Assembly: GCA_028753945.1 (NCBI GenBank)
Contig: JAPNXP010000001.1
Span: forward strand, 6,748,501-6,812,500
DNA length: 64,000 nt
Reading direction: 5' to 3'
Source: Hexactinellida sp. DTS-2022
Lineage: Eukaryota > Porifera > Hexactinellida
Position 1 is the first letter of the stretch. Every line of letters begins with the position of its first letter. The notes below the pieces were generated by a model. It was not told the DNA's origin, did not search any database, and saw nothing but the letters and a program-made list of their open reading frames with translations. The translations under genes and the position numbers were made by a program. Positions 1 through 64,000 of this stretch are shown piece by piece.

Positions 1-112
1 TTGTAAATGATTCGATTCAAAGCGTGGCAAGGCCGCGCAGCGGCATTCAATTGAGGCGTGAAGCGTCGATTCGTCGCAAAGTGACCGAGACCGAAGGGCT
101 CGTATAATTAAT
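1..112 (+). repeat. 3' part of an interspersed GAAGCG-hairpin repeat
   Basis: Carries the ending seen at six other places in the window: a GGCCGC..GCGGC hairpin, then CGTCGCAAAGTGACCGAGAC and GGGCTCGTAT. Related ends lie near 9160-9240, 12290-12410, 12870-12990, 14240-14315, 20271-20345 (inverted) and 30729-30765 (inverted, partial). The left end is outside the window. Positions 113-608 hold nothing I can recognise. Confidence 0.6.
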
Positions 113-608
113 CCTCAAATGATTTGCTTAAATAAGAGTTGAGGTAACCTTCAAGTGGAAAACACAGGATACTTTAATAAGTATACTAATGTCTGATTAG
201 ACCTGGAGATCGCATGTGGCCTGAAAACAATACCAGTTATAGAGCTATAGAATATAGCGAGATACCATTTTCCTATTTAGAGGTTCCCTCTTCATAAACT
301 ATATTGTCTACATTCCCAAGTTGAGTGCTAATGAGTAGTTAATAGATACACGTATATATGATATCCCTTAGAACAGCGATTCCAAACCTTTTTCAACCGT
401 GAACCTCCTATAGTCATTCTGTGGACCCCCTCCCATTTACCGTTATACACCTTGTTGACCCTCTACAGCCGTCCATGGACCCCAGGTTTGGAACTACCGC
501 CTTAGAAAGTCAAATTCCTAAACCAACGTTAAAATACTGAGTGATCTTTCAATTTGCCATTGCGTCAAATAAAATCCAGGAAACATAAATGTTGGAAATG
601 TTACTGAT

Positions 609-3600
609 CTACTCCAACTTGAGTATCTTACCGATTACCCTCTGGTACTCTCTCTCCACAGCTGTGTACTCCTTCTGCAGCTCGGCCTGTCTGTCGGACT
701 GGGGCACGAGCAGGTCGAGACTTATCTCAGTCTCAAAATCGGATTTTGGGAGTCTCATGCGAGCGTGCTCATGGTTTCTAAGCAGTCGCATGTGGGGCGC
801 GTTCAGTCTCTGTTTGATGAACAGTCTGTACTCCCTGTACTCCTTCTTGTCCACCAGATTGGTGCACTTGAGCCTCATTATCTCGTGAATCCTGCGCGAC
901 TGTCTACAGTGCAGCTTTAGCTTTTCTCTGCACTCCTGCTCCATCTCCTTCGTGAAGCTAACATGCATAGTAGTTAAGTACACTGTACTATCAGCAAGAG
1001 CCAGGGCGAGAATCTACCTCTGTTTGATGTTTTCTTTTTTGAAACACTGCAACTTCAGTGCATCTCTGCAGTCCAGGTAATCCATCAGGCGCACAAACTC
1101 CACAGACGGATCTTCTACCAGCAGGTCGAATACGGCGGGGTCACCCCTCACGTCCGAATGTATCGCCTCCAGCAGTCGCGTAGCGTGTCCCTGGTTCTGG
1201 AAGGGAGGCAGCACCAGCACCTGGCTGATCCTCAGTCTGAACTTGTCAGGGAACGAGTAGAACCTGGAGACATACCAGAATACAACATGCAACATCAAAC
1301 GTTTAATTTAATACAAATCCCACCAAATAGAACTATCACCATTATCATGCCATGTAATTACTGAAATTGTATCTCAGTCACTTAATTTTAATAATTCCCA
1401 ACTCAGCAACGGTTGAGATATCTCTCTTCTAACGATTGAAGTTGAGAATACCACTACAATACTGCATGGACTTTCGATTGGTATGTTTGCTCTGTGATAA
1501 CTTATTCGGCCCCCGCTGTAAATTACCAGGGGCCTTATTCACTAAACTTCTTAAACTAAGCATAAATTTAGTTTATGCTTAGTTCAAACTAGAGCTCTGC
1601 GCGGGTCATATGCGGGACCCGCCCCCGCCCCGCATCTATTTGTGATTGACCCGCCCCGCAAATGCAACAATATAAACAAATGAACCAGCACCAAACCGCA
1701 ACTAACTCACATTAACCCGCACCAACACTCGATGACCAGTATTATCGATAGGATTATATAATAGGGTGTAAACACTCGGCGCACTATGCGGGCACAAAAA
1801 TATTTACATCCTTAAGGAATAAAGAAGACGGAAATAGTTTTTGGGCGGAAATTTGAAGATGGAATTACGAAATTATTATTCGGGGGTTACAAAATAATTC
1901 ACCGTCAATTCGTTCCATCGCAAGACTTTTGCCATCTTAAGATTTTAATTTATTGATCATTAATTTTGTTTAGGAACTATAGAGGGGTACATTGTTACAA
2001 TTAGTGGACACTGCGCCCCCAAATAATCCTTAGCAAGAACTCTTGCGCAAACCCGCGCTGACCCGCACCAACCGCAGTAAAAATCTCTGACCCGCCCCGC
2101 AAATATTCTGATCCTTTGACCCGCAGGAACCCGCCCCGCGCAGTGCTCTAGTTCAAACTAAGTTTAAGCAAAAACAAAGTTTAAACTAAGTCGGTATTCA
2201 CATAGCAAAACTAAGCTCAAACTAAGTCTAAACTAAGTTTGGACGACAATATACCGGTATTATCTTAATATATATTAAAATTGAAATTAATCCCCCCCCC
2301 CCCCCCCCCCCCCTATAGTATGTGTGGATACTGTATCGTATTAGTTTATACTATAGTGCGTACAACGGGTTCTCCTTATCGTATAGCAAGAATAAACATT
2401 GTTATATTTTAACAAGATAATTTAGTTCGAAAGAGAACTTATTGTTGTAAACTCAGTTCTTTAATTAATAAATTATTACAAATCAACATACAGTCAGGTC
2501 TGCTTATTGTGAACAATTTTTCGTCTGCTTAATATGAACACATAGGGTTTGTAACTTTGCATCAAATTGAGTTCGTTATTATGAGTCTCTCTATTATGAA
2601 CACAATTTTTGGTCTCTTGAATGTTCATAATAAAAGAACCTGACTGTACTTGTACTACATATTATGTGGGAATCAGTTTAGGCGTAGTATGACTCGTATC
2701 CTATAATTATGGTTTGTTTATGTTTCTCATTATACATTCCCGAGAGGTACATTATAACCGAGGTCTACTGTATTGCGCCCCCGTATGTAAACAAATCCCA
2801 TTTTGTCTCCTAGACTCGTACCGCTGACCGGGTAATACACTGGTTACCAGTAGGTAGTACCATAGCTATGCCACGTACAAACAGCTTACTTGTATGCATC
2901 GAGACAGCCAACAAACATGTATCTGTTGGTCCCGTCAGGAGCTGGGATGCTCTCGTAGGTAAGATAGAATATCCAGCGTTGGTAGTCGTCCTCTGTGTCC
3001 AACACCAGCTGCGAGGCTCCCTCGATGAACAGGAGCATCAAGTTCTGTAGCTTGTTCTGGTAGTCAAGGAACCCAGGGTCGTAACAGCTGGTTCTGTAGA
3101 CCCCGTACGTTCTTTCCCCAGTTTTGTACTTGTGCAGCAGAGAGCCGTGTGGGTGGAACCGGGATTCTTCCTTCAGTTTAAGAGCGAAGTCGTCAGCACT
3201 GACCATTGGAGGAACAGGAAAGTCCTAATAATGATAATGTCACAATACGTAGTACAGTGGAAGCCGCTTAATCGGGAGACGGTTAATCGGGAAATTCGGT
3301 TATTCGGGACGAGGCTTTGGAAACCAATTCGTATCAAATAGTATAAAGTATATCGGTTAATCGGGAGAACCGGATAAACGGGACTAAATTCCTACTCCCG
3401 AGGCGTCCCGATTAAGCGGCTTCCACTGTATACTATATACGTGTATACTGTAGTTAATAGAGTTCGATTTGGAATATAATTGTTTGCATTACGTCAATGT
3501 GAGTGCTTCCTAATGTCGCGTCTCTAAGCGAATAGCGCCCGATAATACACTGGTGCTAATTAGTATAATATTAAGGAAACACCATAAGTATTAACCATTT

Positions 3601-4120
3601 GTTTACTACGAGAGTAAATAACTATATACAGTGGAAGCCGCTTAATCGGGAGACGGTTAATCGGGAAATTCGGTTATTCGGGACGAGGCTTTGGAAACCA
3701 ATTCGTATCAAATAGTATAAAGTATATCGGTTAATCGGGAGAACCGGATAAACGGGACTAAATTCCTACTCCCGAGGCGTCCCGATTAAGCGGCTTCCAC
3801 TGTAATTGTACCTCGTTGAACTTCTCGATGATATCGTCCGGCTTGGCTCCGTGCTGCTTGTAGTGCACTGTCTGGGAGTAGTGTAGCTTGAGGAATGGGT
3901 GCAGGCCCGCGGGGCTCAGGTAGAGAGAGATTGTCAGGTCTTTGTACCCGAATATGGACTCCTCGTCTCCGAATATCGGGTAGGTGTACTTAGGCTTGAA
4001 GCAGGGGGCTTGTTCATAATTCCCGTTAGTCTCCGGTGCGATTTGACTCAGTGAATCGATAAGGAATATCCAAAACACAGCTGTGCTATCTGATACGAAC
4101 TGAGACAACTCTTCAGTCAT
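609..4120 (-). CDS. HAT1: Histone acetyltransferase type B catalytic subunit (HAT1), four exons
   Basis: Acetylates free histone H4 (K5/K12) before chromatin assembly. I join exons 4120-3812, 3224-2890, 1263-1018 and 957-609; all introns are GT-AG and phases fit (0, 2, 2), giving 412 residues against 419 in human. Seen: the Hat1 N-terminal region (YTYPIFGDEESIFGYKDL), the GNAT acetyl-CoA loop RISQVLVLPPFQNQGHATRL, the following VEDPS segment that in the human enzyme holds the catalytic glutamate, and the helical C-terminal part (SRRIHEIMRL). The first intron contains two identical 174-bp MITEs, one beginning 8 bp inside the donor; the second contains a poly-C tract, a hAT MITE and a mariner-type MITE. 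No frame breaks in exons. The next gene upstream on the same strand is ftcd. Identity is very secure; exon ends are inferred from splice consensus. Confidence 0.95.
1590..2150. mobile_element. hAT-type MITE with 8-bp target duplication
   Basis: Lies in hat1 intron 2. Ends are inverted (TAGAGCTCTGCGCGGG / CCGCGCAGTGCTCTA), and GTTCAAAC is duplicated at 1582-1589 and 2151-2158. The subterminal parts are rich in the word GACCCGCCCCGC on both strands. Length 561 bp, no coding capacity. TIR form and 8-bp duplication indicate hAT. Confidence 0.85.
2292..2313 (+). repeat. Poly-C tract (22 C)
   Basis: Uninterrupted run of 22 cytosines in hat1 intron 2, unusual in this AT-rich setting; its length may be an assembly estimate. 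Confidence 0.9.
2491..2646. mobile_element. mariner/pogo-like MITE
   Basis: Inverted ends CAGTCAGGTCTGCTTATTGT / ATAAAAGAACCTGACTG flanked by TA on both sides, 156 bp, no ORF. TA duplication and CAGT ends are typical of Tc1/mariner/pogo derivatives. Confidence 0.75.
3255..3428. mobile_element. pogo-type MITE, copy 1
   Basis: 174 bp with inverted ends CAGTGGAAGCCGCTTAATCG / CGATTAAGCGGCTTCCACTG (inner bases vary) flanked by TA. Lies in hat1 intron 1 next to exon 2. By eye it is identical base for base to the copy at 3629-3802. Confidence 0.85.
3629..3802. mobile_element. pogo-type MITE, copy 2
   Basis: Second, identical 174-bp copy in the same hat1 intron, again flanked by TA. Its edge is 8 bp from the exon 1 donor (3811-3810), so an unspliced reading frame runs from exon 1 into the element. 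Confidence 0.85.
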
Positions 4121-4169
4121 TGCAGCTAGTTAGTGGAGAGAATGTTATTTGTATTTGTATAGATACAAT

Positions 4170-4544
4170 CAGGGTTGTTTGATTTAAATCATGATTTAAA
4201 TCAAAAATCGAATTTTAATCGAAGAAGTCTGATTTAAATAAAAAAAGTCGGACTTTTTTGATTTAAATCAGACTTTTTTGATTTAAATCAGATTTTTTAT
4301 GTCTTGTTTTTTGCGAAAAAAAAAGAAATACATTGATAATGAGTCAAATTACATTGATAATGAGTCATTAACAATGTAATTAATCTATTAGCCAAATAAT
4401 ATACGCCAGTGTGATATAGATTGCAAAAAAAACAATTAAAATCAAAATTCTGATTTAAATCAAAAAAATCTGATTTAAATCAAAAAAATCCGATTTTTTT
4501 GATTTTTTTAAAAAAATCATGATTTTTATCAACCCTGCCTGAGT
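4170..4544. mobile_element. GATTTAAATCAA-rich hAT-type MITE between hat1 and ftcd
   Basis: Starts CAGGGTTGTTTGATTTAAAT, carries CAACCCTG near its right end, and is flanked by GATACAAT at 4162-4169 and 4545-4552. The interior is mostly degenerate GATTTAAATCAAAAAA words on both strands. It lies 42 bp upstream of the hat1 start codon, so it could affect the promoter. Confidence 0.75.
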
Positions 4545-4665
4545 GATACAATACGTAGCTAGGTGAATTAATATAGAACATTTGTCAATATATTTAGTAT
4601 TGCATAGTGATCGACTGTTGAATTGTTATCCACTCTGAATAGAAGCGATAATAGGAATAATTAAG

Positions 4666-6321
4666 TTACTTAGAGCTCGTATCTCTGGCTGCTGTCTCTG
4701 CTAGCCTTTTGGCGATTATCTCCAGGATCTGTTCGCATGCTTCTTGTCCCTCCCTGTAGCTACGGACGGATAGCTCACTTGCCTCCACACACATCTGTTT
4801 GTCCTTGAGAGCCGGCAGGTTAGCCTCCACGTTCCGACAGGCTCCCCAGATTCCCATCTCCAGGGCCCTGGCTCCCACCTGCAGGTCTGACAGGGCATTC
4901 GGGTTCCCCACTTGCGCCACCTGTACCATGGACTTCCAGCAGCTGCTGGCTATTCGTATTACCTGCAGGGGAGACTCAATGGCCCGCCTCGTGGCTGCCT
5001 GCAGTGCCTCCTCACGCTTCGAACCGGCCTCAGGGGTCCCCCTTTCCATCCTGCCGGCGGCCAGGATGCTGTCGAACGCGTCGCTGTCCTCCTGCACCAT
5101 GCGCAGCAGCTGCTGACTCGCGGCGCCCAGTACGGGCAGGCTGGCCCGCATGAGCGGGTCGATATCCGAGTACTTACGCTGTCCGTAGGAGAGCTGGCAG
5201 TACATGAGCCCCAGCGCCGCCCCCAGACTGCTCACGAGAGCAGCTACGCAGCCGCCCCCCGGCGCAGGGCACCGGGCCCCAACGGACTCGACGAACTCCT
5301 GGACAGACATAGACAGGAGGGGGACGGGGATAAGTGGCAGCATGTACTCTATTATGCGACTGTTCGGCTCAAACGTAGAGAAAGAGTTCAGACCGACTCT
5401 GTCTGCGACCAACTGCACCTTTTGCCTCTCCTCCATTATTAACAGATCATCTTGCTGTATGTAGAACTCCGCGGCTTCTAGCATCGCGCTTAGTGGCACC
5501 AATCCGACCAGCTCACTCCCCAGGACAGACAGCTTCAGAGACTTGGCCTGCCGCTTGCACTCCTCGAACACAGTGTGGAAGTTCGTCACCTCCCAGTCCC
5601 CGAGGTTGATGCTCACCTGCGAAATGTTCCTATCCTCCAGCCACCACCCAATGGCGCGCACCTGCTTGAAGAGTCCCCTCTCGCTCGGTCCCCTCCCCGC
5701 CTCGCGGATGTTCAGAGCTATGCGGTGCGCCTGTTCCTTGGTGCCCAGCAGATTCACGTTGTACGCTATCAAGTATCTGCGAGCGCCGCACACAGTGGCG
5801 CCCCACTCGGGGACAAAGGCTCCCGGACCGAAGTCGGGCTCCCACCCCTCGGACTCGAGCTTCTGCGGGAGACCCTCGTACTCGCCGCGTCTGATGTCCG
5901 CCAGCTGTCTTCGGTGCTCCCGCTCCTGCGAGCACTCATATAGATACACGGGCACCCCCAGCTCTTGCGAGAGACACTGCCCGAAGGCCTTGGAGCAGCT
6001 CACACAGTCCTCCATAGAGGCGTTCTTAACGGGAACAAACGGACATACGTCTAACGCGCCTAGCCTAGGGTGCGCACCCGAATGCTTTCTCATATCAATC
6101 AGTGTTCTCGCGACTTTTGACGCCGCTAGAGCCGCTTCGACCACAGAAGTAGGAGAACCAACGAATGTGAAAACTGTTCTGTTGGTGTCCAAGCCTGGGT
6201 CTATGTGCAAAAGTGTACAGCCAGGGATTCCCTGTATAGACTTGGCAATAGAGTCTATGACAGCTTTATCCCTCCCCTCTGAGAAGTTAGGTACACATTC
6301 TATAATCTTACAGTTATCCAT
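4666..6321 (-). CDS. FTCD: Formimidoyltransferase-cyclodeaminase, intronless
   Basis: Bifunctional folate enzyme of histidine breakdown: moves the formimino group from formiminoglutamate to tetrahydrofolate, then deaminates it to methenyl-THF. The start at 6321 (MDNCKIIECVPNFSEGR) matches the family N-terminus and gives 551 residues (human 541); the frame stays open to an earlier ATG at 6399, adding 26 unlike residues. Seen: transferase domain with HSGAHPRLGALDVCPF, whose H84 corresponds to the catalytic His82 of the mammalian enzyme; the linker; and the cyclodeaminase domain with CPAPGGGCVAALVSSLGAAL and EDSDAFDSIL. One continuous exon, whereas vertebrate genes have many. A CTCTACAG acceptor-like site ends 2 bp before the ATG. 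GC-richer than the flanks, as expected for a real gene. Identification is secure. Confidence 0.96.
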   Translation of the reverse strand: MDNCKIIECVPNFSEGRDKAVIDSIAKSIQGIPGCTLLHIDPGLDTNRTVFTFVGSPTSVVEAALAASKVARTLIDMRKHSGAHPRLGALDVCPFVPVKNASMEDCVSCSKAFGQCLSQELGVPVYLYECSQEREHRRQLADIRRGEYEGLPQKLESEGWEPDFGPGAFVPEWGATVCGARRYLIAYNVNLLGTKEQAHRIALNIREAGRGPSERGLFKQVRAIGWWLEDRNISQVSINLGDWEVTNFHTVFEECKRQAKSLKLSVLGSELVGLVPLSAMLEAAEFYIQQDDLLIMEERQKVQLVADRVGLNSFSTFEPNSRIIEYMLPLIPVPLLSMSVQEFVESVGARCPAPGGGCVAALVSSLGAALGLMYCQLSYGQRKYSDIDPLMRASLPVLGAASQQLLRMVQEDSDAFDSILAAGRMERGTPEAGSKREEALQAATRRAIESPLQVIRIASSCWKSMVQVAQVGNPNALSDLQVGARALEMGIWGACRNVEANLPALKDKQMCVEASELSVRSYREGQEACEQILEIIAKRLAETAARDTSSK

Positions 6322-6456
6322 TCCTGTAGAGTGAGGTTGAATAGAAAGGTGATTATTACACAACCTGAAGGTACGACGTAATATCGCCAATAAGACCATA
6401 ATTCATAACTATTAACTACTAATGGTATAGAAAGTTATGTGCATTAGTCTGATAAT

Positions 6457-6588
6457 AAAAATCCAAAATTGCAGCTGAGCCGACGCATTTCCCTTGGGTG
6501 GCACTATCCTTTTGGTGGGTACTGGTTGGGTAATTGATAGTGCTTCCAAGGAAAATGCTGTCGGCACAGCTGCAATTTTGGATTTTTT
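6457..6588. repeat. 120-bp hairpin of the hairpin-ended repeat (copy 1)
   Basis: Near-perfect inverted repeat: arms AATCCAAAATTGCAGC(C)TG..CCGACGCAT and their complement around a short loop. Found six times in the window (also near 17441, 19767, 35350, 50918, 52358). Followed here by GCCAAGTCATCAACG, as at 35470, so it is the end of a larger family. Confidence 0.85.
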
Positions 6589-6611
6589 TTCGCCAAGTCA
6601 TCAACGCGCAG

Positions 6612-6793
6612 TAAGATTAGAACTGGGCCACTATACTATAGTATAGTCGGCACAGTATTAATTAATAATAACTAACAAAGCACTAAGACCAATGCTGGGC
6701 CACACTATATTATAGTATAGTCGGCGCAATAATAACAACTAACCAAAGCACTAAGACCAATACTGGGCCACTATACTATAGTATAGTCGGCAC
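6612..6793. repeat. Three units containing the palindrome ACTATACTATAGTATAGT
   Basis: Three copies of a unit of about 60-70 bp, each holding GGGCCACTATACTATAGTAT followed by AGTCGGCAC. The reverse complement of the same unit recurs twice at 49311-49425, just before a copy of the hairpin-ended repeat, and degenerately at 19553 and 45540. Confidence 0.75.
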
Positions 6794-8133
6794 CAGGGAA
6801 TGAAAGGTTCACGAACGGACAGAATTGACGCAATTCAGTTCATCTTAAAATGACGCACGTTCAGTTCGTTCAAGTTCACCTCCTAACTTCAGCTCCACCA
6901 GCGTTCGTTCAGTTCGTTCACGGGCTAACCCTCGTTCGTTCAATCCGTTCAATTAAGTTCGTTCAGTTCGTTCAGTTCGTTCACTTCGTTTAGTGTACAG
7001 TGAGTGGGTCGAACTATTCCGTTTATGATAGACTGTTCGATCCTCCAAGCTGTTATTGAAGTTCTGGTTAAGAAGCTAGAATTTAAGCTAAGATACATGT
7101 GTCCACTAAGGGGGACACTTAGTGAATTTTCAACATTCGAATTTGAGAAAGTTGAAATAGCCATTAATTTGCTCTATACCTATCTAGTAAATTTCCATAA
7201 TACTATAAGTTGCGAATTCATATATCCTCGGTTATAGCTTAAGACCTTAATCAAATTTCTATACTGTACTGATTCATACTAGCCAATTATCGACGATTTA
7301 CTATCTAGAATTAAAATTTCGAATAGTAACCTCAATAATGAATTGTTACTTACTCTATTTAGCGACGTCTGGCCATGAACGAATTTTTATTTTGGACTTA
7401 AAATTTTATATATTTTATTTTTAGAAATTAATTTGTAAAATATATATATTTTTGTATTAAAAAAATTATTGCTTAATAAAACTTAATTAAAAAAAAAAAT
7501 CTGTCATGGCCAGACGTTAGTAAATGTTCTCATACGTCTTTTTCACAATGTATGTCCGTTTCAAAAAAAATTCGTTTTCTTGCACATTTAATAATGAAAA
7601 AGTGTCTTTTATTGAATATTGAAATTTTTTACTTATTTTTCCAAATCAATCAGAATGATCAAAATCAACAACAATTGTGGTATAATTTTTTTTCTTTCCC
7701 AAAAGTGACCTTAAAGGTGAAATTTTGAAAAAAAAAATTCGGATTCGTTTTATTGACGTATTTTCGGACTATATTGGCAATAGTAATATCTCCTGAAATT
7801 CACTAAGTGTCCCCCTTATAAGAAGCTAGAATTTAAGCTAAGATACATGTGTCCACTAGGGATGTCCGGATTTAGCACTTTTGCAGTCACCTATTATATT
7901 TAATGGATCTATATTAATAATTTATCTTTATTCAGTTTAGTTCGTTCAGTACAGTTCGTTCAATCCGTTCAATTCGTTCAATTCAGTTCGTTAAGTTCGT
8001 TCAATTCGTTCAATTGCCGTTCGGAAACCGTTGGCGTTCGTTCAGTTCGTTCACCGTGAATCCCTTAAAAGCCGTGCGTTCAGTTCGTTCAGTTCAAGTT
8101 CAATAAGTTCGTTCGTGAACCTTTCATTCCCTG
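6794..8133. mobile_element. GTTCAGTTCGTTC-filled hAT element
   Basis: Ends CAGGGAATGAAAGGTTCACG / CGTGAACCTTTCATTCCCTG, with GTCGGCAC duplicated perfectly at 6786-6793 and 8134-8141. The subterminal 200-300 bp at each end are degenerate tandem arrays of TTCAGTTCG/TTCAATTCG words. Hosts a nested MITE (7109-7818). No transposase. A second family member is at 30031-30503. Confidence 0.85.
7109..7818. mobile_element. Nested mariner-type element flanked by a 40-bp direct duplication
   Basis: Inverted ends AGGGGGACACTTAGTGAATT / AATTCACTAAGTGTCCCCCT, with TA at both edges. A further 40 bp are repeated exactly on both sides (7069-7108 and 7819-7858). It contains its own inner inverted pair, ACGTCTGGCCATGA at about 7366 and TCATGGCCAGACGT at about 7503, probably yet another MITE. 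Confidence 0.75.
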
Positions 8134-8253
8134 GTCGGCACAGTAAAAATAAGAAAATATTTTCCTGGAATTTGTTCAACTTAGTAATTAATTATGAAAT
8201 ATGTAGAAGAGATCAAGAGAATGTGCTGCCTACCTGCTAGGTATTATAATACT

Positions 8254-8585
8254 TAGGGCTGAAACGAATATTCGTAATGTAACGAACTAACCTTTTTCTA
8301 AACGAACGAATATTAGAATCTTCGTTCGTTTGGATGACTAAGCATTAATTCAATTTCAAGACACAAAATACATTGGAAAATAGGTTTATATTAATGTATA
8401 CAAATGTTTAATATTAAATAGTTACAAAGTGTAATAGACACAAGTTAACTAATTATCAGCTAGTTTAGTTAGGAATTTATATTTACGATCTCTCCAAGCT
8501 AAACAGAGTCATGTTGTTGTCCAAAAGTCAACGAATATCCGTTTCAATCTAATTTTTGTCTAAACGTATATTCGTTTCAGCCCTA
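8254..8585. mobile_element. CGAATATTCG-type hAT-like MITE
   Basis: Ends TAGGGCTGAAACGAATATTC / ATATTCGTTTCAGCCCTA. Full relative at 43715-44112 and truncated relative at 53032-53276. No clear target duplication here. Confidence 0.7.
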
Positions 8586-8699
8586 ATGAATTTAATACTG
8601 GAACCTGAATTATGAAAAACTATTTCAATTTCTTTGGTATCCCAGTTCTTATCCAAATCAGGACATAGGATACGGACTATTCGGTACATATTGTAATAT

Positions 8700-9240
8700 T
8701 GATTATAGCTCTTTAACGGATATGTATTATAGGTAAACAAGTATGCTGAACACGAATTTAGCATTTAGAAATTTCTAATGTGAATATTTATTGTTGTTGG
8801 TTACACAAAATAGGTTAACAAATTAATTAAAATTCAAAATGAACCTAGAAGTTAGCTTTCAACGGGTATTATAGGTAAACAAGTTTGCTGAACACGAATC
8901 TCGCATTTATAAATTTGCGATATGAATATTTATTGTTGTTGTTTACACAAATAGATGAACAAATTAAATGAAAATTCAAAATCAACCTAGAAGTTAGCTT
9001 TCAACGGATATTATAGGTAAACAAATATGATGAACACGAATTTCGCACTCATAAATTTCTAATATGTAAAACAAGTTAAAACTATGGAAATGGTATAAAG
9101 GGATGTATATAACGTCCCTTTCTACCATTTCCATGGTTGAAAGGTTGAGGAGTAAGGCCGCAGAGCGGCCGTTAACTTGAGATGCGTGGCAACGATCCGT
9201 CGCAAAGCGCCCGAGACCGAAGGGCTCATATTAATTAACT
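8700..9240 (+). repeat. Tandem 130-140 bp repeats followed by a hairpin tail
   Basis: Two full and one partial unit beginning with GGTATTATAGGTAAACAAGT and TGCTGAACACGAAT, then a short palindrome (GGAAATGG..CCATTTCC around GGGATGTATATAACGTCCC) and the GGCCGC/GTCGC hairpin end GACCGAAGGGCTC. The same order occurs at 13750-14315 and, inverted and shorter, at 20271-20530, so it is one repeat family with internal tandem units. Confidence 0.7.
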
Positions 9241-9319
9241 TCGAATTGGGATTTTATGATGTTTGATTTATTCAAGTTATTTCAAATTGCAGTGCCGGTC
9301 ACTGAACTGAAGATTAAAT

Positions 9320-12300
9320 ATGATCAGTGTAGCTTTACTTTATATGTGTAATCAGAAGCGTATGCTAGCCTACTTATTTTTCGTTTGTTCAATCTCAATA
9401 CAATATGTGATATTAACAATCCCACTGGGACCTCCGGACTTCAATAGAACTCTTAACATCAGCTCTCAGGAGTCTAGCAGGTCATATATTGAAATACCTC
9501 ATGGACTGGGGGACTATCCATATATCGTGGAGGTATGCGTGCTCGCTACAGCTACAAATGAGGAGCGAGCTTGCTATCCAGCTCAGGGGGATATTAACTT
9601 TGGTAAGTACTTCCTCTTAAATTTATTAAAACTCCTGTATTTAGGTATAAAACTGTCTTTAGCTACAGATACGCCAAAGTACGGACGTGTTGTTTACTAT
9701 TACAATCAAACTGTAATAAGATTATGGATACTAGCGGAATCTAATGTAAGTTTGTTGCTTAATATAATAGTCTGGTCGTAGGAAGGTTGAACCTTGAAAA
9801 ATTCATACAAAACGTATTTTAGTATCACTAGAAGCGGAATTTTTCGTAGAATAACATATCCAAATCCGTTTTGGGGAAATCTTTTTACACGAGTGGCAGT
9901 CTCGGCCATTTCATAGTAAATCGCCGACATTTTCGTAACTAACTTTCTCAAATCAAATCTAATCAACTTATAATCACCATATTTGTACTCAGCGTAAAAT
10001 TTCCAGCAATTTGATATATCACATGACAACATTTGGAGGTTTTTTTTCCATAGCAACGCTGGAATGTATCAAAAATATTTCAGGAATGTGCGAACATTCC
10101 ATTCTCAAATTGTGGGCCTACCAATCTAGTGACCCCTCGTTCAACTCCACTAGTATAATTATACACATATCGACCCTCTAAAATGGGATTTGACGAGATT
10201 TATCTGAAAATCTTCAATTTTCGGTTTATCTCGAATTGATTAGATTTGATTTGAGAAAGTTAGTTACGAAAATGTCGGCGATTTACTATGAAATGGCCGA
10301 CACTGCCACCCGTGTAAAATTTTTTCCCCGAAAACGGATTTTAGCGGATTTTGGATATGTTATTCTACGAAAAATTCCGCTTCTAATGATACTAAAAATA
10401 CGCTTAGTATGAATTTTTTCTAGGTATGACCCATTTTTGGATTTCAACGACCAGATTATAAGTAGTACAAGTAAGTAGTATTGCACAAATGAATTGATAA
10501 TAACAGAGATGGGTCAATTTAAAATCTCAAAACAAAATCCTAATTTTTATGCCTGACGATATCCTCGTTGTCCACGCAAGTCCAGTCTAATAATAATGAG
10601 TTTAATGAGTGAATGAGTGCGTTTGTAGTAGTCATTTATCTTCTTACTCTGCTCAGCAACCATGGATATTGAGTGGAGAATAGAAGGCTCGGGTCTCTCT
10701 AGTTCGTTCTATCTACCAGGAAGCTGGTTTTACACGTGACCACCCATCTTGCCGAATGCCGTGTTGCCGAATGCCATTTAAATGACAATTATGGAGTGTG
10801 CCATTTAAATTACGATTATGAATTAATCACTTTAATGTTATAATGAAAATGAAGACGGAAATAAATTAAAAATGAAGTGTAATTAAATAAGTTAATAATA
10901 TCATAGTATTAAAAAAATAAATTGTTTGAAATGACTTGTAGGAACTCTAGATGAGGGACTGATCCAGAGGCGGAGCCAGGATTTTTCGGCAGGGGGGGCA
11001 CTGGGGGGGCAGAGGGGTTTCAGGAGGAACCTCTATGAGGATTTTATGCTCACAGGGGGGGCAGCCTCAAATTATGGGGGGCTGATGCCCCCCCCCTGAA
11101 TCCGCCTCTGGATTGATCTATATTGATTGATCTACTAGTTTCACTATAGTCCAGCGGCATAGCCATAAAATTTCAACAGATTGTTAATTTTTTTGATAAA
11201 AGCACCAAAATTTGTACACATGTACTTTTATGTAGTGCGAACATTTTTGGATATTGAGGCAATTGAAAGAGTGTGTATATCGGCCATGACAGCTCGTCAA
11301 AGTTATTTCCCATAAAAACTTGTTCTAATTATAGCACTATAGTATAGTTGCATGTGCTGTGCTGTGTGTAGGAGAGCAATGCTAGTCTGTATGGAACAGA
11401 GGGATGGGGGAGACAACCCGATCACTTAGAAGTTAAGCATTCAGCTGTTGAGGTGAGGGCCTGGAAGTCTGGTCCCATACCAGACTACATGACAAGTCTC
11501 TACTTAGATGGGTGTGATACATACAAGATAATAGACCATGGAATAGAAGATATCAGCTTCCTATCGTTTGAGGTTAGTACATCAATATCAGGGGTGCCCA
11601 ACATACAGCCCGCGTAAAATTTAATCCGGTTAATATTTTTGATCATTTTATGTAGTCTGTCATGATTTTAGATGTGTTTATTAACCTTTTCTGTTCCATT
11701 TCCGCTTGGATACCCCAACTTATCTCTCCCTAAATATATTTAAATTTATCAATGGCCTATATATGGCCCACCTAAATATTTTAGGAATCAAGTGTGGCCC
11801 GCAATAAAATTGAGTTGGGCACCCCTGATCTATCTATCTATCTCTATATTAAAAGCGCAATTGTTGTGTGTGTGTTTGTTTGTTTGTTTGTTTGTCCAGA
11901 ATTAATTGGAAAGACTACGAGTCCCAGAAAGCTGAAAATTTGTATACAGGGGTAATTTTATACTGCGACAACGATCTATTGGTTTTTGAAGAGAAATATT
12001 CACATTTGAAGGTGACAAAAATGTTAGCCAATTAAATTCGAGGGTTTGTTAGTATGAATTAGCTAACTTATTCAATTAGTATAAATAGCCTGTGCCTAAT
12101 AGAAATATTTTCTGAGGCTCCAATTTGATTGATTGAAAATAAATTCATTTAACCAATCAATCATTTGTCTATTCTATTGCCTGTTTTTCTTTTAGTATTA
12201 TTTTGATTCGAGCTTTCTTATCGTGCAACTGAAATTTATTGAGCTATTAAAGCTCATTATTAATGTGATTGCTTTTGGGGAGGGAAAGGCCACGAAGCGG

Positions 12301-13671
12301 CTGTTAATTGTATCGCGTAGTGCCTAACAACACGAACGAACAAAAGTCGCGAAGCGACTTTTGTGAGAGATTGATCCGTCGCGAAGCGACCGAGACCGAA
12401 GGGCTCGTATATAAAAAGAGGAATTGTTGTTTGTTTGTGTGTTTGTGTGTTTGTTTGTTTGTTTGTTTGTTTGTTTGTCCAGAATTAATTGGAAAGACTA
12501 CGTGTCCCAGAAAGATGAAAATTTGTATACAGGGGTAATTTTGTACTGCGACAACGATCTATTGGTTTTTGAAGAGAAATATTAACATTTTAAGGTGTCA
12601 AAATTTGTTAGCCAATTAAATTCGAGGGTTTTTTAGTATGGATTAGCTAACTTATTCAATTAGTATAAATAGCCTGTGCATAATAGAAAGATTTTCTGAG
12701 GCTCCAATTTGATTGATTGAAAATAAATTAATTTAACCAATCAATCATTTGTCTATTCTATTGCCTGTTTTTCTTTTGGTATTATTTTTATTCGAGCTTT
12801 CTTATCGTGTAACTCAAATTTATTGAGCTTTTAAAACTCATTATTAATGTGATTGCTTTTGGGGAGGGAAAGGCCGCGAAGCGGCCGTTAATTGTATCCC
12901 GTAGTGCCTAACACGAACAAACAAAAGTCGCGAAGCGACTTTTGTGAGAGAGTGATCCGTCGCGAAGCGACCGAGACCGAAGGGCTCGTATTATTAAATC
13001 TCGATTGTTGTGTATATGTGTATGTATGTGTGTGTGTGTGTGTCCATGTCGATGTCCCTAGATCGTAAAATACTGTCCCTATATCATATGATACCAGTGA
13101 TGTGCTCCGTTACTAGTAACGGTAACGGTAACGGTAACGGTAACGGTAACGGAAAAAGTAACGGTAACGGGTGTCGACAAGTAACGGTAACGGAAAAAAG
13201 TAACGGTAACGGGCGTCGCGGAGTAACTGTAACGGAAAAAAAGTAACGGTAACGGACATCCGTTACTTTAAACTAGTTACCATTATCTTTAATCAGTTAC
13301 TCTTACCATTACATTACTGTAACATAGTAACCGTTACTACGTTAAACTTATTGCATTGCCATTACAACGTTATTTTAAATCAGTTACCGTTACGTTAAGG
13401 TAACTGTACTGAATAAAGGTAAACGGATAAAATTAACAAAAGTAACGGAGTAACGGCAACGGAAGAAATAAAGTAACGGTAACGGAGTAAAGTAACGGGA
13501 GAAAAATAAGTAACGGTAACTGAGTAACGGTAACGGAACAAATAAAGTAACGGTAACGGGAGATATAAAGTAACGGTAACGGAAGATTTAGTAACGGAGC
13601 ACATCACTGTATGATAGGAGGACAAAACTTTGGCATATAAGGACAAAAACCATGATATAAGGACAATCACT

Positions 13672-13716
<45 letters not shown>

Positions 13717-16700
13717 AACCGAAACCGCATTTATATATGAGATATAAACTAAACTAACCTTTCAAAAGTTATAATAGGTAAACAAGTATGCTGAACACGA
13801 ATTTCGCATTTTGAAATTTATATATCAATATTTATTGTGTTGTTTACAAAAATATGTAACAAATTAATCAAAATTCAAAATCAACCTAGAAGTTTGCTTT
13901 CAACGGGTATTATAGGTAAACAAGACAGTATAACCTCGTTAGTACGAAACATTTTATACGAATTTCCGGATACGACGAACAAACAGTTCCACAAAATCAG
14001 GTCCCTACAATGGCTATTTAATGGGTATTACTCCGGCTAATACGAACTCCGGATAAAGCGAATTTTTTTAAACCGTCCGTTTGTGTTCGTAGTAACGAGG
14101 TTCCACTGTATGCTGAACACGAATTTCAAATTTATAAATTTAGGATATGAAAAACAAGTTAAACTATGGAAATCTTATAGAGGGATGTATATAACGTCCC
14201 TTTCCACCATTTTCCATGGCAGAAAGGCTGAAGCGTAGGGCCGCACAGCGGCCGTTAACTTGAGGCACATAGCACCGATCCGTCGCAAAGTGACCGAGAC
14301 CGAAGGGCTCGTAAATACTATAAATCTGCAGTGAATGGCCGTTATAACGAAGTCCAAGGGCCCCCTGATTTACTTCGATATACGTAAGCAGAGCTCGTTT
14401 TAAGCGGAGTTCTTATAACGGAAGTTTACTGTATAATAATCATATGAAATAAGCATTTTAATCTGGAAATCCATTAATTTAACTTATTAGAGTCACTAAC
14501 TGTTTAATTAACTATCTATTAACAAACAGACACACATCCAGAATACAGAACACCTGTCTGCACATGGGACAGGGTGCCTTCCCGCCCAGCCAGGTGTTGG
14601 GCTTGGACTGGTCCTGTTTGGAGCAGAACCACCTGGCCATGCACTCCGCGCACCAGAGGGGCCTACAGCTGCACTGGCTGCAGGGCCTGCCGCCCTGTCT
14701 GCTGCTCTCGCAGGTGCGACGCAGCTTCACCGCGGCTTTCTTCACGACACATCCTAGACAGCTCTCCAGGTCCCCGTTATTGTCCGTGTCCAGGTACTTC
14801 TGCACGCGGTACCTGGGATTCCCGCGCGCGTGCGTCAGAAACGCCTCGATGAACTGGTCACTCAGAGACTGGCTGATCAAGATGCTGCGCGTGTTGTGCA
14901 CTGGGATGGTTAGAGAGTTGGCGAAGTCCTTGTAGTCCAGAGAGTTGAGTATTATGCGGAACTGCCTGTACTTTCCCGAAGTGCTAGTGGCGATAATCTT
15001 AACATACTGCGAGCCTTCCTTTGCGTTCTCCGACAGCTCTAGGGTTCGGCTACTCTCCAGCTCCAAGTGAGTGTCGTTGATTAATGCCAATTGTATGGAG
15101 TAGCAACTAGGTGCTAGAAGCCATTCAGTTGTCACTGTCAGGCGATAAGCCCCATTATCAGTGTGGTAGGCTGCGATGCTTCCAGCTTGTGAATTGACTT
15201 GCAACTTAATTCGTGAGATCTGCGAGTCGTATCTCCGGAGCAATTTGTATACCGGGTGTCTCTGCAAGGAGATGTGCAGGAAGAAGCAGATCATACCGTA
15301 GCTAGCTGTAACCACTCCTAGCGTGGCCACTGACATCTCGATGTACTCTGGAACAGGGAAAGACACGAGGGGCGTGTGCAGCACCCCCAGGTAGAGGAAG
15401 GGGAGACAGCAGTGTAGGAGGAAGGTTAGAGAAGTGCGGCGCACGTGGTAGTCCAGGTAGTCCAGCTGCGCATCCCCGAGCCAGCCGTGGAACACGTACT
15501 CTAAGTTAAACCCCGCTTTCTTGAGCTCCTTTGGGAATGCTATAAATATTCCAACGAACAGGGCAGTGTAGAGAACCAGGGAGGCGTCCATACAAATATA
15601 TTCTATTTGGTATAATAATATCGATTATATAGTAATTATATGTTAAAACACTCTAAAATAGCCATTATTAGCTATTACTCCTACCATAAAATTGCCAACA
15701 GTGGCCTTACTTTGAAATGTAGGTGTAATAATCTAAATAATGACACTAATGACAATATTCGTACGGAAATGATATTGACGTCGGCGGTGGAGCTGATACA
15801 AGATTAATACTAACAGTGGCCTAAAAATAGGTGTATTATCGATATCCTAGTGCGTGACCTTCGTTATATAAGGCCTTACTACTACTCCGAACCATGGATT
15901 ACTTAAAGTCCATTGATAAATAGGTGACTTATCTTTATCTCAATAACTAATAATGATATACGTCATAAATGTACTATAACTATATAGGAACTTGGTATCA
16001 AGGTATACATAACATCCTTCAGAATTGTGCTATTTCACCATATGATGACGTAATCACTATTTTGGGTGCGAAATATCGTGTTTTAATAACCTGCTTTTAC
16101 CATAGTTAAACGCGTTATAAATGTTCAAGATTGGAACATGATGATGCCCAGGACTAGTTAAAAGAAATATATTGAAATTATAAATGGAATGTTGACACAT
16201 TCCTCGGTTGCCAGGGAAATGTAAATTTCCTAAAATGAACCATAACTCAAAGACTATCAATTTTGTGTCAACTGGGCGAGTTCTGATCTATCCGGAATTG
16301 GTAACTTCCTATTCATTGATAATACATCATTTATGCTTAATTTCATTAACTTTTGAGATAATGAGATAATTAGCTTAGAAAAATTATTTGCTAATTATCT
16401 CATTATCAGAAAAGTTAATGAAGTTAAGCATAAATGATGTATTATCAATGAATAGGAAGTTACCTATTCCGGATAGATCAGAACTCGCCCAGTTGACATA
16501 AAATTGATAGTCTTTGAGTTATGGTTCATTTTAGGAAATTTACATTTCCCTGGCAACCGAGGAATGTGTCAACATTCCATTTATAATTTCAATATATTTC
16601 TTTTAACCAGTCCTGGGCATCATCATGTTCCAATCTTGAACATTTATAACGCGTTTAACTATGGTAAAAGCAGGTTATTAAAACACGTTATTTCGCACCC

Positions 16701-19700
16701 AAAATAGTGATTACGTCATCATATGGTGAAATAGCACAATTCTGAAGGATGCTATGTATACCTTGATACCAAGTTCCTATATAGTTATAGTACATTTATG
16801 ACGTATATCATTATTAGTTATTGAGATAAAGATAAGTCACCTATTTATCAATGGACTTTAAGTAATCCATGGTTCGGAGTAGTAGTAAGGCCTTATATAA
16901 CGAAGGTCACGCCTAGTGTATGTATTTACTCACCTTATGGCAGAGTTATACTATACTATTCCCTATATTGGCAACAGTTGTATTATTATATAATTCCTTA
17001 GTTGGAGATAACAGAAGGTGTGAACAAAGGATTTCGACTCAACCCGTGTGGGAGTGCGCATGTTAACGCCACCACAGCAGGTACAGTGTGTCTCTACAGC
17101 AACAGAGCAGTTCGACTATTTACCCAGAGCTCTGGAGGCCTGTTAGCTCTAGTCCCTATTATGTCCGGGTCAGAGGAAAGACAGAATGTAACCAATGTGA
17201 GTGTAGCTATAACAACAGAACTCTCTTTTGTATGACAACATACACTTGTTCAAACAAGTATAGGATATTTGTACGAGTATGGGGCCATGTAAAACACACT
17301 TGTACTCTCTTACCCTAGAGATTCAGTGATTGATAAAGTGGCCCATTCTATACAGAATCTAGTGTATTATTTAATCGATTCTACTAAAAAGCATTACGTC
17401 ATACTCAATCATACGAAATACAACTTAGATACCAGAAGAAAAATTCTAAAATTACACCTGTGCCGAAAGCATGTTCCTTGGAGGCACTATTTTGGTGGTT
17501 GGTGGATTGATAGTGCCTCCAAAAGAACTTGCTGTCGGCACAGGTGTAATTTTAGATTTTATCGTCACGCCATCATCACTAAAAAGGTGTTAAACAATTT
17601 CAGAAAGGGGTTTCGGAAGGTAACGACCTTAGAATGGTGGAATTTTCCTTTTAGCTCACTTCATTTCAGAGATATTCAAGTTTCTTTAGAAAATAATAGG
17701 TGATGAGTCATCATTTGTATGTGCGTGTTGGGTGTTCACTCAACACCAACCAACCCGTCAAATATATAATTCACAAAATTGTAAAACACATTTTTTGACG
17801 ATGTCATCATCACCTCAAGGTGTCAAGACCCATTAGTAGAGGTGTTACGTGGCATAAGGATAAATTGATCAATTTGAAGTTGGCTTCTATCTTGTATCAT
17901 CTCTGAGAATTATGATAAATACTTATTAATATGATTATTAATTAACCCAATTTCAAGGTCAACTAACATTTATTCATTTATCTTAATTGTTATAAATAGT
18001 AATTTTAAATGAATTTGGCTACCAAATTTGAATACAGCACATTGGACAACCCCTATAAACAAACTGCATGCTTCTCTATGTGTTTAAATACTGACTCATA
18101 GATGACTGACTATATTAATTTCAATTAAATACGTCAGTGTATTAATAGCACTGTTGTATGACGGTTTACTTACCATGACAGTTTACTTACCTCTATTAAA
18201 ATAATCATATTTAACCATGGATACTTTTTATCCATGACGGTTTACTTACCGTATTTGTTATGGCTTCACACTTTATACTCCCCATTACACATCTACACTT
18301 ATAAGGATTCACATCTCAAATTCTAATTGGAAAATGTCATATGGCGCACAAAATATCTAAGCTAATATGGAAATTATTAAATGCTATGTTGATGCATTGT
18401 CAAATTATGATAGTATATATAATTAGAATTTGAGATGTGAATCCTCATAAGTGTAGATGTGTAATAGGAAGTATAAAGTCTGAAGCCATTACAAAGACGG
18501 TACTATAAACCGTCATGGATAAAAGTATCCATGGTAAATATGGTTATATTAATAGAGGTAAGTAAACTGTCATGGTAAGTAAACCGTCATACAACAGCAC
18601 AAGAGTATTCTTGCAGAATGAAATATATTCACTCAATCTGTCGTTGTTATGGATGTAAAATCATAGTTTTCAATTAGAAAATAGAAGCCTACTCGATCTC
18701 ACAAGTTGAATCAATATAATTATCGCAAGTTGAAACAATAGAATTATATTTATCACTTTTAATTGAACTGAAGTGTTAGTAAACAAAGGAAATTTGCAAC
18801 TCAATTGTGGCACAAACGAAGGCCAATTTGATAATTATCGTACTGTGTAGAATTAAATTCTCTATCGAATGCATATAAATTGATATCCGGAAACTATTTA
18901 TTGTTCCTTTTCTAACATTAAACAGGTGTAAAAATGTGGTCAACTAAATGTAACCAGAAATCGTGACCCCAGGTGCACATCTGTAACCCATGAGATCTAT
19001 GTCCTGAAAATTTAAGTTCTTAGTTAATTATAAAACTCTGTTCTGTTGAGGATCTACGGACTAATAATAATTTTAGTCCGTAGATCTAGAATTGGGCAAC
19101 TCGTGACCTACGTTATAATATGGCCTGTTCATTAGTGTTAAATTTTGGACCATGGGTGTCGGTTAAGTCCATTTTTTGATTCTTTTTATAATAAAAGTTA
19201 TAGTTAGAGATAATTAACCAAGTAGTAATCCAGAAGAAGTAAATATTATTGGGTTTAATTCCAAACACATTTGAAGTAAATGTATGTTGCAATAGTACAA
19301 AATATTTTAAAAAACATGAAAGTGAATATAAGTTTCTAGCAAATAAATATTTGAAGAACAATATCAACTAATTGGGTTTAACTTTCTTTATTTTTCGAGT
19401 ATTTTCGACACGAACCGACTGCAAGCGTAGCAAGACATTAATATTTTTCGTTCCGGATAATACTTGGTTAAATATCTCTAACTAGTATAACATTTATTGT
19501 AAACAAATCAATGATTAACTGACATCCATGCCCTTATTATAACGCAGGTCACGGGCCATTATACTATATTATAGTCGGCACAGTAAAACTATACTGTAAT
19601 GTCTGTAGGGGATCTTACGAGTTAGAGTTTGGAGTGTGTCCTGGCCGGATCCTTGTTTCAAGTCACCTTGGCAGAGTATTCTCCAAAATGACACTATATT

Positions 19701-22700
19701 GCAGTATAGACACGATCTCGGCAATGAGGGGAAAATCTTTTCAGTTGAGGTAACATATAAACAAATTGCAGCCTGTGCCGACGCATGTTCCTTTGTGGCA
19801 CTATATTTTGATGGTGGTTTATTGATAGTGCATCCAAAGGAACACTTTGTCGGCACAGGCTGCAATTTTGGATTTTTTTCGCAGATTACTTCAGTTACTG
19901 GTAACTGAACTAGTGTTTCAATTCTAAAAGACCCATAAGCTCAGATATGAAATTTAGACATAAATAAAAACCTACTAAAGATATTCAATTTTCAGTAAAA
20001 TATAATAAGTGATGAGTAGGCATTTGTTGTGAGTGTTGGGTAATCACCCAACACCAACCAACCCATTCGAAATATAGAATTCACAAAAATTGTAAAACAC
20101 ATTTTTTTGACAATGTCATCATCACCTCAAGGTGTCAGGACCCATTTGTAGAGGTGCTACGTGGCATAAGGATCAATTGATAAATTGGAAGTTTGTTTCT
20201 ATCTTGTATCATCTCTCTGATATTTATGATGTATTTAATTAATTATAATTAGTTTAAATAATTATAAATACGAGCCCTTCGGTCTCGGTCGCTTTGCGAC
20301 AGATCGGTGTTACGCACCTCAAGCTAACGGCCGCTATGCGGCCTTACTTCTTACCCTTTTTGCCATTGAATTTCTTTACAAAGGGACGTTATACAGATCC
20401 CTTTATAAGATTTCCATTTTTTAACTTGTTTTTCATATTCTAATTCTATAAACGCGAAATTCCTGTCCAGCATACTTGTTTACCTATAATACCCGTTGAA
20501 AGCTAACTTCTAGGTTGATTATCTAAATGTCCAATTTTTCATCGGAATTGCTCGATTTTATAAAAAACGGACGGTTTTCCCACATTTGAGCCACTTTTTT
20601 GCTCCCAAAGGGCCCTAGTTTGTATATTAAGGACGGATTCGGACAATCGGAATTATAACAGGTCTTAGTTTACTTATTATAGTGCTATATTCCAAATCTC
20701 AGCGTTATAACTTCAAAATGTTCCCCAAAAACTAAGCTTTAAAATCTGTGGCAGTCTATAATTAGATATGGTGGTTTTCAGGTGGCAGAGAGGATTTTCG
20801 ACACGTCTACAGCGAAGAATATTAATTCGGGAAGGAATTAAAATCGGCCATCTTGCGGGAATTCAATCACTGATAGTGTCTGAAAGTTAGAACTAAGCTC
20901 CAATTCACTTTTGAATTTGGATTTTTTCTCTTTTGATGGTCACATGACACCTCTATATATGGGAATTCGAGTTTATAGCAAGGTAACCATTTGGTTTTGA
21001 GTGATATTTGACTTTGCAATGATTTAGAGATGATAAATCAATGTGATTAGACTTTTAGAGCTAAGCTCTAGAGTCTCCCGTTTAGGAGATACAAATTTGC
21101 TTGTGTCATCAAAATTGGTCACATTTACACTACCATATATGGCAATGTCGAAAACGGTGCGTCCTAGGCTCACAAGATGTATTATTTACATATGGGAAAC
21201 CATGTATGCTGATAATTTATTTTTTGGCATAGGATAATGTTATTTGCATATTAATGGAAATAAAAAATAAAAATAACATACCGTCCGCCGTCCCAATTTT
21301 CTCGAAAATATTGATGATAAACAAGTAATTTATTTTATGTGGCCTTAATTAACATTGTAACGTTTCTATTTGACAATATTGAATTAATCTTATAGAAATA
21401 ATTTTAGTAATTTAGAAATAAATTATTTTGTAATAATGAATTCTATCTAGGCCTGGAGTTCATTATTAAGGTATGTATTCCTTATAAATACAAAACGTGT
21501 ATTCTCGATATTAGTCTTATTGAAAAAATATTTAATTTATGTATATCAGGAATAATACCCACCCTGATACAAATGAGTTCCGGCGCCCCTGTAGAGAAGC
21601 ATGCATTTTGTTTATAGGGGTTGTCCAATGTGCTGTATTCAAATTTGGTAGCCAAATTCATTTAAAATTACTATTTATAACAATTAAGATAAATGAATAA
21701 ATATTAGTTGACCTTGAAATTGGGTTAATTAATATTAATATTAATAAGTATTTATACTACTTAGTTAATTATCATAATACTCAGAGATGATACAAGATAG
21801 AAACCAACTTCAAATTGATCCTTATGCGATAGAAAAGTGATAGAAAGTCTAGGTATTTCGCAACTTTTTACATGTTATTATGTAAACATAGTTCGATTTT
21901 GTATGGCCGGAAGAGAATTTAGTTGTGTTGTAATACGCCTTTTATTGGTTACGTATTACGTATAATATCGAGCTCATGGAATTTGCTTTGAACAACTTTC
22001 GGTTTAATCGTTATTCTTTTATTGTTAATCGACTCGTAGTATAGTTTGTATAGTACAAATATGATTATTTGCTAGATCTTGTATTTACAACAGGAATTAG
22101 AAATATTCCATTGAATTTACTTCGAAAACATCCCTGGTTGATCATAAATTTAACGTATAATACGTGCTGGTGAATAGCGTATTACGTTTAATACGTAGTA
22201 TACGCAATACGCGTATTATTCAACTTAGGTAAATACTGTTCGGGGAAACAATATTCACGGGGGAACAGGATCTACTCTACTCTGACACCAGATCGTACGA
22301 TCATGGATCGAAAGATCCTAATGTCCTAAATATTACAGCTGTGTAATGGCATGGCTGTATAATACCTTTACCTTACAGGTGAGTATCAATGATGGAGCTA
22401 ACAGTGGATACATAATGAGTTCATTCGGTGGGATGCGAACACCTGACTACACGGGACTAATTTACTTTTACAACTCAGAGAATATAACAATTATATTAGC
22501 CACTCCAGGAGATAGCAGCAACAATGTATTCACTCTCACGGACGTTTGGGGCAGTGGTATCAACCAACAGAACTCACTTTCATTGCAAGTGAATAGAAAA
22601 GCAATATGTAGTAAATAATTATACATGAATACAACTACAACCGTATTTCCTCAAATAATAAAATCGCCCCGTTACTAGTTGAGAAAATACGGTATTAATA

Positions 22701-25700
22701 AGTTAACGAGTGTACTATACCTGTCATTATTAGATTCGTGTAGCAGTTTGGTATACAGATACAGGTGTCTGTCCCAATGGAGGAATGAATTATATTGAGA
22801 TACCAGGTAAGATGCTGTAAATTTTGAAATTTAATAATTAATATGTTAATACAGCTGGATATGCTGAGATGTGTACTCACTGTTCATTCCACTCAGTTTG
22901 TGATTCGGGAGGTAATTGTAGTTGTCATACAGGTTTCTATGGAGAGTATTGTGAAACAAGTAAGAATTATTCGTATTTAGTTAGTATTTACATACAATAT
23001 GACCTGCGAATTCTAGTACAGTGGATGCCGGTTATAAGCACATCGTCGGGAACTGCACTTAATGTGCTTATAACCGACATAAATTATACAGGGTATATGG
23101 CAACCATTTTCCAACAGTGTTCTTATATCCGAAATGTTCTTATAACCGGTGTGCTTATATCCGACATCTACTATATACAGTAGAACCTGCATAATCCGAC
23201 ACCGTTGGGAGAGGGAAAAAATGTTGGATTGCCAAATTTTCAGATTATTGCAGGCTCTAATGCATAATCCGACGCTCATTGGGATAAGTAAAAAGTGTCG
23301 GTTCTGCTAATTCCGGGTTATAGGGGGTTGCATAATGCAGGTTCTACTGTACCAAGCACTAAACACATTAATGAGTGATTATTCAAATTTGACTAGTTTG
23401 TAAGATCTTACTTTATTAAGGGTTTCTATATTTACTAGTGCTAAGAATGAGTTCTAAGCCTAGTCCCACACTGTTTATGCCCTCTAGCCTGTAAGATCAA
23501 CACAGAACATAATCAATACTGTGTTAGCTCTTGCAACTGCGATTCTCAACGTCTGTGTAACCCAATCACTGGAGAATGCTTCCGCTCCACTAGCCATATA
23601 GCCAGCATTCTGCTGCTCTCTCCTCACTTTGAGAGCGAGTTATTCCCCGCGGGAAAGATTCAAAGAATGGAAATTGTCATTGCACTATTGCAACGAGATG
23701 TAAGTTTATCCGCGTTGTTAATTTATTAGTTATGTGCATGAGTTCTGGTGTTTCTTAGTCAGCTACATGATTCTAAGAAATTAAAGTAAAAATTAAGGCC
23801 TCCTAATTTTGATAATTAATATTTACTTGCCTTAATTTCTGTCTCCCATTGATCGCCTTAAGCGGAGAATTTTTTTTACCCCATTAAGTGGAGAAATCTA
23901 TTAACCGGTGGCTCTATTAAGCGGATTAGACTGACTTCAATCTAGATTTAGTGTAGTATATAAATACGTAACTACGAAATCTCTTAAGTTTATAATATCC
24001 ATGGTCTCTGTTAATACTAATAATTACGAAATCTACGCAACAGAACCTCGTTAGTATTAACACCAGGGGACCGTCAAAAAGCGTTCGCCTTTTCCTGAAT
24101 TCGTGTTAACCGTGTTGTACTATCGAGGTCCTACTGTATATGCATATATATAGTCAGGGATGGATGCACCGGGGGGGGGCTCAGGGGGAGTGCAAACCTC
24201 CCCCCAAGAATATGATATTATATTCCAAAAATTATATCTAGGGATATTAAATATATTTCAACTTTCTTGAAAGATTCTTTCTCAAATGCAGTTCTTAAAA
24301 AAGAACTCCCAAAAACTGGCACAGATGACCCGCGGGCGCTTCCCACGGCGTCCACAATTATAAGGCCCAACTCTGGGCATTCCACGCCCCAGTTATATTG
24401 TGCTGGATCCATCCCTGTGTATAGTCAGGGCCGGCTTTAGGCACACGCAACACAAGCAATCGCGTGGGGCGCCATGATTTAGGGGGCGAAAAATTACATA
24501 TCCAAATAGTATTTGATGGAAAACGCGGGGCGCCTAGATACTTTTTGCGAGGGGCGCCGAAAGAGCTAAAGCCAGCACGGTATATAGTACATACCGCCTT
24601 GTGTTTTATAGTACGTATACTATATATTGTTATTTTTGGTGACAAAATAGGAAAACTAATTTGTAAAATTGGTTTACTATTATAAATCATAAACCACCTA
24701 AAATCTAGAAAGTGCGTAAGTGTGAGGTTATAACAATGTCACTTACATATCTATGTCAGTAAACCCTTATAACAAGTCGAATATAACGAAAAACCCGCTT
24801 ATAACAAAGTTATATATTATACATGTCAGAGCTGAACAATGTATGTCAGAGCTGAACAATAAATCAGGTCTTAGAACGTACTGTTGTATGACAGTTTTGC
24901 TACCATGACATACTTACTACCTCTATTACTAGTACCATGGATGTTCTCTATCCATGACAGATTTACTACCTTACATGACAGAATTACTACCCTTTGATCT
25001 TGACTTTACTATTACTATGCACTTTTAATTAATGGTTTCTTTCTTCTACTTGACTAAATACAAACAGCATGTATTCAAAATATTAGGAAATGGTAATTCA
25101 TTTATATTATTCATTTTACTCATCGATTTAAGAAAGTACACAAATTATAGTCTTGATTCAAGAAATCACATACAATAATTAATATCTCTGAATATTTAAA
25201 GCTTGTGAATTTTCTTCCATGTAATTTTGCCGAGCGATTTATTGAACTCAACAAAATTCGCGAGACGAAATTTTAAAGTGCGTGCCTCGGGCTATCAACT
25301 TGGTGAAGTTATTGACATGATACAGAGTCGTACTACAACTTTTACGCAGACAGCTTCAGTGATGCAATGATTATTGAGTAGAGCTATACGGTTTTTGACA
25401 GCTATTATATTCTCAGATTTCTCAATAGGTTATGTATCGTTAAATCCATTAAAAGGTCCTATCTCCGATGTTAGAATAATTTTCTATTTGCTATACCGTT
25501 CACAATGCTATACATATTAATTTACCTAATGAATAATGAATACGGGGAGACGGGTGTGAAATGTCAATTATATAGATAATTGAGCAAGTCAAATTCAATA
25601 ATTTTTTTAAAGATACAATAAATATTTCCGATATTGAATACATGCTGTTTGTATTTAGTCAAGTAGAAGAAAGAAAGAAGCCATTAAAAGTGCATAGCAA

Positions 25701-28700
25701 TAGTCAAGTCATGATCAAAGGGGGGTGCCTGCACATGTCAGAATTTAGAGTTATGATTTTGTCAGAATAATCAGTTCTGCACTTGTCAGAATGGGATTTT
25801 TAGAGTTCTGCACATGTCAGAATCGGTTTTCTTGATTTCTGCACATGTCAGAATGGGTTTTCTTGATTTCTGCACATGTCAGAATGGGTTTTTCAGAGTT
25901 CTGCACATGTCAGAATGGGTTTTTCAGAGTTCTGCACATGTCAGAATCGGTTTTCTAGATTTCTGCACATGTCAGAATCGGTTTTCTAGATTTCTGCACA
26001 TGTCAGAATCGGTTTTCTAGATTTCTGCACATGTCAGAATCGGTTTTCTAGATTTCTGCACATGTCAGAATCGGTTTTCTAGATTTCTGCACATGTCAGA
26101 ATCGGTTTTCTTGATTTCTGCACATGTCAGAATCGGTTTTCTAGATTTAGAATACTCGGTCTATATAGTTATACCAAAAAAAAGATATGTCAGAAATGAT
26201 AAGATGTAATAAATAATAATTTGTCAGAAATGATAAGATGTAATAAATAATAATGTGTCAGAAATGATAAGATGTAATAAATAATAATTTGTCAGAAATA
26301 ATGCGTTAATTAGTAAAAATCTTAAACATGTTGTCTATTTCCGTGCGACAAACTGGGCATGACTGACCTAACTCACGAATTCTTGTACTACACTCTGTAC
26401 AAAAGTTCGCATGCCTACACGGCATAAATAACCAGGTTTCTACACGTATCGAATGGCACACAACACAACTATTCCCTGCTAATGCAATATTACCATTCTC
26501 ATCTTCATCATTTTCTGATTCGCTGGAGGTTAAAGTAGCATCTGGCATGCCAGTGATATTATTAATGTTACCAATGGTATGGCTGATGGCTTGAATGAAT
26601 TCCCATGGAGTGAATGAGCCATCACGTAACTTCTCCTTACAAGTACTTCGGTGTGCATCATTTTTGATGTCTACTTTCTTCCTTGGTCTAGTTATCTCTC
26701 TACCCAGGCGCAAGCGATATCCTGGGATGGCTAGTTTTTATAATAGATTTTAGTTTCGAGTGGTAACTTTCTGCCCCATTGTTTGTAGTGATATTGAGTT
26801 CATTGATAGAGAGTTGGTCAGGTGTTATTCGTCTTATCCAATATTTTCTGTAATACTTTTGCAGTTGTTCCAAATTTATTTTCTCCGAACCACTTACCGC
26901 TGGTATTTGAAGGAAACTATAAGTTGGCTTGATGAGAGAAGCTGGAAGAAAAGGGATGGCCATCAGTTGTCTTAAGAATGTTTGGACTTGTATATTGGTC
27001 TTGAATGAATGACTCAATCCGAGCTTCTGTGTTTTCCTCCAGATGCACTGTGTGTAGTGGAACCAGCAGCCATAAACTGCTATTTGAGGATATACTTCCT
27101 TTATTGCATTCCTAGCTGCAGGTTCCCAATCTGACATTGCAGCTTGAGGCTTAAACTGAGGTATATTAGCGTTGATAGTTTCTAATACCGCTTTATATAG
27201 TTCTTCACTCTTCGCAGTCATGAGACAATGTATCGCGGGTAATGTGTGTCTTCCCACAGCAACGAATATGGTCCATATGACTGAATTGAGAGGGTACTGT
27301 AAAAAATGTGCCATCAAAGTGTATGTTGGTCACCTCAGCTAACAAGTTACTCATCTCGTTCGAAAAAGAAGACGACACCAATGTCAGCACCAGATGATAC
27401 AGAAAATTGGTGGAATTCTCCAAATGTTGTTGTAGGTAGAATTCCACAAAATTCAGATGCATTCAGGGGTATCTTTGGCTGTAATGTTCTCCTCGCACGA
27501 TACATCGCTGATTCGCATTCGGTGAATGAAATTTCGAGTGCACAAGGGTCAGTTCTCGTTACATCGTTGAATACTTTCCTAAGATTTGTTTGAGTGTGTT
27601 TTGCAAGTGTCTTGCATTTATTTTTCAGCTTGTAGATATCTGTTTTGTATTCTTCTAATTGGTGATTGTGATGTTTTAGAGGCGTAATTTCGTTAGTTTC
27701 TTTATTGAGTTTTCCTGTTCCTTTACAATTACCCCTAAATAAAGCGAACTTGAGGTAGATGTGTTCTTCACTAATTTTGGACTTGACATATTTATGTCCG
27801 TCTACAGTTGAGAAGACTTTTCCCTTAAAACGTTTGTACTCGTCCAAAGTATATTCCATGAGTTTTTGAATTAATTTATTTTCAAAATGTTATCATTTAT
27901 AGAGGGTTTTCTGAAACCACACTTGAGTAGAACCAATGTTATGTGTATACACATAAAATTTACCAAGATAATTCCATTCTCCGGTAGGTGACAATATATA
28001 AAGAATCACAATTTCATATATGTATTCATTTTAATGAATAGGAACCCTCAAATATGTAAAAACCAAATAGTAGAAATTTTTAGGATTCTTTATTTATCTC
28101 GGGTAAATCGATTCTGACATGTGCAGAAATCTAGAAAACCGATTCTGACATGTGCAGAAATCTAGAAAACCGATTCTGACATGTGCAGAAATCAAGAAAA
28201 CCGATTCTGACATGTGCAGAACTCTGAAAAACCGATTCTGACATGTGCAGAAATCAAGAAAACCGATTCTGACATGTGCAGAAATCAAGAAAACCGATTC
28301 TGACATGTGCAGAAATCAAGAAAACCGATTCTGACATGTGCAGAACTCTAGAAATCTCATTCTGACATGTGCAGAACTCTAAAAATCCCATTCTGACAAG
28401 TGCAGAACTGATTATTCTGACAAAATCATAACTCTAAATTCTGACATATGCAGCTCCCCCGATCAAAGGGTAGTAATTCTGTCATGTAGGGTAGTAAATC
28501 TGTCATGGATAGAGAACATCCATGGTACTAGTAATAGAGGTAATAAGTCTGTCATGGTAGTAAAACTGTCATACAACAGTTACTACTTATTCGTACAAAA
28601 TATTAGCGATATTATAAATTTACCAATATAATATTTAACAGACAACTGTGACAACAATTAAAATCTTATCAAATTGGTTCACACATTAATCACAGGTATT

Positions 28701-31585
28701 TTGAGAATTTGTAAAAGCAAATATATTGTTAGTTTGAATAGTGATTAGTTAGTTAGTCGAGACATTGACAGGTTTCCCTAGAACCGAGAACGCTAGTCTC
28801 AGCCCGGATAGCCAGTTCATTGACTGCCTCTTGTTCTCTACCTCAGGGGCAGACACGCCCAGCTGTAGCTTCACGTCTCCAATTTCTCGAACAGCCCTGA
28901 AACTCATTGAGTAGAGAATGGAACTCCCGCTTATCGGGTCCTTTGTCAGTCGACAGGACACCTCGCTGACTGTAGAAATACATATAATTTTTTTCTCATA
29001 CTCGATTACTCCCTTGTTGATGTCGAAATAGAATGTTGCCACGTGACCAAACGGATGGTCATCTTCCTCTACCATTAGCATAGCTCCCTGGCTGAACAAG
29101 GCAGCCGAACCGTACAGCTCCTGCTCCACCGATGAGATGCCCACGCAGATGTTGCACACCAGCTGGGGGTCCATGAACCCCATGCGCCACAGCTGCACTT
29201 TGGAATTACAGCACTTCCCACATAGCACCTTGCCACACCTGCGGCAATGATGTCTTCTCACCAAGAGAGAGAACTTAGCGCTGCAGCTTTGACACTTCTC
29301 GTGACTGTTGTCTTCTGCCCATTCTGGCTCTTCCAAATCGAACACACCCCTCTCTCCCTCCCGAACCATCTTCCAACCGTGCTTAGATAGACGGAGAGTC
29401 TGATCTGTTTCTGCCATTCTAAAGCTAATAGAACGAATATTGCATTATATGTATCTCTATCTATACTTGGTATATACCTTAAGTTAAGTTAAGTTAAGTT
29501 AAGTTAAAGACTATTCGCGTTGGAATTCTGTTAAATACAAACATTTCTATTATTTGGTTTCGGAACTTGATAATGGAGTTTATAACATATTAGTAAATTC
29601 ATATTAATTTGTCGATACTGAATGGGAAATATTGATTAATATAATTCTTAAAAAATACATTATTAAATGAGGATAGAGGCTCAAAGGAATGCATATAGTA
29701 GATAATATGGTTGAAAGATTTGCATCAATTTAATAAATTGCTAGAGGTACTATAGTATGCACACGAATATTATCAAACTATTCTAATAGTTCTCACTATT
29801 ATATAAGTAATGATAAGTTATATAAGTTATCCCTTGGAAATACTGTCTATTATTATATATTTAACCATATTTATTCTATTATTATCTACATAGACAACTC
29901 TCTACACCATAATACACAATGGAGACGCGTATCAAGCTAACGTAACAGTACAGTTAGTACAGGTTCAAGCTGAAGGGTTAGTTGCAATAAACTAGCAATA
30001 TGTACTAGATATACCAATGTATGTATAATACAGGGAATGAAAGGTTCACGAACGAACTTATTGAACTTGAACTGAACGAACTGAACTTGAACTCTTATGG
30101 CATTTACGCTGAACGAACTGAACGAACGCCAACGGTTGCCTGAACGGCAGTTGAACTAACTGAACGAACGAACGAACTGAATGAACGAACAGAATGAACG
30201 AACTGAACGAACGAACTGAAAGAACTAAACTGAATATCGATAAATTAGAAATACTGGATCATTAATCCATAAGTAGAATATAAATATATCACTAGAAAAG
30301 TAAATATAATTATATATATCACTACTTATACCTGCTTTTCATACCTAATAACCACCACCAACTCATCTGAACTGAACGAACTGATCGAACGAACTGAACG
30401 AACGTTGGTGGTGTTGAAGTTAGGAGGTGAACGTGAACGAACTGAACGTGCGTTAATTTGAAATGAACTGAATTGGGCTTATTAAGTCCGTTCGTGAACC
30501 TTTATATCTAAGTGACTATCTAGGGATGAAGGGCTGATCCAATTTGTCGTATACAACAACACTCAACCGTTAGCTTCAATTGACTCAGTTGGTATACTGA
30601 ACAGAGTGAACAGATCAATTCTATCAGTGCTATTGGGATTCAGTGTAGAAAATATTTCCAGCACACCAAACCTACGATTAACAGCGAGTTATTCGGTGTG
30701 TACTTAGTATAATTATAACACACAATTCCTTCTGTCTCGGTCGCTTCACAAGAGATCACTAACCACTACACGGCTTTATTATGTTATTAGTTTATGAATG
30801 TCGTAGATTCTCGTTTGGATTAGAAATGACATTATCAATCGTGTATCTGGATCAGCTCTCTCTGACATTTTGTTTTGAGCAGGTGTAGTTTAGTTTCCCT
30901 GTGAGCAGGAATAGAAGTAGCACAGCTCATCTTTGTAGAATCATCTGGTTTACAGAGCAGAGGATGCAATGCTACAGAGCTGAGAGGATAGCTCACACTC
31001 TGTCATATAGGCTATCATGTGTAGGAAGAGCCGGGTACTCTAGGAACACATCTTGTTAGTTCTTATGATTGTACAGGAGGGTCTCTCTCAAGAATATGCC
31101 TACAGGATGAGAGGGCTCATGTATATTTTCTGAGCAGCGTTTCCTATTGAGTTCCAAATGCTCTTAGCAGAAAGTATACTTGCCCCTAGAAGTTATAAAA
31201 TTATGTATTTATGTAGGCTCCATCTCAAGAAGAGCTATGGAGAGTATTATCCTCAGTATCAGTACTTGCAGTAGAGATCCTGTTTGTTAGTTTGTTCTTA
31301 CTGTGCATAGCACTGAGTGAATGTCTCAGGTGAGTCGCTACTGTATTGTGTTGTAGTGTATACTAACTGCTGTACAGGTCACAACCCATAGCAGATAAGG
31401 AGGACTCGCTGTACTCCTCACACAAATCCTCTAAGAAGTCTAACAAGTCCAAACAAAAAGCTGAGCAGAACAAGAAATCTGCCCATATCTCATTCAACAA
31501 TCCATACTATGACGTCATAGCTGCTATGGACCTAGCGGGAGATATCGACCAAGATTTCCACAACCCTCTCTTCATACAGCAATAG
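9320..31585 (+). CDS. Type I membrane protein with EGF-like domains, at least 12 exons over 22 kb
   Basis: I recognise no named family. Exons with fitting phases: 9320-9602, 9663-9745, 11372-11572, 17002-17229, 22379-22610, 22744-22806, 22855-22959, 23488-23699, 29894-29976, 30524-30695, then 31217-31329 and 31378-31585; further coding sequence between about 30890 and 31140 is likely but its borders are unclear. At least 660 residues. Seen: a signal peptide (MLAYLFFVCSISIQYV; the start may be 9362), three related extracellular modules (YGRVVYYYNQTVIRLW, NKGFRLNPCGSAHVN, NSGYIMSSFGGMRTPDYTG), many N-glycosylation sequons, an EGF-like domain at about residues 368-397 (CTHCSFHSVC..CSCHTGFYGEYC), a second Cys-rich stretch, one transmembrane helix (VSVLAVEILFVSLFLLCIAL), and a Lys/Ser-rich cytosolic tail ending at 31585. 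AATAAA follows at 31665. tmem129 and zfyve21 are nested on the other strand. Probably a cell-surface receptor or adhesion protein (inference). Confidence 0.82.
9777..10432. repeat. Long near-perfect palindrome
   Basis: Two arms of about 300 bp (GTATCACTAGAAGCGGAATT.. and its complement) around a short centre near 10175. Shares arm sequence with the palindrome at 40970-41905 and with 53455-53600 (ATTTGATATATCACATG, AGCAACGCTGGAATGT). Noncoding; the open frames in it differ between arms. Lies in an intron of the EGF gene directly after the second exon. Confidence 0.8.
10965..11110. mobile_element. Small hAT MITE with G-rich core
   Basis: Ends CAGAGGCGGAGCCAGG / CTGAATCCGCCTCTG, with 8-bp duplication GACTGATC / GATTGATC (one mismatch). 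Same style as the elements at 46303, 42773 and 50090. Confidence 0.8.
11589..11827. mobile_element. hAT-type MITE
   Basis: Ends CAGGGGTGCCCAACATACAG / AGTTGGGCACCCCTG; flanks ATCAATAT and ATCTATCT are only partly alike. Starts 16 bp after the 3' end of the EGF-gene exon at 11372-11572. Confidence 0.7.
11842..12990 (+). mobile_element. Two tandem Helitron-like non-autonomous units
   Basis: Units at about 11842-12405 and 12407-12990 are near-identical along their length. Each starts with a short AT-rich/AAAAG stretch, a GTTT microsatellite, then TCCAGAATTAATTGGAAAGA, and ends with hairpins GGCCGCGAAGCGGCC and AGTCGCGAAGCGACTT plus CGAGACCGAAGGGCTCGTAT. No TIRs. Head-to-tail arrangement, a 5' microsatellite and 3' hairpins fit Helitron/Helentron-derived elements; a classical CTRR end is not obvious, so the class is tentative. 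Confidence 0.55.
13095..13609. mobile_element. GTAACGG-filled hAT MITE
   Basis: Ends CAGTGATGTGCTCCGTTACT / AGTAACGGAGCACATCACTG, duplication TATGATAC / TATGATAG. Nearly the whole interior is GTAACGGTAACGG words, in forward orientation on the left and, after a diverged centre, forward again with variants on the right. Confidence 0.85.
13674..13713 (+). repeat. (TG)n microsatellite
   Basis: About 20 uninterrupted TG dinucleotides. Confidence 0.95.
13750..14325 (+). repeat. Second copy of the 130-140 bp tandem repeat with hairpin tail
   Basis: Same units and same tail as 8700-9240, interrupted by a pogo-type MITE at 13926-14108 (CAGTATAACCTCGTTAGTAC / CGTAGTAACGAGGTTCCACTG trimmed). The intact unit elsewhere reads ACAAGTATGCTGAAC, giving the empty site and confirming a TA target. 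Confidence 0.75.
13926..14108. mobile_element. pogo-type MITE
   Basis: Inverted ends beginning CAGTATAACCTCGTTAGTAC and ending AACGAGGTTCCACTG; right flank TA, left flank GA (probably a mutated TA). 183 bp, inserted in the tandem repeat above. Confidence 0.75.
14329..14431. mobile_element. pogo-type MITE, short
   Basis: CAGTGAATGGCCGTTATAAC .. CTTATAACGGAAGTTTACTG, 103 bp, right flank TA. Ends 81 bp downstream of the tmem129 stop. Confidence 0.6.
14512..15591 (-). CDS. TMEM129: E3 ubiquitin ligase TM129 homolog, intronless
   Basis: ER-membrane RING-type E3 ligase; the human protein works in ER-associated degradation. 359 residues against 362 in human. Seen: an N-terminal membrane segment (residues about 4-20), GWLG and HVRRT motifs conserved with human, further hydrophobic segments at about 54-75 and 85-108, a long middle domain ending HNTRSILISQSLSDQFIEAF, and the C-terminal atypical RING with CSQCSCRPLWCAECMARWF, KPNTWLGGKAPCPMCR and the family tail FCILDVC. 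Complete in one exon. It lies wholly within an intron of the EGF membrane-protein gene on the opposite strand. Identification is secure. Confidence 0.95.
   Translation of the reverse strand: MDASLVLYTALFVGIFIAFPKELKKAGFNLEYVFHGWLGDAQLDYLDYHVRRTSLTFLLHCCLPFLYLGVLHTPLVSFPVPEYIEMSVATLGVVTASYGMICFFLHISLQRHPVYKLLRRYDSQISRIKLQVNSQAGSIAAYHTDNGAYRLTVTTEWLLAPSCYSIQLALINDTHLELESSRTLELSENAKEGSQYVKIIATSTSGKYRQFRIILNSLDYKDFANSLTIPVHNTRSILISQSLSDQFIEAFLTHARGNPRYRVQKYLDTDNNGDLESCLGCVVKKAAVKLRRTCESSRQGGRPCSQCSCRPLWCAECMARWFCSKQDQSKPNTWLGGKAPCPMCRQVFCILDVCLFVNR
15853..16911. mobile_element. 1059-bp near-perfect palindrome with 7-bp target duplication
   Basis: Arms of about 510 bp, starting CGTGACCTTCGTTATATAAG and ending with its complement, centre near 16385. 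CCTAGTG is duplicated at 15846-15852 and 16912-16918. Both arms contain the same 67-codon open frame, which is non-conserved and simply mirrors the palindrome. Relatives at 42592-43611 and 60896-61963. No transposase; a fold-back type non-autonomous element. Confidence 0.85.
17441..19060 (-). mobile_element. Hairpin-ended repeat, inverted copy
   Basis: Begins with the 120-bp hairpin (17441-17557) and continues through landmarks shared with the copies at 49446-52476: CATCATCACCTCAAGGTGTC, the TTGGGTGTTCACTCAACACC palindrome, CAAGTTGAATCAATATAATT and GACCCCAGGTGCACATC. Orientation is opposite to those copies. Interrupted by a TIR element at 18151-18597. The right limit is approximate. Confidence 0.7.
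18151..18597. mobile_element. Long-TIR MITE related to the MULE at 24881
   Basis: Inverted arms of about 200 bp start CTGTTGTATGACGGTTTACT; the MULE at 24881-28579 starts CTGTTGTATGACAGTTTTGC and shares the following TACCATGACA and CCTCTATTA. Inserted in the hairpin-ended repeat; GCAC on both sides may be a short target duplication. Confidence 0.8.
19548..20260 (-). repeat. Partial hairpin-ended repeat
   Basis: Contains a degenerate ACTATACTATATTATAGT unit, the hairpin at 19767-19879, and the TCAACACC / CACCTCAAGGTGTC landmarks up to CAATTGATAAATTGGAAG. Internally shortened. Confidence 0.65.
20271..20530 (-). repeat. Inverted copy of the hairpin-tail tandem repeat
   Basis: Reads as the complement of 9000-9240: GAGCCCTTCGGTCTCGGTCG, GGCCGCTATGCGGCC, GGGACGTTATACAGATCCC, then one 130-bp unit. 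Confidence 0.7.
20531..21574. other. Intron sequence without recognisable gene
   Basis: AT-rich DNA in an intron of the EGF gene. Parts around 20890-21130 (GAGCTAAGCTCTAGAG) resemble 44330-44560, so it includes old interspersed repeats; no coding signal. Confidence 0.5.
21575..21836 (+). repeat. Inverted partner of 17840-18090
   Basis: GCATGCATTTTGTTTATAGG .. GATGATACAAGATAGAAACC is the reverse complement of about 250 bp at 17840-18090, part of the hairpin-ended family. 21837-22378 holds nothing recognisable beyond runs of ACGTATTACG-like words. Confidence 0.65.
23019..23173. mobile_element. pogo-type MITE, first of an adjacent pair
   Basis: Starts CAGTGGATGCCGGTTATAAG after TA; right end diverged (GTGCTTATATCCGACATCTA). 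Interior repeats CTTATAACCG words. Confidence 0.65.
23178..23349. mobile_element. pogo-type MITE, second of an adjacent pair
   Basis: CAGTAGAACCTGCATAATCC .. CATAATGCAGGTTCTACTG flanked by TA on both sides; 172 bp, directly next to the preceding element. Confidence 0.8.
24041..24136. mobile_element. pogo-type MITE, short
   Basis: CAGAACCTCGTTAGTATTAA .. ACTATCGAGGTCCTACTG, right flank TA; 96 bp. Confidence 0.6.
24155..24416. mobile_element. hAT-type MITE
   Basis: CAGGGATGGATGCACCGG .. GTGCTGGATCCATCCCTG, with near-matching 8-bp flanks TATATAGT / TGTATAGT. Confidence 0.75.
24426..24580. mobile_element. hAT-type MITE
   Basis: CAGGGCCGGCTTTAGGC at the left and the degenerate GCTAAAGCCAGCACGG at the right, ten bases after the previous element. 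The right limit is approximate. Confidence 0.6.
25003..25717. mobile_element. Palindromic MITE nested in the MULE left arm
   Basis: Inverted arms TGCACTTTTAATTAATGG..TACTTGACTAAATACAAACA and the complement near 25640-25715; GATC flanks both edges (GATC before 25004, GATC after 25713). Confidence 0.7.
25731..26160 (+). repeat. 31-bp tandem repeats, left MULE arm
   Basis: About twelve units with the constant core CACATGTCAGAAT at 31-bp spacing from 25811 onward. A further array of about 31 bp (TCAGAAATGATAAGATGTAA) with four units follows at 26187-26300. Confidence 0.9.
26306..27859 (-). pseudogene. FLYWCH-MULE transposase with C-terminal RING finger, frameshifted
   Basis: Starts at 27859. 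N-terminal part (27859-27347) has a FLYWCH-like Cys2His2 pattern (FRGNCKGTG..HHNH). The transposase core (27462-26700) has the three acidic positions of MULE DDE enzymes: IHFDGTFFTVP, AAMSDWEPAARNA and TTNNGAESYHSKL, plus the typical GRHTLPAIHCLM and YGCWFHYTQ. The last part (26713-26306) has a basic ITRPRKK segment and a complete C3HC4 RING: CVVC..CRHANFCTEC..CPVC. At least three frame breaks (about 27355, 27285, 26715), the last with apparent loss of some residues between core and RING. So this copy is inactive, but the gene plan DDE-RING is readable. Confidence 0.85.
28108..28440 (-). repeat. 31-bp tandem repeats, right MULE arm
   Basis: About ten units of the same word in inverted orientation (GATTCTGACATGTGCAGAAA). 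28580-28748 between the MULE and zfyve21 shows nothing. Confidence 0.9.
28749..29417 (-). CDS. ZFYVE21: FYVE-domain protein ZFYVE21, intronless
   Basis: Endosomal PI3P-binding adaptor; in mammals linked to focal-adhesion turnover. 222 residues against 234 in human. Seen: an N-terminal segment ending GVFDLEEPEWAEDN (human has GLEEPQWVPD), then the FYVE finger at about residues 40-92 with eight Cys/His ligands and the PI3P signature RRHHCRRCGKVLCGKCC, then the family C-terminal domain, which folds like a PH domain, ending with the QSMNWLSGLRLAF motif (human QAVAWLVAMHKA). One complete exon, on the strand opposite to the EGF gene and inside its intron between exons 23488-23699 and 29894-29976. 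29418-29893 is AT-rich with a short (AAGTT)n run at 29482-29505. Confidence 0.93.
   Translation of the reverse strand: MAETDQTLRLSKHGWKMVREGERGVFDLEEPEWAEDNSHEKCQSCSAKFSLLVRRHHCRRCGKVLCGKCCNSKVQLWRMGFMDPQLVCNICVGISSVEQELYGSAALFSQGAMLMVEEDDHPFGHVATFYFDINKGVIEYEKKIICISTVSEVSCRLTKDPISGSSILYSMSFRAVREIGDVKLQLGVSAPEVENKRQSMNWLSGLRLAFSVLGKPVNVSTN
30031..30503. mobile_element. GAACGAACTGAAC-filled hAT element, short copy
   Basis: Starts CAGGGAATGAAAGGTTCACG like 6794-8133 and ends TTCGTGAACCTTTA; the last bases and any duplication are lost. Lies between two exons of the EGF gene; its right edge is about 20 bp from the acceptor at 30523. Confidence 0.75.
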
Positions 31586-31664
31586 TACTTGTTTACCTAC
31601 GTAGCACAACAATATTGTATACCAATTATGATTGTTATTTTTATAGTTCTTTTGTGATAATTTA

Positions 31665-31670
31665 AATAAA
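31665..31670 (+). terminator. Polyadenylation signal AATAAA of the EGF gene
   Basis: Canonical hexamer 80 bp after the stop codon at 31585, in AT-rich sequence. 31671-32348 before ngdn shows no other recognisable feature. Confidence 0.6.
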
Positions 31671-32348
31671 ATTAATAAAAGGTATATAACGAGTGTCCCC
31701 ACCTACTCTAGCTATGGAGATAAGTTGTATGATTTGAAGGATGGTGTGGTCAGCGAATAGAACAACTACGATACTAAGCCTATAGGGCGCTATGTTAATC
31801 AACGAACAGAATATAGAAACAGGGTTAACAAATAACAAAATATATTTTGATATAACCTAAAGGAATTTGGGGGGTTTCTTTCAGAGTGATCTAAGTTAGT
31901 GTAAGTAGGCTAAAAACTGAAAATACAAGGGTGGGAGAACACATGCGTTGATGTAACAGGTAAATATAAATGGTACAGCATCTCCGAGCCAGTTTTAATA
32001 CAATATATAAACGGGGGTGCATACGATATAATTTTCACCGTACTTTCCGAATGGATGTACCGCAACGTTACGTAACGCTTTCAAGGGGGAGGGGAGGTTA
32101 ACCAATGTGTGATAGAGGATCTTTTTGTATTACAAAGAGGTGAAGAAAGCATGACATAGGAGGGGGTGTCTAATTTTCCTGGAATGTTGCGTTAGATAAC
32201 GTTTTATATAAATGTAGAGAAGTACGATACGTTCTGTCATAGTATTTTACACCTAAATTGCTAGAAAATATTTAGTTTCTCAGCCGATGCTGAATTTCTA
32301 CTGGAACATTAATTAACGTATAGTATAAGCTCAGAAAAGATAATACCA

Positions 32349-33248
32349 ATGAACGGAGACACCACGGATATTATAGCTGAGCAAACCCCTCACTTCTTGG
32401 AAGTTTTAAACAATATCCGAAGTGAGACGGATAAAGTGTCAGTTTTCGTAACCTCCCTCCACTCGGCTCTCAATGACGAGGGAGCGCTAGAGTGTCAGTC
32501 CGAAGGCATCAGTCTACTTTCCCTTAAGTCACACCTCCTCCTAGACTACGTCATCAACCTGGCTAAGCTTATTCTACACAAGTTGGAGGGTAAGCCCCTC
32601 TCCCTGCTGCACAGTGACGTCATCGAGCAAATGTTAAGGGAGCGGATAGTATTAGAGAAGATCAAGCCACTAGAAATGAAATCGAAATACCAAATAGACA
32701 AACTGGTTACCCTAGCAACAACGGGTTTTGAAAATATGCACCATCCACTTTCCTACAAACCGAACCCCTCTAACCTGATGCCACGAGAAGAAGGGCTCAG
32801 CTTGGGGAATGAGGGGGACGCCGGGGGCGTATACCGGCCGCCCAGGATATCCGCGGCCCCCGGGATTGTGGGTAGTGCTGGGGAGGTTAGGGGGGAGGGC
32901 AGGGACCGGGACAGGCGGCGGGCTCTGCAGAGTTCTCTGATCAGGGAGCTGAGAGAGGAGGTGGGGGACACGCCGCAGGAGATATCTGCCCGGGAGGACG
33001 CCAGGAGTGCGAGGGTAGCGGAGAGGGTGAGGGATCGGGAGAGGTATGAGGAAGATAACTTTATGAGACTAACCGTGAGCAAGAAACAGCGGAGACAGGA
33101 GAAGAGCACCAGATCCGAAATGGAGTCAATCATGGATTTCGGCAGAACTGAGTTCTCAGAAGACGGGAACCTAGAGGTGAGGGGACAGAAACCCAGGGGG
33201 GACAGGAAGAGAAAAGCATCAGGCAGAGCCAAGAGGAAGAAGCACTGA
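32349..33248 (+). CDS. NGDN: Neuroguidin (Sas10/Utp3/C1D family), intronless
   Basis: Nucleolar/small-subunit-processome protein that in vertebrates also binds eIF4E in neurons. 299 residues. Seen: the Sas10/Utp3/C1D domain at about residues 10-95 (GISLLSLKSHLLLDYVINLA), the family signature VLEKIKPLEMKSKYQIDKL, the PLSYKPNPSNLM motif (human PLRFKPHPSNMM), a low-complexity middle with YRPPRISA, RRALQSSLIRELREEVGDTP and YEEDNFMRLTVSKKQRR matching the conserved C-terminal half, and a Lys/Arg-rich tail suited to nucleolar targeting. Complete in one exon; AATAAA at 33274-33279. Convergent with cops8. Identification is secure. Confidence 0.94.
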   Translation: MNGDTTDIIAEQTPHFLEVLNNIRSETDKVSVFVTSLHSALNDEGALECQSEGISLLSLKSHLLLDYVINLAKLILHKLEGKPLSLLHSDVIEQMLRERIVLEKIKPLEMKSKYQIDKLVTLATTGFENMHHPLSYKPNPSNLMPREEGLSLGNEGDAGGVYRPPRISAAPGIVGSAGEVRGEGRDRDRRRALQSSLIRELREEVGDTPQEISAREDARSARVAERVRDRERYEEDNFMRLTVSKKQRRQEKSTRSEMESIMDFGRTEFSEDGNLEVRGQKPRGDRKRKASGRAKRKKH

Positions 33249-33273
33249 TTAGCCATATAATTATTAATTATAT

Positions 33274-33279
33274 AATAAA
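33274..33279 (+). terminator. Polyadenylation signal AATAAA of ngdn
   Basis: Hexamer 26 bp after the ngdn stop codon within the 233-bp gap to the convergent cops8. Confidence 0.55.
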
Positions 33280-33481
33280 TAGATAGTGGAATATTCTAGA
33301 AATGTGAATACAAATTAAATGCGTCATCTGGTATCGTTAGTTAAAATTACCATTATATAAGGTTATCGTATAATTCTAGCTCGTTTCTGTTGCAAGAAAT
33401 AAACAGAGCCTAGTTTTGCGAAATGTTAAACTGACTTAAGATAGATTCAATAACTCTACCAACATTCTATATGTACACAGC

Positions 33482-34066
33482 TCAGTTCTCTAAGAAAGAA
33501 ACGTAGTTAGAAAGGTGCTCTATAATTTCTTTCCCCTTGACCACGTCTTTCTGCTCCAGTAGCTTCGCTATAGGAGACACAACCCCTGTACCTTCATCCA
33601 TGGTCCAGCCTAATCTCCTTGAGATATCTCGAGCCTTCTCGGGACTCAGCCCAAGCAAGCTTCCCATATGCTCCAAATGAATAGCCGAATAGGACTTAGA
33701 AATGAGGACAACTTTCCTCTCAGTAACACATTCGGTAACCACGTCAATGAGTGTAGCGAAGTTGTCGGGCCAAGCCACCTCGGTTAGGCTCTGTCTGAAC
33801 CTGTTCATGTCCCTCTGCTTCAGGGCTATGCTCACATTCCATAGGTTACCAAGGACGGGGTTGTCCTTCTTGAAGCTGTCCGGAATACGAATCCATAGGA
33901 ACTTGGCGTGTTCCAGCTCGTCAATACACATATAGCATCCCAACATTATGACGTATATTTCTGGAGTCGCATAACCGGAGGGGTTGAGTATCTCCCCTTC
34001 TTCGCACTGCTGTAGCACCTCTCTGAACTGTCTCTTGCGGATAGCATCCTCCAGTAGCTCCATCAC
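33482..34066 (-). CDS. COPS8: COP9 signalosome subunit 8, intronless
   Basis: Smallest PCI subunit of the COP9 signalosome, which removes NEDD8 from cullins. 194 residues (human 209). Seen: helical repeat region with YVIMLGCYMCIDELEHAKFL and WIRIPDSFKKDNPVLGNLW (human [20 protein letters not shown]), the winged-helix part with YSAIHLEHMGSLLGLSPEKA, and the diagnostic last residues LSNYVSFLEN (human LTDYVAFLEN). The start MMELLEDAI is the first in frame. Intronless, where the human gene has several introns. Faces ngdn tail to tail. 34067-34459 upstream shows no feature. Confidence 0.93.
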   Translation of the reverse strand: MMELLEDAIRKRQFREVLQQCEEGEILNPSGYATPEIYVIMLGCYMCIDELEHAKFLWIRIPDSFKKDNPVLGNLWNVSIALKQRDMNRFRQSLTEVAWPDNFATLIDVVTECVTERKVVLISKSYSAIHLEHMGSLLGLSPEKARDISRRLGWTMDEGTGVVSPIAKLLEQKDVVKGKEIIEHLSNYVSFLEN

Positions 34067-34467
34067 CTACTATCTAGTGTTCCTTCTACTAATGAATTAC
34101 ATAATTAATTAAACGTGAAAAATAACCACTGGAATTCTTTGGATCAGAAAGTACAGTTGTCAAGGACTCGAGGCTTTAGTTTACAATTTACTAACCCAGT
34201 ATATATCTTCTCAATAATAAATGACATATTGATGAGAGTAATGTAACGAATTAATCAAAGTAGTATACAATGTAATTTCGGAAGTAATTTTAGTAAGATT
34301 AAATCACCAATCCTCAATTAGTGCAGTGAGGCAGCAGTAAGTTATATTTTTGTTAACTCCTGGCGCAGATTAAAGGTGAAATTTATAAAATTTGTAGAGA
34401 CATGCAATACAATAAAAAATTTAATGTGACAAAATTGTGTGACGACTGAATCTAAATTGGGTCCAAC

Positions 34468-34816
34468 CAGACATGGGGTCAAGCCCTTTCAAAAGGGCTT
34501 AAGTCCAAGCCCATCCCTTATCAGAAGGGCTTAAGCCCAAGCCCTTTTTGAAAAAGGGCTTAAGTCCAAGCTCAAGCCCTTAACAAAGCGCTTAAGTTCG
34601 GACTTAAGTCCTTTACTCTATTTATTTAGAAATCCATACCTTATTTTAATGAATAAGTGCCTTGAAAAGGCTTGAAGCTCATCTATAAAGGGCTTAAGTC
34701 CAAGTCCGGACTTAAGCCCTTTTATTAAAGGAGGACTTAAGTCCGGATTTAAGCCCTCTCAAAAATGGGCTTAAGTCCAAAGGGCTTAAGCCCTTTGGAG
34801 CTTGGCCCCATGCCTG
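34468..34816. mobile_element. AAGGGCTTAAGTCC-filled hAT MITE
   Basis: CAGACATGGGGTCAAGCCC .. AGCTTGGCCCCATGCCTG, flanked by GGTCCAAC / GTTCCAAC. The interior is almost entirely AAGGGCTTAAGTCCAAGCCC words, each itself partly palindromic. Confidence 0.8.
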
Positions 34817-34913
34817 GTTCCAACGCACGTCATAATCCCATAAATAGTTTATGTGTTATGTAATGTTGTCCTGTGATCTAAAATTGTGGGCGAATTAGAG
34901 AGTTTTCCCAAAT

Positions 34914-35228
34914 ACAGTCGACTCCGCTTAATAGTCACCTCGGGACCAACCAAAATGTAATTCCGTCCTATCATACTAGACTCCTTTAAATAAGAACTGT
35001 AGGCGCTCATTCTCGGGTCCTGGAACTTGGGTCCATTAGTATTTCGTAATCGGTTAAAGTTAGACACATAAAATGTATTATTGTCGTATAGGAAGTCATA
35101 GTTAAAGAGTACAACGGACATATTGGATTATCGAAAATATTTGTGGAATGTGAGTTATGCGGATTTCACACCTTCCATATATGGTAATATTAATAAAACC
35201 ACGACAACAGTTAAAGTTAGGCATATTT
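34914..35228. repeat. Solo inverted-repeat end of the P-like element
   Basis: From about 34980 it matches the left end of the P-like transposon at 55424 (ACTCCTTTAAATAAG, GGCGCTCATTCTCGGGTCCT, ATTGTCGTATAGGAAGTCAT, CCACGACAACAGTTAAAG). A pogo-like start (ACAGTCGACTCCGCTTAATA) lies just before it. Confidence 0.7.
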
Positions 35229-35349
35229 AAATATAGAAATTACTTATATAGAGCTCAGCTCTAGTAGAGTTCAGTTTTTCAATATGTGTATTCAGGCACT
35301 GAGAAAGGTCAGTTTTTCCCAAGCTTTGAAATTGACCTTTAGAAAGGAA

Positions 35350-35740
35350 AAAATTCAAAATTGCAGCCTGTGCCGACGCATGTTCCTTTGGTGGCACTAT
35401 ATTCTGTTGGTGGTTTATTGATAGTGCCTCCAAAGGAACATTCTGTCGGCACAGCTGCAATTTTGGATTTTTTTCCGCCAAGTCATCAACGTCTCAAGGT
35501 GTCAAGAACCATTTGTTAATTGGTCCGAGTCACAAGGAACGGTAGATAAATTTGAAGTTTGTTTCTATCATAAACCATCTTGAGTTTAATGCCATTCATT
35601 CAATATGTATTGCTAATAAATTATATTATTAGTTATATATTTTAGCAATGTTATCCACGGTGAGTTGAGTAAAGTCAACAAATTTCATATGTAATTTAAT
35701 TTAATTTAATCCATTGTATAGTAATTAACTACTTAGCTAG
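35350..35740 (-). repeat. Shortened hairpin-ended repeat
   Basis: Hairpin at 35350-35470 followed by GCCAAGTCATCAACG, CAAGGTGTCAAG, TTAGCAATGTTATCCACGGT and CCATTGTATAG, all landmarks of the full copies but with large internal deletions. Confidence 0.7.
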
Positions 35741-35779
35741 TAAGTAGTTAACATTGCGACACTACTATTCTATAGTATC

Positions 35780-36420
35780 GCTAGGGGATTCATTGTGAGG
35801 ATAGCTGATGCAAATGCATGAGCTGCATCAGATCGAGTCGTCGCATCCTCATCCCCTGTACTTCTCTTGTAGTATCTTTGGAAGGTTTGAGTGTTGGACC
35901 AGTCGGCCACTTACAATATTGTGTCTGTTGGTATCCCTGCCATAGCGGCTCTAGAGGTAGATGCTGATAGCTGATCTCGTGGAATGTGCCTTGAATACGC
36001 TAGTATCGATTCCTGCAAGACTGAGGGCCTCCTTTATCCACCTCCCCACCGTGGTTGGGGATATAGGTTTGTGAGGTTTGACTACAAGAAGGGTGCTGTT
36101 TTTCCTTAAAATCCTTCTGTTCGAGACAGATACAAGTTAAGTGTGGTAACGGGACAAATGTTAAGATTGTCTGGGAAGGCATGAATGTATACCGGGGCGG
36201 TTTCATTGATATTTGCTTCCACGTTTTGGTTCGAGATATGTGGCAGATAATTTTATCTGCATATATCTCCATGTGAGAGGTGTCCAAAGCAGTTAGCTCT
36301 GAGCATCTGGAAGCTGTCGTTAGGGAAAGGAGTAACCGTTTTTGGGATAGGTTTTTAAGGATAGAGCATGGTAGTTGTTCCAGGTAATCGAGTAGTAAAC
36401 GTACGTCCCATGTATTATAT
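35780..36420 (-). pseudogene. DIRS-like tyrosine recombinase remnant
   Basis: Translating minus in two frames gives HKPISPTTVGRWIKEALSLA, then AGIDTSVFKAHSTRSA, then after a frame change SRAAMAGIPTDTI and VADWSNTQTFQRYYKR. This is the C-terminal half of a phage-integrase-type recombinase as in DIRS/Ngaro retroelements, including the HxxR box (AHSTR) and the tyrosine region (FQRYYKR). Stops and a frame shift show decay. No reverse transcriptase or split repeats are visible nearby. 36421-37209 holds an open frame at 36474-36818 with no similarity I can name, and otherwise AT-rich DNA. Confidence 0.75.
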
Positions 36421-37209
36421 TAGTATATATCGAGGTTTTTTGGGTGCAATATTGTTCATTCCCTTGAGCAGGCGTGATCAATAGCTCTTTTTCCAATTTT
36501 TCTTGTTACAGTCTGCGCAGTAATCTTCGCCATATTTGGGGACACGTTAATCACAATAGCGATATCCATACAAAGCCTGCCATTACAGCTCATATATTTG
36601 ACATCTCCACCATACTTAGGACCATTATCACGAATTTTCTAATACAAATAACCTTCATGGATTACTGCTCGTTTCCCTTTTATCGTCTCGGCGAACATGC
36701 AAACCAGCAAGCAAGAAATACTTTAATTGCCTATACTATCAATTTATACGAAATAACCATCGGTGAAGACCCAGTAGGTGACCAAGGTAACTATTCACCA
36801 TTGAATATTTGTTTTTAAGCGTTATATATAAAATGTTATGTGTAAACAAGTTCCCATTTCGTCAACGTTGACGAAATTGGAATTGACGAAATAGGAAATA
36901 GACAAAATTGGAATTGATTAAGTATATTCTTCCACACAATGTTAAGGTTTCATTGAGATTAGTCTGGTTTTGTCCACTGTCCGTCCAAAACTGGTTTTGG
37001 ACTGGACAAAAACCCAACCCTGCCTATCAAGATATAAACTGCAATGCTTATATGGATATATAGTTACTGTGTTCTTATAACCGCTATAATATGTTTTGAT
37101 AGAAATAATATGGAATATAATAATATAAAATGAATAATCTAATATACTACACTATAAATGATCTATTTCACACCTATGTATAATCAACATGTACAATCTC
37201 TTAACTGTC

Positions 37210-38256
37210 TCACCAGAGAATGGCGTCAGCTAAGCTATAAGTGAGTATAGCCCGCCTCTCGGGATCAGTGAGGATGACCTCTCCACTTCTCTCGACACAC
37301 ACGTCCCATGGCTTGTGGAAGGAAGTGTTTGTGTCTCTGGGGTACACGAAGCAGGTGGTCAGGTTGTGGTGGAAACAGTAGAGGGCCCCGGCTCCTCCCC
37401 CACACACGATAACGTCCCCGTTGGGCGTCACTGCTAGTCTCGAGGCATCCTTGAGCTCGCCCGCGCAGAAGCTGACCCTGGGCTCCCCACTCAGGCTGTA
37501 CACAGCAACAGAGGTTAAGCCGGAGTGCAGCACGAACAGCTCGCTGTTAGGGCCAACACATACAGACCGAGGCTTCCTCAGACCGCCTGGCTTATTATCG
37601 TACCAACCGATGAAGTGTGAGTGGGTGCTATTCCGCAGAACCTGTACCCGTGAGTTGTCCCTCTCACACACGAATAGTTGTTCCCCATGAGAACAGAGGT
37701 CGCTCGGTCCGAGGAACTGGTCCCTCCCCCTCCCGCTAGCTCCCAGTGTCTTCTCATACTTCCCGTCTCGGCTAAGCACGTAGAGAATGTCCTTATTGAA
37801 AATAGAAACTATAATCTTATCCTTGAGTCTAGCCACACCCCCGATTTCGAAATCGGTTGACAGAGCGGGCCGGCATCCGAAAGACTTCGTGACCCTATCT
37901 TGCTTGGAGCTGACGAGACTGAATGTCTTCTCCGAGTCATCTGTTACCACCAGAAGCTCCTGAGAGCCCTCCCCCTGCTGAGAGTGCAGACAGATCGGCC
38001 GCGAGGAGAACAGCGTCTCTCTGGAGGGTTGCAGGGCAGACTTCGCATCCAGCACGAGTCTTCCCAGATGCCGCAGTATCTGGAGAATTGATTTATCAAA
38101 CGTTATTCGGCACTGGACCCGATCGTCCAAGTCTGTGGACTCCGCGAGTCTTCTCTCAATCCGATCCAACTCCTCCATCAGCTCCTGTTTCCTCTTCAGC
38201 AACACTTCCAACGCCTCTTCAAAATGCTTTGTTAGGGACTCTCGGAGCTTGTTCAT
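37210..38256 (-). CDS. Coiled-coil protein with NHL-type beta-propeller (TRIM-NHL-like, no RING)
   Basis: 348 residues. Residues 1-45 are a charged heptad-rich coiled coil (FEEALEVLLKRKQELMEELD). From about residue 85 there are propeller blades of NHL type: KDKIIVSIFNKDILYVLSRD, GPSDLCSHGEQLFVCERDNS, RVQVLRNS, KPRSVCVGPNSELFVLHSG, ASRLAVTPNGDVIVCGGG and KPWDVCVERSGEVILTDPER. This is the C-terminal plan of TRIM-NHL proteins, but no RING or B-box is seen. A TTTCAG acceptor-like site lies 5 bp before the first ATG, so this may be the last exon of a longer gene, or a short lineage-specific form. I saw no RING/B-box exon up to 64 kb on this strand. 38257-38453 shows nothing. Confidence 0.75.
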   Translation of the reverse strand: MNKLRESLTKHFEEALEVLLKRKQELMEELDRIERRLAESTDLDDRVQCRITFDKSILQILRHLGRLVLDAKSALQPSRETLFSSRPICLHSQQGEGSQELLVVTDDSEKTFSLVSSKQDRVTKSFGCRPALSTDFEIGGVARLKDKIIVSIFNKDILYVLSRDGKYEKTLGASGRGRDQFLGPSDLCSHGEQLFVCERDNSRVQVLRNSTHSHFIGWYDNKPGGLRKPRSVCVGPNSELFVLHSGLTSVAVYSLSGEPRVSFCAGELKDASRLAVTPNGDVIVCGGGAGALYCFHHNLTTCFVYPRDTNTSFHKPWDVCVERSGEVILTDPERRAILTYSLADAILW

Positions 38257-38453
38257 TCTCTCTGAAACATTAGATAATTATTAAACTTACTCAATTCAGT
38301 ATGCTGCTATTTGGGACCCAAGTATGTCAAATAACTAATTGATTATAATTCGTTTGATTATTATTAATTCGCTGCATCATCAATATGTCATTTATTATGC
38401 AGAAGATATAGGTACGTATAAATAGTTGAATTACTTTGGATTGCCAGTCAACT

Positions 38454-38965
38454 CGTACCTATTTCAACTCGTCCCAGTCCCAGTCAACTCGGACCTGGTC
38501 AACTCGCCCCAAATATCAACTCTTCCCAAATACCAACTTGTATTTGTACTATGTCTTGGTCAACAGGGGCTTCTCTTAGTTAACCAAATTGTTTCTCATC
38601 ATTAAATAAAAACGATCTCATTATTTATTAATCAAATGGGGAATAAGTTGATGAACAAGGTTGTTAAAGAATAGTGAATACGTACGTGTAAGAGTTGCCT
38701 AAAATACTGGGACGAGTTGACCCAAAAAAATATAGGAGTTGCCCAAAATAAGAGGTACGAGTTGACAAAAAATAGATACGAGTTGCCCGAAATAAGAGGT
38801 ACGAGTTGACCAAAAGAATTGGTACGAGTTGACCAAAAATAAAGACCATTAGTGCCTAAAATAGGCACGAGTTGACTAAAAATACTAGGGACGAGTTGAC
38901 CTAAAAAATAGGTACGAGTTGACCAAATAATTATGGACGAGTTGAAATAGGTACGAGTTGACTGG
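38454..38965. mobile_element. GTACGAGTTGACC-filled TIR element
   Basis: CCAGTCAACTCGTACCTATT .. AATAGGTACGAGTTGACTGG. The interior consists of tandem GGTACGAGTTGACCAAAAAT words. No 8-bp duplication found. Confidence 0.7.
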
Positions 38966-39066
38966 CTCCCGTAAATCTAACATGCCGAAGTACTGTTTTC
39001 ATTTCCAGGGGATCCTTACCCATAAATAAAGGGTAGTAATTCTGTCATGTGAGGTAGTAAATCTGT

Positions 39067-39302
39067 GTCTCGGATCAATTTTTTCGGGGCCCAATTTTCC
39101 AGTGACATGCTTATTCATAATTTTTTTGGTCCCAATATGGCGAAAAATTGCCTAGGCTAAAATTCAAGTAAATTCGGTAACTAAATAAACACAAACCTCA
39201 GAGGGACCAATTTTCCACAGAAAGACCAAATTTCCATGAATTTTTGGTCCCCCCGGACCAATTTACCAAGGGGACCAAAATTTCCGTGACAGAACAACCA
39301 TG
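39067..39302. repeat. GGACCAAAATTTCC-type repeat, interrupted
   Basis: CGGATCAATTTTTTCGGGGC .. TTTCCGTGACAG with GGACCAA words; continues after the hAT element at 40612-40680. Related copies at 44575-44945 (inverted) and 54442-55095. Confidence 0.65.
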
Positions 39303-39310
39303 GTCTAGAG

Positions 39311-40611
39311 CAGGGGTGGGCAAACTTTTTAGGCCGCGGGCCAAAATGGATAAATGTCATAGTGTTGCGGGCCTGAGAGTGAACACTTCCTATTTAACAC
39401 ATTTTTTATTTTATTTGCAGTAGCATTAATGGGAAATAAACTATGATACTGATGAAGTATAAACTAATTTAATGACATATTAGGAAGTATAAAGAACTAT
39501 GGGAGTTGTGCAGTTGATCCTGCGTTTTTATTAGTTTATCAAAATTTGGTTCTCTGGCTAAAGTAGCAATACACATAAGTGAGAAAGGTATTCATCTAAC
39601 ATTACTGATCTTGACATATTTTTGATAAACTTTATCATACCTACCAATCGTACAGGGATCCCTGTACAGTAAAAGAATTTTAACAATTTGGCCATTCTGT
39701 ACAGGCGTACAGGGATTTATTCCATGAATATTGGGATTTTAGTTTACTAATTATGAGTAAATAATGCCTAAAAATGTCTGCAGATGTGATAGTATATTCT
39801 GCTATGCATTCTGCATTGACTACATAAAGGCTCAATGTTGTTTCTATATTTATTCATGTGCATAGTAATTCCTTGGACGAGCGAGCGCAGCGAGCGAGAT
39901 ATTTTTTGGGAGGTGTACAGGGATTTTGGCCAATGTACAGGGATATGATTCAAATAGGTTGGCACATAGGCGGAGAGTTAGGGGTGGCTGGGGTGGCGCG
40001 CCACTCCAGATTTTGAACCAGGATGTCGGGCTATAGTCGCGCCACCCCAGATTTTATAAATATTTCTGGCTTTGCTACTACATTTCTTAACGATATGTAC
40101 ATATTAGTCATAATAAATATTCGATGCGATTATTTTTGAATTATTGTATACCTCTATTTGTGACCCAATGCATTGAAGCCATCTGACCTGTTAAATGTTA
40201 AGTACACCACAACTGTGAAGTAAACCATTACTGTCAAGTACATATAACATGTGTTGTCAGTGTTGAACCTATATATAATTAACTAATCGTGCAGTAGCAT
40301 ATGATTTCGCTCTTCTAGTAGGTTTTTGACATTCAAAACAGTTTTTCCTGATTTAAGGATGGATGGGAAATTATTATTACTGTAAATGTATTCCTATTCT
40401 GATCAATTCTAAATTTAACTCGAAACATATATCGTACTCGCCACCCCTGATTTTAAGGATTTTATGCAAAATTCTCCGCCAATGGGTTGGCAGGTATGCT
40501 TTATGTGGCCTAGACTACCAAAAATATGGACTTCTGTTGAGGTCAAGCGGGCCGGTTAAATATCGTAGGCGGGCCGGATCCGGCCCGCGGGCCGTAGTTT
40601 GCCCACCCCTG
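39311..40611. mobile_element. 1.3-kb hAT element
   Basis: CAGGGGTGGGCAAACTTTTT .. TAGTTTGCCCACCCCTG with GTCTAGAG duplicated at 39303-39310 and 40612-40619. Subterminal GGCCGCGGGCC and CCGGCCCGCGGGCC are complementary. Contains a nested element and CTGTACAGGGAT words; no transposase. Confidence 0.85.
39965..40484. mobile_element. Nested hAT-type element
   Basis: CATAGGCGGAGAGTTAGGGG .. AATTCTCCGCCAATG with GGTTGGCA duplicated at 39957-39964 and 40485-40492, inside the 1.3-kb element. Confidence 0.8.
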
Positions 40612-40969
40612 GTCTAGAGGTAGTATTGTCATTGGAAAATTGATCCGGTGGACCAAAACACAGTGGGAATCTAGGTGGAAATAGGATAAAATTATCATTC
40701 TCTTGAAACTTGAATTGTGGTTACCACTGAATTCAGAATATCAAATAACCTAGAATGCATAATATCATTCTGACCTAAGAAATATTTTGGTTGTTATGAC
40801 TATTCAAAGTATTAGAATTTTGACAATCGGAATTTCTATTTTGTGGTTAAAGAAAGTTATTATGCTTCATTGCAGATTTTGAGAACACTGTTCTTGAGGT
40901 GGTAATTACACCCTTGATTTTTCGACACCCGACGACCTAATGTTTTGATTGCATATTTGGATACTACTA

Positions 40970-41905
40970 ATAGTTAGGGAATTTTACCTCAAATTATAGG
41001 TAAACCTTGAAAAAAATTGTTACCAAACAATTTCTACACTAGAGTCTTCTTCTGGACCCAAATAAACATAGAAAAAAAGTTGCAAGCCCAAACCCGTGAG
41101 GAAAATTTTTTACACGGGTTGCGGTTTCTGATTTTCCATAGTAAATCGCCGACATTTCCGGAGCTAACTTTCTCAAATCAGCTCCAATCAAATTATTATC
41201 AGCATATTGGTACTCTGCGTTGAATTTCCAGCAATTTGATATATCACATGTCCATATTTGGAAGAATTTTTCCATAGCAACGCTGGAATGTCTTAGGAAT
41301 GTGTAAAAATTCCATTATCAAATTGTGTTCCCACTTAATCAAGTGACCCCTCATTCGACTCCATTCAGCTACCTGAGTAAAATTATACACATACTGACAC
41401 TCTAAAACGTGATTTTATAAAATTATTCGAGATTTTAGAGATTAACTGTAAATCTCGAATAATTTTTTAGAATCACATTTTAGAGTGTCGGTATGTGTAT
41501 AATTTTACTCAGGTAGCTGAATGGAGTCGAATGAGGGGTCACTTGATTAAGTGGGAACACAATTTGATAATGGAATTTTTACACATTCCTAAGACATTCC
41601 AGCGTTGCTATGGAAAAATTCTTCCAAATATGGACATGTGATATATCAAATTGCTGGAAATTCAACGCAGAGTACCAATATGCTGATAATAATTTGATTG
41701 GAGCTGATTTGAGAAAGTTAGCTCCAGAAATGTCGGCGATTTACTATGGAAAATCAGAAACCGCAACCCGTGTAAAAAATTTTCCTCACGGGTTTGGGCT
41801 TGCAACTTTTTTTCTATGTATATTTGGGTCCAGAAGAAGACTCTAGTGTAGAAATTGTTTGGTAACAATTTTTTTCAAGGTTTTGAGTTAAAATTCCCTA
41901 ACTAT
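40970..41905. mobile_element. Long near-perfect palindrome (about 936 bp)
   Basis: Arms of about 450 bp from ATAGTTAGGGAATTTTA to its complement, centre near 41443. One arm differs by a few substitutions and an 11-bp insertion near the edge. The mirrored 68-78 codon frames are by-products. Shares arm words with 9777-10432. 41906-42591 to the right shows nothing I can name. Confidence 0.8.
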
Positions 41906-42591
41906 AAGTATTCTAAGATATCACTACAAATATTAGAGTTCTATTATATATTAATCCATAGTTATGAACTATGTAAGTCTCAATACAGTACTAATCCATA
42001 CTAGCCAAGAATTGAATTTTGAACTTTTATTCATTTTTTAGCCCGAAACACGTCAATTATATATTATACCTGAGTCGACTCTCGAGGTTTTCAACTGCAT
42101 CAGAATTTCAAAATTCCTCCGTCTTCCCCAACTTATTGTCATTTTTGTGAAATTGGTCCAAAGAATTGCCAAAAATCTCAATAAAAGTGTCCTAATTGAA
42201 TATTTTTGTATTATAATGCCAAACTGCCGCGGTTGAAACCCTGCATCTACGTTTCCTGATCATTTTAAAAAAAGATTCGACCTTCCAAGATAAAAATTCA
42301 GTTTTTGTATTCATTCTCCCAGATTCACTTTTTCAGAAAAAACAATTTTGAAAAATGGGCCATATATGGAAGTCGACGTCATATGTTTGTAAAATTGTCA
42401 TCTTTTGATGAAAATTTGGGGGAAAAATCATGGGAGTCAATCAGTATATCATACAGGGTATTCCTGGTAAGAAATATCGTCATAAATTTTCTCAATTATT
42501 TTCCAGGAAAAGCAAGGTCGTAAAACCTTGAGAACGACTTTTTGGATATTCTGATCTACGTATATGGTTTAATTAAATATATTGGATATCC

Positions 42592-43611
42592 TTGACCTTC
42601 GTTATATAAGGCCTTACAATGGGCGGAAAAGTGGGGTGGGGGCGCCCCCCAAAAATTTACAACTAGGCCCCATAGTTGTAATATGTACAACCGATAATTG
42701 ATAATTGACAGGTCTCGCCCCCCCAGAATTTTAGGAATTTTTAGATAACTTTCCGCTTATGGACCTTACTACCAGTGGCGTAGCCAGCCCCGAGTGATTG
42801 CCTGGGCACAGAGAGAAGTTGCCCGGGCTTGGCTACGCCCATTGGAAAAATATTGCCCGGGCACAGAGAGAAGTTACCAGGGCCTGTGCCCCCCAGGCCC
42901 GGGCCTGGTTACGCCACTGCTTACTACTGAGTAGATTTTGCTGGACCATGGATTACTTAAAGGCCATTGATTATTAGCTGACATAACTATATCTAAATAG
43001 CTAGTAATGACATTGATGATACATTTCTAAGCCTAACTTCAATAATCTTTGAGATAATGAGATTATTAGCACTTAATTCTTTATATAGTAATACACTCAT
43101 TATCTCAAAGATTATTGAAGTTAGGCCTAGAAAATGTAGCATCAATGAATAGGAAGTTATCAATTGCGGATAGATCAGTACTAGCATAGTTTACATTAAA
43201 TGAATAGTTTTTGAGTTATGGCTCATTTTAAGAAATATGCATTTCCCTGGCACCCGAGGAATGTGTCAACATTCCATTTATAATTTCGATATATTTAATT
43301 TCACTAGTTATGGACATCCTCATGTTCCAATTTTGAACATTTATAACGCGTTTAACTATGTTAAAGCAGGCTATAAAAACACGATAATTCCCACGAAAAA
43401 TAGCGATTACGTAATCAAATGGTGATATATCAAAATTCTAAAGGGTGTTATGTATGCCTTGATATAATGTTCCAAACTTCCTATATAATTATAATGCATT
43501 TCTCAGGTCTGTCATTATTAGCTATTGAGATAAGATATGTCAGCTAATAATCAATGGCCTTTAAGTAATCCATGGTTCGGAGTAGTAGTAAGGCCTTATA
43601 TAACGAAGGTA
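42592..43611. mobile_element. Long palindrome, relative of 15853-16911
   Basis: Ends TGACCTTCGTTATATAAGGC and GCCTTATATAACGAAGGT; arms share CCATGGATTACTTAAAG, ATTTCCCTGGCA and GAACATTTATAACGCGTTTA with the other two members. The left arm has extra inserts: an hAT MITE at 42773-42919 and an older one at about 42618-42763 (GGGCGGAAAAGTGGGG .. CTTTCCGCTTATGG). Confidence 0.75.
42773..42919. mobile_element. hAT MITE in a palindrome arm
   Basis: CAGTGGCGTAGCCAGCCC .. GCCTGGTTACGCCACTG, with CTTACTAC duplicated at 42765-42772 and 42920-42927; 147 bp. Confidence 0.85.
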
Positions 43612-43714
43612 ACGGTGTCAACATAACAATTCAATGTTTCCCTCTGACAAAAATGATCAACAATTTATCAAAAATAATATTACAAAAGTGAAAATTTGAG
43701 ACTTATAAATTAAT

Positions 43715-44112
43715 TAGGGCTGAAACGAATATTCGAAATGTAACGAACGAACCTTTTTCTAAACGAACGAATATTCGAATATTCGTTCGTTTGGATGCCT
43801 AAGCATTAAATCAATTTCTAGAGACAAAATACATTGGAAAATAGGTTTTTGAAAATGTTACAATGGTATAATAATAGTTACAAAGTGTATTATACACAAG
43901 TTAACTAATAATCAACTAGTTTAAGTGGGAATTTATATTTACCATATCTGTAAGCTATACAAAAGTCTTGTTGTTGTCCAAAATTAGTTAACGAAATATC
44001 CGTTTCAATCTAATATTCGTTTCGTAACGAATATTCGTTTGCAAACGAACGAATATTCGTTCAATCATTTCGAACGAATATTCGAATATTCGGTATATTC
44101 GTTTCAGCCCTA
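43715..44112. mobile_element. CGAATATTCG-type MITE
   Basis: TAGGGCTGAAACGAATATTC .. TATTCGTTTCAGCCCTA, with repeated CGAACGAATATTCG words near both ends. Relative of 8254-8585. Confidence 0.75.
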
Positions 44113-44574
44113 TAATATCCTATTATCTCATTCGAGGGTACGTTTTCTTGACTCTTTTTTTCTCAGACACCCGACTGACCCGAGCACCTAGAATCAAAAT
44201 ATACATATGCAAAATGCTCGCAATACCCGACTTGCTATCCGTCCATAATACATTTTGTGACCCTAACACCCACCGTTTTCAAATAGACCATATACGGGCA
44301 TAAAATGTGCCCATTTTTGATGACGCATCAAATTTTTAACTCTTAAGTATAAACTCTAGAGCTTAGCTCTAACCATCTAATCACATCAATATCCCATTAA
44401 AAACTCATTGAAAAATCAAATGAGACCATTATCCTATTGGTTTCAATGCTATAAATTCACATGCGCATATATGGTGGTGTGATTTCTGAGATGTCACATA
44501 AAACTTGAAATTAAAAAATATATTAGAGCTTAGCTCTAACATCCTAGTAATATCAGTAGTCCATTTCAAGGTAG

Positions 44575-44945
44575 ATGGTTCATGGAAATTTGGTCTTTCT
44601 GTGGAAAATTGGTCCCTCTGAGGTTTGTGTTTATTTAGTTACCGAATTTACTTGAATTTTAGCCTAGGCAATTTTTCGCCATATTGGGACCAAAAAAATT
44701 ATGATAAGCCTGTCACTGGAAAATTGGGCCCCGAAAAAATTGATCCGAGACCAAAATTCCATGGAAAACTGGTCCTAGGACCATTTTTCCATGGAATTTT
44801 GGTCCCCCGGACCAATTTTTGGGTAAAATTGGTCCCCCGGACCAAAATTCCATGGAATATTTGTCCCATGGTGGGACCAAAATTTCAAGCTAGGACCATT
44901 TTTCCATGGAATTTTGGTGCCCCGGACCAAATTTCCATTGACAGG
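44575..44945. repeat. GGACCAAAATTCCATGG-type repeat
   Basis: Inverted relative of 39067-39302, ending in a run of about ten words such as GGACCATTTTTCCATGGAAT. 44330-44574 shares GAGCTTAGCTCTAAC with 20890-21130. Confidence 0.65.
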
Positions 44946-45112
44946 CCACTTGTGAACAAGTGGCACAAAAAATCGTGTGCTACGCCGTTGTAGGCAGAAT
45001 ATATCCTACCACCCACTTGGAAAATTTATCAAAGTGGAGGAATACACCTTACACTGCCTTGAACAGAAGATCAAATTTAACTGACGATTACGCATACCAT
45101 GATGCTATAGTC

Positions 45113-45404
45113 CAGGTGTGTGCAACCTCTTTTTACCATGGGCCGCATTGTACTTCTCAGATCTGTTCACGGGCCGCGATTCGGATAGTTTTCGAATCTT
45201 CAGATTTAGATTAGAAGAAAACATTGTTTAAGTTTTGAATAATTAGAATGATTAAGTGTTTTAACTAAGAGAAATATTGTCACAAAATTCTAATAATTGT
45301 CACAAGGTCACATATGTGTTCCATAGTGTGAGATTTGTGATTGTTCAGGATTGCTTCGCGGGCTGCAGCACAGAGCGTTGCGGGCCGCAGGTTGCACACC
45401 CCTA
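45113..45404. mobile_element. hAT-type MITE
   Basis: CAGGTGTGTGCAACCTC .. CGCAGGTTGCACACCCCTA, flanks CTATAGTC / CTAAAGTC (one mismatch). Confidence 0.75.
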
Positions 45405-45524
45405 CTAAAGTCTATACGAGGACGTGTCAAGCTATATTAATCAGTATGCAATTTCGGAGTTATTAATGTAGGTGAAGATGAAATCATCAAACCTCAATAT
45501 GTGCAATTACGCATCAATTGGAGG

Positions 45525-45980
45525 TTACATTTTACTGTACTATACTAGTGGCCCAGTATTGAAATCACTGCCTATTTTTCTATATTTTTCTACGTAGACG
45601 GTGCCCTGGCCAGAGCTTTATAGTTGATGAGCTGAAACTTGGCATGTAGGTGCGATATGACCCTCTAATTTGCACCTGGGATTACGATTTTAGATTAACA
45701 AATTTTGAACACATCTTTAACACCTTTCAAAATTTGTCTGGTCAATAACTCAAAAAATGTTTTACTAAACCCCCAATTTTTATTTCACCATTGGATTCAT
45801 CTTAAAATTCTGCGTCGGATGGGAGAAGAAAACTTTCAATAATGGGTTTAATTTCTGCCATAAATGGGGGTTGAAATTTCTTTGTTTACTCACACTTCAA
45901 TTTCAGTAAAACTGTTACATCTAATTCTATTGTTTTCAATATGTGTTCTCCTTCCACCAATATTTTAAGCACTTCCTAGT
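45525..45980 (+). repeat. Left part of a hairpin-ended repeat
   Basis: A degenerate ACTATACTAGTGGCCCAGTA unit, then ACGTAGACGGTGCCCTGGCC, GGCATGTAGGTGCGATATGA and TTTGTTTACTCACACTTCAA as in 49446-49780; breaks off where the P-like sequence begins. Confidence 0.65.
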
Positions 45981-46302
45981 ACTATATTTGACTTTGTTTC
46001 TTTTTAATAGTTAGATATTTAATTTTTCTCAACATTTGCCGAACTGTTCTGCCCCTGGTTGTAGGGGTAATTATACCCCAGAAGAGCGCGTCCCAGTTTT
46101 TAAAATTCCAGATGGTCCACCTGAGTTACGACATGCCTGGATACGTGCTCTCCATCGTGAGGATATTTCTGACCTCAAAATGATGTATTAGTCTGCTAAT
46201 CATTTTCTGAAGGAAGATATTCAATATTTTCACACGGTACCCTGAGGAGATGGCACATCCTATGAGGTCCCGCGAGGAAGACCCAAATTAAATCCTGGCG
46301 CT

Positions 46303-46493
46303 CAGGCACGTAGCTAGAGTATGTAATTCAGGAAGGCAAGTTTTATGTTGGGGGGGCAAGTGCAGGGAGTCGGGGGGGCAAGGGGGGGGACGAATCACTC
46401 TATTTACTATAACGAACACTTCCTAAATTCTCTTGGGAGGGGGCGCGAGAAGTACTTTGGGGGGGCAGTCGCCCCCCCGTAGCTACGTGCCTG
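46303..46493. mobile_element. hAT MITE inside the P-like pseudogene
   Basis: CAGGCACGTAGCTAGAGTAT .. CCCGTAGCTACGTGCCTG, with CTGGCGCT duplicated at 46295-46302 and 46494-46501; G-rich core. Confidence 0.85.
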
Positions 46494-46838
46494 CTGGCGC
46501 TGTCCACTCTCTCCTTCCTGGTTGTCCGTCTTATTATTCCTCTACCCCTTCAATTAGATCAAACGAACTCGGTTCTCTTACGATTCCAAAGAGGAAGATT
46601 TATTGAACCAAGCAACTAATCTCAGCTTGAGATCAGAGAATACAGAAATGGAGAAGTTTCGTGTTGGTTGTATACAAGAAATATGAGATAAGTTAGCTTT
46701 GATAACAATCCCTACTGACTGGTTAGTTTGGATTCAAACAGATAATTGTGTGACATTTTTTGCCTAAGATGGAAAATCATAATATTTGTGCAGATGTTTC
46801 TCTTGAAATAAATTCTTTTTTATCTGTGAACGGATATA

Positions 46839-47007
46839 CAGTGGAGCCTCGCATAACGGACACTCCAAATAGCGGACAACCTCTAAATAACGGACAACAC
46901 TCGTGGCACGGATTTATTTATTTAGCATATGTCTAATAGAAAAGCAACCTCTAAATAACGGACAACGGTTCCGGTCCCGAGGTGTCCGTTGTTCAGAGGC
47001 TCTACTG
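46839..47007. mobile_element. pogo-type MITE inside the P-like pseudogene
   Basis: CAGTGGAGCCTCGCATAACG .. TTCAGAGGCTCTACTG flanked by TA; interior CTCTAAATAACGGACAAC words. Confidence 0.85.
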
Positions 47008-49310
47008 TATATATGGGGAGTCCATTTCTCTCTCACTTATCTCTATCACTGATATTCGACAAATTAAAACGATGTTTACAGAGATTACTCTGAAACTTAG
47101 CTCTTCCCCTCAGAAGAAACATCCTCACCATATCTCTAAAGCAAAAGGACATATTGAGGAGGCCATTTGAATCTATTAGATGTGATGAAACAGAATCCAA
47201 TTGTTCCGATTTGCCAAGATTACAATTTATTCTTGGCCAACTAGAGAATGTGGGTATTTACAAGAAGAGAAGGAGATATAATGTTCTTACACAAATTCTG
47301 GCCATAAAAACGCATCTGGTTTCTCCTGCTAGTTACAAATTTCTCCAAAGTTCAGAATGCATTTCTTTTCCACATGTTCACACACTAGAAAAGTTGTACT
47401 CTTCTTTTGGGCTGGAAAACGACTCTTGTACTTACTTTATCCAGTTAACTTCTTCTTTTAGTTCTCAAGAGAAGAATGTAATTATTCAGATGGATGAGAT
47501 CCACGTTAAGTCTGATATCTCATATAAGGGTGGGAAATATTTGGTCCTAACTTATCCCCTGAAAACCCCACAAGAACTGTATTTGTTATCATGGTTTCTA
47601 GTTTACACAAAAAATGGTCCTGTATTTCTCGTTTGATACCTTGTGCATCTATATCTGCTGGATACCTTTTTCCTATAATTAAATAAGTCTTGTATTTTGG
47701 ATATCGAATCTTGCGGTTTGAAAGTACAGATTAGTTCTACCGACAATTACCCTTTAAACGTGAACTTATTCAAGTAATTTTCTCCAACTAAACAGTTAGA
47801 GGCTAGTGTACCACACCCTTCTGATAATAAAAGAAAACTCTATGTTACTTTTGACTTTGTGCACATTTTGAAAAGTATTCGAAACAACTGGTTGAATCAG
47901 AAAGATATTCGGAACTTTTCACTTTCCCAACTTTCAGAACATTAAGCTGGATTACTGTGTGTATCCTGTTCAAGTTTACTCTGCATCTTTTAGTGATGTG
48001 CGTCTCCTCTATAATTTAGAGAAAGAATCCTTAGCTAAGTTAGCACCTAGCTTGACTATCAAAGCTTGTTATCCTTCTGCTATTGAGCGCCAAAATGTGA
48101 AACTTGTTTTGAAAGTATTCAACGAATTAACTGTTGCAGCTCTGAAGTTACAGAATGAACTCCGTAACCAAGAAGACCGAAACAATACACACGACTTTGT
48201 TGAAATGCTTCTTCAAATTTGGAAACTGTTCAACATAAATTCCCCACTTAAAGGTAAACGTTGGAATGATGATATCTCAAGACCTCTAACATACCAGGGC
48301 GAACGATTTTCATTCTTGTGTTGTTATTTGGTTAGAGACTTGGCTGGCCTTGCCAGGAAATGTAGGAAAGTTAGTAAACAAACGTTTACCAGTTTTAAAC
48401 ATGCTTGTACTGTATTGCCTCAGATAACCAACCATTAAACTGGATTTTGTGGATTTAACTATCTTTTGACATCCTTTTTACAGACAGATCCATTGGAACA
48501 TCACTTTGGCCTATATCGTATGATGTCAGGTTCAAACTATCATATCTCGTATCTTCAAATCCTTGAAACTGAACGCCGCCTCAAGTTATCCAACATATTA
48601 AAGATTTTTGCTTCACAACAAGATTGTGGCTTATATTCAATTCAGACATTTATTGATTCATACTCATCCTTTGATACGAATAATGGCGATGAAATCGATG
48701 ACCAACTAGTCTGGGATGAAATTGATGATCTAACTTCCATTGAATGTAGTTTACAGATTCAGTCATTAGCTTTTATTGCTGGTTATGCAGTACATAAATA
48801 TATTTTTAAAACTCAGCCATGTCATGTTTGCATTTATCTTTTGACCATTGACAAAGACTATATCTTTGATGAAGATTCACAACCCGAGTTCAGGCTTTTG
48901 CAATTAACTGACCTTGGTGGCCTAAAGTATCCATCTGAGTTTATCCTCGAATCTATAGTAACTTTATAGAAGACGTTAATTGCAATTGAATGCAAAGAAA
49001 ACTTGTTGGCGATATTGATGCAAGGATCATCCAGAAAAATTATTGTGAAAGTAACCTTGATATTCTTAGAAGAGACTGATGCGATTGCTAAATTGAGTTG
49101 CATTTCTTGTGGTGTCTCTATTTTGACTATCCTAAAAAATCTTATTTTCACTTACGCCAACTGTTTACTAGCTAACAAGGTTAATAATATAACTCCGCTG
49201 TTGCATCTAAAGGTATAGAAAAGCGAAAACTGAAGAAGTTCTCACATTAATGAAATACACCAGAAGGTTACTCTTCTATTATTATTATTGTTATTTGAAC
49301 CCACATTATT

Positions 49311-49425
49311 ACTGTGCCGACTATACTATAGTATAGTGGCCCAGTATTAGAATCACTGCCTTTATTACTGTGCCGACTATACTATAGTATAGTGGCCCAG
49401 TTCTAATCTCACTGCCTTTATTTTT
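49311..49425. repeat. Two units with the palindrome ACTATACTATAGTATAGT
   Basis: GTGCCGACTATACTATAGTA..GTGGCCCAGT repeated at a spacing of about 63 bp; reverse complement of the units at 6612-6793. Immediately left of the poly-T/CTCCGTAGACGG start of a hairpin-ended repeat. Confidence 0.8.
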
Positions 49426-51040
49426 ATTTTTTTTTTTTTTTTTTTTCTCCGTAGACGGTGCCCTGGCCAGAGCTTTATAGTTGATGGGCTGAAACTTGGC
49501 ATGTAGGTGCGATGGGACCGTCTAATTTGCACCTGGGGTTACGATTTTTTATTAACAAATTTTGGACACATCTTTAACACCTTTCAAAATTTGTCTGGTC
49601 CATAACTCAAAATATGTTTTACTAAACCCCAAAATTTTATTTCACATTTGGATTCACCATAAAATTCTGCGTCTGATGGGAGAAGAAAACTTTCAATAAA
49701 GGGTTTAATTTCTGCCATAAATGGGCGTTGAAATTTCTTTGTTTACTCACACTTCAATTTCAGTAAAACTGTGAAATCTAATTCCATTGTTTCAACTTGT
49801 AATAATTATATTGATTTAACTTGTTAAATCCTACTCTAGTGATTCAACTTGCGATAATTATATTGATTTAACTTATAAATTCCAGCTGGCTTCTATTTAA
49901 TTCTAGTATTACTATACAATGGATTAAATAAAATCTAATTATATAAGGAATTTATTGACTTAATTCAACTTAACCGTGGATAACATTGCTAAAATACATA
50001 ACTAATACTATAATTTATTAACAATACATAATGAATGAATGGCTTTAAAGTTTAAACTCAAGATGGTTTATGATAGAACCAGAGGCGTAGCTAGGCCTGC
50101 ATGAAGGTGCGGCACTGGTAGATTATGGTTGCGGCATTTCCGCACTATAGTATTATACTAATGGACATTTTTGTGAGCACAAATTTTTAGGGTGCGGCCT
50201 GTGCCCCAAATGCCGCACCCTGGCTACGCCTCTGGATAGAACCGTAAGATTTTACATTCCACAACAACGACAGATTAAGTGAATATATTTATTTCGGCGA
50301 GAATATTCTTGCACAATTAATGTACTGACGTAATTAATTCTAATTAATTCGCTCTGTGTTTAACGTATAGAGACGGTTCTAAATAGATTATTGGGGTTAT
50401 CGAGTTCGCTGAATTCAAATACGATAATGAAAATCTATTTAAATTAATAATTATTGCAAATAATTGAACTTAATTTATTTTGATGTATATAATTTTGGTG
50501 TTAAATTATTAATAGATTAATTAAATTTTTATACTAATTAGCTAAATTTCATTAATCTCAGAGATGATACAAGATAGAATCAAACTTTCAATTTATCAAT
50601 TGGTCCTTATGCCAGGTACCACCTATACAAGTGGGTCTTGACACCTTGAGGTGATGATGACATCGTTAAAAAAATGTATTTTTACAATTTTTTTAATTCG
50701 ACATTTAAAATGGGTTAGTTGGTATTGGGTGATGACCCAACACTCACATAAAAAATGTTGACTCATCGCTTATTATATTCTACTGAAACTTGAATATCTT
50801 TGAAATGAAGTGAGCTAAAACGAAACTTTCAACTCACTAAGGGTCGTTGCCTTTTGAAACACCTTTTCGAAATAATTTAACACCTTCATAGTGATGATGA
50901 CATGGCGAAAAAAAAATCCAAAATGCAGCCTGTGCCCAGAGCATGTTCCTATGGAGGCACTATCAATAAACCACCACCAAAATATAGTGCCACCAAAGGA
51001 ACATGCGTCGGCACAGCTGCAATTTTGGATTTTTATTTTT
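49426..51040 (+). mobile_element. Hairpin-ended repeat, full copy A
   Basis: Poly-T, CTCCGTAGACGGTGCCCTGG, ATTTGCACCTGGGGTTACGA, CTCACACTTCAATTTCAG, CCAGCTGGCTTCTATTTAAT, the GGGTGATGACCCAACACTC palindrome, CACCTTCATAGTGATGATGA, then the hairpin at 50918-51033. No coding region. Contains an hAT MITE at 50090-50234. Copy B follows head to tail. Confidence 0.8.
50090..50234. mobile_element. hAT MITE in copy A
   Basis: CAGAGGCGTAGCTAGGCC .. CCTGGCTACGCCTCTG, with GATAGAAC duplicated at 50082-50089 and 50235-50242. Copy B gives the empty site (GATGGTTTATGATAGAACCG). Confidence 0.9.
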
Positions 51041-52476
51041 ATTATTATTTTTTTTTTCTCCGTAGACGGTGCCCTGGCCACAGCTTTATAGTTGATGGGC
51101 TTAAACTTTGCATGTAGGTGCGATGGGACCGTCTAATTTGCACCTGGGGTAACGATTTCTGATTAAGATATTTTTGACACATCTTTAACACCTTTCAAAT
51201 TTTGTCTGGTCCATAACTCAAAAATTCTTTTACTAAACCCCCAAATTTTATTTCATATTTGGATTCACCATAAAATTCTGCGTCTGATGGGTGAAGAAAA
51301 TTTTCAATAAATGGTTTAATTTCTGCCATAAATGGGGGTTGAAATTTCTTTGTTTACTCACACTTCAATTTCAGTAAAAGTGTTAAATCTAATTCTATTG
51401 TTTCAACTTGTAATAATTATATTGATTTAACTTGTTAAATCTTACTCTATTGTTTCAACTTGAGATAAATATATTGATTCAACTTAAAAATTCCAGCTGG
51501 CTTCTATTTAATTGTAGTATTACCATACAATGGATTAAATAAAATATAATAATATAAGGAATTTGTTGACTAAACTCAAATCACCGTGGATAACATTGCT
51601 AAAATAAATAACTAATAATTTAATTTATTATCAATAAGTAATGAATGAATGGCATTAAACTAAAGATGGTTTATGATAGAACCGTTAAGATTTTACATAC
51701 CACAACAACGACAGTTTATGTGATTATATTTACTTCTGCGTTAATATTATTGCACTGTTAATATACTGACGTAATTAATTATAATTAATTCAGTCAGTAT
51801 ATGACTTATATAGATGGTCCCAATTTGTTTATTAGGGGTTATCGAGTGTGCGGAATTGAAATTTGATGGACAAATTAATTTATTTATTATTTATGACAAA
51901 ATAATTAAACTTAATAAATATAAGTTGACATTGAAATTGGTGTTAAATTATAAATAATATTAATAATTATATATACTAATTAATTAAATATCATAAATCT
52001 CAGAGATCATAGAAGATAGAAACAAACTTTCAATTTATCAATTGGTCCTTATGGCACGTGCCACCTATACAAGTGGGTCTTGACATCTTGAGGTGATGAT
52101 GACATCGTTAAAAAAATGTGTTTTTACAATTTTGTTAATTCGATATTAAAAATGGGTTAGTTCATGTTGGGTGATGACCCAACACTCCCATAAAAAATGC
52201 TGAGTCATCAGTTGTTATATTCTACTCAAACTTGAATATCGCTAAAAGGAAGTGAACTAAAACGAAACTTCCACCACTCTAAGGGTCGATGCCTTCTGTA
52301 ACACCTTTTTGAAATGATTTAACACCTTTATAGTGATGATGACTTGGCGAAAAAAAAATCCAAAATTGCATCCTGTGCCGACAGCATGTTCCATTGGAGG
52401 CACTATCAATAAACCACCAACAAAATATAGTGCCACCCAAGGAACATGCGTCGGCACAGGATGCAATTTTGGATTT
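51041..52476 (+). mobile_element. Hairpin-ended repeat, full copy B
   Basis: Same landmarks as copy A in the same order, without the MITE; hairpin at 52358-52476. Because A and B are tandem, the hairpin of A directly abuts the poly-T/CTCCGTAGACGG start of B. Confidence 0.8.
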
Positions 52477-52692
52477 TTTATTTATGTATTCTTATCATTG
52501 TTGTTAAGTGAGCAATAAAGACTCAATAGAGAAAATCTATTAATTTACTAGAATTATTTATTATAACAGATTAATTTCTAAATGAAGTTGAAAACATTGA
52601 ACTGTGTTTATCACTTTCTCATCGTACACTACTTCATCCATGGTACATTTGATTGTAGGCCTTATATAGAGTAGGCTATGGTTTATGTTAAT

Positions 52693-53023
52693 CAGTGCCG
52701 GATTAAGGTCTTCGTAGGCCCTAGGCACTTTGAGGACACCAGGCAGCAATTAGGCCCCAAATTTTTCGTAGGCCCTGTAGTATCGGGGCCGGCGCCTAGT
52801 GGAGCTAGGTATATGCCGGCAGGAGGGCACTCGTAGAGTGTGGCAATAAGGAAGCGTGACCACCCAGTCACGGGGTCGAGGGTCACCCTCCTGATGAGTA
52901 CCTGAAATGGTACGAAACCCCACTAGTCATTCTGGTTGGCTAGGCTACAGTTGTCCCATAGTTGGTAGTTTACTACAGGTCTATGCACAGTGCCTACTGT
53001 GCCTATTGGATAATCCGACCCTG
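52693..53023. mobile_element. hAT MITE carrying a hammerhead sequence
   Basis: CAGTGCCGGATTAAGGTC .. TTGGATAATCCGACCCTG, with ATGTTAAT duplicated exactly at 52685-52692 and 53024-53031; 331 bp. The core from about 52792 to 52980 is unlike the ends and may itself be an insert; it holds a CACTCGTAGAGTG hairpin (52829-52841) and the ribozyme-like block. Confidence 0.8.
52872..52921 (+). ncRNA. Type III hammerhead ribozyme (predicted)
   Basis: Order of parts: GGGG (52872-52875) pairing with CCCC (52918-52921) as stem III; TC, giving the GTC cleavage triplet, with cut predicted after 52877; stem I GAGGG/CCCTC closed by TCA (52878-52890); CTGATGA core (52891-52897); stem II GTACC/GGTAC closed by TGAAAT (52898-52913); GAAA core (52914-52917). 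All conserved core positions are present and all stem pairs are Watson-Crick. Hammerheads of this kind occur in retrozymes, Penelope-like elements and some satellites. The short stem III resembles those that act as dimers. Confidence 0.82.
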
Positions 53024-53031
53024 ATGTTAAT

Positions 53032-53276
53032 GTTACAATGGTTTAATAATAATTACAAAGTGTATTAGAATTATACACTAGTTAGCTAATAATCAGCTAG
53101 TTTAGGTAGGAATATATCTTTACGATCACTCCAGGCTAACAAAAGTCATGTTGTTGTCAAAAAGTAGTCCACTAATATCCGTTTCAAGCTAATATTCGTC
53201 CAAATGAATATTCATTTCGAAACGAATATTCGTTCAATCATTTCGAACGAATATTCGGTATTTTCGTCTCAGCCCT
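53032..53276. repeat. Truncated CGAATATTCG-type MITE
   Basis: Right part of the 43715-44112 family, ending CGTCTCAGCCCTA; its left end is cut at the hAT MITE. Confidence 0.65.
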
Positions 53277-53905
53277 AAAATTTGTACACAAGTACTTTGA
53301 TGTAGTGCGAAATTTTTTGGACAGAGGCAATTGAAAGAGTGCCTAAATCGGCCATGAGAGCACGCCAAAGTTACACGTCCGATAGTGTTCCCCGGACTTG
53401 TCCCCCATAAATCTTGTTCCAATGAGTAATATCGTATTTTTATTGTTGCATTCGGGTTCGGTATCAATTTCCAATAATTTGATATATCACATGACCATAT
53501 TTGGAAGATTTTCCATAGCAAAGCTGGAATGTGTAAAATATTCCAATCTCAAATTGTGCCCTTACCCGATCAAGTGACCCCTCTTTCGACTTCATTCAGT
53601 ATATTTTTACAGATAACGACCATGGCCTCTTAATATACCGCCGTGTAAGTCACCGAGAGGGCCAAAAAATAGAAGGCCTGTTTATAAATTTCATTCTAAG
53701 CTAAACTATGCCTCCTATTGTTATTATTTGCATTGTATATGGAGGAATCAACCATCGCGAGTCCAATGGAGCCACTTTTGATAATCTGAGATTTGTGGTT
53801 AAGGCGCCATTTAATTATGACACCACAAATATACAAAATATACAATTCGAGTCTAATGAACTACGAGAAAATGAAGATAATTTGCTAATATACTTAGTAT
53901 AAATT
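53277..53905. repeat. Mosaic of older repeat fragments
   Basis: 53277-53415 matches 11210-11330 (GTACACAAGTACTTTGATGT, GGCCATGAGAGCACG). 53455-53600 matches palindrome arms at 9970-10100 and 41230-41340. 53615-53905 matches the ends of the element at 59835-62527 (CTTAATATACCGCC, GGCGCCATTTAAT). 53906-54174 has GCAACATGTTGC-like words only. Confidence 0.6.
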
Positions 53906-54174
53906 AGATTGTAGAACAAAGTTGCATCGTATATTTGGAATGTGCATTCAATTTTGTTTTGCAATATTTCATGCAACTTGTTGCATGCAAGTGTAGCAGT
54001 GTTCGACTTTCATGGAACATGTTGCACGAAAACGCAACATATTTCATTTTGCATGCAACAATTGCATGCAACAAAGTTGCATCATATATATTGGGCTTTA
54101 TGCATACATATATAAGTTATCACACTGACACCACACGCACCACATTTTCGCACATGACATAATGAGGCCAGGGA

Positions 54175-54440
54175 ATATATTCTGTCCTAGCCCAGATTAT
54201 ACCCAGGTAGCAGGTATACTCTGTCCTAGCCCAGATTATACCCAGGTATATTCTGTCCTAGCCCAGATTATACCCCCATGGGGGTATAATCTGGGCTAGG
54301 GGGGTATATTTTGGGCTAGCCCACTTCATACCCGGGGGTATAATCTGTCCTAGGACAGAATAACCCCGGGGATAATCTGGGCTAGGACAGATTATACCCG
54401 GGGTTATTCGAGGACGGGGGTTTAATCTGGGCTGTTACAC
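54175..54440. repeat. GGGTATAATCTGGGCTAGG repeats
   Basis: About ten copies of TCCTAGCCCAGATTATACCC in both orientations, arranged roughly symmetrically around 54285. Confidence 0.8.
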
Positions 54441-54441
54441 C

Positions 54442-55095
54442 GGATCAATTTTTCGGGGCCCAATTTTCCAGTGACAGGCTTATTAGTGGGGTCAAAAATT
54501 AAGATTCCGTGACCAACCTCTGGCTAGTTAAGTTTTATCCCTGTTTCTGATACTTTAGGATATGTGCTAAATTTAGGTCTATTACCGAGATTTACAAGGA
54601 GACGTACTCATAGCGAGTTAAAAGGCTATTGCATGCATATAGCGATATAGGATAAGATATGCTTCAAATCCCTTAAAAGGAACTTTATAAGAACGGACCT
54701 CCCATGGTGACAAATGACGTAATAATCTTCAAAAGGTTATTACATTAAAAGTATAGTCCCGATTGAGTTGAAATTTTCATGTTCGGATAGGGGCCTTAAT
54801 TTATCAAAATCATTGCCGGAGGCCCTTTGAATTTGTCGCTATAAAAAAGTTTGCCCAAACTTTCCATAGCGGCATGGGAGCTTAAATCGCGAGATATATC
54901 CTAAAGTATCAGAAACAGGCATAAACCTTAACTAGCCAGAGGTTGGTCACGTAATCTTAATTTTTGACCCCACTATATTCCTAAATTTTTTTTGTCCCAA
55001 TATGGCGAAAAATCGCCTATAGTAAATATGGTAACTAAATAAACACAAACTTCAGAGGGACCAAATTTCCATGAAAATTTTCCGTGACAGTACCA
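54442..55095. repeat. GGACCAA-type repeat with a nested palindromic MITE
   Basis: CGGATCAATTTTTCGGGGCC .. AAATTTTCCGTGACAG; the same order as 39067-39300 once 54486-54973 is removed. 55096-55423 shows nothing further. Confidence 0.7.
54486..54973. mobile_element. Palindromic TA-target MITE
   Basis: Inverted arms of about 70 bp, GTGGGGTCAAAAATTAAGAT .. ACCAACCTCTGGCTAGTTAA, flanked by TA. The copies at 39110 and 44690 supply the uninterrupted site. Confidence 0.85.
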
Positions 55096-55423
55096 CTTCG
55101 TGTTAGTCTTGTAGTAATATATATATAGGGGAAGCGTTGTCCGTTCAATAGTGGTCAGTCAATAGCCTGACTTGTGCCGCCCATGTTTTAGAATAGTATC
55201 ACTTTGTAGTAGTTTTGTTAGTTCTCTATAATTTGACAAATGAGGCTAAGCAAGACGCATTGTCTAGAGATTAACTTGCGGCGCCAAAGAAAATCCGGAG
55301 GTATATACATTAATACACGGCAGATTAGAGTCAGAGCACCCCGAATGGTTCCGGGGGGACCATATACGGCACCGTAAAGGTCTAGGGGGTGGGGGACCAT
55401 TTCATAGGATTTATAGGACGCAT

Positions 55424-58400
55424 ACTCCTTTAAATAAGGACTGTAGGCGCTCATTCTCGGGTCCTGGAACTTGGGTCCATTAGTTATTTCGTAATCGGTT
55501 AAAGTTAGACACATAAAATGTATTATTGTCGTATAGGAAGTCATAGTTAAGGAGTCCAACGGTCATATTGGATTATCGAAAATATTTGTGGAATGTGAGT
55601 TATGCGGTTTTCATACCTTTCCATATATGGTAATATTGTTAAAATCTCGAGATCAGTTAGCTTTAGCCATATGAAATGTATTATTGTCGTATAGGAAGTC
55701 ATAGTTAAAGAGTACAACGGACATATTGGATTATCGAAAATATTTGTGGAATGTGAGTTATGCCGTTTTCACACCTTTCCATATTTGGTAATATTAATAA
55801 AACCACGACAACAGTTAAAGTTAGGCATATTTAAATATATTATTTGCGGATAGGTAGTATAATATGGTGAGTTATTTGTCGTGATAATTATTTGCTATAC
55901 CTATAATGTATAAGTTACAAGTTTGGATTCGATTAGTATGATTGTTAGCATGGAGAAAGTATTATCAGTACATTGACTGTATCTAAAAAGTGTTCACAAT
56001 TAATCATTTTCTTCTTGTAACTTTTCCCTCCGTCGAAGACATCCAAGCTGTTGCTCACGATCACTGAAGTGGTTAACTTGAGCTTTTAAGAGAGTATTAA
56101 CTAATGAGTATAGAGCTACATTGTCTTCAGCAAGAGGATGATCAAAAAATGAAAGGACTTTAATTACATATGTTCGACAACTATTTTTTACCCTCGGAAG
56201 TAACTCAAGAAGATTAACAGCGTTTTGAACAAAACAAGTCGTGGACAATGTTGGCACTCTCAGCCCTCCCCTGTCGAGTTCTTGTAGAAATTCAGTAGAT
56301 ACTAGCAGGTCCCCTTCCATTTCACCATGCTTAAATGTTATATATCCAGCAATAAACACTACTTTGTGCTTTAAAGTATTGCCTGAATCAAGGAGGAGTT
56401 GCGTGTCCTCAATACTGATCTCTTGCATTAGCTCTATATCTCCCAAACTGACTGGCGTTGTACATTCTGGGCAGGTAAACTCTGGAATTCCTTGAGGAAT
56501 TATATTGTATTTCAGCAACTGATGTAATCGCTGTGCTTTGGCTGCTGAGAGTACATCAACAATATCATGTAAAAGTTTCCTCCATTGCGCTGTCTGGCTT
56601 GTCCAAAAAAAATTTCCAAGGGGTCTTGTGAGAAAACCGCTGGAAGAACATACTGAAAATTGTGGTAAGTTAATAGATAAGTGGCGGCTACAATACTATA
56701 TTTTGTTGTGATCTTAAAAGCATCGGCAGTGAATTGAGTAAGCTTTTTTTGTCGAAATCTTCCTCCTTCCCATCGACAGGAATCTATAACGTCGCACATT
56801 GCTGATAGTTTGCTAAAGTTGTCACAATTCAACGTCCAAGGTGCACGATGTGGATCACGAAGATGTATTGTGCTAAACTTGTCTTTTACCGTTTTACGTT
56901 CATCATTCTGAACCAGTTTGTTACCAATGTGAGAAATTTAATAGTTCCCTCCTGATAGTCGATAGTACCTTTAAGGCTTTGAATGCGGCAATCGTCTTTT
57001 CATGAAAGACTTGACATACCAGCGGTACGCTCTGTCTTTGTAGTGGTTTAGGAAAGACTGAGGTGTGAGTAAGCTTTGTAAGACGTAATGGCATCTTTTT
57101 ATCTTCCTCATATAGAGCTTGGATGTCTCTCCAACATGCCAGATATTCTACACCGTTCTCTTTAAAGGACAATTCCTTGGTCCTCTCAGTTATCCAATTA
57201 TTCCTCAAATTTTTTAGGATATGAACGTAATCATAAATTAAGTACATATCGACACCGCATACCTTCACTTTCCCAGGACCACCAAGTAAGCGGTACAGAC
57301 CTTGATTTAGCGGACAGTTATCACAGATAAAGGATATTGGCTGGATATCCATTTTTCTCAATCCTTCTTCAATTGTTTCCATCAAAATATCTCGAGCCTT
57401 CGCTGCATTTATTTTAGAAACTGGATGAACACCAATCACTAAGCGTGGTCCTCCGTGATGGCAAACAATTTCTATACAAAAGGCAGATGTAGCAACTGCC
57501 TCTGTGGCATTAGTACCATAACCAATGATGTGGCCGCCTGTTAAGCGCGTGGTCTTCAATAACTTTACCTCATCAAATAGTATGTTAACAAGACGTTGCT
57601 CAGGTTTCAGTACTTTGAATATTTGCGGCAGATTGGTGTTTGCGTAACTACGAGACATTAAATTTCGAACAAGTTGTTCCCTAGGGAGCTTTATCATTCT
57701 GTAATTTCTTATAATCCTGTATGCAGCTGGAGATATACAAATAGGTTCTCCAGCAAAAATCAGTAGGTGTTTGTATACCGGATATTATTATCTGAATTCA
57801 AGAGAAATTCTACCTGGGTCTCTAGGAACTGAAAATGTGTTGATTCTTGTACATCTATTGTCATTTGTTTCAATACTTTCTTAAAGCAGAAATACTGAAT
57901 CACTTTACTCCCTAATTCATCCACCATGAAAACTGTCAATTTTTCTCCGTGATTTCTAACGCTGAATGATGTGAATCGTCTTTCAAATTCTTCTACAAAA
58001 TTGGTGAGATCCAAGATATTATCACACTTGTCAATATACTCTCTCTGCAATTTATCCCTTACAGCAGAAGTAGTCTTTCTTGTTGGCCTTGGATGTGTAA
58101 TAGACTGCTTCTGACAAGACTTGGGCACACCTTTAAAATATGTAGGAGGTCCAATTGGTCGCTTTCCTCCCCGTACAGTTACCAATTTGCATTCAAAGTG
58201 TGATGAACAGACAAATATCTCTTTTCGATCATTAAGACTCCCAGGTTCATTAGGCATGGCCTCAATACATCTTGTGCTTTCAACGCTATCTGTGGGAAAA
58301 TTGACAACTTGACTATATGGTTCCACATCATAGTTACCACGACAGTTGAATGCTGCACAACATTTTGGCATGATTACTGTGTTGCTTGTGAGATTATATG

Positions 58401-58866
58401 CTAAATTTTGTAAATACGAAATAAAATGTAAAAACTAAGCATTATTATTCTTTACCAACAACATTTAGTTCGATAATACTTTCTCCATACTAACAATCAT
58501 ACTAATCAAATCCAAACTTGTAACTTAATTAAACATTAGAGGTATAGCAGATAATTATAACGACAAATAGCTCACCATATTATACCACCTATCCGAAAAT
58601 AATACATTTCATATGTCTAAAGCTAACTGATCTCGAGATTTTAACAATATTACCATATATGGGAAGGTGTGAAACCGGCATAACTCACATTCCACAAATA
58701 TTTCCGATAATCCAATATGACCGTTGGACTCCTTAACTATGACTTCATATACGACAATAATACATTCTATGTGTCTAACTTTAACCGATTACGAAATACC
58801 TAATGGACCCAAGTTCCAGGACCCGAGAATGAGCGCCTACAGTCCTTATTTAAGGAGTCTATGATT
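55424..58866 (-). mobile_element. P-like transposon with inverted repeats of about 290 bp
   Basis: The right end (58575-58862) is the reverse complement of the left end (55427-55720): TCCTTTAAATAAGGACTGTA, GCGCTCATTCTCGGGTCCTG, CATATTGGATTATCGAAAAT. In the left end part of the repeat is duplicated (55672-55850). A THAP transposase lies between on minus. The exact tips and an 8-bp target duplication could not be fixed. A solo end is at 34914-35228. Confidence 0.8.
55990..58371 (-). pseudogene. THAP9/P-element transposase, frameshifted
   Basis: From 58371: THAP finger at residues 1-90 (CCAAFNCRGNYD..FVCSSHFE..GPPTYFKGVP), a coiled region, then in a shifted frame PICISPAAYRIIRNYRMIKL, the RNase H core with ILFDEVKLLKT and ICDNCPLNQGLYRLLG, the GTP-binding-insert region, FSQDPLEIFFGQARQRNGGN, and a C-terminal domain with VVFIAGYITFKHG. 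Breaks: about 57780, 56925 and 56570, each a frame change without new stops inside the parts, so decay is fairly recent. About 750 residues if joined. Confidence 0.88.
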
Positions 58867-59253
58867 TGTGTATATTATATTGTTTGTATGCCCGAATTGA
58901 TTGAAGAAACTGGACGGGTTCCAAATCTGATTTTTGGCATATAGGGGTAACTTTTGGCCCCCGCCAACAAGTTGAGGTTTCCAGTCAAAGTTTCTCACAC
59001 CTCGCCTAGTTATGACGTCATTGTCACATTTCGAGAAGCATTAAAATTCACTTAATCGCACATAATTCCCGCCCTCTAAGAGATAAAATTCTGAAAATTT
59101 AATAGAACATGAACATTAATGATGCGGACACGTTGGTCACACCAGATTGCCAATACGCTCACTTATTGTCGCATAATGACGTAATTACTAAATTTCACAT
59201 TGTTAAATTTGACTATTTAGGTCTGTTCACGCTTTATAATCAATATTAGGAGT
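58867..59253. other. No recognisable feature
   Basis: AT-rich intergenic sequence; I see no gene, TIR or repeat array. Confidence 0.5.
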
Positions 59254-59492
59254 CAGGCCTTCATCTAGCCCTAAGAGATTCGCGCCCAAAAGTGATGTTG
59301 ATTTACAATCGCGCACCCAATTTTAATTTACCAAAAATAGGACACTTATCAAAAAAATACTTAAATTAGTATTAAAAATACTCTGGGTGCGCACTGCGCA
59401 CCCAGATTAATTCCAATTTCACGCACCCTACCAGCATTTTCCTTAAAATCACGCACCCCTGGGTGCGCGCTGCGCACCCAGATGAAGGCCAG
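59254..59492. mobile_element. hAT-type MITE with TGCGCACCC core
   Basis: CAGGCCTTCATCTAGCCC .. ACCCAGATGAAGGCCAG with TTAGGAGT duplicated at 59246-59253 and 59493-59500; GGGTGCGCACTGCGCACCC palindromes inside. 59501-59834 holds a GCGAAGCG hairpin and a fragment of the hairpin-ended repeat (59575-59640). Confidence 0.8.
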
Positions 59493-59834
59493 TTAGGAGT
59501 ATATATACCACACACCAACCGCGAAGCGGTTGGTGTGTGATTGTGTTCTGCCGCGAAGCGAAGCGCGCTAGTTAGAATTAAATACGTCAGTAAATTAATA
59601 GTACTGAGTATTCTTGCAGAATGAAATATACTTGTTGCAGGCCAAATGCGTTTCCAGGTGAAACGCGTTTCGCCTGAGAAAAGACGCCAAACGCGTTTCG
59701 CCTGGGACATGAGCGTTTCCATTTTTATATAATCATCATGGGTGTCTATTATTAGATATATTGAAGTCACTATATGCTATTTATCGTTGATGTGGTAATT
59801 AGAGGCTATTATTAAGCAGTTAATTTAGATCATC

Positions 59835-62527
59835 CATGGCCTACTTAATATACGGCCGTGTATGTCACCGAGAAGGCCAAAAAAATAGAAGGCCAGTTTA
59901 TAAATTTAATTATAGGATAAACTATGCCCCTTATTGTTATTATTTGGATTGTATATGGGGTAATCATCCATTGTGAGTCCAATGGGACCACTTTTGAGAA
60001 TCTCAGATTTGTGGTTAAGCTGTTTAGGCGCCATTTAATGATGACACAACAAATATACAAAATATACAATTCTAGTCTAAAGAACTACGAGAAAATGAAG
60101 ATAATTTGCTAATATACTTAGTTTACATTTTCCGAATATACAATGTGTATGAATATGTATAAACCAGCAATTATATACGTTTTATGGACGAAAATAGTAA
60201 GTTGCAACTCGGATACTACTTGTAATTTAGCATGTGCACAGTGGGCAAACAAGTGGAAATTGAGCATTTTTCGATCACCTCAGATTGATTCGATATTATT
60301 GACATCGTTTTCAGCATACATGAAAACCTAAAAATCCAATTTATTGTGCTGAGAAACATTCGAGATCAAGAGTTATGTGTAATGAGATCATAATGTTACA
60401 ACAATTCTAAAAAAAGCAACTTTTGTGGTTTCAGAATTGCAGTATAAAAGTCGCACAAAATTCAACAAATTATATTATGTAGATGAAATATTCAAGTTAG
60501 CTTTATCATTGGCATTGGCATTGTATGAAATAAATGTACATTAAATTAATGCATTTTAACTTCTTATATAGTCTAAAATTATAATACATTCCGACCAGAA
60601 TTTTATGATTCGGACGCATTTACTAATTTCCAATATTGTTCAAGAACTTTTGAGAGCAATCATGAGCAATTGGTTTTTACATTTTAAATGAAAGATTATG
60701 ATGATACCTTCAAATTAAAAAGTATTCTAGATGCGCGAAACGGCGCGACTGGGGTTATCTAATGACTTTTAAACATAATATAATAGGATTTTAACTATTT
60801 TTTAAAAATTATATCAGGTTCAAGAATTATAATCAATAATCATGGGTGAACAATAAATTTTTGTTAACAAACCTAAAATATAATTTATGACTAATCGTGA
60901 CCTTCGATATATAAGGCCTGAGTGCTGGTTTGAACCATGGATTACTTAAAGTGCATTGAAAAATGGAGAATTGTTCTTTATCCCAATAATTAGCAATGAT
61001 AGAGCTGAAAAGTGTATTATAACTATATAGGAATATGGTACCCAGGTATACATAGCACCCTCCAGAATTGTGATATGTCATCATCTGATGACGTAATGGT
61101 AATTTTGGTTGCGAATTATCTTGTTTTTCTAGCATACTTTTAACATAGTTAAACGCGTTATAAATGTTCAAAATTGGAACATGGTTATACCCATAACTAG
61201 TTGAAAAAAAAATATCGAAATTATAAATGGAATGTTGACACATTCCTCGGTTGCCATGGAAATGTATATTTCCTAAAATGTGTCATAACTCAAAAACGAT
61301 GAATGTTATGTAAACTAGGCTGGTACTGATCTGTCCGGAATAGGTAACTTCCTATTCATTGATAATACATTTTATATGCCTAACTTCAATAACTTTTGAG
61401 ATCATGACATAATTAACACTTAATTCATTATTAGGTAATGACTCACTATCTCAAAGATGATTGAAGTTAGGCATATAAAATGTATTATCAATGAATAGGA
61501 AGTTACCTATTCCGGACAGATCAGTACCAGCCTAGTTTACATAACATTCATAGTTTTTGAGTTATGACACATTTTAGGAAATATACATTTCCATGGCAAC
61601 CGAGGAATGTGTCAACATTCCATTTATAATTTCGATATATTTTTTTCAACTAGTTATGGGTATAACCATGTTCCAATTTTGAACATTTATAACGCGTTTA
61701 ACTATGTTAAAAGTATGCTAGAAAAACAAGATAATTCGCAACCAAAATAACCATTACGTCATCAGATGATGACATATCACAATTCTGGAGAGTGCTATGT
61801 ATACCTGGGTACCATATTCCTATATAGTTATAATACACTTTTCAGCTCTATCATTGCTAATTATTGGGATAAAGAACAATTCTCCATTTTTCAATGCACT
61901 TTAAGTAATCCATGGTACACAAATTTTCGCTTAGCACTCAGGCCTTATATATCGAAGGTCACGGACTGATTTATCATTAATCGTCTAGAACTGCGCTTAG
62001 GAGACTACATATATTATTTTTGATATTTCCATTCGGTTTGCAGCTACCGATAACCTATATGTCAATAATACTTCATTAGATTCTATCTAGCATAGTTTTT
62101 CCTATTTCCACTTACACCCCTGAATATGCCCACTGTGATGTGGTTGCTTTATAATTTTTTAAAAATTTTATAATGTCGCCATTTTGTGATTTCGTAGCCT
62201 TTGGGGTATGAAATATATCCCTATTTAGTATTCCTATTATATAATTATTAGAAAGTAGGAAGAAAATGAAATTTAAGATATTTGAATTTTTTATTATTTT
62301 ACCATAAATTGTTACCGTCACCATGAAATGGCGCCTAAACAGCTTAACCAGAAATCTGAGATTCTCAAAAGTGGTTCCATTGGACTCGCAATGGTTGATT
62401 ACCCCATATACAACCCAAATAATAACAATAAGGGGCATATTTTATCCTATAATGAAATATATAAACTGGCCTTCTATTTTTTTGGCCTTCTCGGTGACAT
62501 ACACGGCTGTATATTAAGTAGGCCATG
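59835..62527. mobile_element. 2.7-kb TIR element with 7-bp target duplication and a nested palindrome
   Basis: Ends CATGGCCTACTTAATATACG and its complement, inverted repeats of about 220 bp; GATCATC at 59828-59834 and 62528-62534. No transposase is readable inside. Holds the palindrome at 60896-61963. Other sequence 60120-60890 and 61980-62300 is AT-rich and without gene signal. Fragments of the same ends at 53615-53905. Confidence 0.75.
60896..61963. mobile_element. 1068-bp palindrome with 7-bp target duplication
   Basis: CGTGACCTTCGATATATAAG to its complement, centre near 61430. Flanks GACTAAT (60889-60895) and GACTGAT (61964-61970), one mismatch. Third member of the 15853-16911 family. 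Confidence 0.85.
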
Positions 62528-62534
62528 GATCATC

Positions 62535-62873
62535 CAAGCTCTTTCTTTTCATTCATAGAAGTATTTAATTATTATTTATTTATACGAATTAACTTAACCT
62601 TCGTTATAATATAGTATTTTATTATTATAATCCATTATTAATTAAGGATCAATACAATTTACACAAATTCTAATACTGAGTAACGAATTTTTATATCTAA
62701 GTGACCGATTTTGTGATTAGTATCTTATGTGACTTATGTAGCATTACTATTACATACTGACAACTAATTTAATATGAATGTTAACTAACAATACATAATT
62801 GACAACATGAACCAATTTGCTATTGAAGCCAGTTACAGAATTTCCATATACATGGTTAAAACTGTGTCGTTAC
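62535..62873. other. No recognisable feature
   Basis: Very AT-rich; no gene or repeat array seen. Confidence 0.5.
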
Positions 62874-63052
62874 CAGGGCAGGATTTTCCCTTGAGTGGCC
62901 TGAAGGCTGAACCACAGAAGTGGCCCGAACATGATCGACATTGGTCGGTAGTGGTCCTGTAGTGGCCCATTGGTCCTGTAGTGTCCTGTACATTGGTCCT
63001 GCAGTGGCCCGAAGGCTATAGCCTACTTAGCCTAATGGTAAATCCGGCCCTG
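62874..63052. mobile_element. hAT MITE with GTGGCCC words
   Basis: CAGGGCAGGATTTTCCCTTG .. TAAATCCGGCCCTG, with GTCGTTAC duplicated at 62866-62873 and 63053-63060; the interior repeats TGGTCCTGTAGTGGCCC. Confidence 0.85.
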
Positions 63053-63614
63053 GTCGTTACCCTATGTAGACAATAGTAATTTTACCTTATCAATCAGGAT
63101 GAAACTACGTATTTGTAGAACCGGTTATTTCCGTAGTTTTATCCCAGTGACCATGATTTAACCGTATCTGAACATTGTTATAAGTATGGTAGGTCCTGGT
63201 TATAACCATGGTTAGTTCCGGTGTCAGAGTGCCAGCGGTCCCCCCAGACATGTGGCTATAGGGTTAGATCTCCCCCTTAGGTCAGATGTCCTCGGACTCC
63301 TCAACACTAGGATCCCAGAACAGTTAAATTTCACAATGCACATCACAAGATTTATATTCTTTATTTAAGTGTTGCATATTTTCCCATTACTATACATTTC
63401 TATCACTTTAGTTTAGTAACTATGTTTCCTCCATCAAAAATGCCACGGAAAATGGGCTTAAAGAGATGGCATAGAATGCTAGTGAAATAGATTTCTAAGT
63501 AATACATGTAGTTATAGTAGCGATTCTATAGTTTTCAACATGAATATGTGTCAGCTGTCAGGATATGGGATAATTGCTGTCGGGAGAACATCTGGCCCTA
63601 GGGTGAAATTAAAT

Positions 63615-63790
63615 CAGGGTTGTATCAACTCAATTTGAGTTGGCAGAATCAACTCATTTTCTTGAATGAGTTGAATGAGTTGGTAACAGCAAAATGAATG
63701 AGTTGAATGAGTTGGTGAAGGAAATTTGAATTAGTTGGTAGACAAAAAATGAGTTGTTTTGCCAACTCAAAATGAGTTGATACAACCCTG
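63615..63790. mobile_element. TGAATGAGTTGG-filled TIR element
   Basis: CAGGGTTGTATCAACTCAAT .. TTTTGAGTTGATACAACCCTG trimmed; the interior is ATGAGTTGAATGAGTTGGT words. No duplication found. The surrounding 63180-63935 has distant inverted pieces (GGTTATAACCATGG / CCATGGTTGTTATAACC), so a larger element may frame it. Confidence 0.7.
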
Positions 63791-64000
63791 GCCGGTGAAT
63801 AGTCCGAGTGGGGAACACCTGACACTTAGGGGGGACAGCTGGCCCTAGTGCAATAGGTCCGGGAGATATTATTTGGGGGGACCGCTGCCACCATTATTAC
63901 CATGGTTGTTATAACCAGAACTAACTTTGCATATACATTGCCGGCGCCACGTATTATGTGGGTGTGGCAGTAGTGGGTGTCCACTGTATAGTCTAGTGGG

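Follow-up and report, generated by a model that had tools for sequence, protein, structure and literature searches.

The window, a 64-kb stretch of glass sponge DNA, contains a 202-bp block (TGTAGTATC...TTTACTACA; positions 52776–52977, plus strand), which is best explained as the solo LTR of an LTR retrozyme, a small LTR retrotransposon of the non-autonomous kind with a type III hammerhead ribozyme in each LTR. The probability of this reading is estimated at approximately 0.88. The block is nested in a MITE; elsewhere in the genome it occurs alone, and related copies form pairs of LTRs. The family combines LTR anatomy, primer-binding sites (PBSs) matching tRNAs of the same genome, target-site duplications (TSDs), ends in common with coding elements, and covarying ribozyme stems. 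It is read here as a metazoan branch of the LTR retrozymes, a plan hitherto described from flowering plants.

Type III hammerhead and its genomic copies

The Rfam model RF00008 (Hammerhead_3) matches the plus strand of the window at positions 52870–52923 over 54 of 54 model positions, with a score of 55.8 bits relative to a gathering score of 48.5 and an E value of 1.1e-9. It is the sole Rfam match at the gathering score within the 64 kb. The cleavage triplet GTC (52875–52877) is followed by the 5-bp stem I with a TCA loop (52878–52890), the catalytic core CTGATGA (52891–52897), the 5-bp stem II with a TGAAAT loop (52898–52913), and GAAA (52914–52917). Stem III is formed by the 5′ strand GGGGT (52872–52876) and the 3′ strand ACCCC (52917–52921), which provide the GGGG/CCCC helix and a U-A pair. 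Cleavage is predicted 3′ of C52877. The complete type III hammerhead of the preliminary description, including every core, triplet, stem and loop that it named, is therefore present. The same description took the short stem III to suggest cleavage as a dimer or with help from flanking RNA. A need for a dimer does not follow, because stem I and stem II each end in a loop in this topology, and according to the cited passages of a review (PMC6155905) type III hammerheads can cleave themselves in monomeric form.

The minimum-energy fold of the hammerhead strand is the hammerhead itself. The energy of the fold is ordinary for the composition of the sequence (z −0.30; 71 of 200 shuffles are as low), and it is therefore the covariance model and the genomic copies that carry the case for the hammerhead. 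A hammerhead-specific 22-mer with at most one mismatch has 313 matches in the genome, compared to 0 for its reversed control. Of the 68 genome matches scored with RF00008, 64 are above the family cut-off; this is a lower bound for the genome, as the first look gave 12319 candidates. A 24-mer from the hammerhead has 0 matches in viral and 0 in prokaryote sequence collections.

The copies used for the analysis of covariation were picked by the presence of CTGATGAG and GAAA. The conservation of the core among them is therefore a result of construction; however, this does not apply to the stem counts. There are 125 occurrences of CTGATGAG in the loci examined, with overlapping loci counted again, and the 11 without GAAA were left out. 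Of the 46 distinct hammerheads, 42 were used; the four dropped were a truncated one, one with a shift of a single base, and two from family C, which differ in length. In the 42 distinct genomic copies, 98.7% of the stem cells are paired, and sliding the partners by 1–3 columns reduces this value to 47–63%. Five of the 15 hammerhead pairs change on both sides, including three of the five pairs of stem II; this number is reached in 9 of 500 shuffles, which do not keep the relatedness of the copies. The number of cells changed on both sides is 40 in the alignment, compared to 11.0 in the shuffles (0 of 500 have as many). The covariation score is 0.203, in contrast to 0.083 in shuffles (0 of 500). 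Copies with mutated cores also exist: CAAAA in L003 and CGAAG in L005.

The covariance score, the genome matches above the cut-off, the 22-mer counts and the covariation together place the hammerhead beyond chance. The covariance search of the window and genome and the comparison of stems among genomic copies had both been proposed in the preliminary description, and both bear out its ribozyme. As far as can be judged from sequence, the block is a real type III hammerhead, for which self-cleavage is predicted.

Solo LTR nested in a MITE

The hammerhead is located within a hAT-type MITE, which is 331 bp long as found (52693–53023) and approximately 125 bp long without its insert, and has the terminal inverted repeats CAGTGCCGGATTA / TAATCCGACCCTG. 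The element is enclosed by the 8-bp duplication ATGTTAAT at positions 52685–52692 and 53024–53031 with 0 mismatches, which confirms the length, hAT-style ends and perfect duplications given previously. The intact hAT-like ends and the perfect 8-bp TSD around the block are what would be expected if the hammerhead were part of a hAT-type MITE family mobilized by a hAT transposase. The preliminary description accordingly raised both a new carrier and a nested capture, and suggested following whether the block travels with the MITE ends or alone.

The MITE ends brought in 17 loci (L039–L050, L052–L056), of which 14 could be bounded on both sides; the flanks of L040 and L041 are identical, and these two are probably a single insertion that was duplicated. 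The hammerhead is absent from all 14 delimited sister MITEs, several of which have 8-bp TSDs. Five of them (L043, L045, L046, L048 and L052) represent the precise empty form with a length of 125–126 bp, and L045 reads ...TTTTCGTAGGCCCTATGCACAG..., which corresponds to the flanks in the window minus the insert. Because of these five empty forms, the 331 bp can be divided into 125 bp of the empty MITE, 202 bp of the insert, and 4 bp. Of 278 candidates, 40 were scored, and among these the MITE ends are joined to the ribozyme block only at the place in the window; elsewhere the block stands by itself or forms LTR pairs, with 5-bp TSDs. Mobilization of the hammerhead as a component of the MITE is therefore extremely improbable. 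The new carrier is thus discarded, whereas the nested capture is upheld by the empty forms: judging by the copies compared, the MITE is only the landing site of this LTR copy. The bases adjoining the LTR, GGCCC on the left (52771–52775) and GGTC on the right (52978–52981), are a candidate eroded target duplication with two of five mismatches when aligned without gaps; the division of the length leaves 4 extra bases.

Just downstream of the MITE, at positions 53187–53257, is a cluster of AACGAATATTCG-like palindromic repeats. Broken ORFs at positions 56003–58434 (minus strand) and 47094–48966 (plus strand) resemble what we take to be THAP-type (P-element-like) transposases. For the formiminotransferase-cyclodeaminase of the window, the closest named match is the protein of the glass sponge Oopsacas minuta, with 75% identity, and three ENA entries are 83–93% identical. 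This points to a hexactinellid host.

Related blocks that stand alone in the genome start with TGTAGTATC and end with TTTACTACA, TTACTACA or GTTATTACA. A script using these ends delimited 21 LTR units, leaving out copies with changed ends such as L008. Eleven of the units are solo LTRs with both flanks foreign. The 5-bp duplication around them is perfect in six (L002, L023, L024, L025, L028 and L051), has one mismatch in two (L018 and L063), and two mismatches in three (L007, L027 and L001, which is the copy in the window); that of L007 matches if shifted by one base. The window's family thus has TG..CA ends and short 5-bp TSDs, with the window copy itself being imperfect.

Full copies have the layout LTR (222 bp), 149 bp of non-coding sequence, LTR, with a hammerhead in each LTR and a distance of 371 nt between them. 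The two 222-bp LTRs are 97.3% identical in L017 and 98.7% identical in L020, at an offset of 371 bp in both, and those of L019 are 85.7% identical at an offset of 386 bp. Perfect 5-bp TSDs are present in the outer flanks of four of the five multi-LTR copies with readable flanks (GTTAC in L017, ACATG in L019 and L020, GATTA in L022), and the outer flanks of L021 contain no perfect 5-bp duplication. Two Rfam hammerhead matches each were obtained for L017 and L020, which have direct LTRs, and for L021 and L022, which have inverted LTRs; in L019 the hammerhead was recognized in both LTRs by its motif. Palindromic copies, in which inverted hammerhead LTRs surround the centre, are L021, L022, L076, L096 and L097. 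The palindromes of L022 and L096 are each located inside one perfect target repeat. Such copies may arise as by-products during reverse transcription or integration.

An apparent 5′ truncation of L003/L034 and L004 was considered as a sign of LINE-like retrotransposition and rejected, since in each case an insertion has split a single LTR, of which 8 bp are repeated at the break. The insertions span approximately 1560–1730 in L004 (8-bp repeat CTAGTCAT) and 930–1490 in L003 (8-bp repeat GGCAATAA). They are possibly hAT-like, in which case the LTRs and hAT-like elements nest in each other in both directions.

Primer sites, LTR families and a candidate coding partner

The 5′ LTRs of L017, L019 and L020 are followed by T and the Ser PBS TGGCGACGAAGGTGGGAT, and those of L021, L013, L094 and L095 by T and the Gly PBS TGGTGCATTGGCCGGGAA; in L096, from family C, TGGTGCATTGGCCGGGAA follows AT. 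These sites pair with the 3′ end of the genome's own tRNA-Ser(GCT) or tRNA-Gly(GCC), both with genes located by ARAGORN, over 18 of 18 nt with the CCA included. The 15-mer core of the Gly site, TGCATTGGCCGGGAA, has eight sites in 112 Mb: seven beside hammerhead LTRs and one in a tRNA-Gly(GCC) gene. The hammerhead beside the Gly PBS is complete in four of the seven (the plus-strand copies of L094 and L013, L021 and L096) and broken or cut in three (the minus-strand copies of L094 and L013, and L095). Of the seven sites of the Ser core CGACGAAGGTGGGAT, four belong to retrozymes, including the rearranged L026, two to coding LTR elements, and one to a tRNA-Ser(GCT) gene. A polypurine tract (PPT) is positioned directly before the 3′ LTR, with GGTGAGAGGAG preceding TGTAG in L017, L019 and L020, and AAGGAAGAAGGAG preceding TGTAG in L095. 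A third stretch standing before a 3′ LTR is CGAGAGGAG, and the tract with which the internal part ends at the 3′ LTR is GTGAGAGGAG or GAAGAAGGAG.

The two coding LTR elements with the Ser PBS, C1 and C15, share with the retrozyme an identical box across the LTR end and PBS of 28 bp and 30 bp, respectively, and LTR starts identical over 9 bp and 7 bp. The upstream stretch of C1 begins with TGTAGTATC, which is taken as the LTR start, and ends with TTATTACA; the PBS is followed by a gag-like ORF. A Pfam search with this ORF matched 0 families directly, and therefore its 314 homologues were used instead, some of which are annotated with Pfam gag or protease domains. The stretch further downstream in the C1 element contains no ORF longer than 65 aa. 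The LTR of C15 starts with TGTAGTA, and its two LTRs are identical over approximately 169 bp (99.4% over 172 alignment columns, with the single mismatch past the LTR end). The PPT of C15 ends GGGAGGAG / GGAGGGAGGAG. The sequence starting after the PBS of C15 resembles the start of the C1 gag (78% over 119 columns, PBS included), and the integrase piece of C15 matches rve_3 with an E value of 3e-6; a PDB search with this piece gave 0 matches. No CTGATGA-type core was found in the stretches upstream of the coding parts of C1 and C15, and there is no Rfam hammerhead match in L106 and L107, which are stretches of coding elements. A partner primed by tRNA-Gly was not found among the exact Gly 15-mer sites, which are retrozymes or the tRNA gene only. 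The gag-like ORF, the integrase piece and general features of such elements suggest that the candidate partners C1 and C15 are of the Ty3/gypsy type.

The primer sites bear on an alternative in which the block would be no true LTR element and would instead represent a pLTR or tandem repeat of the Penelope-like or animal non-LTR retrozyme kind. Retrotransposons of these kinds are the hammerhead carriers reported for animals in the cited literature, and tandem hammerhead copies exist in the sponge as well (L099). However, the hammerhead is of type III and not type I, and the copies have PBSs for two of the genome's own tRNAs, a PPT, TG..CA ends, 5-bp TSDs and boxes in common with gag- or integrase-bearing elements. 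Furthermore, the GC content of seven predicted monomers is 51–56%, whereas non-LTR retrozymes are stated to be below 45 or 50% in the cited part of Cervera and de la Pena 2020 (PMC7229834). A repeat of this kind is very improbable.

The hammerhead LTRs of the sponge form more than one family. When the hammerhead is masked, the LTRs of families A (L017), B (L097) and C (L096) have no similarity except for a 10-bp B–C match at chance level (E 0.14), and the window LTR still matches family A through its resemblance to the LTR of L017. Family C, which consists of L096 and L104, has the Gly PBS, with one mismatch in L104, and a short centre. Its hammerheads do not reach the Rfam cut-off, with scores of 39.8 and 35.0 bits, and the palindrome of L096 has CAGG on both sides. 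Of the 30 RF00008 loci L059–L088, compared outside the hammerhead, 22 resemble family B, one is family A (L066), and seven match none of the A, B and C reference LTRs (L063, L070, L072, L075, L076, L077 and L083). The seven are probably further families. Family B, which includes these 22 loci, L097 and L098, has TG..CA ends and a PPT-like stretch, and its ends have a 4-bp match to an upstream TGT in 8 of 28 cases, compared to 1 of 28 in the control. The pattern of the family B LTR end followed by TGG has 27 sites, relative to seven in the reversed control. Three of the 27 were opened: one is in a coding region, one in a mirrored B copy that lacks a PBS, and one in unrelated sequence. Therefore, no PBS is claimed for family B, for which none was found.

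Predicted life cycle and relation to known elements

A transcript running through both LTRs would cut itself at both hammerheads and release an RNA of approximately 340–490 nt containing the PBS and PPT, which a host ligase would circularize. A tRNA would prime reverse transcription by proteins of the Ty3/gypsy-type element with the same LTR ends and PBS, and the integrase would insert the cDNA with a 5-bp duplication. Recombination between LTRs would then generate solo LTRs, and the window copy would be such a remnant that landed in a hAT-type MITE. Because it has one ribozyme, it could cut a read-through transcript once and could not make a circle. Self-cleavage, the RNA circle, and trans-mobilization and transposition are predicted in this way for the family as a whole.

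Seven hammerhead-to-hammerhead RNAs predicted from families A and B, with lengths of 343–486 nt, were folded, and their stability was compared to 60 dinucleotide shuffles. The monomers are 65–70% paired, and the z-scores of six of them are −3.4 to −7.4. The monomer of L013 is no more stable than the shuffles (z −1.1), and that of L095 starts at a truncated hammerhead. It is also conceivable that the elements are TRIM-like LTRs in which the hammerhead has another role, such as 3′-end formation or escape from read-through, and that linear genomic RNA, not circles, serves as the template. The PBS and PPT are placed as in ordinary LTR retrotransposition, and the copies with inverted LTRs suggest aberrant linear cDNA products. 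Nevertheless, a cut in each LTR would destroy the terminally redundant genomic RNA, and a circle would restore what the cut removes. The predicted monomers are also highly self-paired, as reported for plant retrozymes in the cited part of PMC4918200. The linear route is thus unlikely, although it retains appreciable weight.

Several observations count against the LTR retrozyme reading. Five of the 11 solo LTRs lack a perfect TSD, and the GGCCC/GGTC duplication in the window is imperfect. Cores are mutated in L003 and L005, the hammerhead is broken beside three of the seven Gly PBSs, and the inverted-LTR copies L021 and L022 are not predicted by the simple cycle. The window hammerhead on its own and the L013 monomer fold no better than shuffles. 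The partner gag lacks a direct Pfam match, C1 lacks a long ORF further down, and family B lacks an identified PBS.

Within the cited passages, the literature places the LTR retrozymes in plants, and those of animals are given as non-LTR (PMC7229834, PMC7761336, PMC7936874, PMC11722881). The animal retrozymes are described there as having hammerheads of type I and as lacking an LTR, PBS and PPT (PMC7229834, PMC7761336), and no PBS or PPT was found in metazoan hammerhead repeats according to the relevant part of PMC4918200. The division, as drawn in these sources, is between LTRs, type III hammerheads and a tRNA-Met primer in plants, and non-LTR elements with type I hammerheads but lacking a primer site in animals. 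The full LTR retrozyme anatomy and a candidate Ty3/gypsy-type partner in a glass sponge break this division. Searches of the open-licence PMC literature showed no prior animal LTR retrozyme, and priority is not certain. On balance, it is somewhat more likely than not that LTR retrozymes live in an early-branching animal and have recently moved there, and that in animals, too, small RNA circles made by ribozymes are replicated by LTR machinery. Since at least two families, A and C, which are dissimilar outside the hammerhead, use the same tRNA-Gly site, the union of hammerhead and LTR would, on the same balance, have arisen more than once or predate the divergence of plants and animals. The origin of LTR retrozymes, whether by convergence, transfer or deep ancestry, and the origin of viroid-like circles become testable outside plants, in a 112-Mb genome that gives the positions of the element, its candidate partner and the genes for the primer tRNAs.

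The sponge elements resemble the metazoan non-LTR retrozymes in their animal host and in being small non-coding hammerhead repeats, and their monomer size overlaps with the 170–400 nt given in the cited part of PMC7229834. By contrast, the hammerheads of the elements described there are of type I; LTR, PBS and PPT are absent, the GC content is low, and the TSDs are larger. Type III hammerheads are known from other animals, in HDV-like RNAs, in termite and dipteran genomes (PMC7936874), and as the discontinuous Clec2 hammerhead of mammals (PMC6155905), so that the type alone is not new there. However, as characterized in the cited passages, those ribozymes are atypical in their long helices or have a helix I of very large size, and are not placed in LTRs. 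The TRIM elements Cassandra, Helenus and Ajax, some of which occur in animals, are likewise miniature non-autonomous LTR elements with a PBS, a PPT and LTRs that contain an RNA motif; according to the cited part of PMC10886601, they carry 5S or tRNA-derived promoters and not ribozymes.

The closest correspondence is to the plant LTR retrozymes, as presented in the cited sections of Cervera, Urbina and de la Pena 2016 (PMC4918200). The plant elements differ in their host and in the use of tRNA-Met, whereas the primers in the sponge are tRNA-Ser(GCT) and tRNA-Gly(GCC). The family A LTR of approximately 200–240 bp and centre of approximately 150–206 bp are smaller than those of the plant elements, the distance between cut sites is 343–486 nt in families A and B compared to approximately 700 nt, and the TSD is 5 bp in the window's family compared to 4 bp. 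The two groups have in common a type III hammerhead in each LTR, a non-coding centre, a tRNA PBS, a PPT, short TSDs, frequent solo LTRs and a highly self-paired monomer RNA. Both share the LTR ends and PBS boxes, and little else, with coding elements, which are Ty3-gypsy in plants and candidates of this type in the sponge.
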